DNA of 64,000 bases. Origin: Atopobium sp. oral taxon 199 str. F0494 (lineage in GTDB: Bacteria > Actinomycetota > Coriobacteriia > Coriobacteriales > Atopobiaceae). The number at the start of each line of letters is the position of its first letter. The stretch's first letter is position 1. Shown here one piece after another: positions 1-64,000 of the stretch. The position numbers and the translations under genes are program-made. The DNA is taken from positions 992,001 to 1,056,000 of the forward strand of contig NZ_KE150486.1 of the NCBI RefSeq assembly GCF_000411555.1, given 5' to 3'. The notes below the pieces were generated by a model. It was not told the origin of the DNA and made no database searches. It worked only from the letters and a program-made list of their open reading frames with translations.

Positions 1-294
1 AGTAGCGGCGAGCGCTTCAGGACAAATGGGAAGCTTTACCACAATGTTAGGCGCCAGAGAGGCCAGATGGCGACCTTCGGCAATCATGTCCTCCGCGGTT
101 TCCGCTGTTGACTCAGCAGAAACGGGAAGGCCTTCGCAAAGTTTGGCAATTTTTACCATATGAGGTTCAAAATCTTCGAGCTTGCCCCCTGTTTTTGCAT
201 AAAGTGTAGGGTTCGTAGTAACTCCTGCAAGGCATCCCCAGCTCTTCGCTTCGGCAATCTCGTCAAGATTGGCCGTATCGATAAAAAATTTCAT
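1..294 (-). CDS. Transaldolase / fructose-6-phosphate aldolase family protein (C-terminus off the window)
   Basis: Only the first 98 residues are in the window; the gene runs off the left edge. The protein begins MKFFIDTANLDEI and continues with the AGVTTNPTL motif, both hallmarks of the small transaldolase/F6P-aldolase family (about 215 residues). The start is supported by a GGAAGGGAG ribosome site just upstream. These cytosolic Schiff-base enzymes move a dihydroxyacetone unit between sugar phosphates or cleave fructose 6-phosphate. It lies downstream of the split transketolase genes on the same strand, which suits pentose-phosphate recycling of the PTS sugar. A hairpin at 596-635 separates the two, so it may have its own promoter. 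True transaldolase and F6P aldolase cannot be told apart from this part. Confidence 0.85.
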   Translation of the reverse strand, partial: MKFFIDTANLDEIAEAKSWGCLAGVTTNPTLYAKTGGKLEDFEPHMVKIAKLCEGLPVSAESTAETAEDMIAEGRHLASLAPNIVVKLPICPEALAAT

Positions 295-677
295 TTTCGC
301 TCCCTTCCTTCTTACCTCTGTTGTCTTGGTCTATCTGCAGGTAACTGCAGAACATACTCGTATTCTCATGATACATGACCTACTTGGAAAGCGCCTCAAA
401 AATACGTAAAGTCGCGCCCTTGAGACGCTAGTATTCAACGTATTGACGCAACGGTCAGAAGTGGTCAGTGGCGATACAAAATAGGTGATTATCGCCTTAT
501 CTGTTACATTGAGGACGCTCAACTCATAATTTTGGCTCTGACAATCGGGCACCGGCGAAATGCGTACAAAAAATAGAACAAGCATCAAAACGCATAACAG
601 CAAGTGCACTTGTAGCTAGCGCACTTGCTGTTTTTGATTGACCTGAACTGACCTGCGATTCACGGACGCTGTAAGCG
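295..677. other. Intergenic region between transaldolase-like gene and transketolase
   Basis: This 383-base stretch holds no convincing gene; the short open frames lack ribosome sites and known motifs. It contains an inverted repeat at 334-351 (TCTGCAG, four bases, CTGCAGA), close enough to the downstream start to be an operator or leader hairpin, and a strong hairpin at 596-635. Confidence 0.6.
596..635. terminator. Terminator-like hairpin downstream of the transketolase operon
   Basis: AACAGCAAGTGC (596-607) pairs perfectly with GCACTTGCTGTT (621-632). The T-run is on the plus strand (631-635), but the only adjacent transcript comes from the minus strand, where the tail is a weaker TTATGCGTTTT. 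It probably ends the minus-strand transketolase operon about 45 bases after its stop codon. Confidence 0.6.
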
Positions 678-1619
678 TTACTTGCAGAATTCCTGCACTT
701 TTGTCAAAACACTTGCTTTATCAAGGCCGTACTTTGCGAGCACCTCAAGAGCAGGACCGGACTCACCAAACGTGTCCTCAACGCCGATGACTTTCACGGG
801 TACGGGAGCATGCTCGGAAAGCGCCTTACATACCGCACTTCCCAAACCCCCGATTACGGAGTGCTCCTCAACCGTCACTACCCTGCCCGTCTTTTGTGCG
901 GACGTAACGAGAAGATCAACATCAATCGGCTTGATTGTGTGAATATTGATGACCTCGGCACTTATCCCCACGCGCACAAGTTCCTCAGCAACTTCAAGAA
1001 CAGTGCCTACCATAAGACCGGTTGCGACAAGGGTAACATCGGTTCCCTCGCGAAGCACGATGCCTTTGCCCATCTCAAAGGTATACTCAGGATAATCGTT
1101 AATGACAGGAACAGGAAGGCGCCCAAAACGCATGTAAACGGGACCATCAATTTCATAGGCGGCATGGACCGCCGCGTCAGCTTCAACAGCATCAGAAGGG
1201 CTGATAACTGTCATACCAGGAATAGCGCTCATAACAGCAAAATCCTCATTGCACTGATGCGTTGCTCCGTCTTCACCTACGGAAAGACCGCCGTGCGTGG
1301 CGCCAATCTTGACATTCAAGTGAGGATAGCCGACAGAATTTCTAATCTGCTCAAAAGCTCGACCAGAGGCAAACATGGCAAACGATGTGGCAAAGACCGT
1401 GCGACCAGTAGCAGCAACACCTGCGGCCATACCAATCATGTTGGCCTCAGCGATACCGCAGTCAATAAAACGCTCCGGATATGCTTCGCCAAATTTTCCG
1501 GAGCGCGTAGCCTCCGCAAGGTCTGCATCGAACACAAGTAAATCGTCATGATTACGACCAAGTTCTACAAGAGCCTTACCGTACGCGTCACGCGTAGCGA
1601 TTTTTTTGACTTCTGCCAT
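678..1619 (-). CDS. Transketolase, C-terminal (Pyr/C-domain) subunit
   Basis: The 313-residue protein is the second half of a split transketolase: a pyrimidine-binding domain (about residues 5-175, with FATSFAMFASGRAFEQIRN) and a C-terminal domain that begins around residue 190. With the N-terminal subunit it transfers two-carbon ketol units between sugar phosphates using thiamine diphosphate. Its start lies two bases after the stop of the N-subunit gene, and the ribosome site GGAGG sits inside that gene's end, so the two are translationally coupled. Position downstream of an ascorbate-family PTS suggests a PTS-imported pentose or pentulose phosphate as substrate. Split transketolases are common in Firmicutes and Actinobacteria sugar operons. 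Confidence 0.95.
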   Translation of the reverse strand: MAEVKKIATRDAYGKALVELGRNHDDLLVFDADLAEATRSGKFGEAYPERFIDCGIAEANMIGMAAGVAATGRTVFATSFAMFASGRAFEQIRNSVGYPHLNVKIGATHGGLSVGEDGATHQCNEDFAVMSAIPGMTVISPSDAVEADAAVHAAYEIDGPVYMRFGRLPVPVINDYPEYTFEMGKGIVLREGTDVTLVATGLMVGTVLEVAEELVRVGISAEVINIHTIKPIDVDLLVTSAQKTGRVVTVEEHSVIGGLGSAVCKALSEHAPVPVKVIGVEDTFGESGPALEVLAKYGLDKASVLTKVQEFCK

Positions 1620-1621
1620 GG

Positions 1622-2446
1622 TTACTTGGCCTCCTTCTCAAGTTCAGCCATTGCCTGGGCAAACTGTTCATCGTTAGGCGCCTTGCCGTGCCAGCCGACC
1701 TGACCCTCCATAAACGAAACGCCTTTGCCCTTGATCGTATGAGCAACGATTACGCTTGGCTGACCCTTTGTGGCGCGAGCCTCACCGAAAGCCGCACGCA
1801 ACTGATCAAAGTTACTGCCATCGGCAACCTCAATAACGTGGAACTTGAATGCTCGGAACTTCTCGCCAATAGGAAGCGGCGAGTTGATCTGTTCAAGTGT
1901 CCCGTCAAGCTGAAGTCCATTGTTGTCGATGATAAGTGTCAGATTGTCCAGCTTGTGATTGCCGGCAAACATCGCCGCTTCCCAAACCTGACCCTCTTCA
2001 ATCTCACCATCACCGAGAAGCGCATACGTGCGGTATGCGTCCCCGAATTTCTTTGCGGCAAGCGCCATCCCGACTGCCGTTGAAACGCCCTGTCCGAGAG
2101 ATCCGGTGCTCATATCAACACCCGGTGTGTCATTCATGTTGGGGTGACCCTGCAGACGAGTATTCAGATGACGGAACGTCTCCAGCTCTTCCTTGGGAAA
2201 AAACCCGCGTTCAGCAAGGACGCCGTACAATGCAGGGGTCACGTGACCCTTTGAAAGCACAAAGCGATCCCGCCCGACCTTACAAGGCTCCGATGGATCC
2301 ACGTTCATTTCTTCAAAATAGAGATAGGTCAGAACGTCAGCTGCGGAAAGCGAGCCGCCCGGATGACCTGACTTTGCAGCATGCGTTGCAACAAGGATAT
2401 CCTTGCGAACTTCACGGGCAACATGTTCCAGTTCTTTATTGGTCAT
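1622..2446 (-). CDS. Transketolase, N-terminal (TPP-binding) subunit
   Basis: The 274-residue protein is the thiamine-diphosphate-binding half of transketolase. It has the early HAAKSGHPGGSLS segment, the TPP motif beginning GDGEIEEGQ and ending in DNNGLQ about 28 residues later, and a final THTIKGKGV segment. It works as a heterotetramer with the C-terminal subunit encoded next. It lies 22 bases after the stop of the PTS IIB gene and is probably in the same operon as the PTS. The size and domain content match the family of separate N-subunits; nothing is missing. Confidence 0.95.
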   Translation of the reverse strand: MTNKELEHVAREVRKDILVATHAAKSGHPGGSLSAADVLTYLYFEEMNVDPSEPCKVGRDRFVLSKGHVTPALYGVLAERGFFPKEELETFRHLNTRLQGHPNMNDTPGVDMSTGSLGQGVSTAVGMALAAKKFGDAYRTYALLGDGEIEEGQVWEAAMFAGNHKLDNLTLIIDNNGLQLDGTLEQINSPLPIGEKFRAFKFHVIEVADGSNFDQLRAAFGEARATKGQPSVIVAHTIKGKGVSFMEGQVGWHGKAPNDEQFAQAMAELEKEAK

Positions 2447-2468
2447 GATACCTCCGTATTCAAACGCA

Positions 2469-2753
2469 CTATGCGTTGAACTTCTCGCTGAGCTTGCCCT
2501 TCAGCTCTTCCTTATCAAGGATGTTGTCGAGAACGACTTTTTCCTCATCGGGAATGCTTGCAATAAAATCGCCGAGATCGCGGCCAACAATAAATAAATC
2601 GGCAGCTCCGGGCATGACGTCAGAGACAGTCGAATGCTCAACCTCAACGCCATCAACGCCAAGCTCTCTCAGAACGTCCTGAACGTTCATCTCGACCATA
2701 AGACTTGAGCCGAGGCCACTGCCGCAGCAGCAAAGAATTTTTTGAATCGCCAT
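2469..2753 (-). CDS. PTS ascorbate-family IIB component
   Basis: The 94-residue protein is a single-domain PTS IIB of the lactose/ascorbate fold. The phosphocysteine loop reads CGSGLGSS, with Cys10 as the likely phosphoacceptor; it is preceded by two more cysteines, giving three in a row. It takes phosphate from a IIA protein and passes it to sugar crossing the IIC channel. It lies between the SgaT-type IIC gene and the transketolase genes. The substrate is not certain: SgaT-family systems carry ascorbate but also other compounds, and the linked transketolase suggests a pentose or pentulose. Confidence 0.9.
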   Translation of the reverse strand: MAIQKILCCCGSGLGSSLMVEMNVQDVLRELGVDGVEVEHSTVSDVMPGAADLFIVGRDLGDFIASIPDEEKVVLDNILDKEELKGKLSEKFNA

Positions 2754-2852
2754 TGTATCCCCTTTGTTAGAAACGAAAAACGATACTTGCCTAAACCTAC
2801 TCAGGGTTGAAAGCGTTCGAACCGAAACTCTCTCAAACCTAGAAACTTGCTC

Positions 2853-2884
2853 AGGCCTGGCAGGCTTGAAACCCTACCAGGCCT
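2853..2884 (-). other. Intercistronic hairpin between PTS IIC and IIB
   Basis: AGGCCTGG at 2853-2860 and CCAGGCCT at 2877-2884 form a perfect stem that extends inward by three more pairs after one mismatch. It starts ten bases past the IIC stop codon and has no U-tract on the minus strand, so it is more likely an RNA-stabilising or processing element than a terminator. The rest of 2754-2893 is a degenerate repeat of GTTT-C and CCTGAG-like words. Confidence 0.6.
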
Positions 2885-2893
2885 AAGACACAG

Positions 2894-4366
2894 CTATTTT
2901 GTAGCCTTCTCGGATGCCTCGCGCTTAGGAGCGACAAGGTTGAAGATGATTGGAAGAAGGAAACACACAACGCAAATACCCGTCAAGACAACACCCTGAA
3001 CGTTAAGAGCAACGTTTCCAAAGATGAGCGCCATGACCGAGAAGTCGGCGTCGGAGAACGTCGCAGAAGTAAAGCCCATGCTGGTAAAGACCGGCATACA
3101 AAACGCCGGAAGGAAGGTAATGAGCAGGCCGTGTGCAAACGCGCCGGCGATGCAACCTTTCATGCCTCCTTCAGCATTACCAAAGACGCCAGCCGTCGCG
3201 CCGCAGAAGAAGTGAGGCACGACACCCGGAAGAATAAGAGCAATGGGAACAAGACTGGCATTAATGACCCCAAGCAAAATCAAGCCAAGAATTCCTCCGA
3301 CAAAGGAAGACAAAAAGCCGATAATAACGGCGTTGGGAGCATAGGTGAACGCGATAGGACAATCGAGCGCCGGCTTTGCACCGGGAACAAGCTTCTCAGC
3401 AATGCCCTTAAACGCAGGAACAATTTCGCCAATGATGAGACGGACGCCAGAGAGAATGATATAAACGCCACCTGCAAAGGAAAGTCCCCGCAGAAATGCC
3501 CAGACTACCCAGTTTGTAGTAGTTTCTGTACCGACGTTAAGCAAGTCGCCAAGGTGTTGGAAGCCGGCATAGGCGGGGTCAGAAGCAAAGTCAGCAGCGG
3601 AAATACCAGCAGGAACAACGCTTAAAAGACCACGGCCCACAGCAACACCAGTAATGACAAGAAACATGATGATCATGGTAAGACCGATGGAAACCGTGTT
3701 ATCACGCAAGAAAATAAGACGCTTGGAGAACTTGAGATTTTCGGTGCTATTCTCTTTATCGGAAGCAAAGAGCTTTCCAACCATTCCGGCAAGCCAATAG
3801 CCAACGCCGCCAAAGTGTCCAAGAGCAACGGAATCGCTGCCGGTTACCTTACGCATGGTCGGCTGGCAATACGCTGGGGAGAGCACCATAATGAGGCCTA
3901 AAAGGCAAGCTCCGGCAATATAGAGCATCCAGCCGGACAGACCACCGATATGCAAAATGATAGCGAGCATAGCTGCCATATAGAGCGTATGATGACCGGT
4001 CAGGAAGATGTAATGCATGCGGGAAAAGCGCGCGAGGACGATGTTGAGAACCATGCCAAGACACATAATGATTGCGGTAGCCTGTCCAAAGTCCTGAAGC
4101 GCCATTGAGACAACGGCCTCATTGTTGGGAACAACGCCCTGCATGTTAAAGGCATAATTAAAAATTTCACCAAACGCAAGAAGTGAACCGGACTGAAGGA
4201 AACTTGCTCCAGCAGAAAGAACCAAGAAACCAACTATGGTCTTCAAGGTACCCTTTACGAGTTCCTCAATTGGTTTCTTTTGAAGCACCAGGCCGAGAAG
4301 AGCCACAAGACCAACAAGAATCGCAGGCGTTGACAGCACATTAACGACAAAATCTATAACTGGCAT
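2894..4366 (-). CDS. PTS ascorbate-family (SgaT/UlaA-type) IIC permease
   Basis: The 490-residue integral membrane protein has about a dozen hydrophobic segments and the SgaT/UlaA family layout. The start is taken at MPVIDFVV, with AAGGAG nine bases upstream; a TTG six codons earlier overlaps that ribosome site and is unlikely. It forms the sugar channel of a PTS with the IIB and IIA encoded on either side. It differs clearly from the second UlaA-type permease at 16105, so the two systems probably carry different substrates. The link to split transketolase and a transaldolase-family gene points to a sugar that enters as a pentulose phosphate. Confidence 0.93.
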   Translation of the reverse strand: MPVIDFVVNVLSTPAILVGLVALLGLVLQKKPIEELVKGTLKTIVGFLVLSAGASFLQSGSLLAFGEIFNYAFNMQGVVPNNEAVVSMALQDFGQATAIIMCLGMVLNIVLARFSRMHYIFLTGHHTLYMAAMLAIILHIGGLSGWMLYIAGACLLGLIMVLSPAYCQPTMRKVTGSDSVALGHFGGVGYWLAGMVGKLFASDKENSTENLKFSKRLIFLRDNTVSIGLTMIIMFLVITGVAVGRGLLSVVPAGISAADFASDPAYAGFQHLGDLLNVGTETTTNWVVWAFLRGLSFAGGVYIILSGVRLIIGEIVPAFKGIAEKLVPGAKPALDCPIAFTYAPNAVIIGFLSSFVGGILGLILLGVINASLVPIALILPGVVPHFFCGATAGVFGNAEGGMKGCIAGAFAHGLLITFLPAFCMPVFTSMGFTSATFSDADFSVMALIFGNVALNVQGVVLTGICVVCFLLPIIFNLVAPKREASEKATK

Positions 4367-4477
4367 ACTACGTACTCCTTCCAAGTATCTAATCGAACTA
4401 AAAATCTATTGCAAAAGGCCCACACAACCTCTATGCACAGAACTACAGCTCACAAAGCGAGAGCTTATTCACATTGC

Positions 4478-4927
4478 TCATGCTTCGGACACCATGAGCT
4501 GATATGCCTCATGCTCATTTTTCGCTTGAGCAAGAGCTTCGATATTTTTAGGATCTGATAGCAATGTGGCAAGCTCACGCATCACTTGTATATGAGAGTT
4601 CGAATCTTCAGCGGCAAGCGTCAGCAGTACGCTCGTAGGCGCCTGACCCTCTTTGAATACGGTGCCGGTGCGTAAAATGGTAAGAGCAAGCTGTTTTTTA
4701 ATAACACCCTGTTCGGGACGGGCATGAAGTAATGCAAGATTTGGAACGAGAACAAAATACGGCCCGAGCTCATGAGCATTGGCGATGATACCGTCAATAT
4801 AGCGTTCCTCAACATATCCCCCTTTTACCAAAGGGGTAACTGCAATACGAACAGCGTCTTCCCAGTCTTTTGCTGCATCAACGACCTGGACATTTTCCAA
4901 TTTGAGCATATCCTTAATCTGGCTCAT
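4478..4927 (-). CDS. PTS IIA component (mannitol/ascorbate family)
   Basis: About 149 residues, single-domain PTS IIA of the mannitol/fructose/ascorbate fold. The motif around His68 reads PNLALLHAR; His68 is the likely phosphohistidine. I chose the start MSQIKDML because a GAAAGAAG ribosome site precedes it and because a promoter-like -10 element (4970-4975) would place the transcript start after the more upstream ATG at 4969. It passes phosphate from HPr to the IIB at 2469. It begins the operon IIA-IIC-IIB-transketolase N-transketolase C. Confidence 0.9.
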   Translation of the reverse strand: MSQIKDMLKLENVQVVDAAKDWEDAVRIAVTPLVKGGYVEERYIDGIIANAHELGPYFVLVPNLALLHARPEQGVIKKQLALTILRTGTVFKEGQAPTSVLLTLAAEDSNSHIQVMRELATLLSDPKNIEALAQAKNEHEAYQLMVSEA

Positions 4928-4969
4928 AGCACTTCTTTCACGTTGACTTGAAAGTACGTACGGGTTCAT

Positions 4970-4999
4970 TCTATAGTTTTTTTATTAAAGCGTTAACAA
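4970..4999 (-). promoter_or_regulatory. Candidate promoter of the IIA-IIC-IIB-transketolase operon, with a cre-like sequence
   Basis: On the minus strand TTGTTA (4994-4999) and TATAGA (4970-4975) are 18 bases apart. A sequence overlapping the -35, TGTTAACGCTTTAA, matches 12 of 14 positions of the CcpA cre consensus as I recall it. Both are read by eye; the cre match is suggestive only. Confidence 0.4.
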
Positions 5000-5004
5000 T
5001 TTAT

Positions 5005-5050
5005 ACAAAAAAGAAGCAAGCCGACCAAGAAGCGCATCAGGGTCGGCTTT
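5005..5050 (-). terminator. Rho-independent terminator after the GatA-like IIA gene
   Basis: AAGCCGACC (5018-5026) and GGTCGGCTT (5041-5049) form a nine-pair stem; on the minus strand it is followed by GCTTCTTTTTTG. It lies between two minus-strand IIA genes and separates the GatA-like gene from the ascorbate-family operon. Confidence 0.8.
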
Positions 5051-5124
5051 ATTACTTTGCTTAACCGTTTAGAACTCGAAAGCAGAGTTGATAAAGAACC
5101 ACTGGCAGTCGCCTCTATCCTCTA

Positions 5125-5580
5125 TCATCCCAGCACGGGAGCCATAAGACCGTACAGCGCATCAGCATCATTGCAAGCGGCAATCTTCTCAAGAAGCTCG
5201 GCATCCTGAATGACTCCGATAAGTTTCTGAAGCATCTCAAGCTGACCATGAGGCTCGGTAAGAGCAAGCATAAAAAGAACTTTTGGATGTAAGATGGTTT
5301 CAGGATCCCCCATCATGTGAAATGCAACAGGATCTTTTAACGTTGCAATACCAACGCCAGGCTTAATCACATGTTCACTATCACAATGCGGGATGGCAAT
5401 ATCAAAAGCAGGAGCGGGAAGCCCTGTCGCAAATACGCGTTCACGATCAACAATGGCCTCGGGATACGTATCTTTCGCATAGCCACTATCCACAAAACCC
5501 TGAGCGACAATGCGCAGGGCTTCCTCAGAATCAGCGACTTCAACAGCAAGACGAATAAGTTCTTTCTTCAGAATCATCAT
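5125..5580 (-). CDS. PTS IIA component, galactitol (GatA)-like
   Basis: About 150 residues, fructose/mannitol-type IIA closest in pattern to GatA: IAIPHCDSEHV surrounds His65, the probable phosphohistidine. The start is uncertain among ATGs at 5592, 5580 and 5577; AAAGGAA lies just before the latter two. It is separated from the galactitol-type IIB and IIC (7408-9211) by the plus-strand aldolase gene, yet is the only GatA-like protein here, so it probably serves them. It diverges from the aldolase gene, and the operator at 5664-5687 lies between the two, so one regulator probably controls both. Confidence 0.88.
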   Translation of the reverse strand: MMILKKELIRLAVEVADSEEALRIVAQGFVDSGYAKDTYPEAIVDRERVFATGLPAPAFDIAIPHCDSEHVIKPGVGIATLKDPVAFHMMGDPETILHPKVLFMLALTEPHGQLEMLQKLIGVIQDAELLEKIAACNDADALYGLMAPVLG

Positions 5581-5663
5581 GTTTCCTTTCATATGCGAAA
5601 TCCTACAGAAATCCCACGCTCAGTCAATCATGATTTCTAGTTTCTCGTTTCCACACTTCCAAA

Positions 5664-5687
5664 CTTGTATATAATTACATGTACAAG
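5664..5687. promoter_or_regulatory. GntR-type operator in the aldolase / IIA divergent promoter
   Basis: CTTGTA, 12 bases, TACAAG: a perfect six-base inverted repeat. The spacer holds TATAAT (5670-5675), so a bound repressor would cover a -10 element. The same structure occurs at 23442-23465 before the isomerase gene (19 of 24 bases identical in gene orientation) and, as TTGTA-N12-TACAA, at 12303-12324 before the mannose PTS. Two UTRA-type GntR regulators in this window are the likely binders. Confidence 0.65.
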
Positions 5688-5807
5688 TTGTAGCAGTTTT
5701 TGTAAGAAATGTCACGAGGTTGTCGGCAAATTATCAACGTACGGCCGGCCCCGTAGGACATATCTACATCATAACTGCATCAGATGCCTCTAGAAAAGGA
5801 GTTCATC

Positions 5808-6683
5808 ATGCTGGTAAATCTTCGCGACATCTGCGCTATCGCCGAACAAAATAACATGGCAATTCCCTCCTTCAATGTGCCGAGTATAGAAGCGCTGCGT
5901 GCCGCACTTGACGCTGCCGAGAAAACCGGCTATCCCGTCATCATTGCCCATGCAGAAGGTCATGAGCCCTTTGCTCCTCTCGATAAGATTGGCCCTGCAA
6001 TGGTCGCCCTTGCGGAGCGCTCCAGCGCCTTGGTCTGCGTACATCTCGATCATGGAGAGAATCTCTCTTACCTGCGCCGAGCTCTTGAAATGGGCTTCAA
6101 CGGCGTGATGTACGACGGCTCTTATCAACCCTACGGAGAAAACGTAGCGAACTCCCAGCGAGCCGCCGACATGTGCGCAAGCTTCGATGCCGGTCTTGAA
6201 TGTGAGCTCGGCTCAATGGGGGCTCGTGAATTTGGCGAACGTGAGGAAGGCGCAACGGCGGAAGAATCCGGTGCGATTTATACCAATCCTGATCAAGCGC
6301 TCGATTTCATCCAGTCGACCGGTCTCGATATTCTCGCCTGTTCGTTCGGAACGGTTCACGGCATTTACAAAGGCGAGCCGCACCTGAACTTTGACGTGCT
6401 CCATAAAATCAGGAAGCTCTCTCAGACTCCGCTTGTCATGCACGGCGGCTCCGGCGTTTCCGACGCTGACTACGCCAAGGCCATCAATGCTGGTATCCGC
6501 AAAATCAACTACTACACCTATGGCGTGAAATATGCCGGTGAGGCCGTAGAGAAGCTTATTGGCGAGAAGAACGGTGAAACTGTCTATTGGCACGACATGA
6601 CCACAACCGCCTACGAGCGTATGCTTGCAGACTTCACCCATGTCATTCAGGTGTTTGCAAACGGAGCTAATCCGGTAGCATAA
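5808..6683 (+). CDS. Class II fructose/tagatose-bisphosphate aldolase family protein
   Basis: The 291-residue protein is a class II (zinc) ketose-bisphosphate aldolase of the FbaA/GatY/KbaY family. HLDHGEN carries the metal-binding histidine, an EGATAEE-like loop follows the central strand, and MHGGSGV is the phosphate/metal segment near residue 210. GGAG six bases before the ATG fixes the start. It splits a ketose 1,6-bisphosphate into dihydroxyacetone phosphate and an aldehyde. The galactitol-type PTS genes nearby favour tagatose-1,6-bisphosphate or a related substrate over a glycolytic housekeeping role; sequence alone does not settle it. It is transcribed alone and ends at a strong terminator. 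Confidence 0.9.
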   Translation: MLVNLRDICAIAEQNNMAIPSFNVPSIEALRAALDAAEKTGYPVIIAHAEGHEPFAPLDKIGPAMVALAERSSALVCVHLDHGENLSYLRRALEMGFNGVMYDGSYQPYGENVANSQRAADMCASFDAGLECELGSMGAREFGEREEGATAEESGAIYTNPDQALDFIQSTGLDILACSFGTVHGIYKGEPHLNFDVLHKIRKLSQTPLVMHGGSGVSDADYAKAINAGIRKINYYTYGVKYAGEAVEKLIGEKNGETVYWHDMTTTAYERMLADFTHVIQVFANGANPVA

Positions 6684-6701
6684 CGTAAACAGGATAGAAG
6701 C

Positions 6702-6741
6702 AAACCCCGATTTCAAACGCCAAATTGAAATCGGGGTTTCT
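6702..6741. terminator. Bidirectional terminator between aldolase and membrane protein
   Basis: AAACCCCGATTTCAA (6702-6716) pairs with TTGAAATCGGGGTTT (6725-6739), a perfect 15-pair stem between convergent genes, with T-rich flanks on both strands. Confidence 0.88.
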
Positions 6742-6753
6742 TGTACGCGCAAA

Positions 6754-7317
6754 TTAGTCACGCCGCGCCTGCGCTTTGAGGCTATCAGGGTTCACTTTCA
6801 GTTCTAACTCACATATGCGCTTGAACAGTTCTTCTCCATCACTGAACCAACGTCCTCTAATCCAATACCTGCCTCGTAAGAAAGTATCGTTATCCATTCG
6901 AACATACATGCGCAAGTCCGCTGGATATTCTCGAACCCGCATAGCATGTACATCTGCCAACTGATAGGTAGTCGTGGCGCCGTAACACGAAAAACTAATT
7001 GATTCATTTGTAAGTGTCACGCCGCTCGGATAGGACTTAGAGACAAATGTTTTGATAGCTCCATAGAAAGACACAACACAAACTACAACCATCAAGCCCG
7101 CTGGCCAATTCTGAGTCACCATAAGAACAATGCTCATAACGGCGAGAACGATGCAAATAATCCCCTGTACAGTAACTTCCCACGTAAAATGACCGGGGTC
7201 ATACAGGTACGTCTTGCTATTCTCACGATTACCATCAGTATCTTCTGCAAGCTGATTGGCAGCGTTTTTTGCAGCCTTCGTAGCAGGGCTATCTATGACT
7301 TCTCTTTTGCTGGCCAT
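6754..7317 (-). CDS. Small membrane protein of unknown function
   Basis: I do not recognise this 187-residue protein. The start MASKREV has GGGAGG seven bases upstream. Residues 1-45 are hydrophilic, two adjacent hydrophobic segments follow (about 50-92), and the soluble C-terminal part (about 95-187) resembles the layout of bacterial PH-like or YcxB-like domains: beta-rich, with several Tyr and Arg, ending basic. It follows the galactitol-type IIC gene by 90 bases on the same strand and shares its terminator region, so it may be the last gene of that operon. No catalytic motif is visible. Confidence 0.7.
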   Translation of the reverse strand: MASKREVIDSPATKAAKNAANQLAEDTDGNRENSKTYLYDPGHFTWEVTVQGIICIVLAVMSIVLMVTQNWPAGLMVVVCVVSFYGAIKTFVSKSYPSGVTLTNESISFSCYGATTTYQLADVHAMRVREYPADLRMYVRMDNDTFLRGRYWIRGRWFSDGEELFKRICELELKVNPDSLKAQARRD

Positions 7318-7407
7318 AAGCCTCCCAGTAGATAATGGGCTCCGCATATCACACTACGCAGAGCCCATTTGTCTTAACTTCAAATACAGCCCAAACGGCC
7401 CAAAATC

Positions 7408-8820
7408 CTATGCTGTTTTCGCATCGGATGTTTCGTGAAGCTCAGCGGCTTGCTTGAGAATCCTACTACGGTTCCAAATCGCTAAAGCGACTACGCCTGC
7501 CGCAAGAATAATCATACCTGCAAATGCGCCAAAAGTACCAAGACGAACAATAAGCCAGCTAAGCGGGTTCGCGCCATCGCAAATTGATGAAATTGCCGCG
7601 GCGCCATTCATATCAAAGCTGACATTTGCCGCAGCAGTTGTAATGAGAGGTGAAAGATCAGTCGCAATGTAAAAACCAACAGCCAAAACAACAATACCAA
7701 CAATGAGACCCCTGAAGCCATTCTCATGAACGATTGGGGTGACAAGAACCAGCATATAGGGGATGCAGGCAAGGTCGGCGAGTGGCACGACCTTATTGCC
7801 GGGAAGAATGACGGCCAGAAAAACAGCGACCGGCACCAAAATAAGAGCGAGCGTCAGCGTCACAGGATGGCCCGTGCCAACTGCTGAGTCAAGGCCAATA
7901 TAAATTCTGCCGCGATGTGAAAAATGCTTTTGTATGAAGGCTGAAGCGGCGTCAGAAATAGGGAGAAGGCCTTCCATTAACAGAGCCGCCATTCGCGGAA
8001 TCAGCACCATAACAGCGCCCATGGAAACTGCAATCGCTAAAAACCCGGGAGTAGTTGTCCCGTCGACGCCCTTTTGAGGAAGAAAACCATAGCCGGCAAG
8101 GATGCCTATGATCAAGCCAATAATTGATCCGAGAAGAACCGGATCACCAAAAACGCCGAACTTTTTCTGCAGGCCGCGGATATCAATATTGATATCTTTG
8201 ACTCCGGGGATTTTATCCAAAATCCAATCAACGGCAAACGCAATAGGAACATAAGCTCCAGAGAACCCGTGAGGAATAGAAACTCCCGGAAGACCAAGTG
8301 ACTTCTCTACGAGCGGAGCAGTCACATCACCAATAATCAAAACAATGACTTCATTGATGATTGCAGCGCAAATACCCAACATGACGTTATTAGTAACAAT
8401 AGCGACAAGAGCGCCGGTAAAAGCAAAGTGCCAGTAGTTCCATATATCCACGTCCGCAGTTTGAGTGGTATTGGTCAAAAGCATGACGATATTAACCACA
8501 AGCCCAAGCGGGATAATGATTGTTCCTACAATTGATCCCATAGCAATTGCAGAGGCTGCTGGCCAACCAACATCCAAGACAGAAAGCCCTAAACCAAAAC
8601 GTGTAACCATCGCCGTTACAGCGCCGGCAAGGTCAGTACCCATAAGTTGGTTAATTACCAGGTTGAGGCCGATAAAGCCAATACCTACGGTAAGACCAGC
8701 TTTAAGACTTTTTCCAAAGCCCGCTCCAAATAAAACACCAATAATTGTCAGCACAATAGGCATGACAACCGAAACTCCAAGGCTTGAAAGACCTCCAAAG
8801 AATCCAACAATGAAATCCAT
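7408..8820 (-). CDS. PTS galactitol-type IIC permease (GatC family)
   Basis: The 470-residue membrane protein has the GatC family pattern: a first segment with GVSVVMPIVLTIIGVLFG, repeated glycine-rich helices, the VLIPRMAALLMEGL loop and the GRIYIGLDSAVGTGHP segment. It is the channel of a galactitol- or pentitol-type PTS; members of this family are known to carry galactitol and, in some bacteria, arabitol or other pentitols. The IIB partner lies just upstream at 8924, and the IIA partner is probably the gene at 5125. The 103-base gap to IIB shows no terminator. Confidence 0.92.
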   Translation of the reverse strand: MDFIVGFFGGLSSLGVSVVMPIVLTIIGVLFGAGFGKSLKAGLTVGIGFIGLNLVINQLMGTDLAGAVTAMVTRFGLGLSVLDVGWPAASAIAMGSIVGTIIIPLGLVVNIVMLLTNTTQTADVDIWNYWHFAFTGALVAIVTNNVMLGICAAIINEVIVLIIGDVTAPLVEKSLGLPGVSIPHGFSGAYVPIAFAVDWILDKIPGVKDINIDIRGLQKKFGVFGDPVLLGSIIGLIIGILAGYGFLPQKGVDGTTTPGFLAIAVSMGAVMVLIPRMAALLMEGLLPISDAASAFIQKHFSHRGRIYIGLDSAVGTGHPVTLTLALILVPVAVFLAVILPGNKVVPLADLACIPYMLVLVTPIVHENGFRGLIVGIVVLAVGFYIATDLSPLITTAAANVSFDMNGAAAISSICDGANPLSWLIVRLGTFGAFAGMIILAAGVVALAIWNRSRILKQAAELHETSDAKTA

Positions 8821-8923
8821 GAGGTATGCTCCTTTCGTAGGAATAGCCGAGAAAAACTTCCATGTACTTTCTTCAAAACTAGTACCACGCGAAAAAGTAC
8901 CGTCTTAAGAATGTGCTGTTGAC

Positions 8924-9211
8924 TTACTCTTTCATGAAATCAATGATTTGCTGTTCGACTGCCGCCTTACCCATTCCCGTCAAAAAGGCGATGCCTGAAA
9001 TGAAGGGGCACTCAATTCCATCAGGCTTAGCGGTAGTCGCGATAACTAGATCAGCGTTTTTTGACTTACCGACAGCCTCTGCGATAGAGCACTGTTGTAG
9101 GTGATATTGACCATTGAAACCATTCGAGTCTAAGAGCTCAGCAATTTTCGCCGCGACAGCAGTAGAGGTTGCGATGCCTGATCCACAAGCAATTACGATT
9201 TCTTTCATCAT
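8924..9211 (-). CDS. PTS galactitol-type IIB component
   Basis: The 95-residue single-domain IIB starts MMKEIVIACGSGIATST; Cys9 in the CGSGIATS loop is the phosphoacceptor, the pattern of GatB. It takes phosphate from a GatA-like IIA and gives it to the sugar carried by the IIC encoded downstream. It is the first gene after the terminator of the mannose-family PTS, so it needs its own promoter in 9212-9310, where I see only a weak -10-like TACTAT. Confidence 0.9.
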   Translation of the reverse strand: MMKEIVIACGSGIATSTAVAAKIAELLDSNGFNGQYHLQQCSIAEAVGKSKNADLVIATTAKPDGIECPFISGIAFLTGMGKAAVEQQIIDFMKE

Positions 9212-9314
9212 GTTCTCCTTTCGAGCTGTTTAACAGGTATGCCAAGTTAACGCGAGCTGTTATTCTCTCTTCTCACATAGTATTGCAAACCACCTCTGTT
9301 TCATAGATTGATTG

Positions 9315-9350
9315 AGAAAAAGTGGTCCTCTTTTAAAAGAACCACTTGAA
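9315..9350 (-). terminator. Terminator of the mannose-family PTS operon
   Basis: On the minus strand AAGTGGT and ACCACTT (9341-9347 with 9320-9326) form a stem whose loop contains TTTTAAAA, which can pair further, followed by TTTTTCTC. It lies 28 bases past the IID stop codon. Confidence 0.8.
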
Positions 9351-9377
9351 AAAAGAATCCACTCTACAAATTTAATC

Positions 9378-10244
9378 TTACGAAGCAACTCCACCAAACA
9401 GGCCGGTAGCACCAAGTAGAATGCCAATTGCCACCAAAATTAAAAGGACAATGGTTGAATTGACATTTCTCTTTTTGAGTAAGTACCAGCTTAAGATAGT
9501 AATTGCTAAAGGAACGCCTCCCTTTAGAATTGAGTCGAGAGTTGCCTGCAAATCAATAGCCCCTTCTCCTACCGGAATAGAAAGATAGGAAGTCAGAGAC
9601 ACATATTGATTCGCAAGACAGCCGAGGACAATTGCTCCCATGGTTGAAGCGGTAGCAATGAGTCTTTTCATGGATCCCGAAGCCATCATATTTTCAACGC
9701 CTTCTTTACCTTGGTTATAACCGGTAAAGAACATAAAGTGGGATATAGGCACCATAACTGCATACATTAGAACCGCATACAGCAGTGCAGCCATTGGATT
9801 ACCCGAACTGGCAAGTGGCATACATATTGCCAAGAGTATCGGTGTTAAAGTCCCCTGCCAAAGAGTATCTCCAATGCCTGCAAAAGGCCCCATCAATCCA
9901 GTCTTAACTGCAGTAATAGCTTCTGGTGTAACAGCCGAATTATCTGCCATTTCCTCTTCCATCGAAAGGGCAAGACCATTGATAATGCACCCAAAATGAG
10001 GTTCAGTATTATAAAATTCCATCTGCCTCTGCATAAATTCAATTTTCTTCTGCTTATCACCGGGATAAAGCTTCTCGGGAATATGCGAAAAAGAAGACAG
10101 CAGAGCAGAAGCCATCAAACGCTCATAGTTATAATTACAATTCGACAGGGCAATCCACTTGAACCATGCAAGGGTCGCGTCTTTTTTTGTTAAGTGCTTT
10201 CTATTTACCGTAACAGTAGCTTTTGTATCGCCATTTTTAGTCAT
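9378..10244 (-). CDS. PTS mannose-family IID component
   Basis: The 288-residue protein is a ManZ-type IID subunit: a long cytoplasmic N-terminal part with the NYNYERLMA and MEEEMADN segments, the family motif GLMGPFAGIGDTLWQG at about residues 115-130, and a hydrophobic C-terminal region. With IIC it forms the channel of the mannose-class PTS. It is the last gene of a IIA-IIB-IIC-IID operon and lies 14 bases after IIC. Base composition in 9300-13100 is visibly more AT-rich than in the glycogen and repair genes, which may reflect transfer. Confidence 0.94.
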   Translation of the reverse strand: MTKNGDTKATVTVNRKHLTKKDATLAWFKWIALSNCNYNYERLMASALLSSFSHIPEKLYPGDKQKKIEFMQRQMEFYNTEPHFGCIINGLALSMEEEMADNSAVTPEAITAVKTGLMGPFAGIGDTLWQGTLTPILLAICMPLASSGNPMAALLYAVLMYAVMVPISHFMFFTGYNQGKEGVENMMASGSMKRLIATASTMGAIVLGCLANQYVSLTSYLSIPVGEGAIDLQATLDSILKGGVPLAITILSWYLLKKRNVNSTIVLLILVAIGILLGATGLFGGVAS

Positions 10245-10258
10245 AACTATCGCTTCCT

Positions 10259-11110
10259 TTACTCGAAATCGTCATCAGAATCATCGGAAGCAATGTCTGA
10301 TGTGGCCGGTGAAACAGCTCTACCTGAGGATGAAAGCACAGGAACAACCTTACCTTCCTCTGCCTTCATTTCAAGCTGAACATAAAAGAATGCAATGACA
10401 AAGCCAATGATTGCAATAGGCATTGCGCCCAATCCAAGATACGCGCTCAATATGAATCCAAAAATGAACCAAATAAGTGTGCCTGGACGATCTAAAGTAC
10501 GAAGGTTCATAGCGATACCAAGCGCCGGCAGAACCCCTCCTATAACCTGCAATGTATATAGAGGTCTTCCTTGCATAATATTGATGATATTAGAAACAGC
10601 ACCAACACCGTAATAACATCCAAGGGTAACAGGAACTACGCAAAGAACAAAACAAAGAATCTGTGGTGGCACTATGTGTAAAAACACAGCTTGTTTCATG
10701 TTTCCTCGAGCTGCAGCGGCATCAATCATATGAACGAATGTTACATCAAGGGTCATTCTCACAACATTGATGATTGTTCCGATTAGTGCAATTGGAACAG
10801 AAATGGCTACCGCAGATTCAGGATCAAGATTGGCAGCAAGAGCCAAGGCAACACCTAAGGTTCCCGCAAGTCCAGGATCATTTGGTTGCGCACCTCCTGC
10901 AAAAATGTATGCAATAAAGGGCATCTGAACGGCCGCGCCTACAATAGCTCCCTGAACTGGATTGCCGAGAATTATCCCCACCAATACACCCGCAACCAAA
11001 GGCTTTTGAACAATAGAGATTCCGCCTAGAAGAAGGAACCATGGCGTCCCCACAAAGCCGAAGTAATAAATCACTCCAATCAAAAAAGCCTGTAATAACG
11101 TAATTTGCAT
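10259..11110 (-). CDS. PTS mannose-family IIC component
   Basis: The 283-residue membrane protein starts MQITLLQAFLIG, nine bases after GGAGGA. It has the IIC-Man features: a GGISIVQKPLVAG helix, the GNPVQGAIVGAAVQMPFIAY segment and an IID-like partner downstream. The C-terminus has an acidic tail rich in Asp (residues about 265-283), longer than in the common ManY. It is the channel-forming partner of IID. Substrates of this PTS class range from mannose and fructose to N-acetylhexosamines and sorbose; no substrate is fixed by the sequence. Confidence 0.93.
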   Translation of the reverse strand: MQITLLQAFLIGVIYYFGFVGTPWFLLLGGISIVQKPLVAGVLVGIILGNPVQGAIVGAAVQMPFIAYIFAGGAQPNDPGLAGTLGVALALAANLDPESAVAISVPIALIGTIINVVRMTLDVTFVHMIDAAAARGNMKQAVFLHIVPPQILCFVLCVVPVTLGCYYGVGAVSNIINIMQGRPLYTLQVIGGVLPALGIAMNLRTLDRPGTLIWFIFGFILSAYLGLGAMPIAIIGFVIAFFYVQLEMKAEEGKVVPVLSSSGRAVSPATSDIASDDSDDDFE

Positions 11111-11128
11111 TGTTCTTCCTCCAATCAA

Positions 11129-11623
11129 CTAGACAATCAGCTTTGCTACATCAACTTTTGAGTCATCCGCGGTAATTTGTATAAACACTTCAGTTCCCTC
11201 TGAAATTAACTCCTTAATTGCATTTTTTTCATCCGCAGTAACAGCAATATTTCTCCAAAGAGTCTCACGATCAGAACGAGTACCAATACCACCTATGTTT
11301 AAGTGCTTGAAGCTAATTCCCATTTTTTGTAGCTTGAGAATCGTAATTGGCGTCTTAACCAGAATAATAACCCGGTCATCTGGCTTAAAACCTTTTGTAA
11401 GACGGTCAGCAGCTTTAGCTATGGTAAAGATGCCAAGCTTTATATTGCCAGGAATGACGCCCTTCAATACAGTTTTCATTAAATCGTTTGCAGCAACTTC
11501 ATCGTCGATAACCATGAACTTATTCGCATTGGTGGCCTTCGACCAAGAGGTCATCACCTGTCCATGAACCAGTCTGTCGTCCACGCGAGTAAGGACGATA
11601 CTTTCCATTCCCTTTACGTCCAT
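11129..11623 (-). CDS. PTS mannose/sorbose-family IIB component
   Basis: The 164-residue protein is a mannose-class IIB: the segment TRVDDRLVHGQ near the N-terminus carries the phosphohistidine (His20). AGGAGG seven bases before the ATG supports this start. It lies 11 bases downstream of the IIA gene; in E. coli ManX these two domains are fused, here they are separate as in sorbose and N-acetylgalactosamine systems. It passes phosphate from IIA to the sugar bound by IIC-IID. Confidence 0.94.
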   Translation of the reverse strand: MDVKGMESIVLTRVDDRLVHGQVMTSWSKATNANKFMVIDDEVAANDLMKTVLKGVIPGNIKLGIFTIAKAADRLTKGFKPDDRVIILVKTPITILKLQKMGISFKHLNIGGIGTRSDRETLWRNIAVTADEKNAIKELISEGTEVFIQITADDSKVDVAKLIV

Positions 11624-11634
11624 TCTACGGCCTC

Positions 11635-12063
11635 CTAAAAATTCTCTTCTTCGCTATTCTCTGAAATCATTTGATAGTGAGTTCGAACATCAATCAGTGA
11701 GGTCCTACCTGTTTCTAAAATGTTCCTAGCTAGTTCCTCAATGCTCATTTCATCTCTAGCAAAGACCGCCTGTATTGCTAGAGGCAAATTAATACCAGCA
11801 ACGGCATAAATATCCTTCGATTCAAGAAGTTGAGCAACTGTATTGCATGGTGTTCCACCGAATAAATCAATAAGAACGAGAACTCCATCGCCCATGTTTA
11901 CCGAATCAATTGCCACAATCGCTTTATTTTTGAATTCCAGTGGATTATCTCCTGGATAGAGGTCAAGTGTTTCTAATTGAGGAGAATTTCCCGCCAATAA
12001 CTCTATGGCGCTTCTCATTCCCTTCGAAAAATCAGCATGACCTATTATTACTATGCCAATCAC
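11635..12063 (-). CDS. PTS mannose-family IIA component
   Basis: The 142-residue protein has the mannose IIA fold: MIGIVIIGHADFSKGM with His9 as the phosphohistidine, then LIDLFGGTPCN near residue 65. It starts with GTG, seven bases after AGAGGAG. It is the first gene of the mannose-family operon and lies just downstream of a 308-base AT-rich region with a GntR-type operator and, beyond that, the gene for a GntR/UTRA regulator. Confidence 0.93.
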   Translation of the reverse strand: MIGIVIIGHADFSKGMRSAIELLAGNSPQLETLDLYPGDNPLEFKNKAIVAIDSVNMGDGVLVLIDLFGGTPCNTVAQLLESKDIYAVAGINLPLAIQAVFARDEMSIEELARNILETGRTSLIDVRTHYQMISENSEEENF

Positions 12064-12371
12064 AAGTCAACTCCTCTCTCTTTTTCATCATAATATCTAA
12101 AAAGATAGATAGAAATATCTAGTCAACTTATAGATTCCGCAAACGGATAAATTTTACCGTGAACGGTATTACTAGTAAAAACTAGCACTTTTAACAGGAA
12201 TTAATGAAAGCAGAACTGATTTTTTTCCATTATTAATTGATTAGTATTTTTAATCTAGCTAAGGGTTCGCCTATACTACACTTTTTTATAAAGCAGATAC
12301 AATTGTATATAAAAAGAAGTACAACTTATAATACCCATTTTGTTTTATATAATCTCAGTCTGTATCAGCTA
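12064..12371 (-). other. AT-rich control region of the mannose-family PTS
   Basis: This 308-base gap holds no gene. It contains the operator at 12302-12325, an ATACAATTGTAT palindrome overlapping its left end, and a pair of AATATCTA direct repeats just before the IIA ribosome site. It must hold the promoter of the PTS operon; several AT-rich -10-like words exist and I cannot pick one. Confidence 0.5.
12302..12325. promoter_or_regulatory. GntR-type operator before the mannose-family PTS
   Basis: ATTGTA, 12 bases, TACAAC: the TTGTA (12303-12307) and TACAA (12320-12324) half-sites have the same spacing as the sites at 5664 and 23442. It lies 240 bases upstream of the IIA gene and just after the end of the GntR gene. 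Confidence 0.55.
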
Positions 12372-13112
12372 TTACGCTCTCTGCAAAACAGAACTTAGAA
12401 CATATCGATTCGCGGGAAGCCAGATATTCCCCCATTCAGCAGGGACATTATTCTCTAAATAACATATCTGATCAATATTCAACACAGGAGAGGCTTCATC
12501 GCAACATAGTAACGCTCCTCTTTCACTTCCCGCAACACGCGCTCCATGCCATTGCTTAGCAAACCCGATTCTTCTCTTTGATGTTTCTTCGATTGCGCTA
12601 AACAAAGTTGCCTTTGTAAAATCATATGTATCGAGTTTCGGACACGTTAGTAAACTCATTTTGCTTTCCATAAGCAACGCTGGTTCATCATTAACCAGAC
12701 GGAGTCTTCTTAAAAAAAGAGTTGACGATCCAAGAGGTATTTGAAGCTTTTCACTTGTAAGTTCATCTGCTTCTATGATCTCTTTGTTTACGACTTTCGT
12801 GACGAAAGATATCCCCTGCATTCTTAAAGATTCAGCAAATGAAAGAAGGTTGCCCCCTGCAGGATGATATAAACTTGGTTCAGTAATAAAAGTTCCCTTC
12901 CCGCGAATTTGAACCAGAAGTCCCTCTCCAGCTAAAGCTCTAATACCCTTTTGAACAGTTCCCCTGCTAACTCCAAGTTCCTTTACTAAGCTGTACTCAG
13001 ATGGAATCTTTGTATTTACGCCCCACTCTTTTGAATATATCTTTTCGCGGATAAAGTCTGACACCTGCATATGTAAAGGTTTGGATTCTTCTTTATAAAG
13101 CTGTTGTGTCAC
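12372..13112 (-). CDS. GntR family (HutC/UTRA) transcriptional regulator
   Basis: The 246-residue protein has an N-terminal winged helix-turn-helix (about 10-78; recognition segment LGVSRGTVQKGIRAL, then the wing RGKGTF) and a C-terminal UTRA ligand-binding domain (about 95-245). It starts with GTG ten residues before the HTH, with GGAGG upstream. Such proteins usually bind a sugar phosphate and repress nearby sugar genes. It sits upstream of the mannose-family PTS operon on the same strand. It is a paralog of the regulator at 23472 (both share a SFAESLR segment), and both may read the TTGTA-N12-TACAA operator. Confidence 0.93.
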   Translation of the reverse strand: MTQQLYKEESKPLHMQVSDFIREKIYSKEWGVNTKIPSEYSLVKELGVSRGTVQKGIRALAGEGLLVQIRGKGTFITEPSLYHPAGGNLLSFAESLRMQGISFVTKVVNKEIIEADELTSEKLQIPLGSSTLFLRRLRLVNDEPALLMESKMSLLTCPKLDTYDFTKATLFSAIEETSKRRIGFAKQWHGARVAGSERGALLCCDEASPVLNIDQICYLENNVPAEWGNIWLPANRYVLSSVLQRA

Positions 13113-13162
13113 CGGTACCTCCGAAAAGACTTTTTCTTACTTATGTAAGGACTCCTCAATAC

Positions 13163-13609
13163 TTATGAAATGATACCCGTAATCCCCCACGCAATAAGAG
13201 CTATTCCGCCAATGGTTAATATCATGATTGAAAGGAGATTTCTTAAAATCTGCCCACTGAGCAATGCATTTTTCAAACCAGTAAAATGAGATTCACCCTC
13301 AAGCGTATTCGCATTCACGATTCTGATCAAACTCATAACCAAAACAGCAAGAAGTACGACACCAAGAATAACTCTCATGATTCCGAGCTGCTTCTCACCT
13401 TGAAGAAATGCTGAAATGTCAAATTTCAATATGACAGGAAATACATAGAGAAGCGTAAAAAGAATCAAAGCAGTTATGACAATGTATACCACACCACGAG
13501 ATATGTTTTCCCTCGCGCTGTTTTGTACAGACCCATTCTGTGGTTCGAGACTCTGTTTCTGTTTTGCAGCAGTACCAATTCTAACTTGTTTTTTAGTGTT
13601 CCTGGACAT
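13163..13609 (-). CDS. Small membrane protein of unknown function
   Basis: I do not recognise this 148-residue protein. The start MSRNTKKQVR follows AGGGAA by five bases. Residues 1-40 are basic and polar, then three hydrophobic segments follow (about 41-63, 80-98 and 120-143), with an ENTLEGESHF-like polar loop before the last. It precedes the GntR gene on the same strand by 50 bases and diverges from the epimerase gene at 13709. No enzymatic motif is seen; a role as an accessory membrane protein of the PTS locus is only a guess from position. Confidence 0.6.
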   Translation of the reverse strand: MSRNTKKQVRIGTAAKQKQSLEPQNGSVQNSARENISRGVVYIVITALILFTLLYVFPVILKFDISAFLQGEKQLGIMRVILGVVLLAVLVMSLIRIVNANTLEGESHFTGLKNALLSGQILRNLLSIMILTIGGIALIAWGITGIIS

Positions 13610-13708
13610 ACCGTTCCCTGTTCGATTGATTTTTCTCGTACAACATATGCCTTCAATGGTTATGATTGTACAAAGAAACGTATTCAACTTAAAGGAGGGA
13701 ATTCACAG

Positions 13709-14383
13709 ATGAAAATTGCACCTTCCCTAATGAACATGGGCTTGCTCCACGTTAAAGATGATATAAAACAATTAGACCCCTACACTGACTTTTATCATGT
13801 CGATATTATCGATTGGCACTATGTTAAGAATATGTGTCTTTCTCCCCAGGTAATCAAGGAAATTAGAAAGGTGACTGACAAGCCTATAGAGGCCCACCTT
13901 TATGTGGACAACTTAGAAGAAGACTTGATAGATTATTGCCTGCAATGCGGTGCGGATATTATCACGATGCCCTCAGATATCGTTGGGCGGTCAATACATC
14001 GCTTCAGTAAGCTCATACACGTCCGCAAGGCTAAAGTGGGAGTATTTCTTAATCCTTCTCAACCTGTAAGTGAGATACAGCAGTACTCGGATGTGCTTGA
14101 TCAGCTCATTCTGTTATCTGTCGACCCAGGTTTCACTGGGCAAGATTTTGTGCAGGGAACATTTCAAAAGATTGCCAACGCAAAATCCTATAGGGAGAAA
14201 TCCTCCTCCGACTATATGATCACTGTTGATGGAGGCTGTAATCAATCGAATTTCAAACGTCTTTTCGATGCGGGAGCTGATGCTTTAGTCCTAGGACGAG
14301 GACTCTTCGACAGAAATGCTGATTTAGGAACAGCAATTTCAGAAACGTATAAGGAATTCACCCGTCTTGAAGCCGCTTCTTAA
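13709..14383 (+). CDS. Ribulose-phosphate 3-epimerase family protein, AlsE-like
   Basis: The 224-residue TIM barrel belongs to the ribulose-phosphate 3-epimerase family and resembles D-allulose-6-phosphate 3-epimerase. MKIAPSLM opens the barrel, FYHVDIID holds metal ligands, SVDPGFTGQDF is the phosphate loop and VDGGCNQ the second acid/metal segment. A strong AAAGGAGGG site precedes the ATG. A difference from the family is that the usual DGHFVPN after the first metal ligand reads DWHYVKN, which may alter specificity. It is alone on the plus strand between two minus-strand genes. It would interconvert ketose phosphates at C3 and feed the pathways of the adjacent PTS systems. Confidence 0.88.
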   Translation: MKIAPSLMNMGLLHVKDDIKQLDPYTDFYHVDIIDWHYVKNMCLSPQVIKEIRKVTDKPIEAHLYVDNLEEDLIDYCLQCGADIITMPSDIVGRSIHRFSKLIHVRKAKVGVFLNPSQPVSEIQQYSDVLDQLILLSVDPGFTGQDFVQGTFQKIANAKSYREKSSSDYMITVDGGCNQSNFKRLFDAGADALVLGRGLFDRNADLGTAISETYKEFTRLEAAS

Positions 14384-14420
14384 GAGACAAGTAAAAAATG
14401 ACGGCATTGTCCTGCATAGG

Positions 14421-14439
14421 CAGATTTGTGACAAATCTG
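14421..14439. repeat. 19-bp perfect palindrome between convergent genes
   Basis: CAGATTTGT, G, ACAAATCTG. The one-base loop is too small for a normal terminator and no T-run follows. It lies between the ends of the epimerase and DeoR genes. Confidence 0.55.
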
Positions 14440-14494
14440 GTATATGTAGAACAGTCGTAGAGTTTTCCCGTATAAACCCAGCCATTAGACCCTG

Positions 14495-15271
14495 CTACAA
14501 AGGACTCTTGATGTTTACCTGCACAATCCTTCCTATGCCTGCATTTTTAAGGACCTGAATCTGATCTTCTGTCGCCCTGTCATCAGTCATAAGAATATCA
14601 ATGTCAGATGGCAGGCCATACTGGAAACTAGCATCAATGCCAAGCTTACTCGAATCTGCCAGAACTATACGCTTGTCTGAACGAGAAAGCATAAGAGCAT
14701 TGACCCTCATCTCATTTGAAACGAGGGTAGTAAGCCCGCGCTGCGCAGAAATCCCCGAACAACCCAAGATACATTTTGCCGCTTGAATTTGAGAGATGGA
14801 TGCAAGCGCAAAGTCTCCGGTAAGAGATTTCTTTGCTGCTCGAACCTCCCCGCCGGTAATAAGAACAGTCATCGATGGAGGGTAATTCATCGATAGTACG
14901 CTACCGTTATTTGTAACCACAGTAACATTCTTTGCAGTGATGAAATCGAGAATCCTGATTGCAGTAGAGCTCGTATTAATAAAGATTGTATCTCCGTCAG
15001 TAACCAATTGAGCAGCAGCTTTGGCAAGACAATACTTAGCCGTAACTTGATTTGAACTAAGACCGTTAGAGAGTGGATCAAGGAGCTGGGCCATACCATA
15101 ACTCCTTGTAATCCGTCCCTCAGCCTGAAGCACATCAAGATCTCGGCGAATAGTGAGAGCAGAGACATTAAACCTCTCAGCTATATCACTTACCTGGAGT
15201 TGCTGATTTTGCTCCAATAAATCCAGTATCTGATTTCTACGCTCTGCTACAAATGACCTATTTGATGGCAT
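14495..15271 (-). CDS. DeoR family transcriptional regulator
   Basis: The 258-residue protein has the DeoR N-terminal helix-turn-helix (residues about 5-60, including VSDIAERFNVSALTIRRDL) and a C-terminal sugar-phosphate sensor domain with the family segments VVTNNGS and LGCSGIS. The start MPSNRSF follows AGGA by five bases; the open frame extends a further 103 codons upstream without support. It diverges from the ulaCAB operon, as UlaR (also DeoR family) controls ula genes in E. coli, so it is probably the repressor of that operon, acting at the repeats in 15450-15482. Confidence 0.92.
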   Translation of the reverse strand: MPSNRSFVAERRNQILDLLEQNQQLQVSDIAERFNVSALTIRRDLDVLQAEGRITRSYGMAQLLDPLSNGLSSNQVTAKYCLAKAAAQLVTDGDTIFINTSSTAIRILDFITAKNVTVVTNNGSVLSMNYPPSMTVLITGGEVRAAKKSLTGDFALASISQIQAAKCILGCSGISAQRGLTTLVSNEMRVNALMLSRSDKRIVLADSSKLGIDASFQYGLPSDIDILMTDDRATEDQIQVLKNAGIGRIVQVNIKSPL

Positions 15272-15449
15272 TTGAGTCCTATCCTGTTTTGTAAAACCAT
15301 TCACATAATCGTTCATATGATAAAGCAAACGGGTCTCAAGGACAGCTTTCGTCAGGATATTTTCCGTTGGCGCCGAAAAAAAGACCGCAGAGCGGATATT
15401 TTGACATTTTTCTCTTGCTAATTTCGGGAAAATACTATACTCGGTATTA

Positions 15450-15482
15450 ACAATTCGATTGTTTGAACATTCAAAACATTCA
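15450..15482. promoter_or_regulatory. Candidate DeoR operator repeats in the ula divergent region
   Basis: ACAAT-TCG-ATTGT (15450-15462) is a perfect inverted repeat; then AACATTCA occurs twice nine bases apart (15466-15473, 15475-15482) with TTTGAA-CA-TTCAAA overlapping the first copy. Direct repeats of this size are typical DeoR-family targets. A TATACT word lies just upstream. Confidence 0.45.
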
Positions 15483-15563
15483 TACAATTGACATTTGCAC
15501 TGGCGCTCTGGGGAAAGCGGCAATGCAAACAGGAATTGAGCTAAATGGGAGGGGGTGGAAACG

Positions 15564-16022
15564 ATGTTGCTTCGAGACATCTACGAAGCGGGTCACTATG
15601 CTTTTACAAAAGGTCCTCTAACATGGGAAGATTCCATTCGTGAATGCTGTAAGCCTCTTGAGATCGATGGAACCGTACCTTCTGATTACGCAGACGACAT
15701 CATTGAATGCATTCACAAGTTCGGACCCTATATCGTTATTGTTCCTCACGTTGCGATGCCGCATTCGACTGCGCGTATTGGTCAAGGGGGAAAGACTGCG
15801 ATTGGCTTTATGCACTGTGACACGCCGGTAAGCTTTGCCGAGGGGGATGAGGAAAAACAGGTTAAAACCTTCTTCACTTTGAGTGCTGTCGATCAAGACG
15901 CTCATCTGAAGAATATGCAAAACCTTGTTGCTGTTCTTATGAATGAGGAGGTTCTTGAACGTCTCAAAAACATCAAATCTCCTGAAGAACTTTTGGAGAT
16001 CGATGCTTTGCTTTCCGAGTAA
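15564..16022 (+). CDS. ulaC: PTS ascorbate IIA component
   Basis: The 152-residue protein is a UlaC-type PTS IIA; VPHVAMPHSTA places the phosphohistidine at about His67. I chose the ATG at 15564 (preceded by GGGAGGGGGTGG) over the GTG three codons earlier. It is the first gene of the operon ulaC-ulaA-ulaB-propeller-ulaG-ulaF-ulaE, which lies opposite a DeoR regulator. It phosphorylates the IIB protein encoded at 17743. Confidence 0.92.
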   Translation: MLLRDIYEAGHYAFTKGPLTWEDSIRECCKPLEIDGTVPSDYADDIIECIHKFGPYIVIVPHVAMPHSTARIGQGGKTAIGFMHCDTPVSFAEGDEEKQVKTFFTLSAVDQDAHLKNMQNLVAVLMNEEVLERLKNIKSPEELLEIDALLSE

Positions 16023-16104
16023 TAGAACCTGTCGGAGTCACTCTGTAAGGAACTTGGAAAGCACACACAGCAAAGCTTTTTATTGACCCTAGGAAAGGAA
16101 TCAC

Positions 16105-17634
16105 ATGGATATTCTTATGACTTGTTGGAGGTTCTTTGCACAGAACATCCTAACGCAGCCTGCATATTTCATTGGTTTGATCGTAGCCATCGGATATATC
16201 TTGCTGAAGAAAAAGTGGTATGACGTCATTGCTGGTTTTGTTAAAGCTGTCATTGGCTATCAGATCCTTCTTGTTGGTTCAGGCGGTCTTGTCTCTTCTT
16301 TCCGACCCGTTCTTGTTGGACTGGAGGAGCGTTTTAACCTTTCTGCAATGGTCATTGATCCTTACTTTGGCCAAAACGCTGTTCAGTCAGGTATGGCGGA
16401 TCCCAATGGACCTGCATTCATCGCCGGCCGTTCATTTTCTTCTGTCATGTTCCTGCTGCTTTTTGCATTCATTCTAAACATCGTTCTTGTCGCATTTAAG
16501 AAGCAGACCAAACTGCGCGCAATCTTTACCACCGGCCATGTCCAAGTCCAGCAGGCAGCTACTGCATTCTGGCTCATTCTGTTTTGCTTTCCACAGTTGA
16601 ATGACACTGCAGTCCTTGCTGTTATGACGCTTCTTCTCGGACTGTATTGGGCGGTTGGCTCAAACCTCTGCATCGGCCCTACCCAAGATCTTACAGACGG
16701 AGCCGGTCTGACCATTGCTCACCAGCAGATGTTTGGTGTTTATTGCGCCTCAAAAGCTTCTGAATGGCTTGCTAAACATACGAAAAAAGAGTCTAAGCGT
16801 ATCGAAGATATCGAACTTCCAGGCTTCCTCAAGATCTTCAATGAGAATCTTGTTGCCACCGCGATCTTAATGACCTTGTTCTTTGGCATCATTCTTCTCA
16901 TTCTTGGACCTGAATTCCTTTCGGGAGCAAATAAAGCGGGAACAAAGTTCTTCGATCCGTCCAAGCAGAGTTTTGTTTTCTATATCATGACAACCGCCTT
17001 CCAATTCGCCGTCTATCTCTCCATTCTTCAGCTTGGAGTCCGTACCTTCGTTACTGAACTTACCAACTCCTTCCAGGGCATTTCCAACAAACTTCTCAAG
17101 GGTTCTGTCCCAGGCGTTGACTGTGCAGTTACCTATGGTTTTGGCTCCCCTAATGCCGTTACCCTCGGTTTTCTTATGGGAGCCGCAGGACAATTTCTTG
17201 CGATTGCGCTGCTTCTTCTTTTGAAGTCTCCCGTTGTCGTGATTGCCGGCTTCGTACCACTGTTTTTTGACAATGCCACGATTGGCGTTTATGCAAACAA
17301 CAAAGGTGGTCTTCGCGCTGTTATTATCATGCCGTTTATTTCAGGCTTGCTGCAGGTCTTTGGCTCTGCGCTTATTGCCGGCTGGGTTGGTATGGCGGCA
17401 TATGGCGGCTACCTCGGCATGTGGGACTGGGCTGTTGTTTGGCCGATCATGACAGGTGTTATGAAGTTCCTGTCGTATGCGGGACTTGTAATTGTTGCAG
17501 TTGCACTTATCGCTATTCCACAGCTTCAGTACCGTGCTCACAAAGATACCTATTTCATGGAGGTTGAGGACTACCAGGCATGCAAGGAGATTCGTGCAAA
17601 GCAAGCTGCTGAAAAAGAGGCTTCTCGTAAATAG
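16105..17634 (+). CDS. ulaA: PTS L-ascorbate IIC permease
   Basis: The 509-residue membrane protein is an SgaT/UlaA-family permease with roughly a dozen hydrophobic segments, a FITGHVQ-like loop (TTGHVQVQQAA) and a final charged tail after residue 480. The ribosome site AGGAAAGG precedes the ATG. It imports and phosphorylates sugar with UlaB and UlaC. The presence of a close UlaG homolog downstream makes L-ascorbate or a close relative the best substrate guess. It is slightly longer than E. coli UlaA because of an extended loop and the charged C-terminus. Confidence 0.93.
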   Translation: MDILMTCWRFFAQNILTQPAYFIGLIVAIGYILLKKKWYDVIAGFVKAVIGYQILLVGSGGLVSSFRPVLVGLEERFNLSAMVIDPYFGQNAVQSGMADPNGPAFIAGRSFSSVMFLLLFAFILNIVLVAFKKQTKLRAIFTTGHVQVQQAATAFWLILFCFPQLNDTAVLAVMTLLLGLYWAVGSNLCIGPTQDLTDGAGLTIAHQQMFGVYCASKASEWLAKHTKKESKRIEDIELPGFLKIFNENLVATAILMTLFFGIILLILGPEFLSGANKAGTKFFDPSKQSFVFYIMTTAFQFAVYLSILQLGVRTFVTELTNSFQGISNKLLKGSVPGVDCAVTYGFGSPNAVTLGFLMGAAGQFLAIALLLLLKSPVVVIAGFVPLFFDNATIGVYANNKGGLRAVIIMPFISGLLQVFGSALIAGWVGMAAYGGYLGMWDWAVVWPIMTGVMKFLSYAGLVIVAVALIAIPQLQYRAHKDTYFMEVEDYQACKEIRAKQAAEKEASRK

Positions 17635-17742
17635 GCAGCAATTCTCTCCAAAACGATAGGGATATATCTTCCTGAGTAGGCAACACAAGGTAACAAGGCA
17701 AGCTATCTGTCACGTAAGGAAAACAGTTAAAAGGAGTTTTCA

Positions 17743-18051
17743 ATGAATGCCAAAATTCTCGTCGCATGTGCAAATGGCGCAGGCACTTCTCTCATGATGA
17801 AGATGACAGCTGAACGTGTCACATCTAAGCTTGGTATGCACGTAGATACCATCCATCACTGCGCACTCTCCGAGGGTGTCAGCTCTGCTCGTCAATATGA
17901 CATCGTCTTTGCTCCTCTGAACTTTGTAAACATGTATGAGGATGCAGAAAAGGCGGGTGTTACCGTTATCGGTCTTCGCAATGTTCTTTCAGACGCAGAA
18001 ATGGAAGAAAAGCTCGTTGAGTGCGGAGCGGCCGAAAAGTTTTCTGCCTAA
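17743..18051 (+). CDS. ulaB: PTS L-ascorbate IIB component
   Basis: The 102-residue protein is a UlaB-type IIB: NAKILVACANGAGTSLMMKM, with Cys9 as the phosphocysteine. AAAGGAG lies eight bases before the ATG. It carries phosphate from UlaC to the sugar in UlaA. The 108 bases between it and ulaA show no hairpin, so the genes are probably co-transcribed. Confidence 0.93.
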   Translation: MNAKILVACANGAGTSLMMKMTAERVTSKLGMHVDTIHHCALSEGVSSARQYDIVFAPLNFVNMYEDAEKAGVTVIGLRNVLSDAEMEEKLVECGAAEKFSA

Positions 18052-18137
18052 GTGACCACGGATATTCTATGCACGGCGAGGCTGGACGCCGGCAGGTATC
18101 TAGCCCCGCGTGTTTTAGAAGGGACAGAGTTCTGATT

Positions 18138-19193
18138 ATGAAATACACAAAGCAAGTTATTGCCCAAATGCCTAAGTGCTACGCAGTAGGTATGTTCGAC
18201 GGCAGTGACGCCTCAAGTTTTCTTGCTGCAGTTGAAAAAGAAGGACCTATCCGTCGTTTTGCTCTGGATGGCACTCCCATGGAAACCGTCGCAAAAGGAC
18301 CCGGTGGGGTAATGACGATTGCACAGGTTCCAAGGCGTAACGACCAGTTTCTTGCAACTCGAAAATTCTTCTCACCGAATTTTGGAGGAGCAGATGCCGC
18401 CATTGCTTCATACACTCATGAGGCGCATGACGCTTGGACGGAGCGTACGCTCTGTGACCTTCCTTACGTCCATCGTTTTGGCTTGCTTGAGGGGACTGAC
18501 GGAACGCTTTGGCTCCTTGCCTGTACTATCAAGGGAACTGCTGAAACCGGTGTCAAGGATGACTGGCGTGTTCCTGGTGCTGTATGGGCAGCTCCTCTTA
18601 ATGGTCAGCTCGAACAATACGACGATAAAAACCAGCTGGAACTTACGTGTATTGCAAGCTGTCAAGTCCAGAACCATGGTTTTTGGACCGCTCCCGATAA
18701 ATCATTCGCCCTTATATCAACGGCTGCCGGCGTATTTCGTTATGTACCGCCAGCTTCTCCAGAAGGTGAGTGGGATATCACATGCCTTATCATTCAACCG
18801 ACAAGCGATATTGTTGTCGCCGATCTTGATGGAGATGGTGCAAATGAAATTCTTACCTTCTCTAAATTCCATGGAGATACACTTTCCATTTGGCATGAAA
18901 CTGAGATAAAAGATCGCTACGAGCTCGTTTGGACAGACCCGTCAAAGCGTGAATTCCTTCATGCACTATGGGCCGGGGATATAGCAGGTAAGAGAGTTGC
19001 CATAATTGGCCATCGAAAAGAAGCTCGAGATCTTCTTTTGGTTCACTATACCGACGGTACGTATCACGTTGATGTTATCGACCATGATCTCGGACCTGCA
19101 AATGTATGGGCTTATAACGACGGCACTAACGACCGGATCATTGCTGCTTATCGTGAAACTGATCAGCTTGCACTGTACACGGTCAAAGCATAG
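18138..19193 (+). CDS. Beta-propeller/FG-GAP-like protein of the ula operon, function unknown
   Basis: The 351-residue protein is not a known Ula enzyme. It is rich in repeated beta-strand units with Trp and Gly turns and holds a calcium-loop-like [11 protein letters not shown] at about residue 229, typical of FG-GAP/VCBS beta-propellers. There is no signal peptide, so it should be cytoplasmic. The start [10 protein letters not shown] is chosen because AGAAGGGA lies upstream, though 13 bases away. It sits inside the operon between ulaB and ulaG, a place where the decarboxylase gene ulaD could be expected, yet it bears no resemblance to UlaD. It could be a sugar-acid lactonase-like or isomerase-like propeller; this is a guess. 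Confidence 0.75.
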
Positions 19194-19221
19194 TTTCTAT
19201 CACACCAAGAAAGGAGCGGTC

Positions 19222-20340
19222 ATGGCAAACCTTAAAGAGGTCACCCGCGAAAATTGGATCATGAATACGTTTCCCGAATGGGGAACATGGCTCAACGAGG
19301 AAATCGAGAACGCCGTTGTTGCGCCCAACCAAGTTGAAATGTGGTGGCTTGGCTGTGTCGGGATCTGGTTCAAGACCCCCGGCGGTGCAGATATTGCCGT
19401 CGATTTTTGGGCAGGTAACGGAAAGCGCACGCATGGCAATGGTCTTATGAAGGTTGGTCACCAGATGGCTAATATGGCCGGTGTCCGTAATATGCAGCCA
19501 AACCTTCGTAATGTCCCATTTGTGATCGATCCGTTTGCGATCAAACATCTTGATGCTGTTGTCGTCACCCACATTCATCAAGATCATATGTCCAAAGAAC
19601 TTGCAGCCCAGGTCATCAACAACAATATGACGACCACAAATGAAAACGGCAAGGAAATTCCAGTTCCCTTCATTGGACCCGAAAAAGCTGTTGACATTTG
19701 GGTCGATTGGGGAGTTCCCCGCGAGCAATGCATCGTCGTTAAGCCCGGTGATAAGGTCAAGATCAAAGACATTGAGATAGTTGCCTACGATTCATTTGAC
19801 CGCACTATCATCGTTACTACTACTGACACGACTGAGAATCGTCCGGATCTTTGGGGGAAATGTCCTATGGACATGGACGAAAAAGCCGTTAATTACCTCT
19901 TTGTAACGCCTGGCGGCAATATTTACCATTCCGGCGACTCTCACTATTCCATCTACTTTGCCAAGCACGGTAAGGATATTGCTAAGAAATATGGCGGCGT
20001 TGACGTATGTTTCGGAGCCTATGGCTGCAACCCCATAGGGATCCAAGACAAGATGGAAGCAACTGATATGCTCCGCATGGCTGAAGCATTACAGGCAAAA
20101 GTCGTTGTTCCGATTCATCACGACGTTTGGACCAACTTCCAAGCCGACGTTCAGGAGATCAGAGTTCTTTGGGATATGCGCAAGGATCGTCTTGACTACA
20201 AATTCCATCCGTTCTTCTGGGAAGTTGGCGGTCATTACACATACCCCCAAGATAAAGATCGTCTTGCCTATCATCACGATCGTGGTTTTCATGATTGCTT
20301 CGAACATGAACCAAATGTCCCATTCCGTAGTGTCCTTTAA
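19222..20340 (+). CDS. ulaG: L-ascorbate-6-phosphate lactonase
   Basis: The 372-residue metallo-beta-lactamase-fold protein closely follows E. coli UlaG along its length: [19 protein letters not shown], the metal motif THIHQDHM (HxHxDH), HSGDSHYS and a C-terminal [10 protein letters not shown] segment. It opens the lactone ring of L-ascorbate 6-phosphate to give 3-keto-L-gulonate 6-phosphate using a divalent metal, in the cytoplasm. AAAGGAG lies six bases before the ATG. The first metal motif has Ile where E. coli has Asp between the two histidines. It is the strongest evidence that this operon handles ascorbate. Confidence 0.95.
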
Positions 20341-20355
20341 GGAGGCTTCATACGT

Positions 20356-21057
20356 ATGATGCTGAAAGAGCTTCGCGAAGAAGTATATAAAGCCAACATG
20401 GATCTGACCAAACACGATCTTGTTGTGTTTACATGGGGCAATGCTTCTGGTCTTGATCGTGAACGCGGCCTTTTTGTCATCAAGCCATCCGGGGTCGAGT
20501 ATTCTGAACTCAGTCCGGAAAATCTGGTTATCTGTGATCTTAAAGGCAAGGTTATTGAAGGTGATCTGAATCCTTCATCCGACACGGAGACTCATGCCTG
20601 CTTATACCGTAAATGGGGCGAGAAGATCGGCGGCATTGTGCATACTCACTCTACACATGCAGTTTCTTGGGCTCAGGCAGGCCGCTCAATTCCTTGTTAC
20701 GGCACGACACACGCAGACTACTTCTATGGAGATATTCCATGCGTTCGCAGTTTAACAAAGAAGGAAGTCGACGGTGCCTATGAACTTGAAACAGGCAACG
20801 TCATTATTGAAGATTTTGCAGATCTTGACCCCGTTGCCGTTCCCGGCACACTTGTACGCAATCATGGACCTTTTGCCTGGGGTAAGAACGCCGCAGCAGC
20901 TGTCTATCATGCAGTGGTTATTGAAGAAGTTGCCAAGATGGCCACTTTGACAGAATTGAATAATCCAAAGGTCATGGAAGCTCCGAAGTACCTGCAAGAT
21001 CGTCATTATCTTCGTAAACACGGTCCAAACGCATACTACGGACAAGGTAAACATTAG
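20356..21057 (+). CDS. ulaF: L-ribulose-5-phosphate 4-epimerase
   Basis: The 233-residue class II aldolase/epimerase family protein has TWGNASGLDRE, the SGVEYSEL segment, the zinc motif HTHSTHA (about residue 96) and NHGPFAWG with the third histidine. It converts L-ribulose 5-phosphate to D-xylulose 5-phosphate, the last step of the ascorbate route. It starts 15 bases after ulaG, with GGAGG overlapping the gap; ATG codons 1 and 2 are both possible. AraD has the same fold and reaction, but the neighbours favour UlaF. Confidence 0.93.
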   Translation: MMLKELREEVYKANMDLTKHDLVVFTWGNASGLDRERGLFVIKPSGVEYSELSPENLVICDLKGKVIEGDLNPSSDTETHACLYRKWGEKIGGIVHTHSTHAVSWAQAGRSIPCYGTTHADYFYGDIPCVRSLTKKEVDGAYELETGNVIIEDFADLDPVAVPGTLVRNHGPFAWGKNAAAAVYHAVVIEEVAKMATLTELNNPKVMEAPKYLQDRHYLRKHGPNAYYGQGKH

Positions 21058-21071
21058 CCACATTGAGCATC

Positions 21072-21101
21072 GTGAGCGGTCTCCTGCCGGAGACCGCTCA
21101 C
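21072..21101 (+). other. Intercistronic hairpin between ulaF and ulaE
   Basis: GTGAGCGGTCTC and GAGACCGCTCAC form a perfect 12-pair stem around a six-base loop, with no T-run after it. It lies 14 bases past the ulaF stop and may adjust the level or stability of the ulaE message. Confidence 0.6.
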
Positions 21102-21121
21102 TTACCTATTAAGGAGTCTGT

Positions 21122-21979
21122 ATGAATACCTACCAACTTGGACTTTACGAGAAAGCAACACCTGCAGAACTTCCTTGGGAAGATCGACTTGTTGCAGCCG
21201 CAGAATGTGGCTTTGACTACGTCGAGATTTCTATCGATGAATCTGATGCTCGTCTTTCTCGTATTGATTGGACAAAAAGCGAGCGTAAAGCCCTCTGTAC
21301 TGCTATAGAGAATGCAGGAGTTCCTCTAGGCTCTATGTGCCTCTCAGGCCATCGAAAGTATCCTTTTGGATCACAGGATTCTTCTGTCCGTAGACGCTCG
21401 CTTGAAATAATGGACAAGGCCCTTACGCTTGCCTGTGATCTTGGTCTTCATACGATTCAGCTTGCTGGTTATGACGTGTATTATGAAGAAGGAACAGAAG
21501 ATACTCGTAAATGGTTCGCCGAAAACTTAAGTAAAGCTGTTGAAATGGCGTCTATAGCAGGAGTCTGTCTCGGTTTTGAAACCATGGAAACGCCTTTTAT
21601 GGACACAGTTGAAAAGGCCCTGAAATACGTTGACTTAATTGACAGCCCATATCTTGGCATCTACCCGGATGTCGGTAATCTCACCAATGCGTCGCTCATA
21701 TACGGAAAAAGTGTTGCGGATGATATCATGACCGGTAAAGGACACATTTTTGCTGCTCATATGAAAGAAACGGTAAAAGGCGCTTATCGCGAAATACCTT
21801 TCTCGACGGGAACAACGGATTACGATGGCGCTCTATCGCAACTAGTGCCCCAAGGCGTTCGCCGTTATGTAGCAGAAATGTGGTACACCGGTGATGAGGA
21901 CTGGAAAACAGATCTTGCCTTTGCTTCCAATTATATTCGCAGTAAGATCGACGCAGCATTTGAACACTATGCAAAATAA
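21122..21979 (+). CDS. ulaE: L-xylulose-5-phosphate 3-epimerase
   Basis: The 285-residue TIM-barrel protein matches UlaE/SgaU: LGLYEKATP at the start, DYVEISIDESDARLSRIDW, SMCLSGHRKYPFGS, the metal-site stretches GFETMETPFMD and YPDVGNLTNAS, and a final HMKETVKGAYREIPF. It epimerises L-xylulose 5-phosphate to L-ribulose 5-phosphate, the step before UlaF. AAGGAG lies six bases before the ATG. It is the last gene of the operon and ends before a bidirectional terminator. Confidence 0.95.
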   Translation: MNTYQLGLYEKATPAELPWEDRLVAAAECGFDYVEISIDESDARLSRIDWTKSERKALCTAIENAGVPLGSMCLSGHRKYPFGSQDSSVRRRSLEIMDKALTLACDLGLHTIQLAGYDVYYEEGTEDTRKWFAENLSKAVEMASIAGVCLGFETMETPFMDTVEKALKYVDLIDSPYLGIYPDVGNLTNASLIYGKSVADDIMTGKGHIFAAHMKETVKGAYREIPFSTGTTDYDGALSQLVPQGVRRYVAEMWYTGDEDWKTDLAFASNYIRSKIDAAFEHYAK

Positions 21980-22064
21980 GCATATCTTTTGCTGATAGGA
22001 TCATAGGTTATTTGGCTTACCGGATACTTTTGCAACATACGCTCCAAAGACAAACAACGCCTCT

Positions 22065-22101
22065 AAAAAAACCACTGGGCAGTATGGCTCAGTGGTTTTT
22101 A
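22065..22101. terminator. Bidirectional terminator between ulaE and the YjbQ-family gene
   Basis: AAAAAACCACTG and CAGTGGTTTTT (22090-22100) form a stem with A-run before and T-run after, so it can stop transcription from both convergent genes. Confidence 0.88.
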
Positions 22102-22124
22102 ATAGATGTCTGTCCTTTTAAAGA

Positions 22125-22646
22125 CTACTCGCCAATCACGCAAACTTTGACTTTACGATTACGCTCTCTATTCTGATCCCAGTCAACCAGATAAATATGA
22201 CCAAATTCCCCGGTTGCAGGCATGCCGTCAGTAACTACAAACGTTTGACTGCTGCCAAAAAGAGAAGCTCTCAGGTGCGCGTCACCATTCAAAATGGTAT
22301 TTGCCTCTCCCGGAAACTCAGGATGTTCATCATGGTAATCCACAAGAAATTGAACGTGTTTTGGTCCTGGATACCGGTATTCACGATTCTCTTCAACCTC
22401 ACGAGGAATCATCTTGTCAACAAAACGAATCAGATCTCCCTGAAGAAACTCCTGGCCCTGCCAATTTGTATCGTGAACATACTCCTCAAAAATGACTGAA
22501 CAGGTAGTATGTGTCGTTTGACACGTTACGATGCCATTTGAGATTCCTGACGCAGCAATGATGACAATTACTTGCTGTTTGATATCGATAAAATCGGGAC
22601 GACCCGCCGCGGTTGATACCGTAACCGTATCTTGATAGACAGCCAT
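22125..22646 (-). CDS. YjbQ family protein (UPF0047)
   Basis: The 173-residue protein belongs to the YjbQ/UPF0047 family (about 130-170 residues): VIIAASGISNGIVTCQTTHTTCSVIFEE in the N-terminal half and LNGDAHLRASLFGSSQ with the conserved histidine further on. The start MAVYQDT follows GGAGAAGAG. Family members have been linked to weak thiamine-phosphate synthase activity; a real role is unclear. It follows the triosephosphate-isomerase-like gene by 31 bases and is probably co-transcribed with it under the operator at 23442, which hints at a role in handling a sugar phosphate. Confidence 0.88.
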   Translation of the reverse strand: MAVYQDTVTVSTAAGRPDFIDIKQQVIVIIAASGISNGIVTCQTTHTTCSVIFEEYVHDTNWQGQEFLQGDLIRFVDKMIPREVEENREYRYPGPKHVQFLVDYHDEHPEFPGEANTILNGDAHLRASLFGSSQTFVVTDGMPATGEFGHIYLVDWDQNRERNRKVKVCVIGE

Positions 22647-22677
22647 ACGTCTCTTCTCCAATCTTTTCTTGCTGTAT

Positions 22678-23376
22678 TTACTGTGCAAAATCAGTACGCG
22701 CTCGATCAAGCGCTTCAAACATTTCGTCAAGCGTCGCAAATGGGTCATCCGCCGCGACAATGCCCGAGGTGCCTCCGGTCGCATCGGCACCATATTTGAT
22801 AGCGTCATAGACGTTTTCGCCGGAGCTGATGCCTGCCGCTTGAAGCACTTTAGTAGCGGGAGAAATAGCCTTGACAGCCTCCGTTGAAGCGCGCATATAA
22901 TCCTCGCTGGCAATCTGACCGGTTCCAATAAGACTTGTAAGTTCGCAGGTCATAATATCCGGATGAAGCTCCGCAATAGCCTTCGCCTCTTCAACGGAAT
23001 CAGCGCACACACAGGTCAGAATTCCAACTTCATCAGCGCGGGCTATGGTTGCAGCCAGCTCATGAACGGTCATGGGATTCTCGGCATGATTCAAAAATGT
23101 AGCCTTTACTCCTGCCGCCGCAAGCGCCTCAGGCAAGATATGTCCCATGCCACGACCAGGCTTGAGGCTTTCCATATTTTGAGCACACGGAATAAGGTGC
23201 TTGCAATGCTCCGCGACCCAAGCTAAATCAATCAGCTGCGCCGTGAACAGACAATCAAAATCGTATTTCTCGCAAAGTTCATCTGCCTTAACGGCAAGCT
23301 TACGAAGATCCTCTCCGTACAAATACGACTTTGGATTAACTACAAAAAATGGGCTTCTCAACTTGTGCTTTTCCAT
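22678..23376 (-). CDS. Triosephosphate isomerase family protein
   Basis: The 232-residue TIM-barrel keeps the catalytic set of triosephosphate isomerase: Asn14 and Lys16 in VVNPKSY, His97 in LNHAEN and Glu145 in CELTSLIGTG. Its short length and pattern are nearer archaeal-type TPI and the TPI-like isomerases found in sugar operons than the usual bacterial TpiA (about 250 residues with GHSERR). The start MEKHKLRSP follows GAGGGG by eight bases. It lies under an operator shared with the aldolase gene, so it is probably an inducible isomerase for dihydroxyacetone phosphate or a related ketose phosphate such as a tetrulose phosphate. Confidence 0.88.
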   Translation of the reverse strand: MEKHKLRSPFFVVNPKSYLYGEDLRKLAVKADELCEKYDFDCLFTAQLIDLAWVAEHCKHLIPCAQNMESLKPGRGMGHILPEALAAAGVKATFLNHAENPMTVHELAATIARADEVGILTCVCADSVEEAKAIAELHPDIMTCELTSLIGTGQIASEDYMRASTEAVKAISPATKVLQAAGISSGENVYDAIKYGADATGGTSGIVAADDPFATLDEMFEALDRARTDFAQ

Positions 23377-23441
23377 ACAGATCCCCTCTATCCAAAGCAT
23401 GCATACAAAACGACAAGTTCAATATAAGCAGTATATATCAA

Positions 23442-23465
23442 CTTGTACACAATTTTATATACAAG
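23442..23465. promoter_or_regulatory. GntR-type operator before the isomerase / YjbQ genes
   Basis: CTTGTA, 12 bases, TACAAG, a perfect six-base inverted repeat just downstream of the GntR gene and 66 bases before the isomerase start. On the minus strand the spacer begins TATAAAAT, so the site overlaps a possible -10. See the matching site at 5664. Confidence 0.65.
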
Positions 23466-23471
23466 ATGTCT

Positions 23472-24320
23472 TTATAGATGAATTTTATCGGTGAGCGCGC
23501 GCGTTCGGGGTTGAATTGCATCCCCCACTACTGCCTGCCCTGATGTAAGCCACGTAAGACTCCACTCAAAGGGGGTCTTATCGGCAAATCTGATTGTTTG
23601 CTCAAGAACCAGGATTGGTGAGTTCTCATCGCACTGTAAGTAGCGGCCGTGCTCCGCTCCCGCCGCGCGCGCCGTATAGCGAATCTTTGAGTACGAAATC
23701 TTCTTTCCGCTGCATCGTTCCGCGGCTGAAAAGGCTGGTTCCACTCGAAAATCTGCTTTTTCATAGCCGGGACATTCCGACAAATTCGTCCAACTTTCCT
23801 GACACAAAATAGGCTCGTCATCGACATATCTGACCCTGCGCAAAAAACAAATGAGGTCTGAAGGCGATGCCTGCAGCTCATTTTTTACATTTTCCGGAGC
23901 GGGCAGAACTTTCTTTTCAAGGACTTTTGTTTCAAAGTCCAACCCCTGATTCCTGAGAGATTCGGCAAACGAAAGAGGTCGAACGCCCGCTGGATGAGAC
24001 AACCCCTCTTCGGCGACATAGGTACCTTTCCCGTGTACACGAAACAAAAGACCCTCGTTGACCAGCGTTTCAATTGCATGCCGCACAGTTCCCCGACTTA
24101 TACCGAAGCGATCCATAAGTTCATGTTCCGAGAGGATCTTTTCGCCTGAAACTAATTCTCGCGAGTAGATCATCTCTCTGATCTGATCAGCCAGTTGCGA
24201 ATGTAGCGACGTCGTACCACTAGTAATTAAAGCTTTTTTCGGCTCATCTTGATTAGTAAGCTTTTCTGGCGTTGGAAAGAGGGGGTAGGCTTTATCGTCA
24301 TCTGCAACCTTTGTGCACAC
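23472..24320 (-). CDS. GntR family (HutC/UTRA) transcriptional regulator
   Basis: The 282-residue protein has a 40-residue N-terminal extension, then a GntR winged HTH (about 45-113; recognition segment GISRGTVRHAIETL and wing HGKGTY) and a UTRA domain (about 130-275). It starts with GTG, five bases after AGAAGG. It lies directly upstream of the TPI/YjbQ genes with the CTTGTA-N12-TACAAG operator between them and is the best candidate to bind that site and the twin at 5664. Upstream of the gene, CAAG words at 24368 and 24379 resemble half-sites and suggest self-regulation. The N-terminal extension is unusual. Confidence 0.92.
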   Translation of the reverse strand: MCTKVADDDKAYPLFPTPEKLTNQDEPKKALITSGTTSLHSQLADQIREMIYSRELVSGEKILSEHELMDRFGISRGTVRHAIETLVNEGLLFRVHGKGTYVAEEGLSHPAGVRPLSFAESLRNQGLDFETKVLEKKVLPAPENVKNELQASPSDLICFLRRVRYVDDEPILCQESWTNLSECPGYEKADFRVEPAFSAAERCSGKKISYSKIRYTARAAGAEHGRYLQCDENSPILVLEQTIRFADKTPFEWSLTWLTSGQAVVGDAIQPRTRALTDKIHL

Positions 24321-24441
24321 TGCAACCTTCTAACGTAAAAATAGAACAGACCGGGGATTACTATAGACAAGTAGTATACAAGTGATAGAGGAGATGCGCC
24401 AGACGAAAGGCTGCAGAAACCGTAATCTAGCATAAAATACC

Positions 24442-24526
24442 TGGTAGGGGCGGAGGGACTCGAACCCTCACAACCGAAGTTTAGGGATTTTAAGTCCCCT
24501 GCGTCTGCCAATTCCGCCACGCCCCC
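24442..24526 (-). tRNA. tRNA-Leu (anticodon UAA)
   Basis: On the minus strand the gene starts GGGGGCGTGGCGGAATTGG, has the anticodon loop ACTTAAAAT with TAA, a long variable arm as expected for tRNA-Leu, the GGTTCGAGTCC T-arm and an encoded CCA end. The acceptor stem pairs with one G-U at the first position. Confidence 0.96.
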
Positions 24527-24574
24527 GAATGCATCGATATTATCGCACGATGTTCGCAAACATGCATCCAAGAT

Positions 24575-25564
24575 TTACTTCTTCGTAAGCGGTTTCAGGA
24601 TCGGTCGCCACACCACCGGAGACTCTCGCCCTTCATATACTGCCGCCGCGGTAATCACAAGTCCGAAAAGCAAGTCGCTTTCGCTGGCAATCATCGTGTT
24701 GAATCCCGTCGCCCGTATCAGCTCAAAAAGCGTAATCGTTCCGCCCAGTATCACCGGCGCGCGTTTTTCCTGCAGTCCCGGAAGTTCTGCTCGCTCCTTC
24801 ACGGTCATGCCGGCGAGAAGCCCTTCAAGTTTTTGCACATCCTCAAATGAAATGCCCCTCAGGTGCACGAATGAGGGATCGTATGGTTCCAACTTGGCGT
24901 TCATCGCGATAAGGCTTGTAGCGGTACCTCCAGTTGCTACAAGTACCTCAGGTTTTCTCGCCGTTTGATACTCCGAACTCGCAAGCGCCTCCGAAAACAG
25001 ACTCCGAGCAAATTTATGGGCAGCTTCAAGATCTTGAGCTGCGGGAATTCCATCCTCAAACAAGAAGTGATCGGTCATACGTCGGCAACCGACGTCGATA
25101 GAGCGGATAAACGACAGATCGATTGCGCCGCCCGCTACATTTCCAAGCGCCAACTCCGTAGAGCCGCCGCCGCTGTCGGCCACAAGAATCTGGCGGTCAT
25201 TGAAGTCCTGCGCCACACCCAAAAACGTAAGCGCCGCCTCAATCTCACCAGGAATAATCATGGGTTCAAGGCCCAAGGACGCTAAAGCCATACCAAGGTC
25301 AGGAGCATTTTGAGCGTCACGGGCGGCGGAAGTAAGCGTACATACGATAGCCTCAGCGCCGGCGCTCTTAGCAGCCTCAACATATGAGGCCGCAACCACA
25401 TATACCCGCTCGATTGCTTTTTGATCAAGCAGGCCGGTTGCGTCAACGCCAATCCCAAGATTACAAATTTCGGTATGTTTTGCCATGCGCAGCACGCGTC
25501 CGCTGGTGACCTCCGCCACAGCAAGCCGCACCGTTACCGTACCGATATCAATTGCGGCAATCAT
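24575..25564 (-). CDS. Ppx/GppA family exopolyphosphatase / pppGpp phosphohydrolase
   Basis: The 329-residue protein has the actin-like ASKHA fold of Ppx/GppA: phosphate-1 loop AAIDIGTVTVRLAV at the N-terminus and DSGGGSTELALG at about residue 135, then a VATGGTATSL segment. It is the short, two-domain form typical of Actinobacteria. It hydrolyses polyphosphate or pppGpp and acts in the cytosol. It follows the FtsB-like gene by five bases and MazG further up, the conserved ftsB-ppx neighbourhood of Actinobacteria. Confidence 0.92.
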   Translation of the reverse strand: MIAAIDIGTVTVRLAVAEVTSGRVLRMAKHTEICNLGIGVDATGLLDQKAIERVYVVAASYVEAAKSAGAEAIVCTLTSAARDAQNAPDLGMALASLGLEPMIIPGEIEAALTFLGVAQDFNDRQILVADSGGGSTELALGNVAGGAIDLSFIRSIDVGCRRMTDHFLFEDGIPAAQDLEAAHKFARSLFSEALASSEYQTARKPEVLVATGGTATSLIAMNAKLEPYDPSFVHLRGISFEDVQKLEGLLAGMTVKERAELPGLQEKRAPVILGGTITLFELIRATGFNTMIASESDLLFGLVITAAAVYEGRESPVVWRPILKPLTKK

Positions 25565-25569
25565 GGCGT

Positions 25570-26355
25570 CTACTCTTGCGCATCGGTTGGAGCGTATCCG
25601 AAAATAGCGTCAAGCAACTGAATGTACCAGGGATGTTCCGGTCGCTGTTTTTCTTTTGGTTTGTCATCGGAAGTCGTATTGCCTACGCCTTCAACTGAAA
25701 CGCTATTCTCGTCATCGGAAACATAGCCGCGCTCGTGAGCCTTGTCTTTGATGCCTTCCGGCGTTTGCAGACGCTGCACGTCATTGTTGAGATCTTTGTT
25801 CTCTTCCTCTATCTGCTTCTGCGTCACCTGCAGCTCTTGTGCATCCCGGACTGCATGATAGTAGCCTTGAATCGGTCCATAAAGGCCCACGATAACAACT
25901 ACAAGCACAAAGATAGTGACAGCAAGTTTTTTATGGGCTAGCAAGGCGTCTTTGATTCGTTCCAGTGGGCGCGTAGCCGATGTACCGCCTCGCGCTTCCC
26001 TGTGGCCGGTGCCGCGGTTAGTATCACGGTTGCGAACGCCGTGGCCTGCAGTGCGACCTGTAGTGCCGCCCGCCGAGCGTCCCGCGGTGTGCCCGGTGTT
26101 TTGAGTACGGTCGCTTCCTCGCTCATCGCGCGCTCTGGCGCTGGAGTTCATGGTACTTCTCGACTGCCTGGCCGCATCGCCCGTTCCGCGCTTTGAGACG
26201 GAACCGATAGTTGACGCGGTCGGATGAACCCGCGCGCGCTTCGAGGGCACCTGCGATTCTTGCGAAGATCTTTTATCAGTCGGGCTCAAACTCATCGCCT
26301 GCTCGTTTCCGGTTCGTTTAAGGGTAGGGCGTTTTTCCAGTATGGCAGACTTCAT
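25570..26355 (-). CDS. FtsB/DivIC-like septum formation initiator
   Basis: The 261-residue protein has a long basic, low-complexity cytoplasmic region (about 1-135; many Arg, Gly, Thr), one transmembrane helix (about 145-163), an extracytoplasmic coiled coil (about 170-205) and a PEGIKDKAHERGYVSDDE segment typical of FtsB/DivIC. Such proteins join FtsL and FtsQ in the divisome. The N-terminal extension, with THTAGRSAGG-like repeats, is far longer than in E. coli FtsB (103 residues); long basic tails are known in Actinobacteria. The start is uncertain: an ATG at 26295 is possible. Confidence 0.85.
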   Translation of the reverse strand: MKSAILEKRPTLKRTGNEQAMSLSPTDKRSSQESQVPSKRARVHPTASTIGSVSKRGTGDAARQSRSTMNSSARARDERGSDRTQNTGHTAGRSAGGTTGRTAGHGVRNRDTNRGTGHREARGGTSATRPLERIKDALLAHKKLAVTIFVLVVVIVGLYGPIQGYYHAVRDAQELQVTQKQIEEENKDLNNDVQRLQTPEGIKDKAHERGYVSDDENSVSVEGVGNTTSDDKPKEKQRPEHPWYIQLLDAIFGYAPTDAQE

Positions 26356-26386
26356 GCCTTTAAAGGGCTTTCAGCAAAAACTTCAT

Positions 26387-27262
26387 TTACTCTTCTGACT
26401 TTGCCTGCTGCCACAGGTCCTCAAGCAGCTCGCGGTGGTCTTCAAGCGAAAAGCCCTTCTGCCTCGCAAGCTCCTCCATGCGCGACCAGCGGCGACGCAT
26501 CTTTCGATTAGCCGAAGCAAGCGCCTCTTCCGCATCGATTCCGTCTCGCCTGGCCAGCTGCACCATGACAAAGAGCAGGTCACCGAATTCTTCCGCTCGA
26601 GCTTCAGAGCCCGGCGTTTCAGCTTCGTATTCCGCGCGTTCCTCGACAGCTTTCTGCCAGATATCTTCGACAGAATCCCAGTCAAACCCTACCTTTGCCA
26701 CGCGCTTGGAGAGTTTTTGAGCCTGCATGAGTGCCGGCAGCGAGTGCGGGACGCTATCGAGAAGTCCTTCGGTGTGCACACGGTCTTCTTCATTGGCGCG
26801 CTCGGCAGCTTTCACGCTGTCCCATACCGTAAGCGCCGAATCGGCATCTTGAGCGTTTCCCGCCTCGGGTCCAAATACGTGCGGATGGCGGCGGATCAGC
26901 TTCTCATTGAGCGCACGACACACATCGTCAATATCAAAACCACCGTCGTCTGACTCAATCTGCGAATGAAGTAACACCTGTTCAAGCACATCCCCAAGCT
27001 CTTCCTGAAGGTGCTCGGAAGAACCGTCCTTGACAGCCTCGACAGCCTCATAGGCCTCTTCAATCATGTTTTTAGTAATGGAGTCGTGCGTCTGAGCCTT
27101 ATCCCATGGACAACCGTCGCTTTGGCGAAGGCGCCAGATTGTGCGCACGAGACGATCAAATTCAGGGTGCTTTGACGGAGCGCCATCGCGTTGTTGCGTC
27201 TGTGCATCAATTTGACTTGCGAGTTTTGCGACATCCGTTGCGGCCACGCTTTTCTCGCCCAT
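26387..27262 (-). CDS. mazG: MazG nucleoside triphosphate pyrophosphohydrolase
   Basis: The 291-residue protein has the MazG domain: FDRLVRTIWRLRQSDGCPWDKAQTHDS, then MIEEAYEAVEAV and EELGDVLEQVLLHSQ with the metal-binding Glu/Asp set, and a second, weaker repeat with FGDLLFVMVQLARR. It hydrolyses NTPs to NMP and pyrophosphate and is thought to clean up damaged nucleotides. Its ATG overlaps the TAA of the upstream oxidoreductase gene (TAATG), so the two are coupled, and GAGGAG precedes it. An N-terminal lead of about 35 residues before the domain is longer than in E. coli. Confidence 0.94.
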   Translation of the reverse strand: MGEKSVAATDVAKLASQIDAQTQQRDGAPSKHPEFDRLVRTIWRLRQSDGCPWDKAQTHDSITKNMIEEAYEAVEAVKDGSSEHLQEELGDVLEQVLLHSQIESDDGGFDIDDVCRALNEKLIRRHPHVFGPEAGNAQDADSALTVWDSVKAAERANEEDRVHTEGLLDSVPHSLPALMQAQKLSKRVAKVGFDWDSVEDIWQKAVEERAEYEAETPGSEARAEEFGDLLFVMVQLARRDGIDAEEALASANRKMRRRWSRMEELARQKGFSLEDHRELLEDLWQQAKSEE

Positions 27263-28272
27263 TACAGCTCCTCGGGATACTTGAAATCCCAGTCAGCGCG
27301 AAGATTAGTCATAAGCTCCATAACATCAGCTGAGGTTCCAATCTGTGCGCGAGTACGTTCGTCTCCCGCAACAGCGCGCTCCATATCAGCCAACACATAG
27401 CCCAGCGCCTGCGCCGTATTGCCAACCCGCAGCTCTTCTCGCTCACCTGTCTCTGTCCAAACAATGGACGCACGATCAGCCCGCGGATACTCCATAATTT
27501 CAAGATAGGCCTTATCTGCGGAAATCATGGCTCGCTTGGGCTGCTTTGAGTGCATAGTAAGGGAAAGAACAACCATCTGCCCCTCGGCGTTGCGCAGTAA
27601 AATGCCCTCAGTTTCATCGGTTCCCGTGGGAGCGGGATTCATCATTGAAAGCACCTCATGCGGCTGGCTTTTCAGGAAGAGGCGAGCAAGAGTGAGAGAA
27701 TATACGCCAATATCGAGAAGTGCGCCGCCCGCCAGCTTCGGATTGAAGAAGCGATTCTTCATGTCGTATTCCTTATAGCTGCCAAAATTCTCCTGAATGA
27801 GGTTTACCGGACCGAAATCGCCCGCATCAATGCGTCGCTGCAGCTCCTTGTAGAGCGGCATGTGTAAAACGGTACAGGCGTCCATAAGCTGAACGCCGTG
27901 CTCAGCCGCCAGCCCACGCGCTTCTGCAAGTTCAGCGGAGTTGAGCGTAATAGATTTCTCGCAGAGTACATGCTTACCCGCTGCAAGAGCTTTTCGCAGG
28001 TATGTAATGTGCGTGTTATGAGGCGTCGTCAGATAGAGCGCGTCAATGTCAGGAGCGGCGATAAGTTCGTCAATGGTGTCGTAAACCCGCAGTACGCTAT
28101 GCCTCTCTGCAAACGCTACCGCCTTTTCATGGGTGCGATTCGCAACGCTGTTAATATGGCGACCTTCTGCTGCAAGCGCCTCAGCCATCTGGTTGGCGAT
28201 AACGCCGCAGCCAATAACACCCCACCGCAGCTGTGGAGCTGTAAACAACAAGTCCTTCGTTTCCTGGTACAC
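27262..28272 (-). CDS. Gfo/Idh/MocA family oxidoreductase
   Basis: The 336-residue protein has the Rossmann start RWGVIGCGVIANQMAEAL, the CEKSITLN segment with the family EKP-like lysine and a C-terminal beta-sheet domain with GGALLDIGVYSL. It would oxidise or reduce a sugar, inositol or dihydrodiol with NAD(P). It starts with GTG after AAGGAGG. The neighbours MazG and FtsB give no hint about the substrate. The family is broad, so the substrate is left open. Confidence 0.92.
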   Translation of the reverse strand: MYQETKDLLFTAPQLRWGVIGCGVIANQMAEALAAEGRHINSVANRTHEKAVAFAERHSVLRVYDTIDELIAAPDIDALYLTTPHNTHITYLRKALAAGKHVLCEKSITLNSAELAEARGLAAEHGVQLMDACTVLHMPLYKELQRRIDAGDFGPVNLIQENFGSYKEYDMKNRFFNPKLAGGALLDIGVYSLTLARLFLKSQPHEVLSMMNPAPTGTDETEGILLRNAEGQMVVLSLTMHSKQPKRAMISADKAYLEIMEYPRADRASIVWTETGEREELRVGNTAQALGYVLADMERAVAGDERTRAQIGTSADVMELMTNLRADWDFKYPEEL

Positions 28273-28307
28273 AGCGCCTCCTTATATCGCAATGGTCTCC
28301 TTGCGTG

Positions 28308-28396
28308 CCCGCTACGGGCTTGCCACTACGAGTCTGCCTGTTGCGGGCTTGCCCACTAGGGACTTGCTCGCTACAGACCTGCCCGCTACAGGCTTG
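28308..28396 (-). repeat. 15-bp degenerate tandem repeat after the RelE-type toxin gene
   Basis: Six adjacent units of 14-15 bases close to CCCGCTACGGGCTTG (starting at 28308, 28323, 28337, 28352, 28367, 28382). On the minus strand they begin three bases after the toxin stop codon and run up to near the oxidoreductase ribosome site. Confidence 0.8.
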
Positions 28397-28399
28397 CTC

Positions 28400-28708
28400 T
28401 CACACAAAGCGTCCATACTCTTGTCCCACTAAAAAGATATGAACAATTTCTATCCTATCCCTATGAGATCGATAGATCAGCACATACTTCGAAAAAGATA
28501 CTTTCCTATAGCCACGCTTCTTCAGCTCACTATCCTTAAGCCGCGGATGAATGTGATGCGGCGTTTGCAGCGACCACATCAGTACCGCAAACTCTGAAAG
28601 AAAACCGAACTCATCGGCAGCGCTTTTTCTAATTGAGTGCAGATATTCTACGATCAACAAGAACTCTCGCCGCGCGGAGGCGGATAAAACAACGTCACTA
28701 GTTTTCAT
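28400..28708 (-). CDS. RelE/ParE family toxin
   Basis: The 102-residue protein (start MKTSDVVLSASARREF) has the RelE/ParE fold pattern: an N-terminal strand and helix pair, a KYVLIYRSHRDRIEIVHIFLVG block of beta strands and a short C-terminus EYGRFV with the typical aromatic end. RelE-type toxins cut mRNA in the ribosome and ParE-type ones poison gyrase; the sequence does not decide. It overlaps the antitoxin gene by 11 bases, the usual antitoxin-first order. It ends just before a 15-bp tandem repeat. Confidence 0.85.
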   Translation of the reverse strand: MKTSDVVLSASARREFLLIVEYLHSIRKSAADEFGFLSEFAVLMWSLQTPHHIHPRLKDSELKKRGYRKVSFSKYVLIYRSHRDRIEIVHIFLVGQEYGRFV

Positions 28709-28994
28709 GTTCGCGCTCACGATAGCCGTATCCACAACGCTTCTTTGCTTCCGAAAGAACTGTGCGAACATCTGCAGCCTCACCTGCGTTGAGCTCTGCT
28801 TCAGAAACCGCAATAATCTGGTGGAGCTTCTCGCGCGATGCCTCAAACTGAAGCGCATCAAATTGTTCAGGCGACAATGCAATAAACGCTTTGTAACCGT
28901 TCTTTGTCACGATGATGGGTTCTGAAGACTCAACAACCTTTTTGACAAACGCGGACGTGTTTTTTAATTCTCTCATAGGAACGCAAATAGCCAC
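28698..28994 (-). CDS. Phd/YefM family antitoxin
   Basis: The 98-residue protein has the Phd/YefM start pattern MAICVPMRELKNTSAF followed by ESSEPIIVTKNGYKAFIALSPEQFD, the DNA-binding half; the acidic, probably disordered C-terminus (REREHEN) would wrap the toxin. I chose the GTG at 28994 because AAAGGGG lies five bases upstream and the extra residues match the family start. It neutralises the RelE-type toxin encoded with an 11-base overlap and should repress its own operon, possibly at the palindrome 29117-29156. Confidence 0.85.
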   Translation of the reverse strand: MAICVPMRELKNTSAFVKKVVESSEPIIVTKNGYKAFIALSPEQFDALQFEASREKLHQIIAVSEAELNAGEAADVRTVLSEAKKRCGYGYREREHEN

Positions 28995-29308
28995 GAGAAC
29001 CCCTTTCAGGCTGTTGCCTCGCTTTACCCTGCACAAACGGAAGTATGAAATAAAAGGCTATGAACGTGCCATAGATTTTGCGCGCCCATACGCCGAAATT
29101 TTTCTTCCATTTAGCATTGTAGGCAATGTACCACAATTATGGTACATTGCCTACAACTAAGGAATCAGATCCAATGATGCCCACAAAACCGATTTTCGCG
29201 GAAGCGGACTCCCGTTGCACCGGCCCCGCAATACTGCATCAACTAGGCAATACCGCATCAGCTCGGCAATACTGCCTCAGCCCGGTAACACTGCACCTGC
29301 AAGAAACA
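28995..29308. other. Intergenic region between toxin-antitoxin genes and htpG
   Basis: This 314-base stretch holds no gene. It contains the 40-bp palindrome at 29117-29156 and the 19-bp tandem repeats at 29216-29309. Confidence 0.6.
29117..29156. promoter_or_regulatory. 40-bp palindrome upstream of the toxin-antitoxin operon
   Basis: Two perfect 17-base arms (29117-29133 and 29140-29156) surround CAATTA, itself nearly symmetric. The arms hold TGTACC/GGTACA, near the TGTACA core known for YefM-YoeB operators. It lies 122 bases before the antitoxin start. It has no T-run, so an operator role is likelier than a terminator. Confidence 0.6.
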
Positions 29309-29309
29309 C
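29216..29309 (-). repeat. 19-bp tandem repeat after htpG, similar to the htpG 3-prime end
   Basis: Four 19-base units start at 29216, 29235, 29254 and 29273, then a diverged 18-base unit at 29292. Their consensus on the minus strand, GTATTGCCGAGCTGATGCA, resembles the last codons of htpG (GTTACCGAGCTGATG plus TAG), as if the end of the gene had been copied in series. Confidence 0.8.
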
Positions 29310-31321
29310 TACATCAGCTCGGTAACATTCTTGGCGAACTGGATGGGGTCATCTACAGGAAGCCCCTCGACAAGCAGAGCCTGGTCATAGAGGAGGTTTG
29401 CATAGAGCGAAAGTTTGTCCTCCTTCTTTGAAGCCTGCGCCTCGACAAGCTTTTGAAACACCGGATGCTGCGGATTGACCTCGAGTACGCGTTGCGCCTT
29501 AGGCATCTGATCCGCTTCAGGACCCTGTTCCATAACACGCTCCATCTCAAGCGAGACTGGTCCTTCCGTTGCAACGCGAGCCGGAGCCTCCCCCAAAGAC
29601 GCCGAAGTTGTAACACTTGTCACTTTTCCGTCAAGCGCTTTGGCCAGCGTATCGAGAAGGTCCTTGTGCTTCTCGCCTGCCGTCTTGGCCTCTTCCTGCT
29701 CCTTCTCGCTTGCAAGGTTCAGATCGGCAGCAGACACATTCGTAAACGCAAGGTCGCATAGCGAGGCTTCGGAGGTCTCGGATGAGGCGTCCTTTGCAGC
29801 GGCAGTAGCGGCAGCGGCAGGCGCAAGCAACTCCGCCTGATAGGACCGCATAACCTGGAACATGAACTCATCCACGTCCTGCGTACAAAGAAGCACGTCG
29901 TAGCCGTGGGCAAGAGCGTTTTTCACAACCGGCATGTTGGCGAGACGCTCGCGGTCAGTTCCCGCGGCGTAGTAAATCTTCTCTTGGCCCTCACTCCGAT
30001 TCTGGGCGTATTCTTTGAGCGTTACCAGCTTCTTTTCTCGAGCGGACCAGAACAGCAGGAGGTCGGCAAGCTCATCCGCCTTGGCACCGTAAGAGCTGTA
30101 GATGCCAAACTTGAGTCCCCTGCCGAAGTTCTCAAAGAACTGTTCATAGGCGGGACGATCACTGTCCCTCATGGCTTCAAGCTCGGATGTGATTTTCTTC
30201 TCAACGCGTCGGGCAATGGCCTTCAGCTGAGAGTTTTGCTGCAGGGTCTCACGGGAAATATTGAGGGTTACGTCGGGAGAATCGACGACGCCGCGGACAA
30301 AGTTGTAGCAGTCGGGCAAAAGATCGGCGCACTTCTCCTGAATCAAAACGTTGGAGGTGTAGAGCGCCAGGCCCTTCTCGTAATCCTTGCTGTAAAGGTC
30401 AAACGGTACGCGACTGGGAATGAAGAGCAGCGCGTCATAGGAGAGCGCGCCTTCGGCATGGAACGACACCGTACGCGCGGGATTCTCCCAGTCATGGAAG
30501 GTTGCCTTATAGAACTCGTCATAGTCGCTTTGTTCGACCTCACTCGAACGCTTTTTCCAAATGGGCGTCATCGAGTTGATGGTTTCAAGCTCCTGATACT
30601 GCTCATACTGCGGCGTATAATCGTCGCCGGCGTCCTCTGGCTTGGGAAGCTCGCGGCTCTTCTCGACCATCATCTGAATGGGATAGCGCACGTAGTTTGA
30701 ATAATGGCGCACGAGTTCGCGCAGCTTCCACTCCGAGAGGAACTGATCGGTATCTTCTGCCTCGGTAGAGGGGCGGAGGAACAGCGTTATGACCGTGCCG
30801 TGCGAGCTGTCGGCGCGTAAAGATTCGGGAAGGTCGGCGTCTGTTGCTTCTGCAACGGTATACCCATGCACACCGTCAGACTCCCAGACATAGGCGCACT
30901 TCTTGCCATACGCGCGGCTCATCACGCGAACTTTTTGAGCAATCATGAAGCTGGAGTAAAAGCCGACGCCAAATTGACCGATGATGTCGATATTGTCGCC
31001 CTGATGGTCGGAATTTTCTTCCTTGAACTGCTCGGAACCGGAGTGCGCGATAGTACCGAGATTCTTGTCGAGTTCGTCTTTTGTCATGCCGATGCCGTTG
31101 TCGCTTACCGTGATGGTTCGGGCATCTTTATCGAAAGCAAGGTTGATTGCCAGAGCATCCGTCACGTTAACGTCTTTTTTGATGAGGCTTTCAAAGGAAA
31201 GCTTGTCGAGCGCGTCTGAGGCGTTGGAAATGAGTTCGCGCAGGAAAATCTCACGATTGGTGTAGATGGAGTTGATCATAAGATCAAGCAGTTTCTTGCT
31301 TTCGGTCTTAAATTGCTTCAT
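29309..31321 (-). CDS. htpG: Chaperone HtpG (Hsp90)
   Basis: The 670-residue protein is bacterial Hsp90. The ATPase domain (1-230) holds REIFLRELISNASDALDKL, DNGIGMTKDEL and GQFGVGFYSSFM; the middle domain follows (with FFENFGRGLKFG), and the C-terminal dimerisation domain includes VLEVNPQHPVFQKL. An Ala/Ser/Glu-rich insert lies between the middle and C-terminal domains at about residues 500-520. It refolds client proteins in the cytosol with ATP. The gene stands alone on the minus strand between two toxin-antitoxin modules. The 3-prime end is followed by a tandem repeat that resembles it. Confidence 0.97.
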   Translation of the reverse strand: MKQFKTESKKLLDLMINSIYTNREIFLRELISNASDALDKLSFESLIKKDVNVTDALAINLAFDKDARTITVSDNGIGMTKDELDKNLGTIAHSGSEQFKEENSDHQGDNIDIIGQFGVGFYSSFMIAQKVRVMSRAYGKKCAYVWESDGVHGYTVAEATDADLPESLRADSSHGTVITLFLRPSTEAEDTDQFLSEWKLRELVRHYSNYVRYPIQMMVEKSRELPKPEDAGDDYTPQYEQYQELETINSMTPIWKKRSSEVEQSDYDEFYKATFHDWENPARTVSFHAEGALSYDALLFIPSRVPFDLYSKDYEKGLALYTSNVLIQEKCADLLPDCYNFVRGVVDSPDVTLNISRETLQQNSQLKAIARRVEKKITSELEAMRDSDRPAYEQFFENFGRGLKFGIYSSYGAKADELADLLLFWSAREKKLVTLKEYAQNRSEGQEKIYYAAGTDRERLANMPVVKNALAHGYDVLLCTQDVDEFMFQVMRSYQAELLAPAAAATAAAKDASSETSEASLCDLAFTNVSAADLNLASEKEQEEAKTAGEKHKDLLDTLAKALDGKVTSVTTSASLGEAPARVATEGPVSLEMERVMEQGPEADQMPKAQRVLEVNPQHPVFQKLVEAQASKKEDKLSLYANLLYDQALLVEGLPVDDPIQFAKNVTELM

Positions 31322-31494
31322 GGGTAACAGGACTTCCTTTCAGTTCTTGAGTTGCCGCCTTACCTGTTCTGCAGAAACAGGCTTTCAACACACTTTTCAT
31401 ACCAGTTATCGGGATACCCTTGGATGGATACTCCTATTCAGGTGATAGGCTCTAGCAAAACCGGATGAAGTCGCCGGCACAATACGAGATTTTT

Positions 31495-32787
31495 CTACCG
31501 AGAAGTACAGAATGTCTCCAACACGCGCACGCGAGGAAGACAATCATCGACAATGTCTTCAGCGACACTATAGGTTGAATCAAACACTCGGCCGTAGTTG
31601 CCAAGCCCCGCGTTCATAAGTTCAGGCTGAACCGCCTCCACTAATGGTTTTGCAATTTGTTTAACCATCCTTGAAGTAATGCCAAGATCTTTTGCAAGTT
31701 GATCGAAGGTATGCGCATCAATATTGTCTATAAGCCGCTCTCCCCCAAAGTCAAAGGCCATCTCACGACTAAACCGCTCAAAGCGCGTAGTGCATACCAA
31801 GTCATATGCCGGAGAAAACACCGGTCGGCGCGATTCGCTATTCCAAAGCAGCGAGTAATTCTTGAGATGCGAATCGCAATCGCCAATCAAGTAGGTAAAG
31901 CAAAGCATTTGTACAAACTTTGTTATTTCTCTTGCCGGCTGCGCGGTATATCTCCGGAGCATCTCCGCAATAGCCGCAACGCTACCTCCTGGAAGTTCCG
32001 CGTATTTTGATGCGGACGTTACCCCAAAGGCCTGCGCCAAATCTTCCTGATGAAATCGAATGACCTTAACCGTTTGATTCGACTGGCTTACATGGCGATC
32101 AAACCTCTTGACCGCGAGGACTTGTCTCCCAAAATTCTCAAGCGAAACATCTGCCACCGACAGTCCACACGCTTTTGCCGCTTTCATACACACATACTCT
32201 ATTTCAGGAATATCTCTCACGTCGCTTATCTTCATGATATGGCTGGCAGCCGCAAGTCCCTTTGGCTTCAACCATCCTGATTTTGATAAATCTGTGTCGG
32301 TTGTATAGGTAAGTCCTGTTTTTAACTGCGTTCCCGCTAAGGAAAGCCTCGAAACTATATTCTCGAAAGCGGTCGACCTGTCAGTCTTAAAGATGTTTTT
32401 TAACTCTTGCTCTGTCAGCGCTTGATATGAAAAAGCCTCCCTTTCAAAAGACTCAGCAGCCTCGCGAATCACAACATCGCCAATACAATCATGGCCACAT
32501 ACGCCAAGCAAGGTAAGGTAATCATGTTCGTTGATCTGAAGTTCCTGACAAAGTATTGAGCGAGCTTCATATTCAGGAAGCAAGCCCTCAAAGTAAGGCC
32601 TGAATTCCGCTTCAGCATAGTGCCGTTTGTCTAAAGGAAGTGACTCGGAAATCGCAATGGCGTCTTTGTCATGTATATATGTTTCGCTATAGGCAAAAAA
32701 TTTCGTTCCATCCGCTTCACGTGACACAATCGTGCCTACATGAACGGGAACATCAAAAGAAAGCCGATACACCTCCAGCTCAGTCAT
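31495..32787 (-). CDS. hipA: HipA family serine/threonine kinase toxin
   Basis: The 430-residue protein has the HipA parts: N-terminal Couple_hipA domain (about 1-110), LAGTQLKTGLTY as the serine-containing P-loop region, the RFDRH segment, HQEDLAQAFGV, the catalytic loop GDCDSHLKNYSLL with Asp and Asn, and SPAYDLVCT in the DFG position. E. coli HipA phosphorylates glutamyl-tRNA synthetase and causes dormancy; the target here is unknown. Its ATG shares one base with the hipB stop codon (TGATG), so it is translationally coupled to the antitoxin. Confidence 0.93.
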   Translation of the reverse strand: MTELEVYRLSFDVPVHVGTIVSREADGTKFFAYSETYIHDKDAIAISESLPLDKRHYAEAEFRPYFEGLLPEYEARSILCQELQINEHDYLTLLGVCGHDCIGDVVIREAAESFEREAFSYQALTEQELKNIFKTDRSTAFENIVSRLSLAGTQLKTGLTYTTDTDLSKSGWLKPKGLAAASHIMKISDVRDIPEIEYVCMKAAKACGLSVADVSLENFGRQVLAVKRFDRHVSQSNQTVKVIRFHQEDLAQAFGVTSASKYAELPGGSVAAIAEMLRRYTAQPAREITKFVQMLCFTYLIGDCDSHLKNYSLLWNSESRRPVFSPAYDLVCTTRFERFSREMAFDFGGERLIDNIDAHTFDQLAKDLGITSRMVKQIAKPLVEAVQPELMNAGLGNYGRVFDSTYSVAEDIVDDCLPRVRVLETFCTSR

Positions 32788-33002
32788 CAGGAACGCACCT
32801 CCGCATAGAGATCTAGACCGAGTACCGTTAAAACTTTGATGGTTCGTCCGAGCTCGGCCGTCGTCTTGCCACGTTCCAACTGAGAGATAAACGTACTACC
32901 CACTCCTGCGACATTAGCAAGGTCAAGCTGTGTCAAATTCTGGCTTTTGCGTACCTTCCGGATAAGTTTCCCCAGGTCCTCCGGACTTGTAATACCTTGC
33001 AT
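32787..33002 (-). CDS. hipB: HipB family antitoxin (Xre-type HTH)
   Basis: The 71-residue protein is a compact helix-turn-helix regulator: LGKLIRKVRKSQNLTQLDLANVAGV followed by STFISQLERGK, typical of HipB. The start MQGITSPED follows GGGGTGG. It should block HipA and repress the hipBA promoter by binding the palindromes at 33015, 33054 and 33093. Earlier ATG codons in the frame fall inside the promoter and are unlikely. Confidence 0.92.
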   Translation of the reverse strand: MQGITSPEDLGKLIRKVRKSQNLTQLDLANVAGVGSTFISQLERGKTTAELGRTIKVLTVLGLDLYAEVRS

Positions 33003-33014
33003 ATCCACCCCATA

Positions 33015-33106
33015 TATACGAACGCATATATATCGCTTACACACTATAATATTTATTCGTTCGCATAAAGTCAACTACATACAGGTAGAATTTATTCGTT
33101 CGCATA
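33015..33106. promoter_or_regulatory. Three phased HipB operators
   Basis: The palindrome TATNCG-NN-CGNATA occurs at 33015-33028, 33054-33067 and 33093-33106, with starts exactly 39 bases apart. The second and third share the 16 bases TTTATTCGTTCGCATA. The middle copy sits inside the spacer of the hipBA promoter, the first lies just before the hipB start and the third upstream of the -35. Confidence 0.75.
33046..33074 (-). promoter_or_regulatory. hipBA promoter (sigma70 type)
   Basis: On the minus strand TTGACT (33069-33074) and TATTAT (33046-33051) are 17 bases apart, near the ideal. The hipB start lies 44 bases past the -10. Confidence 0.75.
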
Positions 33107-33110
33107 TATA

Positions 33111-33160
33111 CGAGAAGACCGCGTGTATGCAGCAATTCCTTCGGCCGCACGGTCTTCTCG
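33111..33160 (-). terminator. Long hairpin after mfd
   Basis: CGAGAAGACCG (33111-33121) pairs with CGGTCTTCTCG (33150-33160). It lies 30 bases past the mfd stop and directly before the hipBA promoter. A clear U-tract is missing (the tail is TATATATGCG), so it may be a weak terminator. Confidence 0.6.
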
Positions 33161-33189
33161 CTACGAAAGCTTCACAAGATATGTGGCCG

Positions 33190-36100
33190 TTACTTTTCCG
33201 CCTCGTTATCGCCGAGCGCTTTGCCGCCGTTAGGCACAGCATTACTGCCGAGCGTTCCGCCACCCCTGGACATCTCATTACCGCCGGACGCCTCATCGCT
33301 GTCGAACTCCTCATCGTCTCCGCCAAGCTCTTCGAGAACACCCAAAGCCGCAGGCATAAGCTGTTCATCTTTGTGTCGGAATGGATAGCCAAGTTTTTCG
33401 GACTTGGGATAGTAGATGGCACCGCGTGCTTTGAACTTGAGCGCCTGCTCACGGGGAATCTTGATTCCTTGGTACACAAGGCGTCCTCCGGTAAGCGAAA
33501 TCGAGGCCAAACCGAGCCGTTCTGCGCGGATACGTATCCGCGCGCGGTCGAAGAGATTCTTGCCGGCAAGAGGCAACGCACCAAAGCGCTCCTCCGTCTC
33601 CTGCTGTATCTCATCCACATCCGCAAGATCCCAAGCGGCCGCCAAACGGCGATACACCAGCACGCGCCGGTCAACCTCTGGTAGATATTCTTCATCCAAG
33701 AAGAAATCGGCGGGCAAATTGAGGGTCACCTCTGCCTGTTCGATATCGGGGGTCTCCCCGCGCGCTTCGGCAACAGCCTCGCCAAGCATCTGCGTAAAGA
33801 GATCAAAGCCCACTCCGGAGAGATTACCGTGCTGCTCAGCGCCCATAAGCGAACCCGCACCGCGAATCTCAAGGTCGCGCATGGCAATCCTCATGCCGCT
33901 ACCGAGATCTTGATACTCGTTGATGGCGGTCAAGCGCGCTGTTGCTTCTTCGGTAAGCGGCATCTCCGCAGGGAACATAAAGTACGCGTACGCCTGCTGC
34001 CGGCCTCGACCAACGCGTCCCTTCAGCTGGTAGAGCTGGGCTAAGCCCAAACGTTCCGAGTCTTCGATGATCAACGTGTTGGTGTGCGGATTATCGATGC
34101 CTGATTCAATAATAGTTGTCGCTACCAAGACATCTATCTCATGTTCCTGAAAACGCAGCATCACGTCTTCTACCTCGCGAGCATTCATTTGGCCGTGGGC
34201 TACGCCTACGCGCGCTTCCGGCGCCGCCTCCGCCACGCGACTCACAGCGTCATCGATAGTAGTAACGCGGTTGGAGACGTAATACACCTGTCCTTCTCGC
34301 GCGAGTTCAGCCCTAATAGCAGCGGACACAAGGTCGGGGTCGTACTCCCCTACCATCACTTTGACCGGCTTTCTGCCCGGAGGAGGCGTCATGATAAGGC
34401 TCATGTCGCGCACACCACTCATAGCCATCTGCATGGTACGAGGAATGGGTGTCGCGGAAAGCGTCAGCACATCAACCTGTTCGCGCATATTTTTAAGCTG
34501 CTCTTTATGCTGGACCCCAAAACGCTGCTCCTCATCAACGATGACAAGTCCCAGTTCGTGAGGGTTCACATCCGCCGACAGCAAACGATGAGTTCCCACC
34601 AAAACATTCACCGAACCGTCCGCAAAGCCCTCCAGCGCCCGCCGTTGCCGCGCAGACGTAACAAAACGGGAAAGTACCGCCACACGCAGGCCAAAGGGGG
34701 CAAAGCGCGAGAAGAACGTCTCAAAATGCTGCTGAGCCAAAATGGTAGTAGGACACAAAATCATGACCTGCCGACCATCCTGACATGCCTTGAATGCAGC
34801 ACGCAACGCAACCTCTGTCTTGCCAAATCCCACATCGCCGCAGAGCAGCCGATCCATAGGCTTTTGCGCTTCCATGTCAAGCTTGATATCCGCAATCGCG
34901 CTCTCTTGATCGGGTGTCATTGGATAAGGAAAAGCAGCTTCCATCTCTTCCTGCGCGGGAGTATCAAAGGAAAACGCATACCCCGGCACTGAGGCGCGGC
35001 GCGTATAGAGATCAACCAGGTCAAATGCCAGTTTTTTAGCGGATTTGCGCGCTTTTGCCGTGGCTCGAGACCAGTCAGCTGTACTCAGGCGAGTCAGCCT
35101 TGGAGCGGCGCCATCAGGTCCTACATATCTTGTCAGCCGGTCAACCTGCTCAAAGGGAACGTAAAGCTTGTCGCCCTGAGCATACTCAAGCAGGAAGTAA
35201 TCGCGCATCCTGCCCGCAGCTTCTTCTCGTACAATCTCCTTGAAGTAGGCAATACCGTGTTTAGCGTGAACAACGTAGTCGCCCGGCTTGAAAGGAAACG
35301 TAACACTGGTAGGATCGACGCGCCTGGAGCGGCGATGGCTGCGAGCAGAGCGAACGGTAAGATCCGAAACGGATAATACGGCAAGGTCTGCCGAAGGTAC
35401 AATGATGCCCGCTGGAACCGGAGCATCGGTAAATGTCACCCTGCCGCGTTTCAGAGTAGTATACGAAATATCCTGTTTTGGGACATTTTCTTTTGACGTG
35501 CCTAAAGACACTTCAAACGGTATGCTTTCATCGCTGAAATGAGACATCATATGCTCACGGGCAGCTCTATCCGGAACAGCAAAGACGACAACATCATTGT
35601 CATGAACCAGCTGACGAACGCAGCTGAGCAGCTTAGCGTCCGATCCGGCAATAGAGGGCCTGTGTACCGCAAGTTCCGCTGTAACCTGACCGCCCGCACG
35701 CAAAAGCGAAGCGAAAGAAAAGCGCTGCTGCTTTCCGAAATCCAGCTCTCTTGGCATGGTGTACAGCCCGTCGAGTTTAACCTTCGCCGTTTGCGCGGCG
35801 GATGCAATCTCATCCATAGCTCGCTGACAGTCGTCAAAAAGTGAGCGGGGTTCGGAGAGAACCACGAGGGTTTCAGCCGCAATGTGTTCCAGGGGATTCG
35901 CCGTTGTACCATATAGGATGGGCAGATAGCGCTCAAGCGTCGAAACGGAAGCTCCGCGCTGAATGAGCTCTAAGTCCGCAGCTATCGCGCTATTCTCCTG
36001 AGCGCGGTTATACAATGCCGCCTCAGCATTGCGGATAGTCTCTGCAGTAAGGGCCAACTCACGGCACGGGACTACCGTCACCGATTCAAGCTCGCCGATG

Positions 36101-36741
36101 GTCTGGCCGGTAGCGGCTACCATGCGACGAATGCGATCAATCTCGTCACCGAAAAATTCCAAGCGCACTGCACTGCTGAACTGGGCGGGAAATATATCGA
36201 CCGTGTCGCCATGCACATGAAACGAGCCAGGAACATCCGCCGCGCCGGTGTCGGCATACCCCATGCCTACCAGAAGCGCAGGCACCTCTTCAAAAGGCAC
36301 GACATCGCCTATAGAAAACGTACTGGGTATACAGTAGCCCGAGCCCACCGGAGGAACCCGGCGCAAAAGTGCACGGGCGCTTGCGACCACGACGCACTTC
36401 TCGCCCGCAGCAAGGCGAGCAATCGCATGACAGCGCATGCCGATAAGAGCGTCGTCCGGCGCGGTTTCCGACCAAGGGTAGTCGCGACGTTCAGGATACC
36501 TCAAGACCACGTCATTGCCGAGCCACGCCGCGAGAGCGCGAGCACTACGATCAGCCGCTTCCTCACCGGCCACCACCAGCACGGTCGGCCGCGGGTTGTG
36601 CGCCCAGACGGACGCGAGCACCAACGTACGAGCGCCTTGCGCCACAGCTAACGTAGCGTCTTTGCCTTCCGACAGCACGCGCATACAGGCTGCAAGTTCG
36701 GGAGCGGATAACAGGCGCTGAGCAACTCGATTGATAAACAC
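33190..36741 (-). CDS. mfd: Transcription-repair coupling factor Mfd
   Basis: The 1183-residue protein has all Mfd domains: UvrB-like N-terminal region (to about 330), the CarD-like RNA-polymerase-interacting domain (about 480-545, beginning FKPGDYVVHAKHGIAYF), and a RecG-like helicase with Walker A GDVGFGKTEVA, DEEQRFGV, the VLTLSATPIPRT segment and GRVGRGRQQAY, then the TRCF domain. It removes stalled RNA polymerase and recruits UvrA. The last 40 residues after LEELGGDDEEF are a Gly/Asn-rich, repeat-like tail (coded by repeats of about 40 bases) unlike other Mfd proteins. Confidence 0.97.
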   Translation of the reverse strand: MFINRVAQRLLSAPELAACMRVLSEGKDATLAVAQGARTLVLASVWAHNPRPTVLVVAGEEAADRSARALAAWLGNDVVLRYPERRDYPWSETAPDDALIGMRCHAIARLAAGEKCVVVASARALLRRVPPVGSGYCIPSTFSIGDVVPFEEVPALLVGMGYADTGAADVPGSFHVHGDTVDIFPAQFSSAVRLEFFGDEIDRIRRMVAATGQTIGELESVTVVPCRELALTAETIRNAEAALYNRAQENSAIAADLELIQRGASVSTLERYLPILYGTTANPLEHIAAETLVVLSEPRSLFDDCQRAMDEIASAAQTAKVKLDGLYTMPRELDFGKQQRFSFASLLRAGGQVTAELAVHRPSIAGSDAKLLSCVRQLVHDNDVVVFAVPDRAAREHMMSHFSDESIPFEVSLGTSKENVPKQDISYTTLKRGRVTFTDAPVPAGIIVPSADLAVLSVSDLTVRSARSHRRSRRVDPTSVTFPFKPGDYVVHAKHGIAYFKEIVREEAAGRMRDYFLLEYAQGDKLYVPFEQVDRLTRYVGPDGAAPRLTRLSTADWSRATAKARKSAKKLAFDLVDLYTRRASVPGYAFSFDTPAQEEMEAAFPYPMTPDQESAIADIKLDMEAQKPMDRLLCGDVGFGKTEVALRAAFKACQDGRQVMILCPTTILAQQHFETFFSRFAPFGLRVAVLSRFVTSARQRRALEGFADGSVNVLVGTHRLLSADVNPHELGLVIVDEEQRFGVQHKEQLKNMREQVDVLTLSATPIPRTMQMAMSGVRDMSLIMTPPPGRKPVKVMVGEYDPDLVSAAIRAELAREGQVYYVSNRVTTIDDAVSRVAEAAPEARVGVAHGQMNAREVEDVMLRFQEHEIDVLVATTIIESGIDNPHTNTLIIEDSERLGLAQLYQLKGRVGRGRQQAYAYFMFPAEMPLTEEATARLTAINEYQDLGSGMRIAMRDLEIRGAGSLMGAEQHGNLSGVGFDLFTQMLGEAVAEARGETPDIEQAEVTLNLPADFFLDEEYLPEVDRRVLVYRRLAAAWDLADVDEIQQETEERFGALPLAGKNLFDRARIRIRAERLGLASISLTGGRLVYQGIKIPREQALKFKARGAIYYPKSEKLGYPFRHKDEQLMPAALGVLEELGGDDEEFDSDEASGGNEMSRGGGTLGSNAVPNGGKALGDNEAEK

Positions 36742-36820
36742 AAAGACTCCTTAACGCGGCAAAAGCCCACATGTAAAAACACGCGGGCTACACCTGATTA
36801 GATTGGATTGCTATTGTAAC

Positions 36821-36911
36821 GGTTTCGACCGCGGTTTCAGCCGCGGTTTCGGCCACAGTTTCGACCGCGGTTTCAGCCGCGGTCTCGACCGGCAGTTTCG
36901 GCCACAGTTTT
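36821..36911 (-). repeat. 12-bp tandem repeat after the GH13-GH77 gene
   Basis: Seven units of 12-13 bases close to GGTTTCGACCGC run from 36821, ending with a partial unit at 36911. On the minus strand they start two bases after the stop codon of the fusion gene and end 79 bases before mfd. Confidence 0.85.
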
Positions 36912-36913
36912 CT

Positions 36914-39900
36914 CTAACGAGCGCCGCGCCGCGCCAAGGCCCTCAGTTTTTCAGCGGCATCATGAGTCAGGAGTTCAGGCGGGCATCTCCAAACCCAATT
37001 GTCCTTGCAGGTCCCCGGCACATTCATGCGAGCGGAATCGTCCAGCCCCAGTACGTCTTGCAAAGGCAGTATGGCCACGTCATTCGGAACCGACAGCACG
37101 TGCTCAACCACAGCGTTAAACAGCTCAAGGGTCTTCTCGTCAGCCAAACCGTTTACGGCCGCGTCCTCTGTATCGGGAAAAGTGAAACGGCGCTTGATAT
37201 GACCAGCGAGTGTCGAGGTGTCGTGCGTTGAGGTGTAGAGCACCGTCTCAGGCGGCGCCACAAAATGCTCGCGGGGGTCTCCATCGGCAAACACCGCCAC
37301 CGACATGCCAGGAATACCTGTCTCCGCCAAAAGCGCGCGAACCGCAGGCGTCACGGAGCCAAGGTCTTCGGCAATGAAGGGCAGCTCGCCAAAGCGTCTA
37401 TGCGCCTCCTGGAACAGGTCGAGTCCGGGTCCAAAAAGATCGGAACCGTCTGCGGCCGTATGTCCGGACGGAATATCGTAATACGAGATAAATCCCAGAA
37501 AATGGTCAAGACGCGTATAGTCGTACAGGTCAAAGGAACGCTCAAAGCGCTGCATCCACCACGCGTACCCCTGCTGTTTCAACACGTCCCAGCGGTATGC
37601 GGGATTGCCCCAGAGCTGACCCTCCGGAGCAAACGAATCGGGCGGGGTACCCGGCTGAGAAGCTACGCGCCCCTCCATGTCCAAATCAAAAATCTCCGGA
37701 TGCGCCCATACGTCAGCGGAATCCGCCGAAACAAACATGGGCATGTCGCCAATGATTTGAACTCCGTGCTTATGCGCGTAATCACGCAATTCATGCCATT
37801 CGCGTTCAAACATAAACTGAATACGGCGCCGGCGTTCGGCGCCTTCTCTTACGCCGGCGCGGGCCGCCAATTCCGGAGTATAGCTCCTATATTCTTCTGG
37901 CCAGTCTTGCCACGCCACGTCTTCCCCAAAGGTATCCTTCAGGGCGCGAAAGACAGCGTACGGCTCCAGCCAATAGGCGTTTTTCTTGCAGAATTCCTGA
38001 TAGCTATAACGGAAAACCGTGTTGCGCTCAAGGGCCTCAAAGCGCTCAAGGGCGCCACTGGCTCCTCCGTCAAGCAGGGAAGCGTTTCCAGCAAAAGCAG
38101 AAAGACCCGCATACGGAGAGCCGCACTCATCCGTCGGATTTACGGGCAAAATCTGCCAGTACATCTGACCAGCCTCTTCCAGCCAGTCGACAAACCGATG
38201 GGCATCAGAACCAATAGTTGCCCCCTGGGACACATACGGAGCATTCAGCTTGTCCGGAAGTGAGGTAATATGCGCGAGAACGCCCATACCGCGCTTCATG
38301 GGACGCTGCAGGCGACGCGGACGGTGTATGTGCAAAATCGTGGTGCCAAGCGGCCACATGAACACTTCTACGGAATCGTTACGAACCTCAAGCACCTGTC
38401 CGGTGATGATATCACTGACTTGCATGCCAGGCGCAATGGGAACGCGAATATTTTGAACCTTGGAGAGGCTCCTGTTGATAAGCACGCAGACCCGTTCCTC
38501 CGGATCGTGAAGTACATCAGCATGTTGTTCGCGCGTCCCGTTGTAGCGCCAAAATCCGAAAACATCCTCATTGGGCGCAAATGGTTCAAATTCACCGCTG
38601 GTTAGCACGGGGACTATCTTGCGCAGAGCAATCGAATTGCGATAGATGGCAGCGCAGTCCTTGTCGCCATGGCGAGAAGCGCCGCGCACCCCGTCGTCCT
38701 CCTGACCCCAGGGCATCGTCGCGCGATTGTAGGGGTCACGGTTTCCTTCGAGGCCCCACTCATCGCCGTAATACACGCACGGCACACCTGGCATGGTCAT
38801 CTGAATGACGCTCGCCGCCCATAAGCGGCTCTTACCAAGGCCGCGCTCATCGGATGAGAGGGGAAATTCCTGCGTCTCCGCGGGAGCCGTACGCGAATAA
38901 GGAGCGCCGCTCAAAATAGTCATAATGCGCGCGCGATCATGACTTCCCATAAGATTGAGTGACGAGAAAAACGCGTGCTTCGGATAGTTCTCCCGGAGCT
39001 CTTCAAGGCGTTGAGCCAGCTCATAGGCGGAAATCTCGCTACGCAGGTACTTAAGCACCCCAGAGCGCAAGGGATAGTTCATGGTGCCGTCAAGCTCATT
39101 GTCGGCAAAATAGCGCTTGAGTTCGCCGTAAGCGCGTTTGTTGCTGGCGTCTTCCCATACTTCACCGATTACTACCGCGTCAGAGCGCTCAGCCAAAGCT
39201 GCCTCATGAATCTCGGCGAGAAATTCATCGGAAAGCTCATCTGCCACATCGAGACGCCAACCGCGCGCACCGGCACGAATCCAGCGGCGCACGACGCCAT
39301 CCTTTCCGCAGATGAAATCACGGAATGATCGGCTGGTCTCATTGACGTCGGGAAGGTCGTCAACACCCCACCAACTTGCGTACGATCCGTCTTCCGCAAG
39401 CGTAAACCAATCCGCATAGGGCGACTTCTCGCCCTGACAAGCGCCTATGTCGGAGTAGTTGTGTTCACGATTAAAGTAACGGGAATCCGCTCCCGTATGG
39501 TTGAAGACGCCGTCCAAAATAATGGAAATGCCGCGGGCTTTTGCTTCACGACACAGTGTCTTGAACGATGCTTCATCGCCCAAAATAGGATCGATGGCAA
39601 GATAATCGGCTGTATCATAGCGGTGATTGCTGGCCGCTTCAAAGATAGGATTGAGATAGATGATGGTGATACCCAGCGCCTGAAGATAGTCCAGCTTTTC
39701 CGTAATGCCTTCCAGCGTACCGCCGTAAAAATCCCATTTGAGGATACGGCTGTTTTCATCCCGCGCATAGCTAGGTGTGCGGTCCCAATCTTCTATCAGC
39801 TCACGCTGTGGCCCGCGGTGCGGTTTATCAAGCGCCGCGCGAGTTCGCCTGCGCCAGTCAGCGCCGCGCGCGAAGCGGTCGGGAAATATCTGGTACGCGA

Positions 39901-40384
39901 TACCCTTTTCATACCAGGTGGGACAGACCTTGCGCGGCCTATACACCGTCAACTGAAATGAGGGCGGTTCGCCGAAAGCGAAATCGCCTACACCGGTAAC
40001 CCATCCTTCGCGGGCGCCGTACTTCCACACAGCGCCGTCCGATGCCTCAATCTCAAAGCGATACCACACAATACCTGTAGTATCGGGAGCAAACGACACC
40101 GAGAAGAGTACGGCGTCGGCGGGAACGCAGGAAGCGTACGCCGCGCCAAAGCCAACACGCCGCGCGTCAACAACTTGGCTGACTACGCCATCATCAACCG
40201 CAGAGCGAGCAGTCCGCTGCATAGGGAGGCACTTCTCGCCATTGCCTTCAATCCAGAGCCTGAGAGAACAGCCCCGCACGTCATCGCCCCAAACGGCAAT
40301 AGAAAGCGTAACGTTTTCGCCAAGACGAACCGCGCCGAACGGCTGACGGTACGCTGCCAGCGAAGTGCTGTGAAAAGCCTGCAT
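36914..40384 (-). CDS. GH13 neopullulanase/amylase-like and GH77 4-alpha-glucanotransferase fusion
   Basis: The 1156-residue protein joins two enzymes. Residues about 1-135 are a CBM34-like beta domain; about 140-600 a GH13 barrel with DGVFNHTG, GWRLDVADE (nucleophile Asp), VIGEVWED (acid Glu) and NLMGSHDRAR; a beta domain follows. From about residue 670 a complete GH77 MalQ-like enzyme begins (GMGVLAHITSLP), with MFVSADSADVWAH, DYTRLDHFLGF (nucleophile Asp), FIAEDLGSVTP and YTSTHDTSTLAG. The first half would hydrolyse alpha-1,4/1,6 glucan, the second moves maltosyl units. It is one base after glgA and ends the glycogen operon. A cytoplasmic location is likely, as there is no signal peptide. 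It starts at MQAFHST. Confidence 0.93.
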   Translation of the reverse strand: MQAFHSTSLAAYRQPFGAVRLGENVTLSIAVWGDDVRGCSLRLWIEGNGEKCLPMQRTARSAVDDGVVSQVVDARRVGFGAAYASCVPADAVLFSVSFAPDTTGIVWYRFEIEASDGAVWKYGAREGWVTGVGDFAFGEPPSFQLTVYRPRKVCPTWYEKGIAYQIFPDRFARGADWRRRTRAALDKPHRGPQRELIEDWDRTPSYARDENSRILKWDFYGGTLEGITEKLDYLQALGITIIYLNPIFEAASNHRYDTADYLAIDPILGDEASFKTLCREAKARGISIILDGVFNHTGADSRYFNREHNYSDIGACQGEKSPYADWFTLAEDGSYASWWGVDDLPDVNETSRSFRDFICGKDGVVRRWIRAGARGWRLDVADELSDEFLAEIHEAALAERSDAVVIGEVWEDASNKRAYGELKRYFADNELDGTMNYPLRSGVLKYLRSEISAYELAQRLEELRENYPKHAFFSSLNLMGSHDRARIMTILSGAPYSRTAPAETQEFPLSSDERGLGKSRLWAASVIQMTMPGVPCVYYGDEWGLEGNRDPYNRATMPWGQEDDGVRGASRHGDKDCAAIYRNSIALRKIVPVLTSGEFEPFAPNEDVFGFWRYNGTREQHADVLHDPEERVCVLINRSLSKVQNIRVPIAPGMQVSDIITGQVLEVRNDSVEVFMWPLGTTILHIHRPRRLQRPMKRGMGVLAHITSLPDKLNAPYVSQGATIGSDAHRFVDWLEEAGQMYWQILPVNPTDECGSPYAGLSAFAGNASLLDGGASGALERFEALERNTVFRYSYQEFCKKNAYWLEPYAVFRALKDTFGEDVAWQDWPEEYRSYTPELAARAGVREGAERRRRIQFMFEREWHELRDYAHKHGVQIIGDMPMFVSADSADVWAHPEIFDLDMEGRVASQPGTPPDSFAPEGQLWGNPAYRWDVLKQQGYAWWMQRFERSFDLYDYTRLDHFLGFISYYDIPSGHTAADGSDLFGPGLDLFQEAHRRFGELPFIAEDLGSVTPAVRALLAETGIPGMSVAVFADGDPREHFVAPPETVLYTSTHDTSTLAGHIKRRFTFPDTEDAAVNGLADEKTLELFNAVVEHVLSVPNDVAILPLQDVLGLDDSARMNVPGTCKDNWVWRCPPELLTHDAAEKLRALARRGAR

Positions 40385-40385
40385 A

Positions 40386-41885
40386 TTACCAATCCCTGCG
40401 CCTGGTATAACGGATTACCTCCGGGTGGAGCCAATGATACATGTCGAGATAATCATTGGCGGCCGTATGCCAGCTGAAGTCAGCGGCCATCGCTTGCTCA
40501 ACCAGCTTGTCCCACGCGTCGCGATGATTGCAGTACACATCGCAGGCAAAACAAACCACATCAGCCATTTCGTCCGCGTTCATGTTCGCGAAGCTGAAGC
40601 CGGTTCCCTCTCCCGTAAATTGGTTGTAGGGTCTGACGGAATCAGCCAGGCCTCCCGTTTCACGCACAATGGGAAGGGTTCCGTAGCGCATCGAAATCAT
40701 TTGAGAGAGCCCGCACGGCTCAAACTCCGAAGGCATCAAAAACATATCGGCGCCGGCATACATACGATGCGAAAGCGCCACGTCAAACTGCAGGCGAGCG
40801 GCCATGCGGTTGCCGTAGTGTCCGTCAAAGTAGCGCAGATCGTCCTCGTATTTCTGATCGCCCGTACCCAAGATTGCCACCTCGGCACCGGCGCATATGA
40901 TGCGGTCCATGGCATAGCTCACCAAGCCCATACCCTTTTGGTCAGTCAGGCGCGTGACCATCACAATCAAGGGGATGTCAGGATTGACTTCAAGCCCAAG
41001 CTCCTCTTGCAGAAGACGCTTGCACTCCGCCTTGCCTTCCATCTTCTTTGCCGAGAAGCGCGCGGGCGTAAAGGGATCGTTTGCCGGCGACCATGCGGCA
41101 ATGTCTATACCATTCAAGATGCCGCGCAGCGCTTCATGACGGCGACGGAAAATGGGGTCCATGCCCTCGCCGTAAAACGGCATCTGCAGCTCAAGCGCAT
41201 AGGTGGGGCTGACTGTACTCAGGTAATCCGAGTACAGCAGTGCTCCCTGCATAAAGTTGATGGAACGCTCGTCGCAACGGAGCTGCCCCGCCGCGGCAGG
41301 GATGTCAGCAAGCCCCAAGGGGTCCGCAAGCATTTCATCGGTAAACTGACCCTGGAACTTTACGTTATGTATCGAGAAGACCGTGCGAACGTTATCGCAC
41401 ACGGGAATACCCCTGTAAAACTCGCGCAAAAAGACAGGTGCCAACGCTGTTTGCCAGTCGTTGCAATGCAGGATATCGCAGGCGAGTTCAGGCACATGCG
41501 CGATTACCTCACAGATTGCCTTTGAGAAAAACGCGAATCGCTCGCCATCATCAAAAAAGCCGTAGAGGGCGTCCCTGCCAAAGTACGACTCATTGTCAAC
41601 GAAGTAGCAATCGACATTTTCATGAACAAGATGATACAGGCCGCAGTACGCCTCTCTCCAAGCAAGTGGCACATAGAGCTCGGCAACCTTGGTCATCTTT
41701 TCGCGCCATTCGGGTGCGATGGTCTTGTACAGGGGTGAGATGACAGCAACTTTTGCCCCTACATGCTTCAACGCGCTTGGCAGCGAACCCGCTACATCGC
41801 CAAGACCGCCGGTCTTTGAAAAGGGAACAACTTCAGAAGCCGAAAAAAGAACCTTAAGCTTTCTTCTCCTTGTTGTGCGTGCCAT
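40386..41885 (-). CDS. glgA: Glycogen synthase
   Basis: The 499-residue protein is a GT5 ADP-glucose starch/glycogen synthase: KTGGLGDVAGSLP near residue 25 binds ADP-glucose, HNVKFQGQF follows in the N-terminal domain, and the C-terminal domain has FLMPSEFEPCGLSQM with the conserved Glu and PIVRETGGL. It extends alpha-1,4-glucan chains. An arginine-rich lead (ARTTRRRK) precedes the first strand, which is not usual for GlgA. It lies downstream of glgD, separated by an intercistronic hairpin. Confidence 0.96.
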   Translation of the reverse strand: MARTTRRRKLKVLFSASEVVPFSKTGGLGDVAGSLPSALKHVGAKVAVISPLYKTIAPEWREKMTKVAELYVPLAWREAYCGLYHLVHENVDCYFVDNESYFGRDALYGFFDDGERFAFFSKAICEVIAHVPELACDILHCNDWQTALAPVFLREFYRGIPVCDNVRTVFSIHNVKFQGQFTDEMLADPLGLADIPAAAGQLRCDERSINFMQGALLYSDYLSTVSPTYALELQMPFYGEGMDPIFRRRHEALRGILNGIDIAAWSPANDPFTPARFSAKKMEGKAECKRLLQEELGLEVNPDIPLIVMVTRLTDQKGMGLVSYAMDRIICAGAEVAILGTGDQKYEDDLRYFDGHYGNRMAARLQFDVALSHRMYAGADMFLMPSEFEPCGLSQMISMRYGTLPIVRETGGLADSVRPYNQFTGEGTGFSFANMNADEMADVVCFACDVYCNHRDAWDKLVEQAMAADFSWHTAANDYLDMYHWLHPEVIRYTRRRDW

Positions 41886-41937
41886 GAACCGTACCTCTCA
41901 CTATTGTTGTCATACTTGCAAGTACTCATTTTACCGC

Positions 41938-41962
41938 ACTACCCCGGCCGAAACCGGGGTAG
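41938..41962. other. Hairpin between glgD and glgA
   Basis: CTACCCCGG (41939-41947) pairs with CCGGGGTAG (41954-41962) around a CCGAAA loop. No U-tract follows on the minus strand, so it is probably a message-stability or attenuation element in the glycogen operon. Confidence 0.6.
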
Positions 41963-42058
41963 ATAAAAACTTCTCGAGCTGTTATGTTTTTTTGCGCTCC
42001 ATATTCACCTCAGCAAACATGCTAGATGCGCTCTTACAGCCAACGTCTCTCGCGTTTC

Positions 42059-43153
42059 CTACTCCGTATACTTTTTACGGATAAGGATATGCTCCGGCGT
42101 ACCATGAAGCTCCGTATCACTTTGAACGACATTGTCACGGTCAACAATAGCGCGGTCGATGACGGCGCCGCTCTTGACGATACAGCTTTGCATCACGATG
42201 GAATCGCGGATGACAGCTCCAGGCTCAACGATAACCTTACGACCCAAAACGGAGCCGGTAACCGTGCCGTAAATGCGGCAACCTGCGGAAATCATTGAAT
42301 TGGTCACGCTGGAGCCAATCTCAAACTTTGCGGGAGCGGTGTCGTGAGCCTTCGTCTTAATATTGCCATCGGGGAACAGCTTGGCGGCAACGTCAGGATT
42401 CAGGGCATCCATATTGGCATAATAGAGTGAGTCTTTGTCAAAAATTCCGCGCGCATAGCCGTTAAAGAAGTACGTCTGAACTTTGACGCGGCCGTAATCC
42501 GACCTGAGCGCCTCAAAGAGATCTAGGTAATCCGTCGCGGCGTACCAGTCAAGCATCTCCATGAGTTTTGTGCGCGAAATGATGAAGCAGTCAAGTGACT
42601 GAACATCACCGTGATTGACTGAATTATGCATGCCAACGACGTATCCCTCATCGTCAACTTCAAACGCCGTCGCGTCCACGTTGGGACCTTGAGCCTCATT
42701 GCAGAGCACCGTAATGTCAGCGTCGGAAGCGATGTGGTGTTCCTGCATCTTATTGAGGTCGAAGTTGTAAACAAAGTTAGCGCTTGTATACACCACGTAA
42801 TCAGCGGTGGAGCGCTCAAGATAGACGCGGTTTGTCATCAAATCGCGAAGCAGGAAGCGCGCGCCTGTGCGAGAAGTTCCAAAGGCTGAACCAGGCAATA
42901 CGAAAAGTCCACCAGTTTTACGGTCAAGCCCCCATGCCTTACCGGATCCGATGTGGTCAATCAGTGAGCGGTAATTGAAAGGCATAATGACACCGACCGT
43001 GCGAATGCCGCAATTGACCAGATTGGACAGGGCAAAGTCAACCAAACGGTAGCGGCCGAGGAACGGCATTGACGCGATGGGGCGTACTTCATTTGAAAGT
43101 TCAGTATGCTTTGATGAGTAGTTGCATGTAATCAGACCGATTGTTTTTTTCAT
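42059..43153 (-). CDS. glgD: Glucose-1-phosphate adenylyltransferase regulatory subunit GlgD
   Basis: The 364-residue protein is a GlgC paralog lacking the GGxGxRL nucleotide-binding motif: the start reads KKTIGLITCNYSS, while the core MPFLGRYRLVDFALSNLVNCGI and the C-terminal left-handed beta helix remain. Such GlgD proteins act as noncatalytic partners that raise GlgC activity. The ATG at 43153 has GGAAGGGG upstream and lies one base after the glgC stop; a GTG overlapping the glgC end is possible. GlgD is known from Firmicutes and some Actinobacteria. Confidence 0.94.
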   Translation of the reverse strand: MKKTIGLITCNYSSKHTELSNEVRPIASMPFLGRYRLVDFALSNLVNCGIRTVGVIMPFNYRSLIDHIGSGKAWGLDRKTGGLFVLPGSAFGTSRTGARFLLRDLMTNRVYLERSTADYVVYTSANFVYNFDLNKMQEHHIASDADITVLCNEAQGPNVDATAFEVDDEGYVVGMHNSVNHGDVQSLDCFIISRTKLMEMLDWYAATDYLDLFEALRSDYGRVKVQTYFFNGYARGIFDKDSLYYANMDALNPDVAAKLFPDGNIKTKAHDTAPAKFEIGSSVTNSMISAGCRIYGTVTGSVLGRKVIVEPGAVIRDSIVMQSCIVKSGAVIDRAIVDRDNVVQSDTELHGTPEHILIRKKYTE

Positions 43154-43154
43154 G

Positions 43155-44300
43155 CTACTCACCCCTTCCTACCACAACGTCATTACCGATAACGGCAGTA
43201 TCCTTTGTCTGGTCCACGCTTCCCACCTGTACGTTTTCTTCAACAGTGGAGTTCTCTCCCATGATGGCGCGGACAACTTGCGCTCCAGCTTTGACGTGAG
43301 CGCCTGGCAACAGCACCGAATCGACAACACGAGCTCCCGCTTCAATTACCGCGTCAGTGGAAAGGATTGAATGGTGAGCAGTGCCGTTGATGATGCAACC
43401 ATTGCCGATAAGACAGTCCTCAACCCTGCCGTACGGGCCAACATACGCGGGCGGGCGGGTGGAAGCGTTTGAGAGAATGGGAAAATCTGAGGTAAAGATG
43501 TCAAAGGCAGGCTCCGGCCCCAGCAAATCCATGCTGGTCTCGTGATAGCTGGAAATCGTGCCGACATCACGCCAGAAACCTTCAAAGCGATAGGTATACA
43601 GACGCTTCCCCTCGTCTAAAAGACGCGGAATAACATCTTTGCCAAAGTCATGCGTTGACTGCTGGTCAAGAGCATCAACCTTCAGCGCCTCAATCAAAAG
43701 ATCGGTAGAGAAGATATAAATGCCCATTGACGCCAAGTTGGAATCGGGGTGCGTGGGCTTCTCGGAAAACTTAGTAATGCGGCCATCGTCATCGATAGTG
43801 ATAATGCCGAAGCGAGAAGCTTCTTCCCATGGCACCGGCATGACGGCAATAGTAAGGTCCGCGTTGTGCTCCTTATGGCAGGCAAGCATTTCGCCATAAT
43901 CCATACGGTACAGCTGATCGCCCGAAAGAATCAGCACATACTCACTTTTGTTCTGCTCGATATAACCGATATTTTGGGTAACGGCGTCAGCCGTGCCTTC
44001 ATACCACGCGCCACCCTTTTGCGTTGAGAACGGCGGCAAAACGGAAACGCCTCCGCCAAGCTCATCCAAATCCCATGCGCTACCGGTGCCGATGTAGGAG
44101 TGCAAGAGATAAGGGCGATATTGGGTCAATACGCCCACCGTTGAGATACCCGAGTTTGTGCAGTTGGAAAGCGCAAAGTCAATAATGCGGAATTTGCCTC
44201 CAAACGAAACGGCCGGCTTTGCGACACTACTGGTCAGCGCTCCGAGGCGGCTTCCTTGTCCGCCAGCCAAAAGCATTGCCAAACATTCCCTTTTACTCAT
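43155..44300 (-). CDS. glgC: Glucose-1-phosphate adenylyltransferase GlgC
   Basis: The 381-residue protein makes ADP-glucose from glucose 1-phosphate and ATP. It has the active-site motif [14 protein letters not shown], the [20 protein letters not shown] segment, [12 protein letters not shown] with the catalytic Asp, and a C-terminal beta-helix domain ([12 protein letters not shown]). The start MSKRECLA follows GGAGGAG; an upstream ATG is weaker. It lies just after glgP and is translationally close to glgD. Confidence 0.97.
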
Positions 44301-44361
44301 GTCAATCTCCTCCCATATCCCCCAACGTACAGAGAGCGACACTTACGTTACAACTCCAAAC

Positions 44362-46788
44362 TTACTCCCCAACATTCCAAATATCGTGCATATACTCACG
44401 TATGGTGCGATCGCTCGAGAAGAACCCGGCCTTTGCAGTATTGTGCAGAGCCGCGGCGTTCCAAGCGCGACGGTCTTTGTACGAGGCCGTCAACTCTTCC
44501 CATGAGTCAACGTACGAATAAAAATCTTTCAGCACTAAGTCGTGATCGTTTCCAGCCATAAGATAATCGCGGATAGATTCAAAGTTACCGGAAAGACCCG
44601 CAAGCGAACCATCGGTAAGCATGGTAACGATGCGCCCTAAACGACCGGGGTCCGCATTCACCTGATCCCAGGCAAAATATGAGCCAGAGGCGTAGAGCTC
44701 CTCCACCTCATGCGCGCGGAGCCCGAATATCTTGATGTTATTCTCCCCAACAAGCTGGGAAATCTCAACATTTGAACCATCGTAGGTACCAAGCGTAATG
44801 GCGGCGTTCATCATAAGCTTCATATTGGAGGTACCTGAAGCTTCGGCGCCGGCCACGGAAATCTGCTCCGAAATCTCAGTTGCAGGGTAAATGAGTTGAG
44901 CATTTGAAACCGCAAAGTTAGGCACGAAGGCAATCTTCAAGCGGCCTTCGATACGCGAGTCATTGTTAATGACATCGGCAACCGAATTGATGAGGCGAAT
45001 GACCTCCTTGGCAAGCGTATAGCTCTGAGCTGCCTTGCCCGAGAAAATAAAGGTGGTTGGCGCAGGCCTGAAATTCTGATCGTCCAACATACGGTTGTAG
45101 AGATCCAAAATCTTGAATACGTTCAGGAGCTGCCTCTTGTACGCATGGAATCGTTTGACCTGTACGTCAAAGATAGTCTTTGTGTCTACCTGAATACCCG
45201 CGGTCTCAGCGATATAGGCGGCAAGACGCTCCTTCTCGGCACGCTTTGCCTCTTCCATACTGTCAAGGAACGACGCGTCCTGCTCGTAGGGAATCAAGCG
45301 CTCAAGCTCATTGGCGTCATCAAGCCAACCAGTACCGATGGCGTCGGTAATGAGCTTCGCATACGCGGGATTGGCCTCGGCTAGGAACCGACGGTGGCAT
45401 ACGCCATTGGTCTTGTTGTTGAAAATCTCCGGGCGAAGGCGATAAAAATCACGCAAAACGCTCTGCTCAAGAATGCTGGTATGTAGGTCGGAGACGCCGT
45501 TGACCGAATGCGCAAACAGAATGGAAAGATGGGCCATGCGCACCTGGCCGTCCCAAAGCACCGCGGTCGATGCGAGAAGGTCGGCGTTGCCTTCCTCATG
45601 CATGAGCTTTTCGCGATACCGGCGATCGACCTCTTCGATAATCATATAGAGGCGCGGCAACAGATGACGGAAGGTTTCTATAGGCCACTTTTCCAGCGCT
45701 TCAGGCATAACGGTATGGTTGGTATACGAAATAGCCGAACAGGCAATCGTAAAGGCCCGGTCAAAGTCCAATCCATGCTCATCAACGAGCAAACGCATGA
45801 GCTCAGGTCCACACATAGCAGGGTGCGTATCATTCGTGTGGATGCATACGCGCTCACCGAAGGCATCCCAATCCTCGCCAAACTCAGCCACATAGGTGCG
45901 CAAAATCGACTGCAAGCCGGCGCTGACAAACAGATACTCCTGCTTGAGGCGGAGAATACGCCCGTGCTCTCCCGCGTCATTTGGGTACAGGATAGTTGAG
46001 ATTGCCTCGACATCTGAGCGGAACGCATTGGCGCGCGCGTAATCGCCTTCGTTGAAGGCGTCCAGATCAAAGTCCTCCTCGTAGGGCTCAGCAGACCAAA
46101 GGCGCAGTTTATTCACCGTTTTTCCGCCATAACCAACAATGGGGACATCATACGGCACTGCTCGAACAGGCTCACCACCTTCCTGGGTAAACCAAAAACG
46201 ACCGGATTCGTCCTGATGGCGAATGACATCTCCGCCAAAACGCACTACGACGCTGGAGTCATCTTTGCGCGACTCCCATGGAAAGCCGTTTGCCAGCCAG
46301 TTATCGGTACGCTCAACCTGGCGCCCGCCCTTGATTTCCTGACGGAAGAGGCCGTAACGGTAACGCATGCCATTGCCATAGCCGGCCATACCCTCATGCG
46401 CCATAGAATCAAGAAAACAGGCGGCGAGACGACCAAGGCCGCCGTTACCAAGACCCGGATCAACCTCTTGTTTAATCAGTACCTCAAGTGAAGAACCCAT
46501 ATCCTCGACGGCGTCAGCCACGAGATCTCGAAGGCCGTAGTTCAAAAGATAGTTGTCAAGCAGTGGTCCAAGCAAAAACTCAAGCGAGAAGTAATAGACT
46601 TTTTTAGCCTTCACGGGATGGCATTCGGCTGCGATAGCACGGGATTTGGAAGCAATGAGTCTTGCTAAAATGGAATACCGCTCTTGATTGGTGCAGACGT
46701 CAAATTCCTTTCCCAGCACTAACACGCACAGAGCGCGATACTGCTCTTCAAAATCCTGCTTATCTTTAAAAATCTTTTCCGATGCCAT
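44362..46788 (-). CDS. glgP: Glycogen/starch/alpha-glucan phosphorylase
   Basis: The 808-residue protein is a GT35 phosphorylase, which releases glucose 1-phosphate from glycogen. The N-terminal part has YFSLEFLLGPLLDNYL and GNGGLGRLAACFLDSMA, the middle HTNDTHPAMCGPELMR and VKRFHAYKRQLLN, and the PLP-site block EASGTSNMKLMMNAAITLG lies near residue 650 with the cofactor lysine. The ATG at 46788 follows GGAG; another ATG eight codons upstream is not supported. It sits between glgB and glgC in the operon. Confidence 0.97.
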   Translation of the reverse strand: MASEKIFKDKQDFEEQYRALCVLVLGKEFDVCTNQERYSILARLIASKSRAIAAECHPVKAKKVYYFSLEFLLGPLLDNYLLNYGLRDLVADAVEDMGSSLEVLIKQEVDPGLGNGGLGRLAACFLDSMAHEGMAGYGNGMRYRYGLFRQEIKGGRQVERTDNWLANGFPWESRKDDSSVVVRFGGDVIRHQDESGRFWFTQEGGEPVRAVPYDVPIVGYGGKTVNKLRLWSAEPYEEDFDLDAFNEGDYARANAFRSDVEAISTILYPNDAGEHGRILRLKQEYLFVSAGLQSILRTYVAEFGEDWDAFGERVCIHTNDTHPAMCGPELMRLLVDEHGLDFDRAFTIACSAISYTNHTVMPEALEKWPIETFRHLLPRLYMIIEEVDRRYREKLMHEEGNADLLASTAVLWDGQVRMAHLSILFAHSVNGVSDLHTSILEQSVLRDFYRLRPEIFNNKTNGVCHRRFLAEANPAYAKLITDAIGTGWLDDANELERLIPYEQDASFLDSMEEAKRAEKERLAAYIAETAGIQVDTKTIFDVQVKRFHAYKRQLLNVFKILDLYNRMLDDQNFRPAPTTFIFSGKAAQSYTLAKEVIRLINSVADVINNDSRIEGRLKIAFVPNFAVSNAQLIYPATEISEQISVAGAEASGTSNMKLMMNAAITLGTYDGSNVEISQLVGENNIKIFGLRAHEVEELYASGSYFAWDQVNADPGRLGRIVTMLTDGSLAGLSGNFESIRDYLMAGNDHDLVLKDFYSYVDSWEELTASYKDRRAWNAAALHNTAKAGFFSSDRTIREYMHDIWNVGE

Positions 46789-46865
46789 GGTTCTCCAAAA
46801 ATAACTCCTCAACCAACACGTTACGCGCCTTCTGTTGTATCACTCTTAGACACGTAGACGAGTCT

Positions 46866-48908
46866 CTACTTCTTCTTTTTCGGCTTACGGCGAGAAGCGC
46901 TCGTAGCTTTTCGGCGAGTAGTACTTGTCACCTTCTTTTCTTTATCGGTCTTCTTGGGCAAGGGCCCCTCGTACGCCAAAATCATACCACCGAGCGGCGG
47001 TACCCGGACGACCAGCGACTGATCGCGGCCATTCCACACCTCTTCTTCGGTAGTCAGCTTGCCCGTATTGACAACGCCCGAGCCGCCATACTCTTCCATA
47101 TCAGAGTTGAAAACCTCGCTCCATTGGCCGGCGCGGGGCATACCCAAACGAAAATCTTCATGCGCGGCGACATCAAAGTTCAGAAGTACCACAAGGTCAT
47201 CCTTGGGCTTCTCGCCACGACGGATGAATGTAACGATAGACTGGTTGTTGTTGTCGGCGTCGATCCATTCAAATCCCAACTCGTCATAGGCGTGCTGCCA
47301 AAGAGCCGGGTGGCTGGCGTAGAAATGATTGAGGGCGGCAATGAAGCGCTGTTGGCCGGCGTGAGTCTGGTATTCCTCCGTAAGGAAGTACTGAATCCCC
47401 TCGTAGTAGCGCCACTCGATAAACTGCGCGATTTCGTTGCCCATGAAGTTGAGCTTAGCGCCCGAATGGGTCATCTGATACAGAGCCAGCGCGCGCATAC
47501 CGGCAAACTGACGCCACCAATCGCCAGGCATGCGTGTAATCAGGCTGCACTTGCCGTGGACAACCTCGTCATGGCTGAGCGGAAGCACAAAATTTTCATT
47601 GAACTGGTACATCGTTGAGAACGTCAGCAGGCGATGATTGCCGGGACGGAACGGAAAGTCCGTCTGGCAATAGTGCAGTGTATCGTTCATCCAACCCATA
47701 TCCCACTTGAGATGGAAGCCAAGGCCTCCGACAGAGGGAGGATAGGTTACCAGCGGCCACGCCGTTGACTCCTCGGCAATCATGAGCACATCGGGATGGT
47801 CCGTTTGCGCCGTCACGTTGCACTGGCGCACAAATTCGATAGCCTGCTTATCTTCTTCAGTGCCCTCTTCGTTGAAGCGCTTACGGGCGGGATCATCAAT
47901 GCCAAAATTCAGATACAGCATGCTGGTAACGCCATCCATGCGAATACCATCGGCATGGTAGGCGCCAAGCCACCAGAGCAGGTTGGAAATGAGGAAGCTG
48001 CGTACTTCTCCGCGTCCATAATCGAATTTGTAGGTGCCCCAGTTAGGATGCTCTTCTCGCTCAAAGAGCTTCTCGCCGTCGAAGCGCACCAGTCCGTGCG
48101 CGTCCCGACAAAAGCCCCCGGGAACCCAGTCAAGAATGACCCCGATACCGGCCTCATGGCAGGCATCGATAAAATGCATGAACTGCTGAGGAGCTCCGTA
48201 TCGCGAGGTGGGAGCAAAATAGCCCGTTACCTGATAGCCCCAGGAGCCGTCATAGGGGTGTTCCATAATCGGCAACAGCTCAATATGGGTGTAGCCCATC
48301 TCCTTAACGTAGGACACCAGATCGACTGAAAGCTCGTCATACGTCAGGAAGCTGCCGCCCATAGTCTCAGGTGTGTCGCCACCCGGACCGTTGCCATCAA
48401 GTCCGTCAGCATGTCGCTTCCAGCTTCCCAGATGCACTTCAAAGATGTTAAGCGGACTCGCGAGAAAATCGCGCTTTTTGCGGGCGGTAAGCCATTTCTT
48501 ATCTTTCCATGTATGACTGGTAAGATCTGCCGTGCGTGACGCTGTTCCCGCGGGGATTTCCGCATAAAAGGCGTAGGGATCTGCCTTGAGCATCATCTCG
48601 CCGCCCGCCGATTCAACGGCATACTTATAGAGCGCACCCTCACTGACCTCAGGAATGAACGTTTCCCAAATGCCGCCCGTCAGGGTACGCGTCATCTGGT
48701 TGATCTGATCGTTCCAGTCGTTGAACTCTCCGACAACGGAAACTGACAGCGCGTTGGGCGCCCAAACAGCAAAGTGATAGCCCTCAACACCGTCATCATC
48801 TATCGCCACATGCGCGCCGAGCTTCTCGTAACTCTGATGCCACTCACCTTTCCCAAAGAGATAGATGTCATCTTTTGTTACATACAGCGAGCTATCCTTC
48901 ACTTTCAT
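46866..48908 (-). CDS. glgB: 1,4-alpha-glucan branching enzyme
   Basis: The 680-residue protein is a GH13 branching enzyme. After an N-terminal CBM48 (about 45-135, with AVWAPNALSVSVVGEFNDW) the barrel has DWVPGGF, GIRMDGVTSML (nucleophile Asp), MIAEESTAW (acid Glu) and LPLSHDEVVHGK. It cuts and rejoins glucan chains to make alpha-1,6 branches. The start MKVKDSSLYV has GGAGG upstream. The last 40 residues are a Lys/Arg/Ser/Thr-rich, histone-like tail absent from E. coli GlgB. It is the first gene of the glgB-glgP-glgC-glgD-glgA operon. Confidence 0.96.
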   Translation of the reverse strand: MKVKDSSLYVTKDDIYLFGKGEWHQSYEKLGAHVAIDDDGVEGYHFAVWAPNALSVSVVGEFNDWNDQINQMTRTLTGGIWETFIPEVSEGALYKYAVESAGGEMMLKADPYAFYAEIPAGTASRTADLTSHTWKDKKWLTARKKRDFLASPLNIFEVHLGSWKRHADGLDGNGPGGDTPETMGGSFLTYDELSVDLVSYVKEMGYTHIELLPIMEHPYDGSWGYQVTGYFAPTSRYGAPQQFMHFIDACHEAGIGVILDWVPGGFCRDAHGLVRFDGEKLFEREEHPNWGTYKFDYGRGEVRSFLISNLLWWLGAYHADGIRMDGVTSMLYLNFGIDDPARKRFNEEGTEEDKQAIEFVRQCNVTAQTDHPDVLMIAEESTAWPLVTYPPSVGGLGFHLKWDMGWMNDTLHYCQTDFPFRPGNHRLLTFSTMYQFNENFVLPLSHDEVVHGKCSLITRMPGDWWRQFAGMRALALYQMTHSGAKLNFMGNEIAQFIEWRYYEGIQYFLTEEYQTHAGQQRFIAALNHFYASHPALWQHAYDELGFEWIDADNNNQSIVTFIRRGEKPKDDLVVLLNFDVAAHEDFRLGMPRAGQWSEVFNSDMEEYGGSGVVNTGKLTTEEEVWNGRDQSLVVRVPPLGGMILAYEGPLPKKTDKEKKVTSTTRRKATSASRRKPKKKK

Positions 48909-49367
48909 ATAAACCTCCAGCCCAAACCGGGCAACGCCGCTCCCCCAAAGGCCACGCATATCCTATTCTATGACAGTTGCACAGATGTTTATTCAAGCTT
49001 AGTTAATTGTGTAACTATCTGATTCAGAAATGCGCTCAACGGTCGATTAACCTCGGTGGATAACAAGAACAAAAATTTTCTATTTTTCGTATCGACACAG
49101 AAATTCCGCCAGGAGCTGAAATAAGCTGAATTTTTTTCTATCCGGACTAGCCGCGCCTCGCGATTTTGTCTTGGCCAATGATTGCCACGCGTCAATCCAT
49201 TTGAAACGATTGGTTTCGCTATGATATTGAAGGAGTGTCAGAGAACGTCCAAGCGCTTGCGCTTGCAAGACGCCAGGCTGAGGGTGGGCTGTCAAGCTTA
49301 AGGTAACTGTCACGCTCAGGGTGAGAAGCCAGGCTGAGGCATACGCGAGCGCCGCAAGGGAGAGGTC
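48909..49367. other. Divergent intergenic region between glgB and nth
   Basis: This 459-base gap has no convincing gene. It must hold the promoters of the glycogen operon and of nth, but no clear -35/-10 pair stands out. An AGTTA-ATTGTG-TAACT inverted repeat lies near 49000, and degenerate 17-20-base repeats run from 49272 to 49346. Confidence 0.5.
49272..49346. repeat. Degenerate 17-20-bp tandem repeat upstream of nth
   Basis: Four diverged units with CCAGGCTGAGGG, CAAGCTTAAGG, CACGCTCAGGG and CCAGGCTGAGG at their starts, ending 21 bases before the nth start codon. Confidence 0.55.
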
Positions 49368-50075
49368 ATGCCCCGAGAAACTAAGAAACTGAAGCGCGAG
49401 CGCGGCATAGAAACGTGCCGCCGTTTGCACGCTTTATATCCACACGTTGAAAGCGCGCTCGATTACCGCAGCGCCTATACGCTGCTTGTAGCGGTCATGC
49501 TCTCGGCGCAAACCACCGACGCCGCCGTCAACAAGGTAACGCCTGAACTGTTCAAGCGCTGGCCTGATCCTGTCGCGATGGCATCAGCAAGCAAGGCCGA
49601 AGTCGGAGAACTCATTCGCACCATCGGATTTTGGCGCGCGAAAGCGAGACACTGCGTTGAGATGGCTCAAATGCTTGTAGCCGACTACGGCGGAGAAGTT
49701 CCAAACACCATGAATGACCTCGTCAAGCTTCCGGGCGTTGGCCGCAAGACCGCTAATATTGTGCTCAATAAGATGTTTGATACCGTCGATGGCATTGCCG
49801 TTGATACGCACGTTTACCGCATCGCTTCTCGCCTGCGACTTACCTCCGCCGCTACTCCTCTTGCGGCTGAGCAGGATCTTCTCGCACTTTTGCCGCGAAA
49901 GCTTTGGAAAGACGTTAATGAAGAATGGATCCACTTTGGCCGCGAGACGTGCTCCGCCCGAAATCCTTCCTGTGAGACATGCCCGCTTGCAGACATCTGT
50001 CCCTCCTTTGAACAACCCAATCGCTGGTTCAAAGGAGGCGGCGAGAAGAACTCCAGGCGCAGATCATCTTCATAA
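49368..50075 (+). CDS. nth: Endonuclease III
   Basis: The 235-residue protein is the DNA glycosylase/AP lyase for oxidised pyrimidines. It has the helix-hairpin-helix LPGVGRKTANIVLN with the catalytic Lys, AVDTHVYRIASRL with the catalytic Asp, and an iron-sulfur cluster motif C-x6-C-x2-C-x5-C (CSARNPSCETCPLADIC). The basic N-terminus and a C-terminal tail ending GGGEKNSRRR make it slightly longer than E. coli Nth (211). GGGAGAGG precedes the ATG. Confidence 0.97.
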   Translation: MPRETKKLKRERGIETCRRLHALYPHVESALDYRSAYTLLVAVMLSAQTTDAAVNKVTPELFKRWPDPVAMASASKAEVGELIRTIGFWRAKARHCVEMAQMLVADYGGEVPNTMNDLVKLPGVGRKTANIVLNKMFDTVDGIAVDTHVYRIASRLRLTSAATPLAAEQDLLALLPRKLWKDVNEEWIHFGRETCSARNPSCETCPLADICPSFEQPNRWFKGGGEKNSRRRSSS

Positions 50076-50079
50076 GTGA

Positions 50080-50131
50080 AACTGCAGGTCATGACAGCAA
50101 ATGAGTAAGAACTGCAGGTCATGATAGCAAA
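50080..50131 (+). repeat. Two copies of a 22-bp repeat after nth
   Basis: AACTGCAGGTCATGACAGCAA (50080-50100) recurs with one change at 50110-50131, a 30-base period. The first copy starts four bases after the nth stop codon. Confidence 0.8.
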
Positions 50132-50162
50132 AGAGGCGCCCCAAAAAGGACGCCTCTTTTTG
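50129..50162 (+). terminator. Terminator between nth and rubrerythrin
   Basis: AAAAGAGGCG and CGCCTCTTTTT form a ten-pair stem around a short loop, followed by TTTTT on the plus strand; the A-run on the left would serve the opposite strand too. Confidence 0.88.
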
Positions 50163-50180
50163 AATAGCTGTTACTCTGTC

Positions 50181-50215
50181 TCGCAAGGCTGAGCTTGTAA
50201 GACTGAGCTCAAGGC
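50181..50215 (-). repeat. Degenerate short repeat after rubrerythrin
   Basis: On the minus strand, units like CTTGAGCTCAGT, CTTACAAGCTCAGC and CTTGCGAG follow the stop codon directly. They are diverged and short. Confidence 0.5.
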
Positions 50216-50761
50216 TTAGTAGTTAAGCGCGCGCTCTTGGAAATATCCCTGCGGGTGACCGCACACAGGGCACACCTTTGGCGCAGTCGGGCCAACGTGC
50301 AGGTGACCGCACTTGAGGCACTGCCACACCTTAACACCGGGGCGCTCAAAGACTTCGCCGGACTCGACACGCTCAAGAAGCTTGTTGTAGCGCTCATCGT
50401 GAGTCTTCTCAATCTCGCCGACAAGACGCATCTTCGCGGCGATCTCCTTGAAGCCCTCCTCCTCAGCGGTCTTGGCGAAATCGGCATACATCGTGGTCCA
50501 CTCGTAGTTCTCACCTGCGGCGGCGTCCTTCAGAGCCTCTGCGGTCTCGGGAACCTTGCCGTCGTGAAGGTACTTAAACCAGAGCTTAGCGTGAACGTTC
50601 TCGTTGCCGGACGTCTCGTTGAAGATATCGGCAATCTGCTGGTACCCATCTTTTGACGCCTGCTTGGCATAGAAGCCATACTTGACGCACGCCTGGGACT
50701 CGCCGGCAAACGCGGCCTCAAGGTTCTTCTTTGTCTGAGAATTCTCAAAATCAACAGCCAT
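50216..50761 (-). CDS. Rubrerythrin
   Basis: The 181-residue protein has a ferritin-like diiron domain with [18 protein letters not shown] and [13 protein letters not shown] (the E-x6-Y and E-x2-H ligand pairs) and a C-terminal rubredoxin domain with CLKCGHLH and CPVCGHP. It reduces hydrogen peroxide to water with electrons from reduced iron-sulfur proteins in the cytosol and is typical of anaerobes, supporting the habitat. The ribosome site GGAGAGGAG lies upstream. It is transcribed away from the MutY-like gene. Confidence 0.97.
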
Positions 50762-50818
50762 TTTTTCTCCTCTCCTTCTTTGACCGGAATGGCCAAAGCG
50801 TCATGCGCATTATACCCG

Positions 50819-51730
50819 CTATGAATGCCAAATGTCACCTTGACGATGACAAAAACCTTCTTTTGTGAGCTCTTCAAGTAAGTCCAGGGTAACGCCCATA
50901 GTCACGCTCTCTCGGCCGGCCTCTCGCTCAACGGCGGCAAGCTCTTTCGACAGGGTTTCGGCTGTCGCGCCACCTTCGCCGCGATGTGACAAAACAAGAC
51001 GCAGCAATTCGGCGCGCTTCTGGCGATGTGACCCTTCGAACTTTGACTGTCGTGCATGAGCCTTTGAGCGTCTACTTGGATTGGGAATGGTTTTTTTAAG
51101 CCACGCGCCGTAATCGAGAAGCGCATAATACCAGACTCTTGGATTATCATCCGCGTGCTCATCCAGAGGATCGTCAGCCGGACAGGTCGCATCTACCAGC
51201 GGAACAAGCTCTGAGTCGGGAACTCCTTCGACTTCGGGATACAACTCGTGCAGAAAAACCGTTCGCACATTGGTCTCCAGATAAATCCCGTGCAGATTGA
51301 GGGCAAACGCCCGAATACCGGCAGCCGTAGCAGATCCGATACCGGGAAGTCTGACGAGCTCCCCTACTTCCTGAGGCAGTGCTCCGCCGGTTTTGGAAAG
51401 CATCTGTGCAGCCTTATGAAGCGAAAGTGCTCGGCGGTTATATCCAAGACCCTGCCACTCCTCAAGGACGTCAGCGGGACTGGCAGCAGCCAGAGCATCG
51501 ACTGACGGAAATCGCTCAAGCCATCGCTGCCAGCGTCCGTCTACACGACTCACCTGCGTTTGCTGCAGCATAACCTCAGAAATCCAAATGGCATAGGGGT
51601 CACGCGTCCGGCGCCACGGAAGATCTCGATACAGCTTTCGTCCATACTCCAGCACAAGAGCTCGAAACTCTGCAAGGCTTTCAGCATCCTCATGCGCGTT
51701 CGGCGCGCCATCGCTCGGCACGCCACTCAT
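50819..51730 (-). CDS. MutY-like HhH-GPD DNA glycosylase lacking the iron-sulfur cluster
   Basis: The protein of about 303 residues resembles adenine glycosylase MutY: LPWRRTRDPYAIWISEVMLQQTQV at the N-terminus, WQGLGYNRRALSLHKAA and the HhH LPGIGSATAAGIRAFAL. Two changes stand out. The catalytic Asp position reads ETNVRTV, with Glu in place of the usual Asp (DGNV). There is no C-x6-C-x2-C-x5-C cluster; the region carries SKFEGSHRQKRAELL instead, and no NUDIX-like C-terminal domain follows. It may be a mispair glycosylase of a cluster-free branch. The start is uncertain: an upstream TTG at 51805 would overlap the Rrf2 gene. Confidence 0.8.
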   Translation of the reverse strand: MSGVPSDGAPNAHEDAESLAEFRALVLEYGRKLYRDLPWRRTRDPYAIWISEVMLQQTQVSRVDGRWQRWLERFPSVDALAAASPADVLEEWQGLGYNRRALSLHKAAQMLSKTGGALPQEVGELVRLPGIGSATAAGIRAFALNLHGIYLETNVRTVFLHELYPEVEGVPDSELVPLVDATCPADDPLDEHADDNPRVWYYALLDYGAWLKKTIPNPSRRSKAHARQSKFEGSHRQKRAELLRLVLSHRGEGGATAETLSKELAAVEREAGRESVTMGVTLDLLEELTKEGFCHRQGDIWHS

Positions 51731-51767
51731 GCTGCCGACTTTGTCGACAAGAACCTCGGAATTCTTT

Positions 51768-52301
51768 TTAGCCAATTTGACCCGCGTTTCGTGAAGAAGC
51801 GACAATGTCTTCCACTTGATCTTGTATCTCTTCCAGCCGAAGCGCGGTCTCGTTTTTCACCAGCTTAAATCCACCATTCGGTTCAGGCACCAGACCTTCC
51901 TTCACAATCTGCGAAAGCGCAATCGACGCGAAATAGGTCCTGAGTATCTTTTCGGCATTACACCAGACGGGATTGAAAAAACAGGAAGGCTTGCGCGGGC
52001 AGGGCGTATTATCGGGACCCGCCGATTCGCAGTCGGAAATCAGAACAGGGCCTTGAACTGCTTCAACCACCGTAAGCAGGGTTGTCGCATCGGGATCAAT
52101 GGCAAGCGTCATACCACCTCGAGAGCCGCGTGTGGATGCGATAATCCCCGCGTTCACTAAACTATGCTGAATAGATCGGGCGAACGAATACGGAACACCG
52201 CATGATTCGGCCGCATCGCGAACCGAAACTATCTCTTCCGGCCGTTTTATCAAAACACTCAAAATACGCAAAGCGTAATCGGTTTTTCTTGAAATTTCCA
52301 T
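51768..52301 (-). CDS. Rrf2 family transcriptional regulator
   Basis: The 177-residue protein has the Rrf2 winged helix (1-80; KTDYALRILSVL, RDAAESCGVPYSFARSIQHSL, GSRGGMTLA) and, at about 90-125, a cysteine-rich region with five Cys. In relatives such as IscR and NsrR three of these hold a [2Fe-2S] or [4Fe-4S] cluster, so it probably senses oxidative or nitrosative stress or iron-sulfur status. It precedes the MutY-like gene and is near rubrerythrin, which suits a redox-stress role. The end overlaps or adjoins the MutY-like gene, depending on its start. Confidence 0.92.
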   Translation of the reverse strand: MEISRKTDYALRILSVLIKRPEEIVSVRDAAESCGVPYSFARSIQHSLVNAGIIASTRGSRGGMTLAIDPDATTLLTVVEAVQGPVLISDCESAGPDNTPCPRKPSCFFNPVWCNAEKILRTYFASIALSQIVKEGLVPEPNGGFKLVKNETALRLEEIQDQVEDIVASSRNAGQIG

Positions 52302-52394
52302 GTCGTTCTGTCCTCCCCAGCCTCATGCGAGGCGTTGCCCTCTCACAGGCACCATGCCCGTTTGCGGGCGTAGCAATCGCTCAGCTTCACCGTC

Positions 52395-53072
52395 TTACGC
52401 CGATGACCAATTGAGAACCTCCCACCCGCGCTGACGGGCAATTTTTGCCAGCGTAGGACCGGGACAGACCGCGTGAGCTGCCTGCGCCTGCTCCAGAAGA
52501 GGAACGTCGGAATAGTGATCTCCGTAGGCAACGACAATCTTCCATGCCCCGGCGCCCAAATGCTCATCACACCAACGTTCAACTGCACGCGGTTTTTCGG
52601 CACCCTCAATAACTGACCCTAAGACATGGCTGGTATAGTGACCATTTGCAATCTGCATTCGCGTGGCCATAAAACCGTCGGCGCCTAAATGCGCAGCTGC
52701 AAGCTCGGCGATAGGAACAAATGTCGCCGAAACGAGAAGAACGACGTACCCTTCACTGCGATACCGCTTAGCGGCGGCAAGCGCTTCAGGACGAAATCTC
52801 GGCGCAATGACATCTTGATAAAATGAGCACATGACTTCATCCGCCTGCGCGGCGCTCATTTCCGTCAGAGCTCCGACAACAAGTTCTCGAGCTTCCTCCT
52901 GGCGTTGCGGCAAATGGAACTTATAGCGAATGCCCCACCAGGCCAACCGAAGCGTTCGCGCTAATGATGAAATATGCTGGCGATACAGGTACGCCGCGAA
53001 CAAAAAACCTGATTGGCCGGAAATAACCGTACCATCAAAATCAAAAACAGCCACTTTCCTTGTATGCTCCAC
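52395..53072 (-). CDS. HAD-superfamily phosphatase (subfamily IB, PSPase-like)
   Basis: The 225-residue protein begins with GTG after GGTGAGG and has the HAD motifs: DFDGT (nucleophile Asp11), VSATF for motif II, and YGDHYSDVPLLEQA for motif IV. A helical cap lies between I and II. The pattern is that of SerB-like/YfhB-like hydrolases that cleave phosphate monoesters. The substrate is unknown. It has no operon partner on the same strand within reach, and lies upstream of the Rrf2 gene region. Confidence 0.87.
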   Translation of the reverse strand: MEHTRKVAVFDFDGTVISGQSGFLFAAYLYRQHISSLARTLRLAWWGIRYKFHLPQRQEEARELVVGALTEMSAAQADEVMCSFYQDVIAPRFRPEALAAAKRYRSEGYVVLLVSATFVPIAELAAAHLGADGFMATRMQIANGHYTSHVLGSVIEGAEKPRAVERWCDEHLGAGAWKIVVAYGDHYSDVPLLEQAQAAHAVCPGPTLAKIARQRGWEVLNWSSA

Positions 53073-53347
53073 GCGTACCTCACCGCCTTTCTCGCAGACC
53101 CGCCCGGCGGCGTGCGGCCAACGTTGCCCCGCAGTCCCGGCTTCTTTTTGTCGGCAAGAAATGATACCACGCCATAACACATATTCCCATGCGTATCCGA
53201 AATACACCCTTTACATGCGAAGCTATGTCGGAGCTCCGATTTCGGTTTTCCGCTCTTTTTGCAGGGCTCCTTCGATGGGCGGCCTGCCGGCCTTCTCAAT
53301 TCTGCGCCTGCTGATTTTTTGATCCTACAGCCTGCGGAAGCCCGCTA

Positions 53348-53372
53348 AGAAAAAAGCCTCCCAAAGGAGGCT
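53348..53372 (-). terminator. Terminator after tRNA-Asp
   Basis: AGCCTCC and GGAGGCT (53355-53361 and 53366-53372) with a CAAA loop; on the minus strand TTTTTT follows. It lies 11 bases past the tRNA-Asp end. Confidence 0.88.
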
Positions 53373-53382
53373 GAAGTTGCAA

Positions 53383-53460
<78 letters not shown>

Positions 53461-53580
53461 GACGCCTTTGCGCGAATTGAAAGTTTACAGGGAAAGTTCC
53501 CTTATGTCTAGCAAGATTTCCGGTGAATTCAAGTTTTTTCCAGAACCGCCCCTTAAACACCTATACAACCGCTGGTAAAG

Positions 53581-53631
53581 CCTATTTAAAGGCGACATTA
53601 TTCGAGAGCAACGTTTATTCGAGGGCGACGT
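53581..53631 (-). repeat. 17-bp tandem repeat spanning the stop codon of the membrane protein gene
   Basis: On the minus strand ACGTCGCCCTCGAATAA (the last codons and stop of the gene) is followed at once by ACGTTGCTCTCGAATAA and a diverged third unit. The gene end itself is thus the first repeat unit. Confidence 0.82.
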
Positions 53632-54307
53632 TAGTGGTAGTGCCGTTTGAATCGGTCACCTTCAGAGACGCTCCGTCAAGCTCAGCGGACTCAATCGTGC
53701 CCGTGCCACCGACAACATTGCCGTCCTTGTCGGCAACCAGCACCGGCAGGGCACCATCACCAATCGTATACGCTACCACGTCCCATTTTCCATTGTTATT
53801 CTCGGGAACCAAGATTGTTCCGTTGTACAGCATGAGGTTGACCGGCGTGCCATCGACCTCAAATACCACCGTTGTATTGCCCGAACCGCCATCGCGTGTA
53901 ATGCCGTACTTACCGTCAGACTGCTTCTCAATAGCATATTTTGAGCCTTGGTACGTAATGGTGCCGTCCGCGTCTTGTTTGTCCTGCTGCTTTTCACCTG
54001 AATAGGCTGAATCGCTCTGCTGAGTCTTCGTAGCGGGAGCGGGCTCAGGAGAGGATACCGCGCAGCGCACCACAAAAAAGAGGACGATGAGGGCCACGAT
54101 TGTTGCTATTACGAGCAGAACCGTGCGACGGCGGTTTTTCAAACCCGGCTCTTCTCCAACATCCGCGATCTTCTCGCGAGCCATATGGGCGCCCTGGCCC
54201 GCATGAATCGTAGTGATATCTCCCGGTTTTACCGGCGATACCCGCGGGGTCTTCTCGTCATCGGTTTCAGTCTCTATATGGTTTCGACCCGCCATGTGGT
54301 TTGCCAT
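53615..54307 (-). CDS. Membrane-anchored protein of unknown function
   Basis: I do not recognise this 230-residue protein. Residues 1-57 are polar and should be cytoplasmic, a single transmembrane helix follows (about 61-80, after LKNRRR), and the rest (about 85-230) is an extracytoplasmic, Gly/Asp/Thr-rich, beta-type region with a low-complexity Pro/Lys/Gln linker after the helix. Orientation follows the positive-inside rule. The gene is upstream of tRNA-Asp and next to recR on the same strand. Its last codons are repeated after the stop codon. No motif suggests an enzyme. Confidence 0.72.
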   Translation of the reverse strand: MANHMAGRNHIETETDDEKTPRVSPVKPGDITTIHAGQGAHMAREKIADVGEEPGLKNRRRTVLLVIATIVALIVLFFVVRCAVSSPEPAPATKTQQSDSAYSGEKQQDKQDADGTITYQGSKYAIEKQSDGKYGITRDGGSGNTTVVFEVDGTPVNLMLYNGTILVPENNNGKWDVVAYTIGDGALPVLVADKDGNVVGGTGTIESAELDGASLKVTDSNGTTTNVALE

Positions 54308-54324
54308 GAAAACTCCTTTATCGC

Positions 54325-54936
54325 TTACACTTCGCGACGCGCTTCAATGGCGCGGCCAAGCGTTACCTCATCAGCGTACTCCAAATCACCGCCAACGGGC
54401 AAACCGCTCGCCAGACGCGACACCTTTACTCCCAAAGGCGCGATGATGCGCGCGAGATATGTGGCAGTAGTTTCTCCCTCTACGTCGGGATTTGTGGCGA
54501 GAAGCACCTCTTGCACCGTTCCGTCTGCCAAGCGGGCAAGCAATTCCCGTATATGAAGCTGCTCCGGACCGATTTTATCCATCGGAGAAATGGCGCCGCC
54601 GAGCACATGGTAGAGGCCGTGGTACACGCCCGTGCGCTCAATAGCTGAAACGTCACGCGGCTCAGACACCACGCAAATCGCCGAACGGTCGCGGGAGCCA
54701 TCCGAGCAAATATCGCACTCTTCCCGCGTTGCATAGTTGAAGCAGGTAGGACAAAAATGCACCTGTTGCTTTACCTCAAGAATCGCATTGGCCAGGCGAC
54801 GCGCTTCTTCGGAGTCCGTCTCAAGCAGATAGTACGCGATACGCTGCGCGGACTTAGGACCAATACCGGGAAGACGCCCCAGCTCATCCAAGAGACGCTG
54901 GAGCGAGCGTCCGTCATTTGTCAAATCAAACGCCAT
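54325..54936 (-). CDS. recR: Recombination protein RecR
   Basis: The 203-residue protein has the RecR features: Hh[25 protein letters not shown] at the start, a C4 zinc finger ([16 protein letters not shown]) and a Toprim domain (about 80-170) with [12 protein letters not shown] and [12 protein letters not shown]. It forms a clamp with RecF and RecO in gap repair. Its ATG overlaps the stop codon of the ybaB-like gene (TAATG), so dnaX-ybaB-recR form one operon. Confidence 0.97.
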
Positions 54937-55274
54937 TAAAAGAGCCCCGGAATGTTCAATCCACCCGTGACCGAACTCATCGCCTGGCTTGCCGCCTTTT
55001 CGGCAGTTTCGAGAGCGTCATTTGTGGCAGCAAGAATCATGTCCTGAAGCATCTCAACGTCCTCCGGATCCAAAACTTCGGGATCAATCTGCAGGTCCGT
55101 GAGGCGTAAATCACCCGATACGGTGACCTTGACCGCTCCACCGCCGGCGCTTGCCGTATGCAACGCCAATGCGGCCTTTTCCTGCGCTGCCAGCAATTGC
55201 TCCTGCATCTTACGCGCTTGAGCCATCATCTGGTTGCGGTTCATGCCGCCCCTGTTAAATCCACCTTTAGCCAT
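54936..55274 (-). CDS. YbaB/EbfC family nucleoid-associated protein
   Basis: The 112-residue protein has an N-terminal glycine-rich lead and the YbaB helix-beta core, with [15 protein letters not shown] and [21 protein letters not shown]. It binds DNA as a dimer and coats the nucleoid. It shares TAATG junctions with both dnaX and recR, the conserved dnaX-ybaB-recR order. [11 protein letters not shown] lead is slightly longer than E. coli YbaB. Confidence 0.95.
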
Positions 55275-57586
55275 TAGTTCTCCTTATCATTGGCAGATAC
55301 TTCATCGTTTGATTCAAATGAAACGGAAACAGCAGGCCCAAACACCTCTTCAAGCATTGAAGCTACGCTGCTGAGATCTTTTGGAAGCGCCGAGCGCTCA
55401 GCGATTTCACTCGATGACATATGCTTGTCGCCAGAGGGAGTCTCCGCAGAAGAGCCAAAGGACGAAGCCGTTTCAGCAGCGCGTTCGGAAACCGTGAGTT
55501 CACCGGCGACTTCGGAAACTTTAGGTTGAACAGGTGTAGGGCCTGGATTGGAAGCCTTAGCTGTTGGTTTTATTTCTTTTGCAGGAGCAGGCTCTGTCAT
55601 TGGTGTCGCAGGCGCCTGAGTTGCCGTAGGTACGGACTGTGGCGCCGTCATCGACACGGATTGCACTACTGCAGGTACGGATGGTGCTGTCGCGGGTGTG
55701 GATTGAGACGCAGGAGCCGCGGAGACTTCGTCCCACGGCAAAGGAAACTCAGACGCGCCTTCCTTGGGTGCAGTCTCCTGCACGGAGTTAGACGCCGCGC
55801 GCGGAGACGAGCCTGAAGCCTGCACGGGAGACGGAACGGGTGCTGCCGGCTCCATGCTACTTCTCGGCAGTTCTCCTGAAGGTGGAGAAGCAAAGTTCCG
55901 CTGCGCGTCTGCAATCGCCTTATTTTGAAGCGAAGACTCGCCGTACGCGATGCTCCGCGTCCCCAAGGTCTGCTCGATAAGCGCTAAAAGCTCCCTTTTA
56001 ATCTCTTCTCGCTCCAGCATCGCCGTTGCGAACTCAGAACCTTTAGGGAGAAGAACAAGCAAATGAGAACCATCGTCTGACGCGAGCGTGGAGCCCTGTA
56101 GTAGGGCACCGTGGGCGGGAGCTTTTGCGATGTACTGTTTGATAATCTCTTTCCACGTACGCGTTAGAGTCGCTTCATCGTTTGCAGACGGGCGCGGGGT
56201 GGCAGAAGCTGGCTCCGAGATTGGCTGAGGCGCAGGTGTAGCAGTGGGCACTGACGTAGGTGCTGATGCAGACTTAGGCGTAGACGCAGTGGTAGGCGCA
56301 GGTGCAGGTGCCGGTATAGATGCAGGCTCTGATACGGGTGCGGACTTAGGCGTAGACACGGTCGTGAGTGCCGGTGTATGAGCGGATGCTGGTACCGGTG
56401 CAGACATCGGTGCGGGCACAGAGCCAGAAGCAGCAGCTTTTTCCAGCTTGCGCTCTACATCAGCTACGCGCTCTGCAAGCGATTCCAAAGTCAAATCAAC
56501 TTCAGGTCGCGCCAAGCGTGTGCACGCGATTTCAAGCACCAGCCGCTGATTGGAGGCTGTACGCATCTGACTTGAGGCGTCACCGAGTATCGTCAGAACA
56601 CGAGCGAGCCTATCTACAGAACCATACGCGGAAACTTCCTGCGCGAGCTGCGCCCGCTCGTCATCAGTCACGGTGAGAGCAGCCGCATCAACACCAACGG
56701 CCGCCATAACGTAGGCGTTACGCACATGAGCTGCAAGTTCCCGGGTAAACTGCAGCACATCGCGGCCAGCGTTTACCAGCGTATTGACCTGATCAAAGAG
56801 GGTCGCAACATCACGCTTGGCGATTGCCATGGACACATGAGCCAAAAGTGAGCCTGACGCTTCCCCTAAAAAGTCCTGAGCAATAGCAAGAGAAACTTCT
56901 CCATCGCCAAAGACAGAAAGCTGCTCCAGAGAGGTCAGCGCATCACGCATACCGCCGCGGGCGTGGCGGACAATCAGCTCAAGCGCTCGAACGTCAAAGC
57001 GGAAACCCTCGGCCTCACACACATACTGCAAGTGCTCCAGCATGTCCTCATTTCCAATCGCGTGAAAGTCAAATCGCTGCACGCGGGATAAAACAGTTCC
57101 CAACACTTTTTGAGGGTCAGTTGTGCATAAAACAAAGGTTACGTGCGCGGGAGGCTCCTCAAGCGTCTTAAGCAAAGCATTGAACGCGGCCGTGGTCAGC
57201 ATATGAACCTCGTCGATGATATAGACCTTGCCCTTGCCTCTTACCGGCGCATAATTTGCGCGAGAAATGATTTCCTCGCGAACGTTGTCAACGCCCGTAT
57301 TGGACGCGGCATCAATCTCTACTACATCGGGATGCGTGCCGGCCGCAATGAAACGACATTCTTCGCAGGTACCGTCGGGAAGCTGACCGGGCGCCTTACG
57401 GCAAAGCAGCGCTTTTGCCAGCAGACGGGCCATAGTCGTCTTGCCGGTTCCTCGCGGACCGCAAAACAAATAGGCGTGGCTGACTTTGCCTTCAAGCACC
57501 GCGCGCTTTAACGTCTCAACAACATGTTTCTGACCAACGACCTGCTCAAATGTTTGCGGTCGATACTTTGTATACAGCGATTCCAT
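55274..57586 (-). CDS. dnaX: DNA polymerase III subunit gamma/tau
   Basis: The 770-residue protein is the clamp-loader ATPase. Residues 1-360 form the AAA+ module: GPRGTGKTTMARLL (Walker A), a four-Cys zinc finger (CRKAPGQLPDGTCEEC), IIDEVHMLTTAAFNALLKTLEEPP and the LSRVQRFDF sensor region. About residues 385-480 and 590-720 are Pro/Ala/Ser/Thr-rich repeats, and the tail has a short predicted helix. It loads the sliding clamp and bridges polymerase cores. A lysine-poor tau tail replaces the E. coli-like one; I see no clear frameshift site for gamma. Confidence 0.96.
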   Translation of the reverse strand: MESLYTKYRPQTFEQVVGQKHVVETLKRAVLEGKVSHAYLFCGPRGTGKTTMARLLAKALLCRKAPGQLPDGTCEECRFIAAGTHPDVVEIDAASNTGVDNVREEIISRANYAPVRGKGKVYIIDEVHMLTTAAFNALLKTLEEPPAHVTFVLCTTDPQKVLGTVLSRVQRFDFHAIGNEDMLEHLQYVCEAEGFRFDVRALELIVRHARGGMRDALTSLEQLSVFGDGEVSLAIAQDFLGEASGSLLAHVSMAIAKRDVATLFDQVNTLVNAGRDVLQFTRELAAHVRNAYVMAAVGVDAAALTVTDDERAQLAQEVSAYGSVDRLARVLTILGDASSQMRTASNQRLVLEIACTRLARPEVDLTLESLAERVADVERKLEKAAASGSVPAPMSAPVPASAHTPALTTVSTPKSAPVSEPASIPAPAPAPTTASTPKSASAPTSVPTATPAPQPISEPASATPRPSANDEATLTRTWKEIIKQYIAKAPAHGALLQGSTLASDDGSHLLVLLPKGSEFATAMLEREEIKRELLALIEQTLGTRSIAYGESSLQNKAIADAQRNFASPPSGELPRSSMEPAAPVPSPVQASGSSPRAASNSVQETAPKEGASEFPLPWDEVSAAPASQSTPATAPSVPAVVQSVSMTAPQSVPTATQAPATPMTEPAPAKEIKPTAKASNPGPTPVQPKVSEVAGELTVSERAAETASSFGSSAETPSGDKHMSSSEIAERSALPKDLSSVASMLEEVFGPAVSVSFESNDEVSANDKEN

Positions 57587-57664
57587 ACGTCCTCCGACGC
57601 GCTCGAGTGAACGTGTTAAGTATACCCGTCAGTCTCCGCGTTCTTCTCGCCAGAAACGACCTCA

Positions 57665-57694
57665 TAAAAAAGGAGCAGCCGAAGCCGCTCCTTT
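57665..57694 (-). terminator. Terminator after rpmE
   Basis: AAAGGAGC and GCTCCTTT pair around AGCCGAAGCC; on the minus strand TTTTTT follows. It lies 35 bases past the rpmE stop codon. Confidence 0.88.
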
Positions 57695-57729
57695 AACGTG
57701 CATTGCTTAGTTCACAAAACGTGATGTGA

Positions 57730-58155
57730 TTACTCCGCGGACTCTGTAGGTGTCTCAGCAGTCTCAACGGGCGTCTCAGGCTCTGCTGCGGGCTCCTCAG
57801 CAGGAGCGGCGGGAGCGTTCTTCGCAAACTCCGCAGCGCGCTTTGCTTTCTCCGCGGCCTTCGCCTCAGCAGCAGCCTTACGAGCGGCCTCTTGCTCGGC
57901 AGCCTTTGCGGCCTTTGCCTCCTTGGCAGCCTTTGCCGCGCCAAGACGAGCGGAAGCGGCCTCGCCGAACTTGTCGGAGAAACGCTGGACGCGACCGCCG
58001 GTGTCAACGAGCTTCTGCTGACCGGTATAGAACGGGTGGCACTTATCGCAGAGGTCAACGCGCATTTCAGGAACGGTAGCGCGGGTAGTCCACGTGTTGC
58101 CGCAGGTGCAGCGAACCGTGCACTCTACATACTCAGGGTGAATTCCTTGCTTCAT
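57730..58155 (-). CDS. rpmE: Ribosomal protein L31 with long Ala/Lys/Glu-rich tail
   Basis: The first about 70 residues are L31: [48 protein letters not shown] with four cysteines for zinc. A tail of about 70 residues follows, rich in Ala, Lys and Glu and then Pro/Glu/Thr, not seen in E. coli L31 (70 residues). It reads like a helix-forming, then disordered, extension. AAGGAG lies six bases before the ATG. It is part of the large ribosomal subunit. Confidence 0.93.
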
Positions 58156-58279
58156 ACAGGACTCCTTACATCGGCTCTGGTTTCCGACCAGAGCAAGGGA
58201 ATAGCCGACTGAGTATAGCAGAGTCCCCGCGGTTTCGCTAGGATAGAATGAACTCTTTCCCACTTTACACGGAGGCGAC

Positions 58280-59047
58280 ATGTTTTTAGCTATTGACGTA
58301 GGCAATACTCAAACGACCCTTGGCCTTTTTGACGAGAAGGGCCAGATGCTTCACGGCTGGCGCATGTCCACCGATACTACTGAAACAGCCGATATGCTGC
58401 ACGGTCGTCTCTTTACATTCTTTATGAAAGATGGTTTCTCGCTTAACGACATCACTGCCGGAGGAATCGCCTGCGTGGTGCCCGCCGTCTCCCGCGCGTG
58501 GAAACGTTGCTTTGAAGCACTCCTTGACCGGCCGCTCATTGCTGTCAGCGCCGCCTCAAATACGGGAGTCCCCGTACACATGCCACATCCCGAACGCGTT
58601 GGAGCCGACCGCATCGCCAACGCCGTCGCCGCCCGCGAACGCTACGGATCCCCTGTTGTGGTCGTAGACTTTGGCACCGCTACGAATATCGACGTAGTAG
58701 ACGATTCAGGCGCGTATCGCGGCGGCGCCATTTCACCCGGCCTCATACTATCCGCAAACGCGCTTTTTGAGCGCGCCGCAAAACTTTCCAGCATCCCCAT
58801 CGAGGCCCCCGCGTCAGCTTTGGGCAACGACACCGAAAGCGCTGTCCAGTCCGGCTTAGTCATCGGCGCGGCTGCGCAGGCGGAAGGCCTGGTAGCCCGC
58901 ATTTTGCGTGAACCCGGTATCACCGGCGCAAAGGTTATTGCCACGGGCGGCCTTGCAAAAACCGTCAGCGTGGCAACCGATGTGTTTGACGTGGTGGATC
59001 AGGAGCTTACGCTACGCGGCATTTATCTCATCTGGAAGCGCGGATAG
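58280..59047 (+). CDS. coaX: Type III pantothenate kinase
   Basis: The 255-residue protein has the CoaX fold of the acetate-kinase-like superfamily: [17 protein letters not shown] at the N-terminus, [14 protein letters not shown] near residue 100 and [26 protein letters not shown]. It phosphorylates pantothenate in coenzyme A synthesis and differs from CoaA in being potassium-dependent. It overlaps by 20 bases with the convergent biotin-ligase-like gene. Confidence 0.96.
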
Positions 59048-59753
59048 ACGCTTGTTCGGGAGTGATAACGGTTTCTTTGTCGTCAGCGCCTACAAGAATC
59101 GCACGACCCCATACGTCCACGCCGCCAAAACGCGCCGTATACGCTACGTTACCGTTAGGATAGACCACATCAACCTTGTGTCCAAGAAGCGGTATCACGT
59201 CAAAGTAATCGCTCAGGATAGGTGCGAGGGGTCCTGCTGCAGCGCGACCCGCCCTGCTGTCGCTGGCCCAAACGTCCACGGCAGACACAATCGCCTTTGC
59301 AAGAGCCGCCGGTTCAAGCACTTTTGCGGCGAGAAGCGTCTCCGCCTCGAAAAGCCCCTTTGCATCAAGACACCTCAGGTCGAATGAGATTCCACACACA
59401 ACAAACATACCATCCGTATAGCCGGCACGCGTCTGCACAACTCCAAAAGGCGCATCTTTGACAACGATGCCATATGGCCATGCGATGCCGATATTCGAAA
59501 TGGAGCCTTTGAGGTTCTTTACCAGCCCATATGCCGCGACATAGGGAACGCCTGTTATCTGCTGCATAGAAATATCGGGACGAAGAATCACCGCAAACTC
59601 AAGGTTCTTCTCGCCCCGAGCGGCGTTTTTGGCGTCTCTGTCATCGTTGGCTTTCTCCGCGTGCCTCTCGGCATGTTTACCAGCCACAAATTCACCAGCT
59701 TGACCACCACTTCTGGCAAGCTCGACAGCCTCGTCAAGAACGCTCATACCCAT
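59028..59753 (-). CDS. Biotin-protein ligase-like protein (BPL/LPL catalytic and C-terminal domain)
   Basis: The 241-residue protein resembles BirA/biotin ligase: a degenerate catalytic core with AWPYGIVVKD in place of KWPNDI, then VVCGISFDL as a weaker form of the vGiGiN block, and a C-terminal SH3-like domain of LLGHKVDVVYP...GVDVWGRAIL type. The biotin-binding GRGRxGR loop is not evident, and the N-terminal region has a charged low-complexity patch, so activity is doubtful. It lies seven bases after folPK on the same strand. A lipoate/biotin ligase family member of altered function is the most I can support. Confidence 0.6.
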   Translation of the reverse strand: MGMSVLDEAVELARSGGQAGEFVAGKHAERHAEKANDDRDAKNAARGEKNLEFAVILRPDISMQQITGVPYVAAYGLVKNLKGSISNIGIAWPYGIVVKDAPFGVVQTRAGYTDGMFVVCGISFDLRCLDAKGLFEAETLLAAKVLEPAALAKAIVSAVDVWASDSRAGRAAAGPLAPILSDYFDVIPLLGHKVDVVYPNGNVAYTARFGGVDVWGRAILVGADDKETVITPEQASIRASR

Positions 59754-59759
59754 ACCGCG

Positions 59760-61196
59760 CTACTCCCACGTAATATCGCCGAGGTCGGCGGTCACGTGAC
59801 CAACGCGCTGGTCCGCGTGAACAACTTCAACGCCGCTGTGCGTCAGGAAGCGAACGGGATCGTGCATCAAATCTTCCATGGGAACAAGCACGTAATCGCG
59901 CTCGCCAAGACGCGGATGCGGCAGCGTCAGACGCTTGCCCGCATGTTCCTCACCTTCAACCCAGAGCAGGTCACAGTCGATGGTACGCGGACCGTGTCCC
60001 TCCTCGCCAGGCTTACGGATACGATCAAGGGCATCTTCAACTTTGAGCAGCTCACCCAAGAGCACCAGCGGATGTAGTTCTGTACGAATCTCCGCCACAG
60101 CGTTGGCAACCGGCGTTGCAATGCCATATGCGGGCTCCGTCTCGTACGCGTGGCTTACAGAAACCACGCAGGTCAGAGGAATCTCATCGATAAGCTGCGT
60201 TGCACGAGCCAAATACGCCACTCGATCGCCCACATTCGAACCGAGCGCCACAAAGCCCTGACGCGGATCTTTTTGAGTCATCGCCCAGAAAGAATTAACG
60301 GCTTGAGCGGCTCCAGCCACGTCATGAACGCGCAGGATTCTCGCGCCATTAGTGATGGCGGCAATGCAGATAGCCTGCGTCGCGAAATCACGATCAACCG
60401 CCGCCGCAACTCCGGATACCGCGCCCACAAACCGTTTGCGAGACACCGCGCAGAGCAGCGGATACCCCATAGACACCATCGAGCGCGTCGCGCGCTGGAT
60501 AACGATATCCTCATCGGCGAACTTATCAAAGCCAGGACCGGGATCGATGCAGATGCGGTCATGAGAAACGCCTGCGCGCATCAAAACGCGCGCCTGATCT
60601 CCCAAAAAGCCCATAATCTGGCGCATGATGGGCGCCTCTTCGGGCAGCGTAAAGCGGCGCTGCGATGTCAGAGAACGGGCGCTTTCAGGCCGAGCCGGCC
60701 TGCTGTCGTCAAGGGCGACACGCTTACGCTCAATATGCGCTCCCAAGCCTTCCTTGTTCCAGTGCATTACAATGCAGCCGCACTTGGAGTCTGCGGCGAC
60801 GTTGACCATTTCAGGGTCGGTAAAGCCTGAAACGTCATTGATAATCTGTGCGCCTAAGCGAATGCACATACGCGCCACTTCGGCATGGCGCGTATCAACG
60901 GATACTAAAGCCCCTGCTTTAAGAAGCTCGCGAACCACAGGAACAACACGCTCAGCCTCTTCCCTTGAATCCACCGGTGTATGCCCAGGTCTTGTAGACT
61001 CGCCGCCAACGTCAATGATGTCGGCTCCTTCATCGAGCATCTGGAGACCACGTTTGACCGCCGTCTTTACATTGATATTCTCGCCACCGTCAGAAAACGA
61101 GTCAGGCGTCACATTCAAAATGCCCATAATTCGCGGGCGGGCAAGGGAAAGTGTGTGGTTACCGCATTGCCATGTCGTATAGCTTTGCCTCAGCAT
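59760..61196 (-). CDS. Dihydropteroate synthase - HPPK fusion (FolP-FolK)
   Basis: The 478-residue protein fuses FolP (about 1-285; RIMGILNVTPDSFSDGG, DIIDVGGESTRPGHTP, IINDVSGF, the DPGPGFDKF segment and SRKRFVG) to FolK (about 300-470; FVALGSNVGDR, YETEPAYG and RTIDCDLLWVEG). It makes 7,8-dihydropterin pyrophosphate and joins it to p-aminobenzoate in folate synthesis. The start MLRQSYT follows GGAGG; 31 further codons upstream lack support. Separate genes are the usual form, and folP-folK order in one chain is known in Actinobacteria. Confidence 0.95.
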   Translation of the reverse strand: MLRQSYTTWQCGNHTLSLARPRIMGILNVTPDSFSDGGENINVKTAVKRGLQMLDEGADIIDVGGESTRPGHTPVDSREEAERVVPVVRELLKAGALVSVDTRHAEVARMCIRLGAQIINDVSGFTDPEMVNVAADSKCGCIVMHWNKEGLGAHIERKRVALDDSRPARPESARSLTSQRRFTLPEEAPIMRQIMGFLGDQARVLMRAGVSHDRICIDPGPGFDKFADEDIVIQRATRSMVSMGYPLLCAVSRKRFVGAVSGVAAAVDRDFATQAICIAAITNGARILRVHDVAGAAQAVNSFWAMTQKDPRQGFVALGSNVGDRVAYLARATQLIDEIPLTCVVSVSHAYETEPAYGIATPVANAVAEIRTELHPLVLLGELLKVEDALDRIRKPGEEGHGPRTIDCDLLWVEGEEHAGKRLTLPHPRLGERDYVLVPMEDLMHDPVRFLTHSGVEVVHADQRVGHVTADLGDITWE

Positions 61197-61321
61197 GAAG
61201 GCCTCCTTGCACGAGTGCGTCCCGACTCCGGTGCGCTTGTCATAAACATTTCCATTGTAGAGGTTTTTGCGTGTTCTCTCATTTACCATAGTTTTGTTAT
61301 CGCCTACGGAAGTGAGAAATC

Positions 61322-62191
61322 ATGAGCGCTCCATCACCTTGCAACCAATCGCAAACCGCCCTGGCACACAGCGCATCAACGCACAACGCGGCAGAGGCCC
61401 CTGTCACTGATAGCTCAAAGACCCGCGAATATACCCTCGCCTCGTGGAACGTCAACGGACTGCGAGCCGTCTTAAAGAAGGATCCATCGTTTATCGAAGT
61501 TCTTGAAACCATTGACGCCGATATCTTTGCCATCCAAGAGACCAAACTGCAGGAAGGTCAGGTTGACCTCGAAATTCCCGGTTATTATCAAACTTGGAAT
61601 TATGCCGAGCGCAAGGGATATTCAGGTACCGCCGTTTTTTCGCGAGAAGAACCTCTGCAGGTAGTTCGCCACATCGATTCTCCCGTTGCGGATGATGAGG
61701 GGCGTATTTGCGCTTTGGAATTTGCGAAGTTTTGGTTTGTCGACGTCTATACACCCAACTCTAAAGACCAGCTTGCGCGCCTCGATGAGCGATTGGTCTG
61801 GGACGCTCGATACCGTGACTTTCTCGCAGGTCTTTCTCAACAGAAACCTGTCATTACCTGCGGCGACTTCAATGTTGCCCACCATGAGATCGATCTGAAA
61901 AATCCCAGCAGCAACCGTAAGAACGCAGGGTTTTCCGATGAAGAGCGGGAGAGTTTCACCAAGCTTCTTGACGCGGGCTTTACTGACACCTTCCGCTACC
62001 GTCATCCTGACGTTACCGGAGCCTACAGTTGGTGGAGTTACCGGTTCAACGCCCGCAAAAACAACGCCGGCTGGCGCATTGATTACTTTTTGGTAAGCGA
62101 CCGCATCGCCGAGCGGATAACCGGCGCGTCCATCTTGAACGAAGTCTACGGCAGCGATCACTGCCCAGTGGAGCTGACGATAGAGCTGTAG
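61322..62191 (+). CDS. xth: Exodeoxyribonuclease III
   Basis: The 289-residue protein is a class II AP endonuclease of the ExoIII/Ape1 family: ASWNVNGLRAVLK, FAIQETKLQ, the GDFNVAHHEIDL segment, GWRIDYFLVS and GSDHCPVEL, all with the metal and catalytic residues. It cuts abasic sites and 3-prime ends in base-excision repair. A 35-residue low-complexity lead precedes the domain (Ser/Thr/Ala-rich), and the true start could be later. It diverges from folPK. Confidence 0.96.
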   Translation: MSAPSPCNQSQTALAHSASTHNAAEAPVTDSSKTREYTLASWNVNGLRAVLKKDPSFIEVLETIDADIFAIQETKLQEGQVDLEIPGYYQTWNYAERKGYSGTAVFSREEPLQVVRHIDSPVADDEGRICALEFAKFWFVDVYTPNSKDQLARLDERLVWDARYRDFLAGLSQQKPVITCGDFNVAHHEIDLKNPSSNRKNAGFSDEERESFTKLLDAGFTDTFRYRHPDVTGAYSWWSYRFNARKNNAGWRIDYFLVSDRIAERITGASILNEVYGSDHCPVELTIEL

Positions 62192-62284
62192 GGATTATAG
62201 CCTGCCTCAGATACTGTCGATAACGCGCGCCTGAGATGGTCTACACTCTCGGCAACGAAGTCACTTGCAGCGGCAAATTTATCC

Positions 62285-63088
62285 TTAGAAATCCGTTTCG
62301 ACACCGGCCTCTTGCTTTACCTTCAAAAACGTCTTAGCGTCCCGGCAGGCCATGAGCTCCTCAGGAAAGTGAACCTCATCAAGCAGGTTGGATATGTGAT
62401 TCGCATGCGCAATACGCGTCGCAATGTGCGCGTCCGATCCAAATGAAACCATGCAGCCAAGTTCTGCGCAGCGCTCAGCAATGAGGCGGCACCTCGCCTG
62501 TTTCTCCGGAGCAGGACCCGCCGCATACGTCGCCTCGTTCATCTCAATCAGCTTGCCGCGGTCGCGACACTCGCGAATCAGTGTATCTATCTCAAAATCA
62601 AGGAAGCTCCGGCCCAGGTGACCCAGAATAAGCACATGCGGATTGTCAAGCACGTTCACATACATTTGCGTCACTTGAGCGGGCGTTGCTCCACATGCCC
62701 AATCTTTTCCGTGAATGCTTGCGACCGCGTAATCACAGCGGGAAAGCACAAGCTCGCCAAGACTATGAGCGTGGCCGAATTTATCGCCGTTTATAGCGGT
62801 GTCAGCAGCAATATCCCAGGCGAACAAATGCCCTTCAAGATCGACAATATCCACTTCGCAGCCGCACAAAATGCGCATACCCTGCCAGATCTCAGGAACG
62901 ATAGTAAGGTTCAGAAAGAATTGGAAGTTCTTCAGTGTTTGCTCGTCAAACAGCATTGACGAGAAGTGATCTGTCAAGCCCAGCAGCTCAAAACCCTGTT
63001 CAGCGGCCATTCGGACGTTCTCCTCCATTGTGGAGTACGCGTGGCGCGAATACATCGTATGTGTATGTACATCGCAAAGTATGCGCAT
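62285..63088 (-). CDS. PHP domain protein (YcdX-like phosphatase)
   Basis: The 267-residue protein has the PHP signature CDVHTHTMYSRHA at the start, GLTDHFSS near residue 38, ASIHGKD and a final SFGSDAHIATRI, the set of histidines and acids that bind metals. It is a metal-dependent phosphoesterase of the YcdX type; the substrate is unknown. AAGGAAGG precedes the ATG. It follows the aminotransferase gene by 33 bases on the same strand and may be co-transcribed. Confidence 0.93.
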   Translation of the reverse strand: MRILCDVHTHTMYSRHAYSTMEENVRMAAEQGFELLGLTDHFSSMLFDEQTLKNFQFFLNLTIVPEIWQGMRILCGCEVDIVDLEGHLFAWDIAADTAINGDKFGHAHSLGELVLSRCDYAVASIHGKDWACGATPAQVTQMYVNVLDNPHVLILGHLGRSFLDFEIDTLIRECRDRGKLIEMNEATYAAGPAPEKQARCRLIAERCAELGCMVSFGSDAHIATRIAHANHISNLLDEVHFPEELMACRDAKTFLKVKQEAGVETDF

Positions 63089-63121
63089 AGCAACCCTTCC
63101 TTACAAGCGCCTTGCGAACAT

Positions 63122-64000
63122 CTACTGGACGCCACACTCCTCGGCAGCTTTTTTCCATGCCGCAAGAGAATTGACGCATATGTCGTACGGCACGCAATAA
63201 CTGACGCGGAGCCAACCGGGGCAACCGAATGAATCTGAAGGAACCGGCAGCAATTCGTATGCGCGCGCACGCTCGCAGAATTTCTGCGCGTCATCGCCAG
63301 GAGCTTTAACCCACAGATAGAAAGCTCCGTCAGGCTGAACATATTCGTAGCCCAGATCAGAAAGTCCCTGCGTCAGCACATCGCGATTCCGCGCGTATGC
63401 CTCAATATCAGCGGGTTCATCGACGCAATCAACCAACACCAATTGGAACAGGGACGGGGCACACACGAACCCCAAAGCGCGAGCAGCACCCGCGCAAGCA
63501 GCATATACTTCGTCATGCTCGGGATTTGTAGGTGGAACGAATACCCAGCCGATACGCTCTCCGGGCAGCGATAATGCCTTGGAGTAGGAGTAGCACACAA
63601 TCGTGCGGTCATATACTTCAGGAATCCAAGGAACGTCTACATCTCCATACACAATCTCGCGGTACGGCTCATCCGAAATCAGATAGATGTCAGTTCCCAA
63701 CGCAGTCTGACGCTCATGCAGCGCGTCGGCGAGCATATCCAGATTCCGGCGCGTATATACCGCTCCAACCGGGTTGTTGGGTGAGTTTACTATGACAGCT
63801 TTCGTTTGAGGCGTAATCGCCGCGGAAAGTCTCTCAATGTCGATTTGGAAGGTTTTCTCGTCAGCGAGAACTTCAACGCAAGAAGCTCCCGCATGCTCAA
63901 TCCAAACGCGATACTCAGGAAAATACGGTGCGATAACGATAACCTCATCACCGGGCACAACCACAGCATTGATTGCCATTGAAACCGAAGCGGCGGCTCC
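63122..64000 (-). CDS. Class I/II pyridoxal-phosphate aminotransferase (N-terminus off the window)
   Basis: The protein continues past the right edge in frame (GAAASVS upstream of an internal Met), so 293 codons are visible. It has NSPNNPVGAVYTRRNL, DIYLISDEPYREIVY and SYSKALSLPGERIGWVF with the PLP lysine, the pattern of fold-type I aspartate aminotransferase-like enzymes. It transfers amino groups between amino and keto acids; the preferred substrate cannot be read from this part. The PHP gene follows. Confidence 0.93.
   Translation of the reverse strand, partial: GAAASVSMAINAVVVPGDEVIVIAPYFPEYRVWIEHAGASCVEVLADEKTFQIDIERLSAAITPQTKAVIVNSPNNPVGAVYTRRNLDMLADALHERQTALGTDIYLISDEPYREIVYGDVDVPWIPEVYDRTIVCYSYSKALSLPGERIGWVFVPPTNPEHDEVYAACAGAARALGFVCAPSLFQLVLVDCVDEPADIEAYARNRDVLTQGLSDLGYEYVQPDGAFYLWVKAPGDDAQKFCERARAYELLPVPSDSFGCPGWLRVSYCVPYDICVNSLAAWKKAAEECGVQ

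Follow-up and report, generated by a model that had tools for sequence, protein, structure and literature searches.

An ascorbate operon with a beta-propeller gene and no ulaD

The window, by which we mean the whole 64,000-nucleotide stretch of the Atopobium sp. oral taxon 199 str. F0494 genome analysed here, carries at 15564-21979 seven open genes, all on the + strand and all starting with ATG, in the order ulaC-ulaA-ulaB-propeller-ulaG-ulaF-ulaE, after which comes a terminator-like hairpin (Table 1). The six ula genes recognised in the initial annotation all gave profile matches, though UlaB and UlaC scored below the cut-offs of their own models, and with the ascorbate EIIC, UlaG, UlaE and UlaF above curated cut-offs the cluster is identified as an ula (L-ascorbate) operon. 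The divergently oriented DeoR-family gene likely encodes its repressor, and all 17 intact relatives from the same class have a DeoR relative next to the operon. When compared with the ula regulon of E. coli (UlaABCDEFG), the transport proteins, the lactonase and both epimerases belong to the same families, whereas the window operon is without UlaD and has the propeller gene 3' of ulaB.

Table 1. Coordinates of the operon genes and associated features in the window.
Feature	Position	Strand	Evidence or remark
DeoR-family regulator	14495..15271	-	divergent from operon; DeoRC 129 bits, HTH_DeoR 58 bits
ulaC, PTS EIIA	15564..16022	+	PTS_EIIA_2 87 bits; NCBIfam UlaC model 57 bits, below cut-off 187
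ulaA, PTS EIIC for ascorbate	16105..17634	+	EIIC-GAT 360 bits; PTS ascorbate IIC 392 bits, cut-off 380
ulaB, PTS EIIB	17743..18051	+	PTS_IIB 46.7 bits; NCBIfam UlaB model 40.6 bits, below cut-off 138
Seven-bladed beta-propeller (P0001), 351 aa	18138..19193	+	predicted fold, company of ulaG/E/F; proposed UlaD replacement
His112 codon, motif HR	18471..18473	+	invariant 63/63, 13/13 (A4)
His180 codon, motif NHG	18675..18677	+	invariant 63/63, 13/13 (A4)
DxDGDGxxE loop, residues 229-237	18822..18848	+	D229, D233, E237 invariant in 63; both weak FG-GAP matches cover the loop
His245 codon, motif FHG	18870..18872	+	invariant 63/63, 13/13 (A4)
His275 codon	18960..18962	+	invariant 63/63, 13/13 (A4)
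ulaG, L-ascorbate-6-phosphate lactonase, 372 aa	19222..20340	+	NCBIfam equivalog 611 bits, cut-off 306
ulaF, L-ribulose-5-phosphate 4-epimerase	20356..21057	+	NCBIfam 414 bits, cut-off 369
ulaE, 3-epimerase of UlaE family	21122..21979	+	TIGR00542 311 bits, cut-off 272
Terminator-like hairpin and T run 3' of operon	22067..22100	+	14-pair stem, fold of 21975-22110, z -2.6

The absence of UlaD from the window, which had been noted at the outset, extends to the whole genome, because its sole PF00215 match is PyrF (237 bits, cut-off 193) and a whole-genome search gave no match to a UlaD profile. The earlier thought that the decarboxylation is performed elsewhere thus finds no support, as far as a UlaD is concerned, in this genome, which is 99.6% complete and has a pathway gap of one step, with UlaG, UlaE and UlaF present and UlaD absent. 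The propeller itself matched neither PF00215 nor the NCBIfam UlaD models at E 1. The AlsE-like gene beginning at 13709 is, as the initial annotation had judged, not a UlaD, since it scores 221 bits with the D-allulose-6-phosphate 3-epimerase model (cut-off 271) and is a member of the ribulose-phosphate 3-epimerase family.

The propeller gene accompanies ulaG and occupies the place of ulaD

We then asked how the propeller gene is distributed. Across 296 class genomes the propeller occurs in 20, UlaG in 23 and the two together in 19 (Fisher p 4e-25), and in a sample of 200 genomes from the family around a Clostridium relative (G301) UlaG was found in 18, the propeller in 23 and both in 18 (p 2e-21), with the reservation that both p values count related genomes as independent. 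The propeller does travel with ulaG, a check that the initial annotation had suggested for relatives, in 19 of the 20 class genomes that carry it and in all 18 UlaG genomes of the family sample (16/16 without G301 and G303, which were reached via propeller loci). UlaG was absent at E 1e-60 from 5 of the 23 propeller genomes in the family sample. Among the class genomes, G168 has a propeller fragmented at contig ends, which was scored as present, and in G096 the gene is found at the end of an 11-kb contig stretch that contains no ula gene. A genome of the same species as the window (G054) has neither the propeller nor UlaG. Sequence searches of plasmids and of PHROGs returned no match.

The window and 17 class relatives share the arrangement ulaCAB-propeller-ulaG, and their stretches contain no UlaD, while two members of the window's own family (G240 and G215) have the classical order ulaG-C-A-B-D-E-F, with UlaD and without the propeller; this mutual replacement has a p of 0.005. 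The propeller gene follows ulaB, a position held by ulaD in these relatives with the classical operon. The stretch lacks ulaE in 3 of the 17 class relatives and ulaF in 5.

Numerous anaerobes from gut, rumen and mouth carry the propeller gene. We found 176 propeller loci and analysed the 80 named ones, which share records with the class genomes (for example L079 and L107) and whose counts are not additive with theirs: ulaE is present in 66, ulaG in 65 and ulaF in 55, and 78 loci have one or more of these genes. UlaD was found in none of the 80, even at a phmmer E of 10, although this query did recover the two genuine UlaDs present among the class loci. A PTS gene is present in 49 of these loci and an FGGY-kinase cluster in 17, 16 of which have no PTS. 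Since uptake and phosphorylation vary in this way while the propeller, UlaG, UlaE and UlaF recur, a core catalytic step is indicated for the propeller.

Matches to the UlaD profile somewhere in the genome were seen in 6 of the 20 class propeller genomes, in 3 of 22 genomes hand-picked from the 80 named loci and in 5 of the 18 in the family sample, G301 and G303 belonging to both of the latter sets. Most are weak: the best in each genome scores 60-103 bits, whereas the two true UlaDs reach 424-428. Stronger UlaD-like genes occur in three propeller genomes, G180 (175 bits), G234 (164) and G382 (225), and because of this strength their products could act as helpers there. The UlaD-like gene adjoins a phosphotriesterase-like lactonase and PTS genes in G234 (as scanned) and in G180 (by reading), with no UlaG in either stretch, and the surroundings in G382 read as similar. 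Judged on gene content, the genomes searched did not offer the combination against which the initial annotation had set its reading, namely a co-regulated UlaD elsewhere together with close relatives that grow on ascorbate without the propeller.

Predicted fold and invariant residues of the propeller

By sequence the propeller has few recognisable kin, and its family goes without a name in our Pfam and NCBIfam scans. Its first description as FG-GAP-like is a fair label, but the sequence match behind it is weak, with P0001 reaching 16.6 bits against FG-GAP_3 (PF13517), below the Pfam gathering cut-off of 26.9, over one stretch only. Matches to the same model at E 0.1 or better are found in 18 of 19 class sequences, the best at 7e-07. 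The DxDGDGxxE loop, a feature in common with the VCBS/FG-GAP superfamily, is probably a structural calcium site of that type. Profiles A1, A2 and A5, as well as two divergent members alone, led to no usable known relative. A phmmer search of the PDB gave a designed protein, 7ong (E 2.5e-05, residues 14-56), which we took as chance, no stretch passing alone, and apart from this nothing under E 0.1.

The AlphaFold model is a seven-bladed propeller of 28 strands (pLDDT 95.1, pTM 0.92). It has no helix of four or more residues and hence nothing of the TIM-barrel fold of UlaD, the 3-keto-gulonate-phosphate decarboxylase (KGPDC) of the OMP decarboxylase suprafamily. On a second look with VIA-align, the best structural match is the N-terminal seven-bladed propeller of aldos-2-ulose dehydratase (AUDH; PDB 4a7k/4a7y/4a7z), with Z 35.2, rmsd 2.7 and 336 aligned residues at 14% identity, the next unrelated match having Z 28.8; in the order of Foldseek E-values, LGI1 led and AUDH was not among the best 50 matches. 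The wider profile A4 reaches AUDH by sequence at E 1.8, a weak match in which the HR and FHG motifs align, while A1, A2 and A5 gave no AUDH match at E 10. AUDH is a dehydratase/isomerase of unphosphorylated keto-sugars, with an active-site metal according to the title of its PDB entry. It comprises 900 residues with further domains, whereas the 351 residues of P0001 are all propeller, with no match to AUDH_Cupin (PF18637) at E 1; that model matched nowhere in 198 genomes of the phylum, where the controls were silent too. A passage of PMC8023676 places AUDH in the VCBS/FG-GAP propeller superfamily (PF13517). A search of viral structures with the propeller model returned generic propellers only.

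We aligned P0001 with three sequences from the class and 59 from the 80 named loci (A2, n=63), the rest, including split or partial sequences, being omitted by choice. Residues invariant in all 63 include E33, K34, H112, R113, K132, D142, H180, D224, H245, H275, R293, R339 and E340, and the four histidines among them are also invariant in the 13 sequences of the wider set A4. The face formed by the D-A and B-C loops is enriched in invariant D/E/H/K/R/N/Q residues, 11/21 against 24/90 when defined strictly (p 0.035) and 15/21 against 31/90 with strand ends added (p 0.003). The idea that K132, R339 and E340 mark UlaG-linked members was not cleanly borne out: L239 and L240, both of which adjoin UlaG, differ at K34 and K132 although these are invariant in the 63, and L235, whose genome has no UlaG, retains all four of K34, K132, R339 and E340.

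A candidate replacement for UlaD

These observations are in line with the earlier proposal of a variant route that includes the propeller, and they sharpen it to a single step: with UlaG, UlaE and UlaF all as in the classical route, the step most likely taken over by the propeller is that of UlaD. Judging from gene content and the modelled fold, it is probably a hitherto unrecognised, non-orthologous replacement of UlaD that decarboxylates 3-keto-L-gulonate-6-phosphate. Ascorbate would enter as the 6-phosphate via UlaABC, UlaG would open the lactone to give 3-keto-L-gulonate-6-phosphate, the propeller would decarboxylate this to L-xylulose-5-phosphate, and UlaE and UlaF would convert the latter to D-xylulose-5-phosphate. 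In the mechanism we propose, the four invariant histidines would bind a divalent metal on one propeller face, and this metal would act as a Lewis acid on the C3 ketone; as CO2 leaves, the resulting enediolate could be held by the metal and then protonated by an invariant acid.

The lability of beta-keto acids, which can decarboxylate without an enzyme, leaves room for a spontaneous reaction, or for one performed by a promiscuous housekeeping enzyme, with the propeller in an accessory role, for instance as a regulator, a mutarotase or an additional lactonase. Some propellers are indeed lactonases, and one of these, RPA3624, appears in the Foldseek list. We nevertheless regard this as unlikely, given that the propeller replaces UlaD rather than accompanying it, that the lactone is already opened by UlaG and that its many invariant residues listed above resemble the pattern of an enzyme. 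It also seems distinctly unlikely that the propeller rearranges 3-keto-L-gulonate-6-phosphate by carboxylate or ketol migration to a product decarboxylated spontaneously or by something else. A parallel exists in Ralstonia eutropha, in which a WD40-like enzyme of ascorbate catabolism reportedly converts 2,3-diketo-L-gulonate by a benzilic acid rearrangement; this enzyme is described as propeller-like, of the same broad fold class, and as acting on the same kind of substrate, a keto-gulonate derived from ascorbate. That pathway differs in being unphosphorylated and in involving cytochrome b561, gluconolactonase and PdxA, and the ten window proteins scanned beside the propeller include no PdxA, amidohydrolase, gluconolactonase (SMP-30) or cytochrome b561. 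Moreover, UlaE and UlaF recur with the propeller and need L-xylulose-5-phosphate. We also tried PdxA as a route to the Ralstonia enzyme itself, but plasmids and three neighbourhoods gave other PdxA contexts. A passage of PMC7873064 cites Stack et al. 2020 for a novel ascorbate pathway in R. eutropha.

The operon might instead serve a different lactone phosphate, for example of the erythorbate type, with the propeller as a dehydratase/isomerase like AUDH, whose fold it matches, and UlaG relatives do occur in other routes, such as with 6-phosphogluconate dehydrogenase. We consider this very doubtful: UlaG, UlaA, UlaE and UlaF all score above the cut-offs of their own models, the propeller takes ulaD's place 3' of ulaB, and the initial suggestion that it acts on a different lactone has found no positive support. 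Decarboxylation by the AlsE-like epimerase (13709-14383), which is encoded 1.2 kb upstream, on the far side of the DeoR gene, and whose family is structurally related to UlaD, is highly improbable. We rejected it because the protein scores as a 3-epimerase and matches neither PF00215 nor UlaD, and because of its rarity near the propeller (relatives in 3 of the 80 named loci and 0 of 17 intact class relatives).

Having set these alternatives against replacement of UlaD by the propeller, we favour, with somewhat less assurance, a broader version of the latter in which this widespread, unnamed family of seven-bladed propellers may be a metal-dependent sugar-phosphate decarboxylase built on the AUDH fold. 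Its chemistry would have converged on that of the OMP decarboxylase suprafamily, it would have displaced the TIM-barrel UlaD from ascorbate breakdown in many anaerobes of gut, rumen and mouth, and divergent branches would serve other sugar-acid routes. We found no report of a propeller replacing UlaD in the open-licence literature, and one may be in print elsewhere. UlaD being a textbook case of its suprafamily, this would, if true, be a clean non-orthologous replacement with convergent enediolate chemistry in an unrelated propeller, and would give the family a function. It would also correct UlaD-based pathway predictions for those Atopobiaceae, Lachnospiraceae, Selenomonas and Erysipelotrichaceae that have the propeller operon; judged by UlaD these taxa are ascorbate non-users, though the preceding and following steps are present in most.

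Absence of UlaD and co-occurrence of the propeller with UlaG

Seven genes of one direction make up the ula operon in the window, in the order ulaC-ulaA-ulaB-propeller-ulaG-ulaF-ulaE. As the initial annotation had recognised, these are ula genes: UlaG, UlaF, UlaE and UlaA meet curated NCBIfam cut-offs, and UlaB and UlaC have NCBIfam matches under theirs. The same annotation found no ulaD in the window, and this now holds for the whole host genome (1.67 Mb in 2 contigs, 99.6% complete). The sole PF00215 match there is PyrF (237 bits; cut-off 193), and a profile of three sequences, built from E. coli UlaD and the UlaDs of G240 and G215 (two genomes of the same family), gave no match. UlaD is therefore absent from the genome, leaving the pathway one step short. 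The operon is an accessory feature of the species: one conspecific genome, G054, gives no match to UlaG (E 1e-30) or to the propeller.

Features in and around the ula operon
Feature	Position	Strand	Remarks
DeoR-family regulator	14495-15271		divergent from the ula operon
Imperfect inverted repeat	15485-15538		just 5' of ulaC; 23-nt arms, 74% complementary; possible operator of the DeoR regulator
ula operon	15564-21979		
Propeller gene (P0001)	18138-19193	+	351 aa
Terminator-like hairpin	22067-22100		
YjbQ-like protein, triose-phosphate isomerase relative, GntR-type regulator	22125-24320	-	unusual combination immediately after the operon; isomerase relative matches PRK04302 at 170 bits (cut-off 132); the other two assigned by reading of the sequence

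The expectation that the propeller travels with ulaG was borne out in two samples. Among 296 genomes of the class, 20 carry the propeller, 23 carry UlaG and 19 carry both; the only propeller genome without UlaG, G096, has its propeller gene at a contig end. UlaG occurs without the propeller in four genomes: G240 and G215, which have classical ula operons with UlaD (428 and 424 bits with the UlaD profile), and G173 and G291, where UlaG is part of another operon type with 6-phosphogluconate dehydrogenase. The window shares the arrangement ulaCAB-propeller-ulaG with 17 relatives, and none of the stretches retrieved around it contains UlaD; ulaE lies within the stretch in 14 of these relatives and ulaF in 12. 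In a family sample of 200 genomes around G301, reached via the Clostridium sp. locus L145, the propeller is present in 23 genomes, including all 18 that have UlaG (16 of 16 once G301 and G303, which came in via propeller loci, are set aside).

No UlaD-profile match was obtained genome-wide in 14 of the 20 propeller genomes of the class, in 19 of the 22 genomes of named propeller loci and in 13 of 18 genomes of the family sample. Matches in the remaining propeller genomes are mostly weak (best per genome 60-103 bits), with stronger ones in G180 (175 bits), G234 (164) and G382 (225). The UlaD-like genes of G234 and G180 (L246 and L247) adjoin a phosphotriesterase-like lactonase and PTS genes, with no UlaG in the stretch, and their products probably belong to a separate sugar-lactone-phosphate pathway.

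Propeller loci across named genomes

A scan of named genomes confirmed 176 relatives, the best 80 of which were examined. Their hosts are Atopobiaceae, Lachnospiraceae, Selenomonas and other Veillonellaceae-type genomes, Erysipelotrichaceae, Oscillospiraceae and one Sphaerochaetaceae genome. These 80 loci contain ulaE (66), ulaG (65), ulaF (55) and ulaA (47); at least one of ulaG, ulaE and ulaF is present in 78, and a same-strand ula gene lies within 300 bases in 73. UlaD was found by phmmer in none of the 80, even at E 10; the same query recovers both true UlaDs in the class loci. The propeller, UlaG, UlaE and UlaF recur as constant parts, in orders such as ulaE-propeller-ulaF-ulaG (L166) and ulaE-ulaF-propeller-ulaG-kinase (L161). 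Uptake and phosphorylation are exchangeable, since a PTS gene is present in 49 of the 80 loci and an FGGY-family kinase in 17 (L126, L161, L171, L180 and 13 further), 16 of which lack a PTS. The two kinases scanned are xylulokinase-like, under cut-off; an FGGY kinase in place of the ascorbate PTS suggests an ascorbate or keto-gulonate kinase route. Propeller and UlaG distances are correlated (Mantel r 0.56, p 0.001, 61 loci), which fits inheritance as a unit and would also follow from the common descent of the hosts.

Predicted fold, conserved residues and proposed role

The AlphaFold model of the propeller (63 sequences; pLDDT 95.1, pTM 0.92) has 28 strands, which by our count make up seven four-stranded blades. 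In a second-look structural alignment against 981 chains, three entries of aldos-2-ulose dehydratase/isomerase (AUDH) came top (Z 35.1-35.2, rmsd 2.7, 336 residues, within AUDH residues 20-434), followed by LGI1 (Z 28.8); AUDH was absent among the first 50 matches listed by Foldseek E-value. By sequence, a wider propeller profile (A4, 13 sequences) matched AUDH at E 1.8 only, in three pieces. Two are collinear, placing H112-R113 on the AUDH HR and F244-H245-G246 on its FHG, and the third falls on a neighbouring DxDGDG loop; this motif alignment is suggestive of relatedness, not proof. Given a structure entry titled 'Active site metal depleted', we take AUDH to work via a metal in its propeller domain.

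Across the 63 sequences 45 columns are invariant, and H112, H180, H245 and H275 are the only P0001 histidines kept in all. By convention, the D-A and B-C loops of a propeller form one face. Invariant D/E/H/K/R/N/Q residues favour this face in a strict count (11 of 21, against 24 of 90 variable ones; p 0.035) and with strand ends added (15 of 21 against 31 of 90; p 0.003). The HR, DW, NHG and FHG motifs, D224, H275 and R293 are still invariant in A4 and would constitute the catalytic core. PMC8023676 counts AUDH among the VCBS propellers.

The best-supported reading is that the propeller fills the UlaD step, with the chemistry put forward as a proposal. UlaD releases CO2 with the help of a metal, giving an enediolate. 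A propeller of this kind, which bears acidic residues and four histidines on a single face and is related in fold to the keto-sugar-enolising enzyme AUDH, could decarboxylate in the same way. Mainly because a WD40-like enzyme is reported to belong to the Ralstonia ascorbate pathway, we stop short of describing the finding as new in kind: the operon is a known one in a new variant, with what is probably a new enzyme family. We found no report of UlaD replacement by a propeller among the open-licence papers searched. One of them mentions that in Catonella morbi ulaF is followed by a duplicated, uncharacterised gene, and PMC7873064 cites the Ralstonia pathway.

Other UlaG operons and divergent propellers

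The neighbours of four further class UlaG genes (L101-L104, in G291, G173, G234 and G170) are a UlaABC-like PTS, a gene for 6-phosphogluconate dehydrogenase (cut-off passed in L102 and L103, the two scanned; by reading in L101 and L104) and an RpiR-type regulator (identified by scan in L102). Neither UlaD nor the propeller was found beside them. A UlaG gene thus does not always imply a UlaD step, and by this contrast the propeller is associated with the UlaE/UlaF type of operon. The UlaG of L102, the one scanned, scores 531 bits as L-ascorbate-6-phosphate lactonase; these loci perhaps encode a lactone-phosphate route with oxidative decarboxylation, and the UlaG name may therefore mislead there.

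The only A4 members with R339-E340 altered are L236-L238, whose genomes gave no UlaG match at E 1e-60; on a thin case, this residue pair may mark the ascorbate branch. K34 and K132 are altered in these three and also in L239 and L240, both beside UlaG. The divergent propellers of L235-L238, all from genomes without UlaG at that threshold, retain the core motifs and may differ in function; their neighbours include 2-hydroxyacid dehydrogenases (L235, L237), xylose-isomerase-like barrels (L237), ThuA (L236) and a UlaG-like lactonase at 35% (L238).
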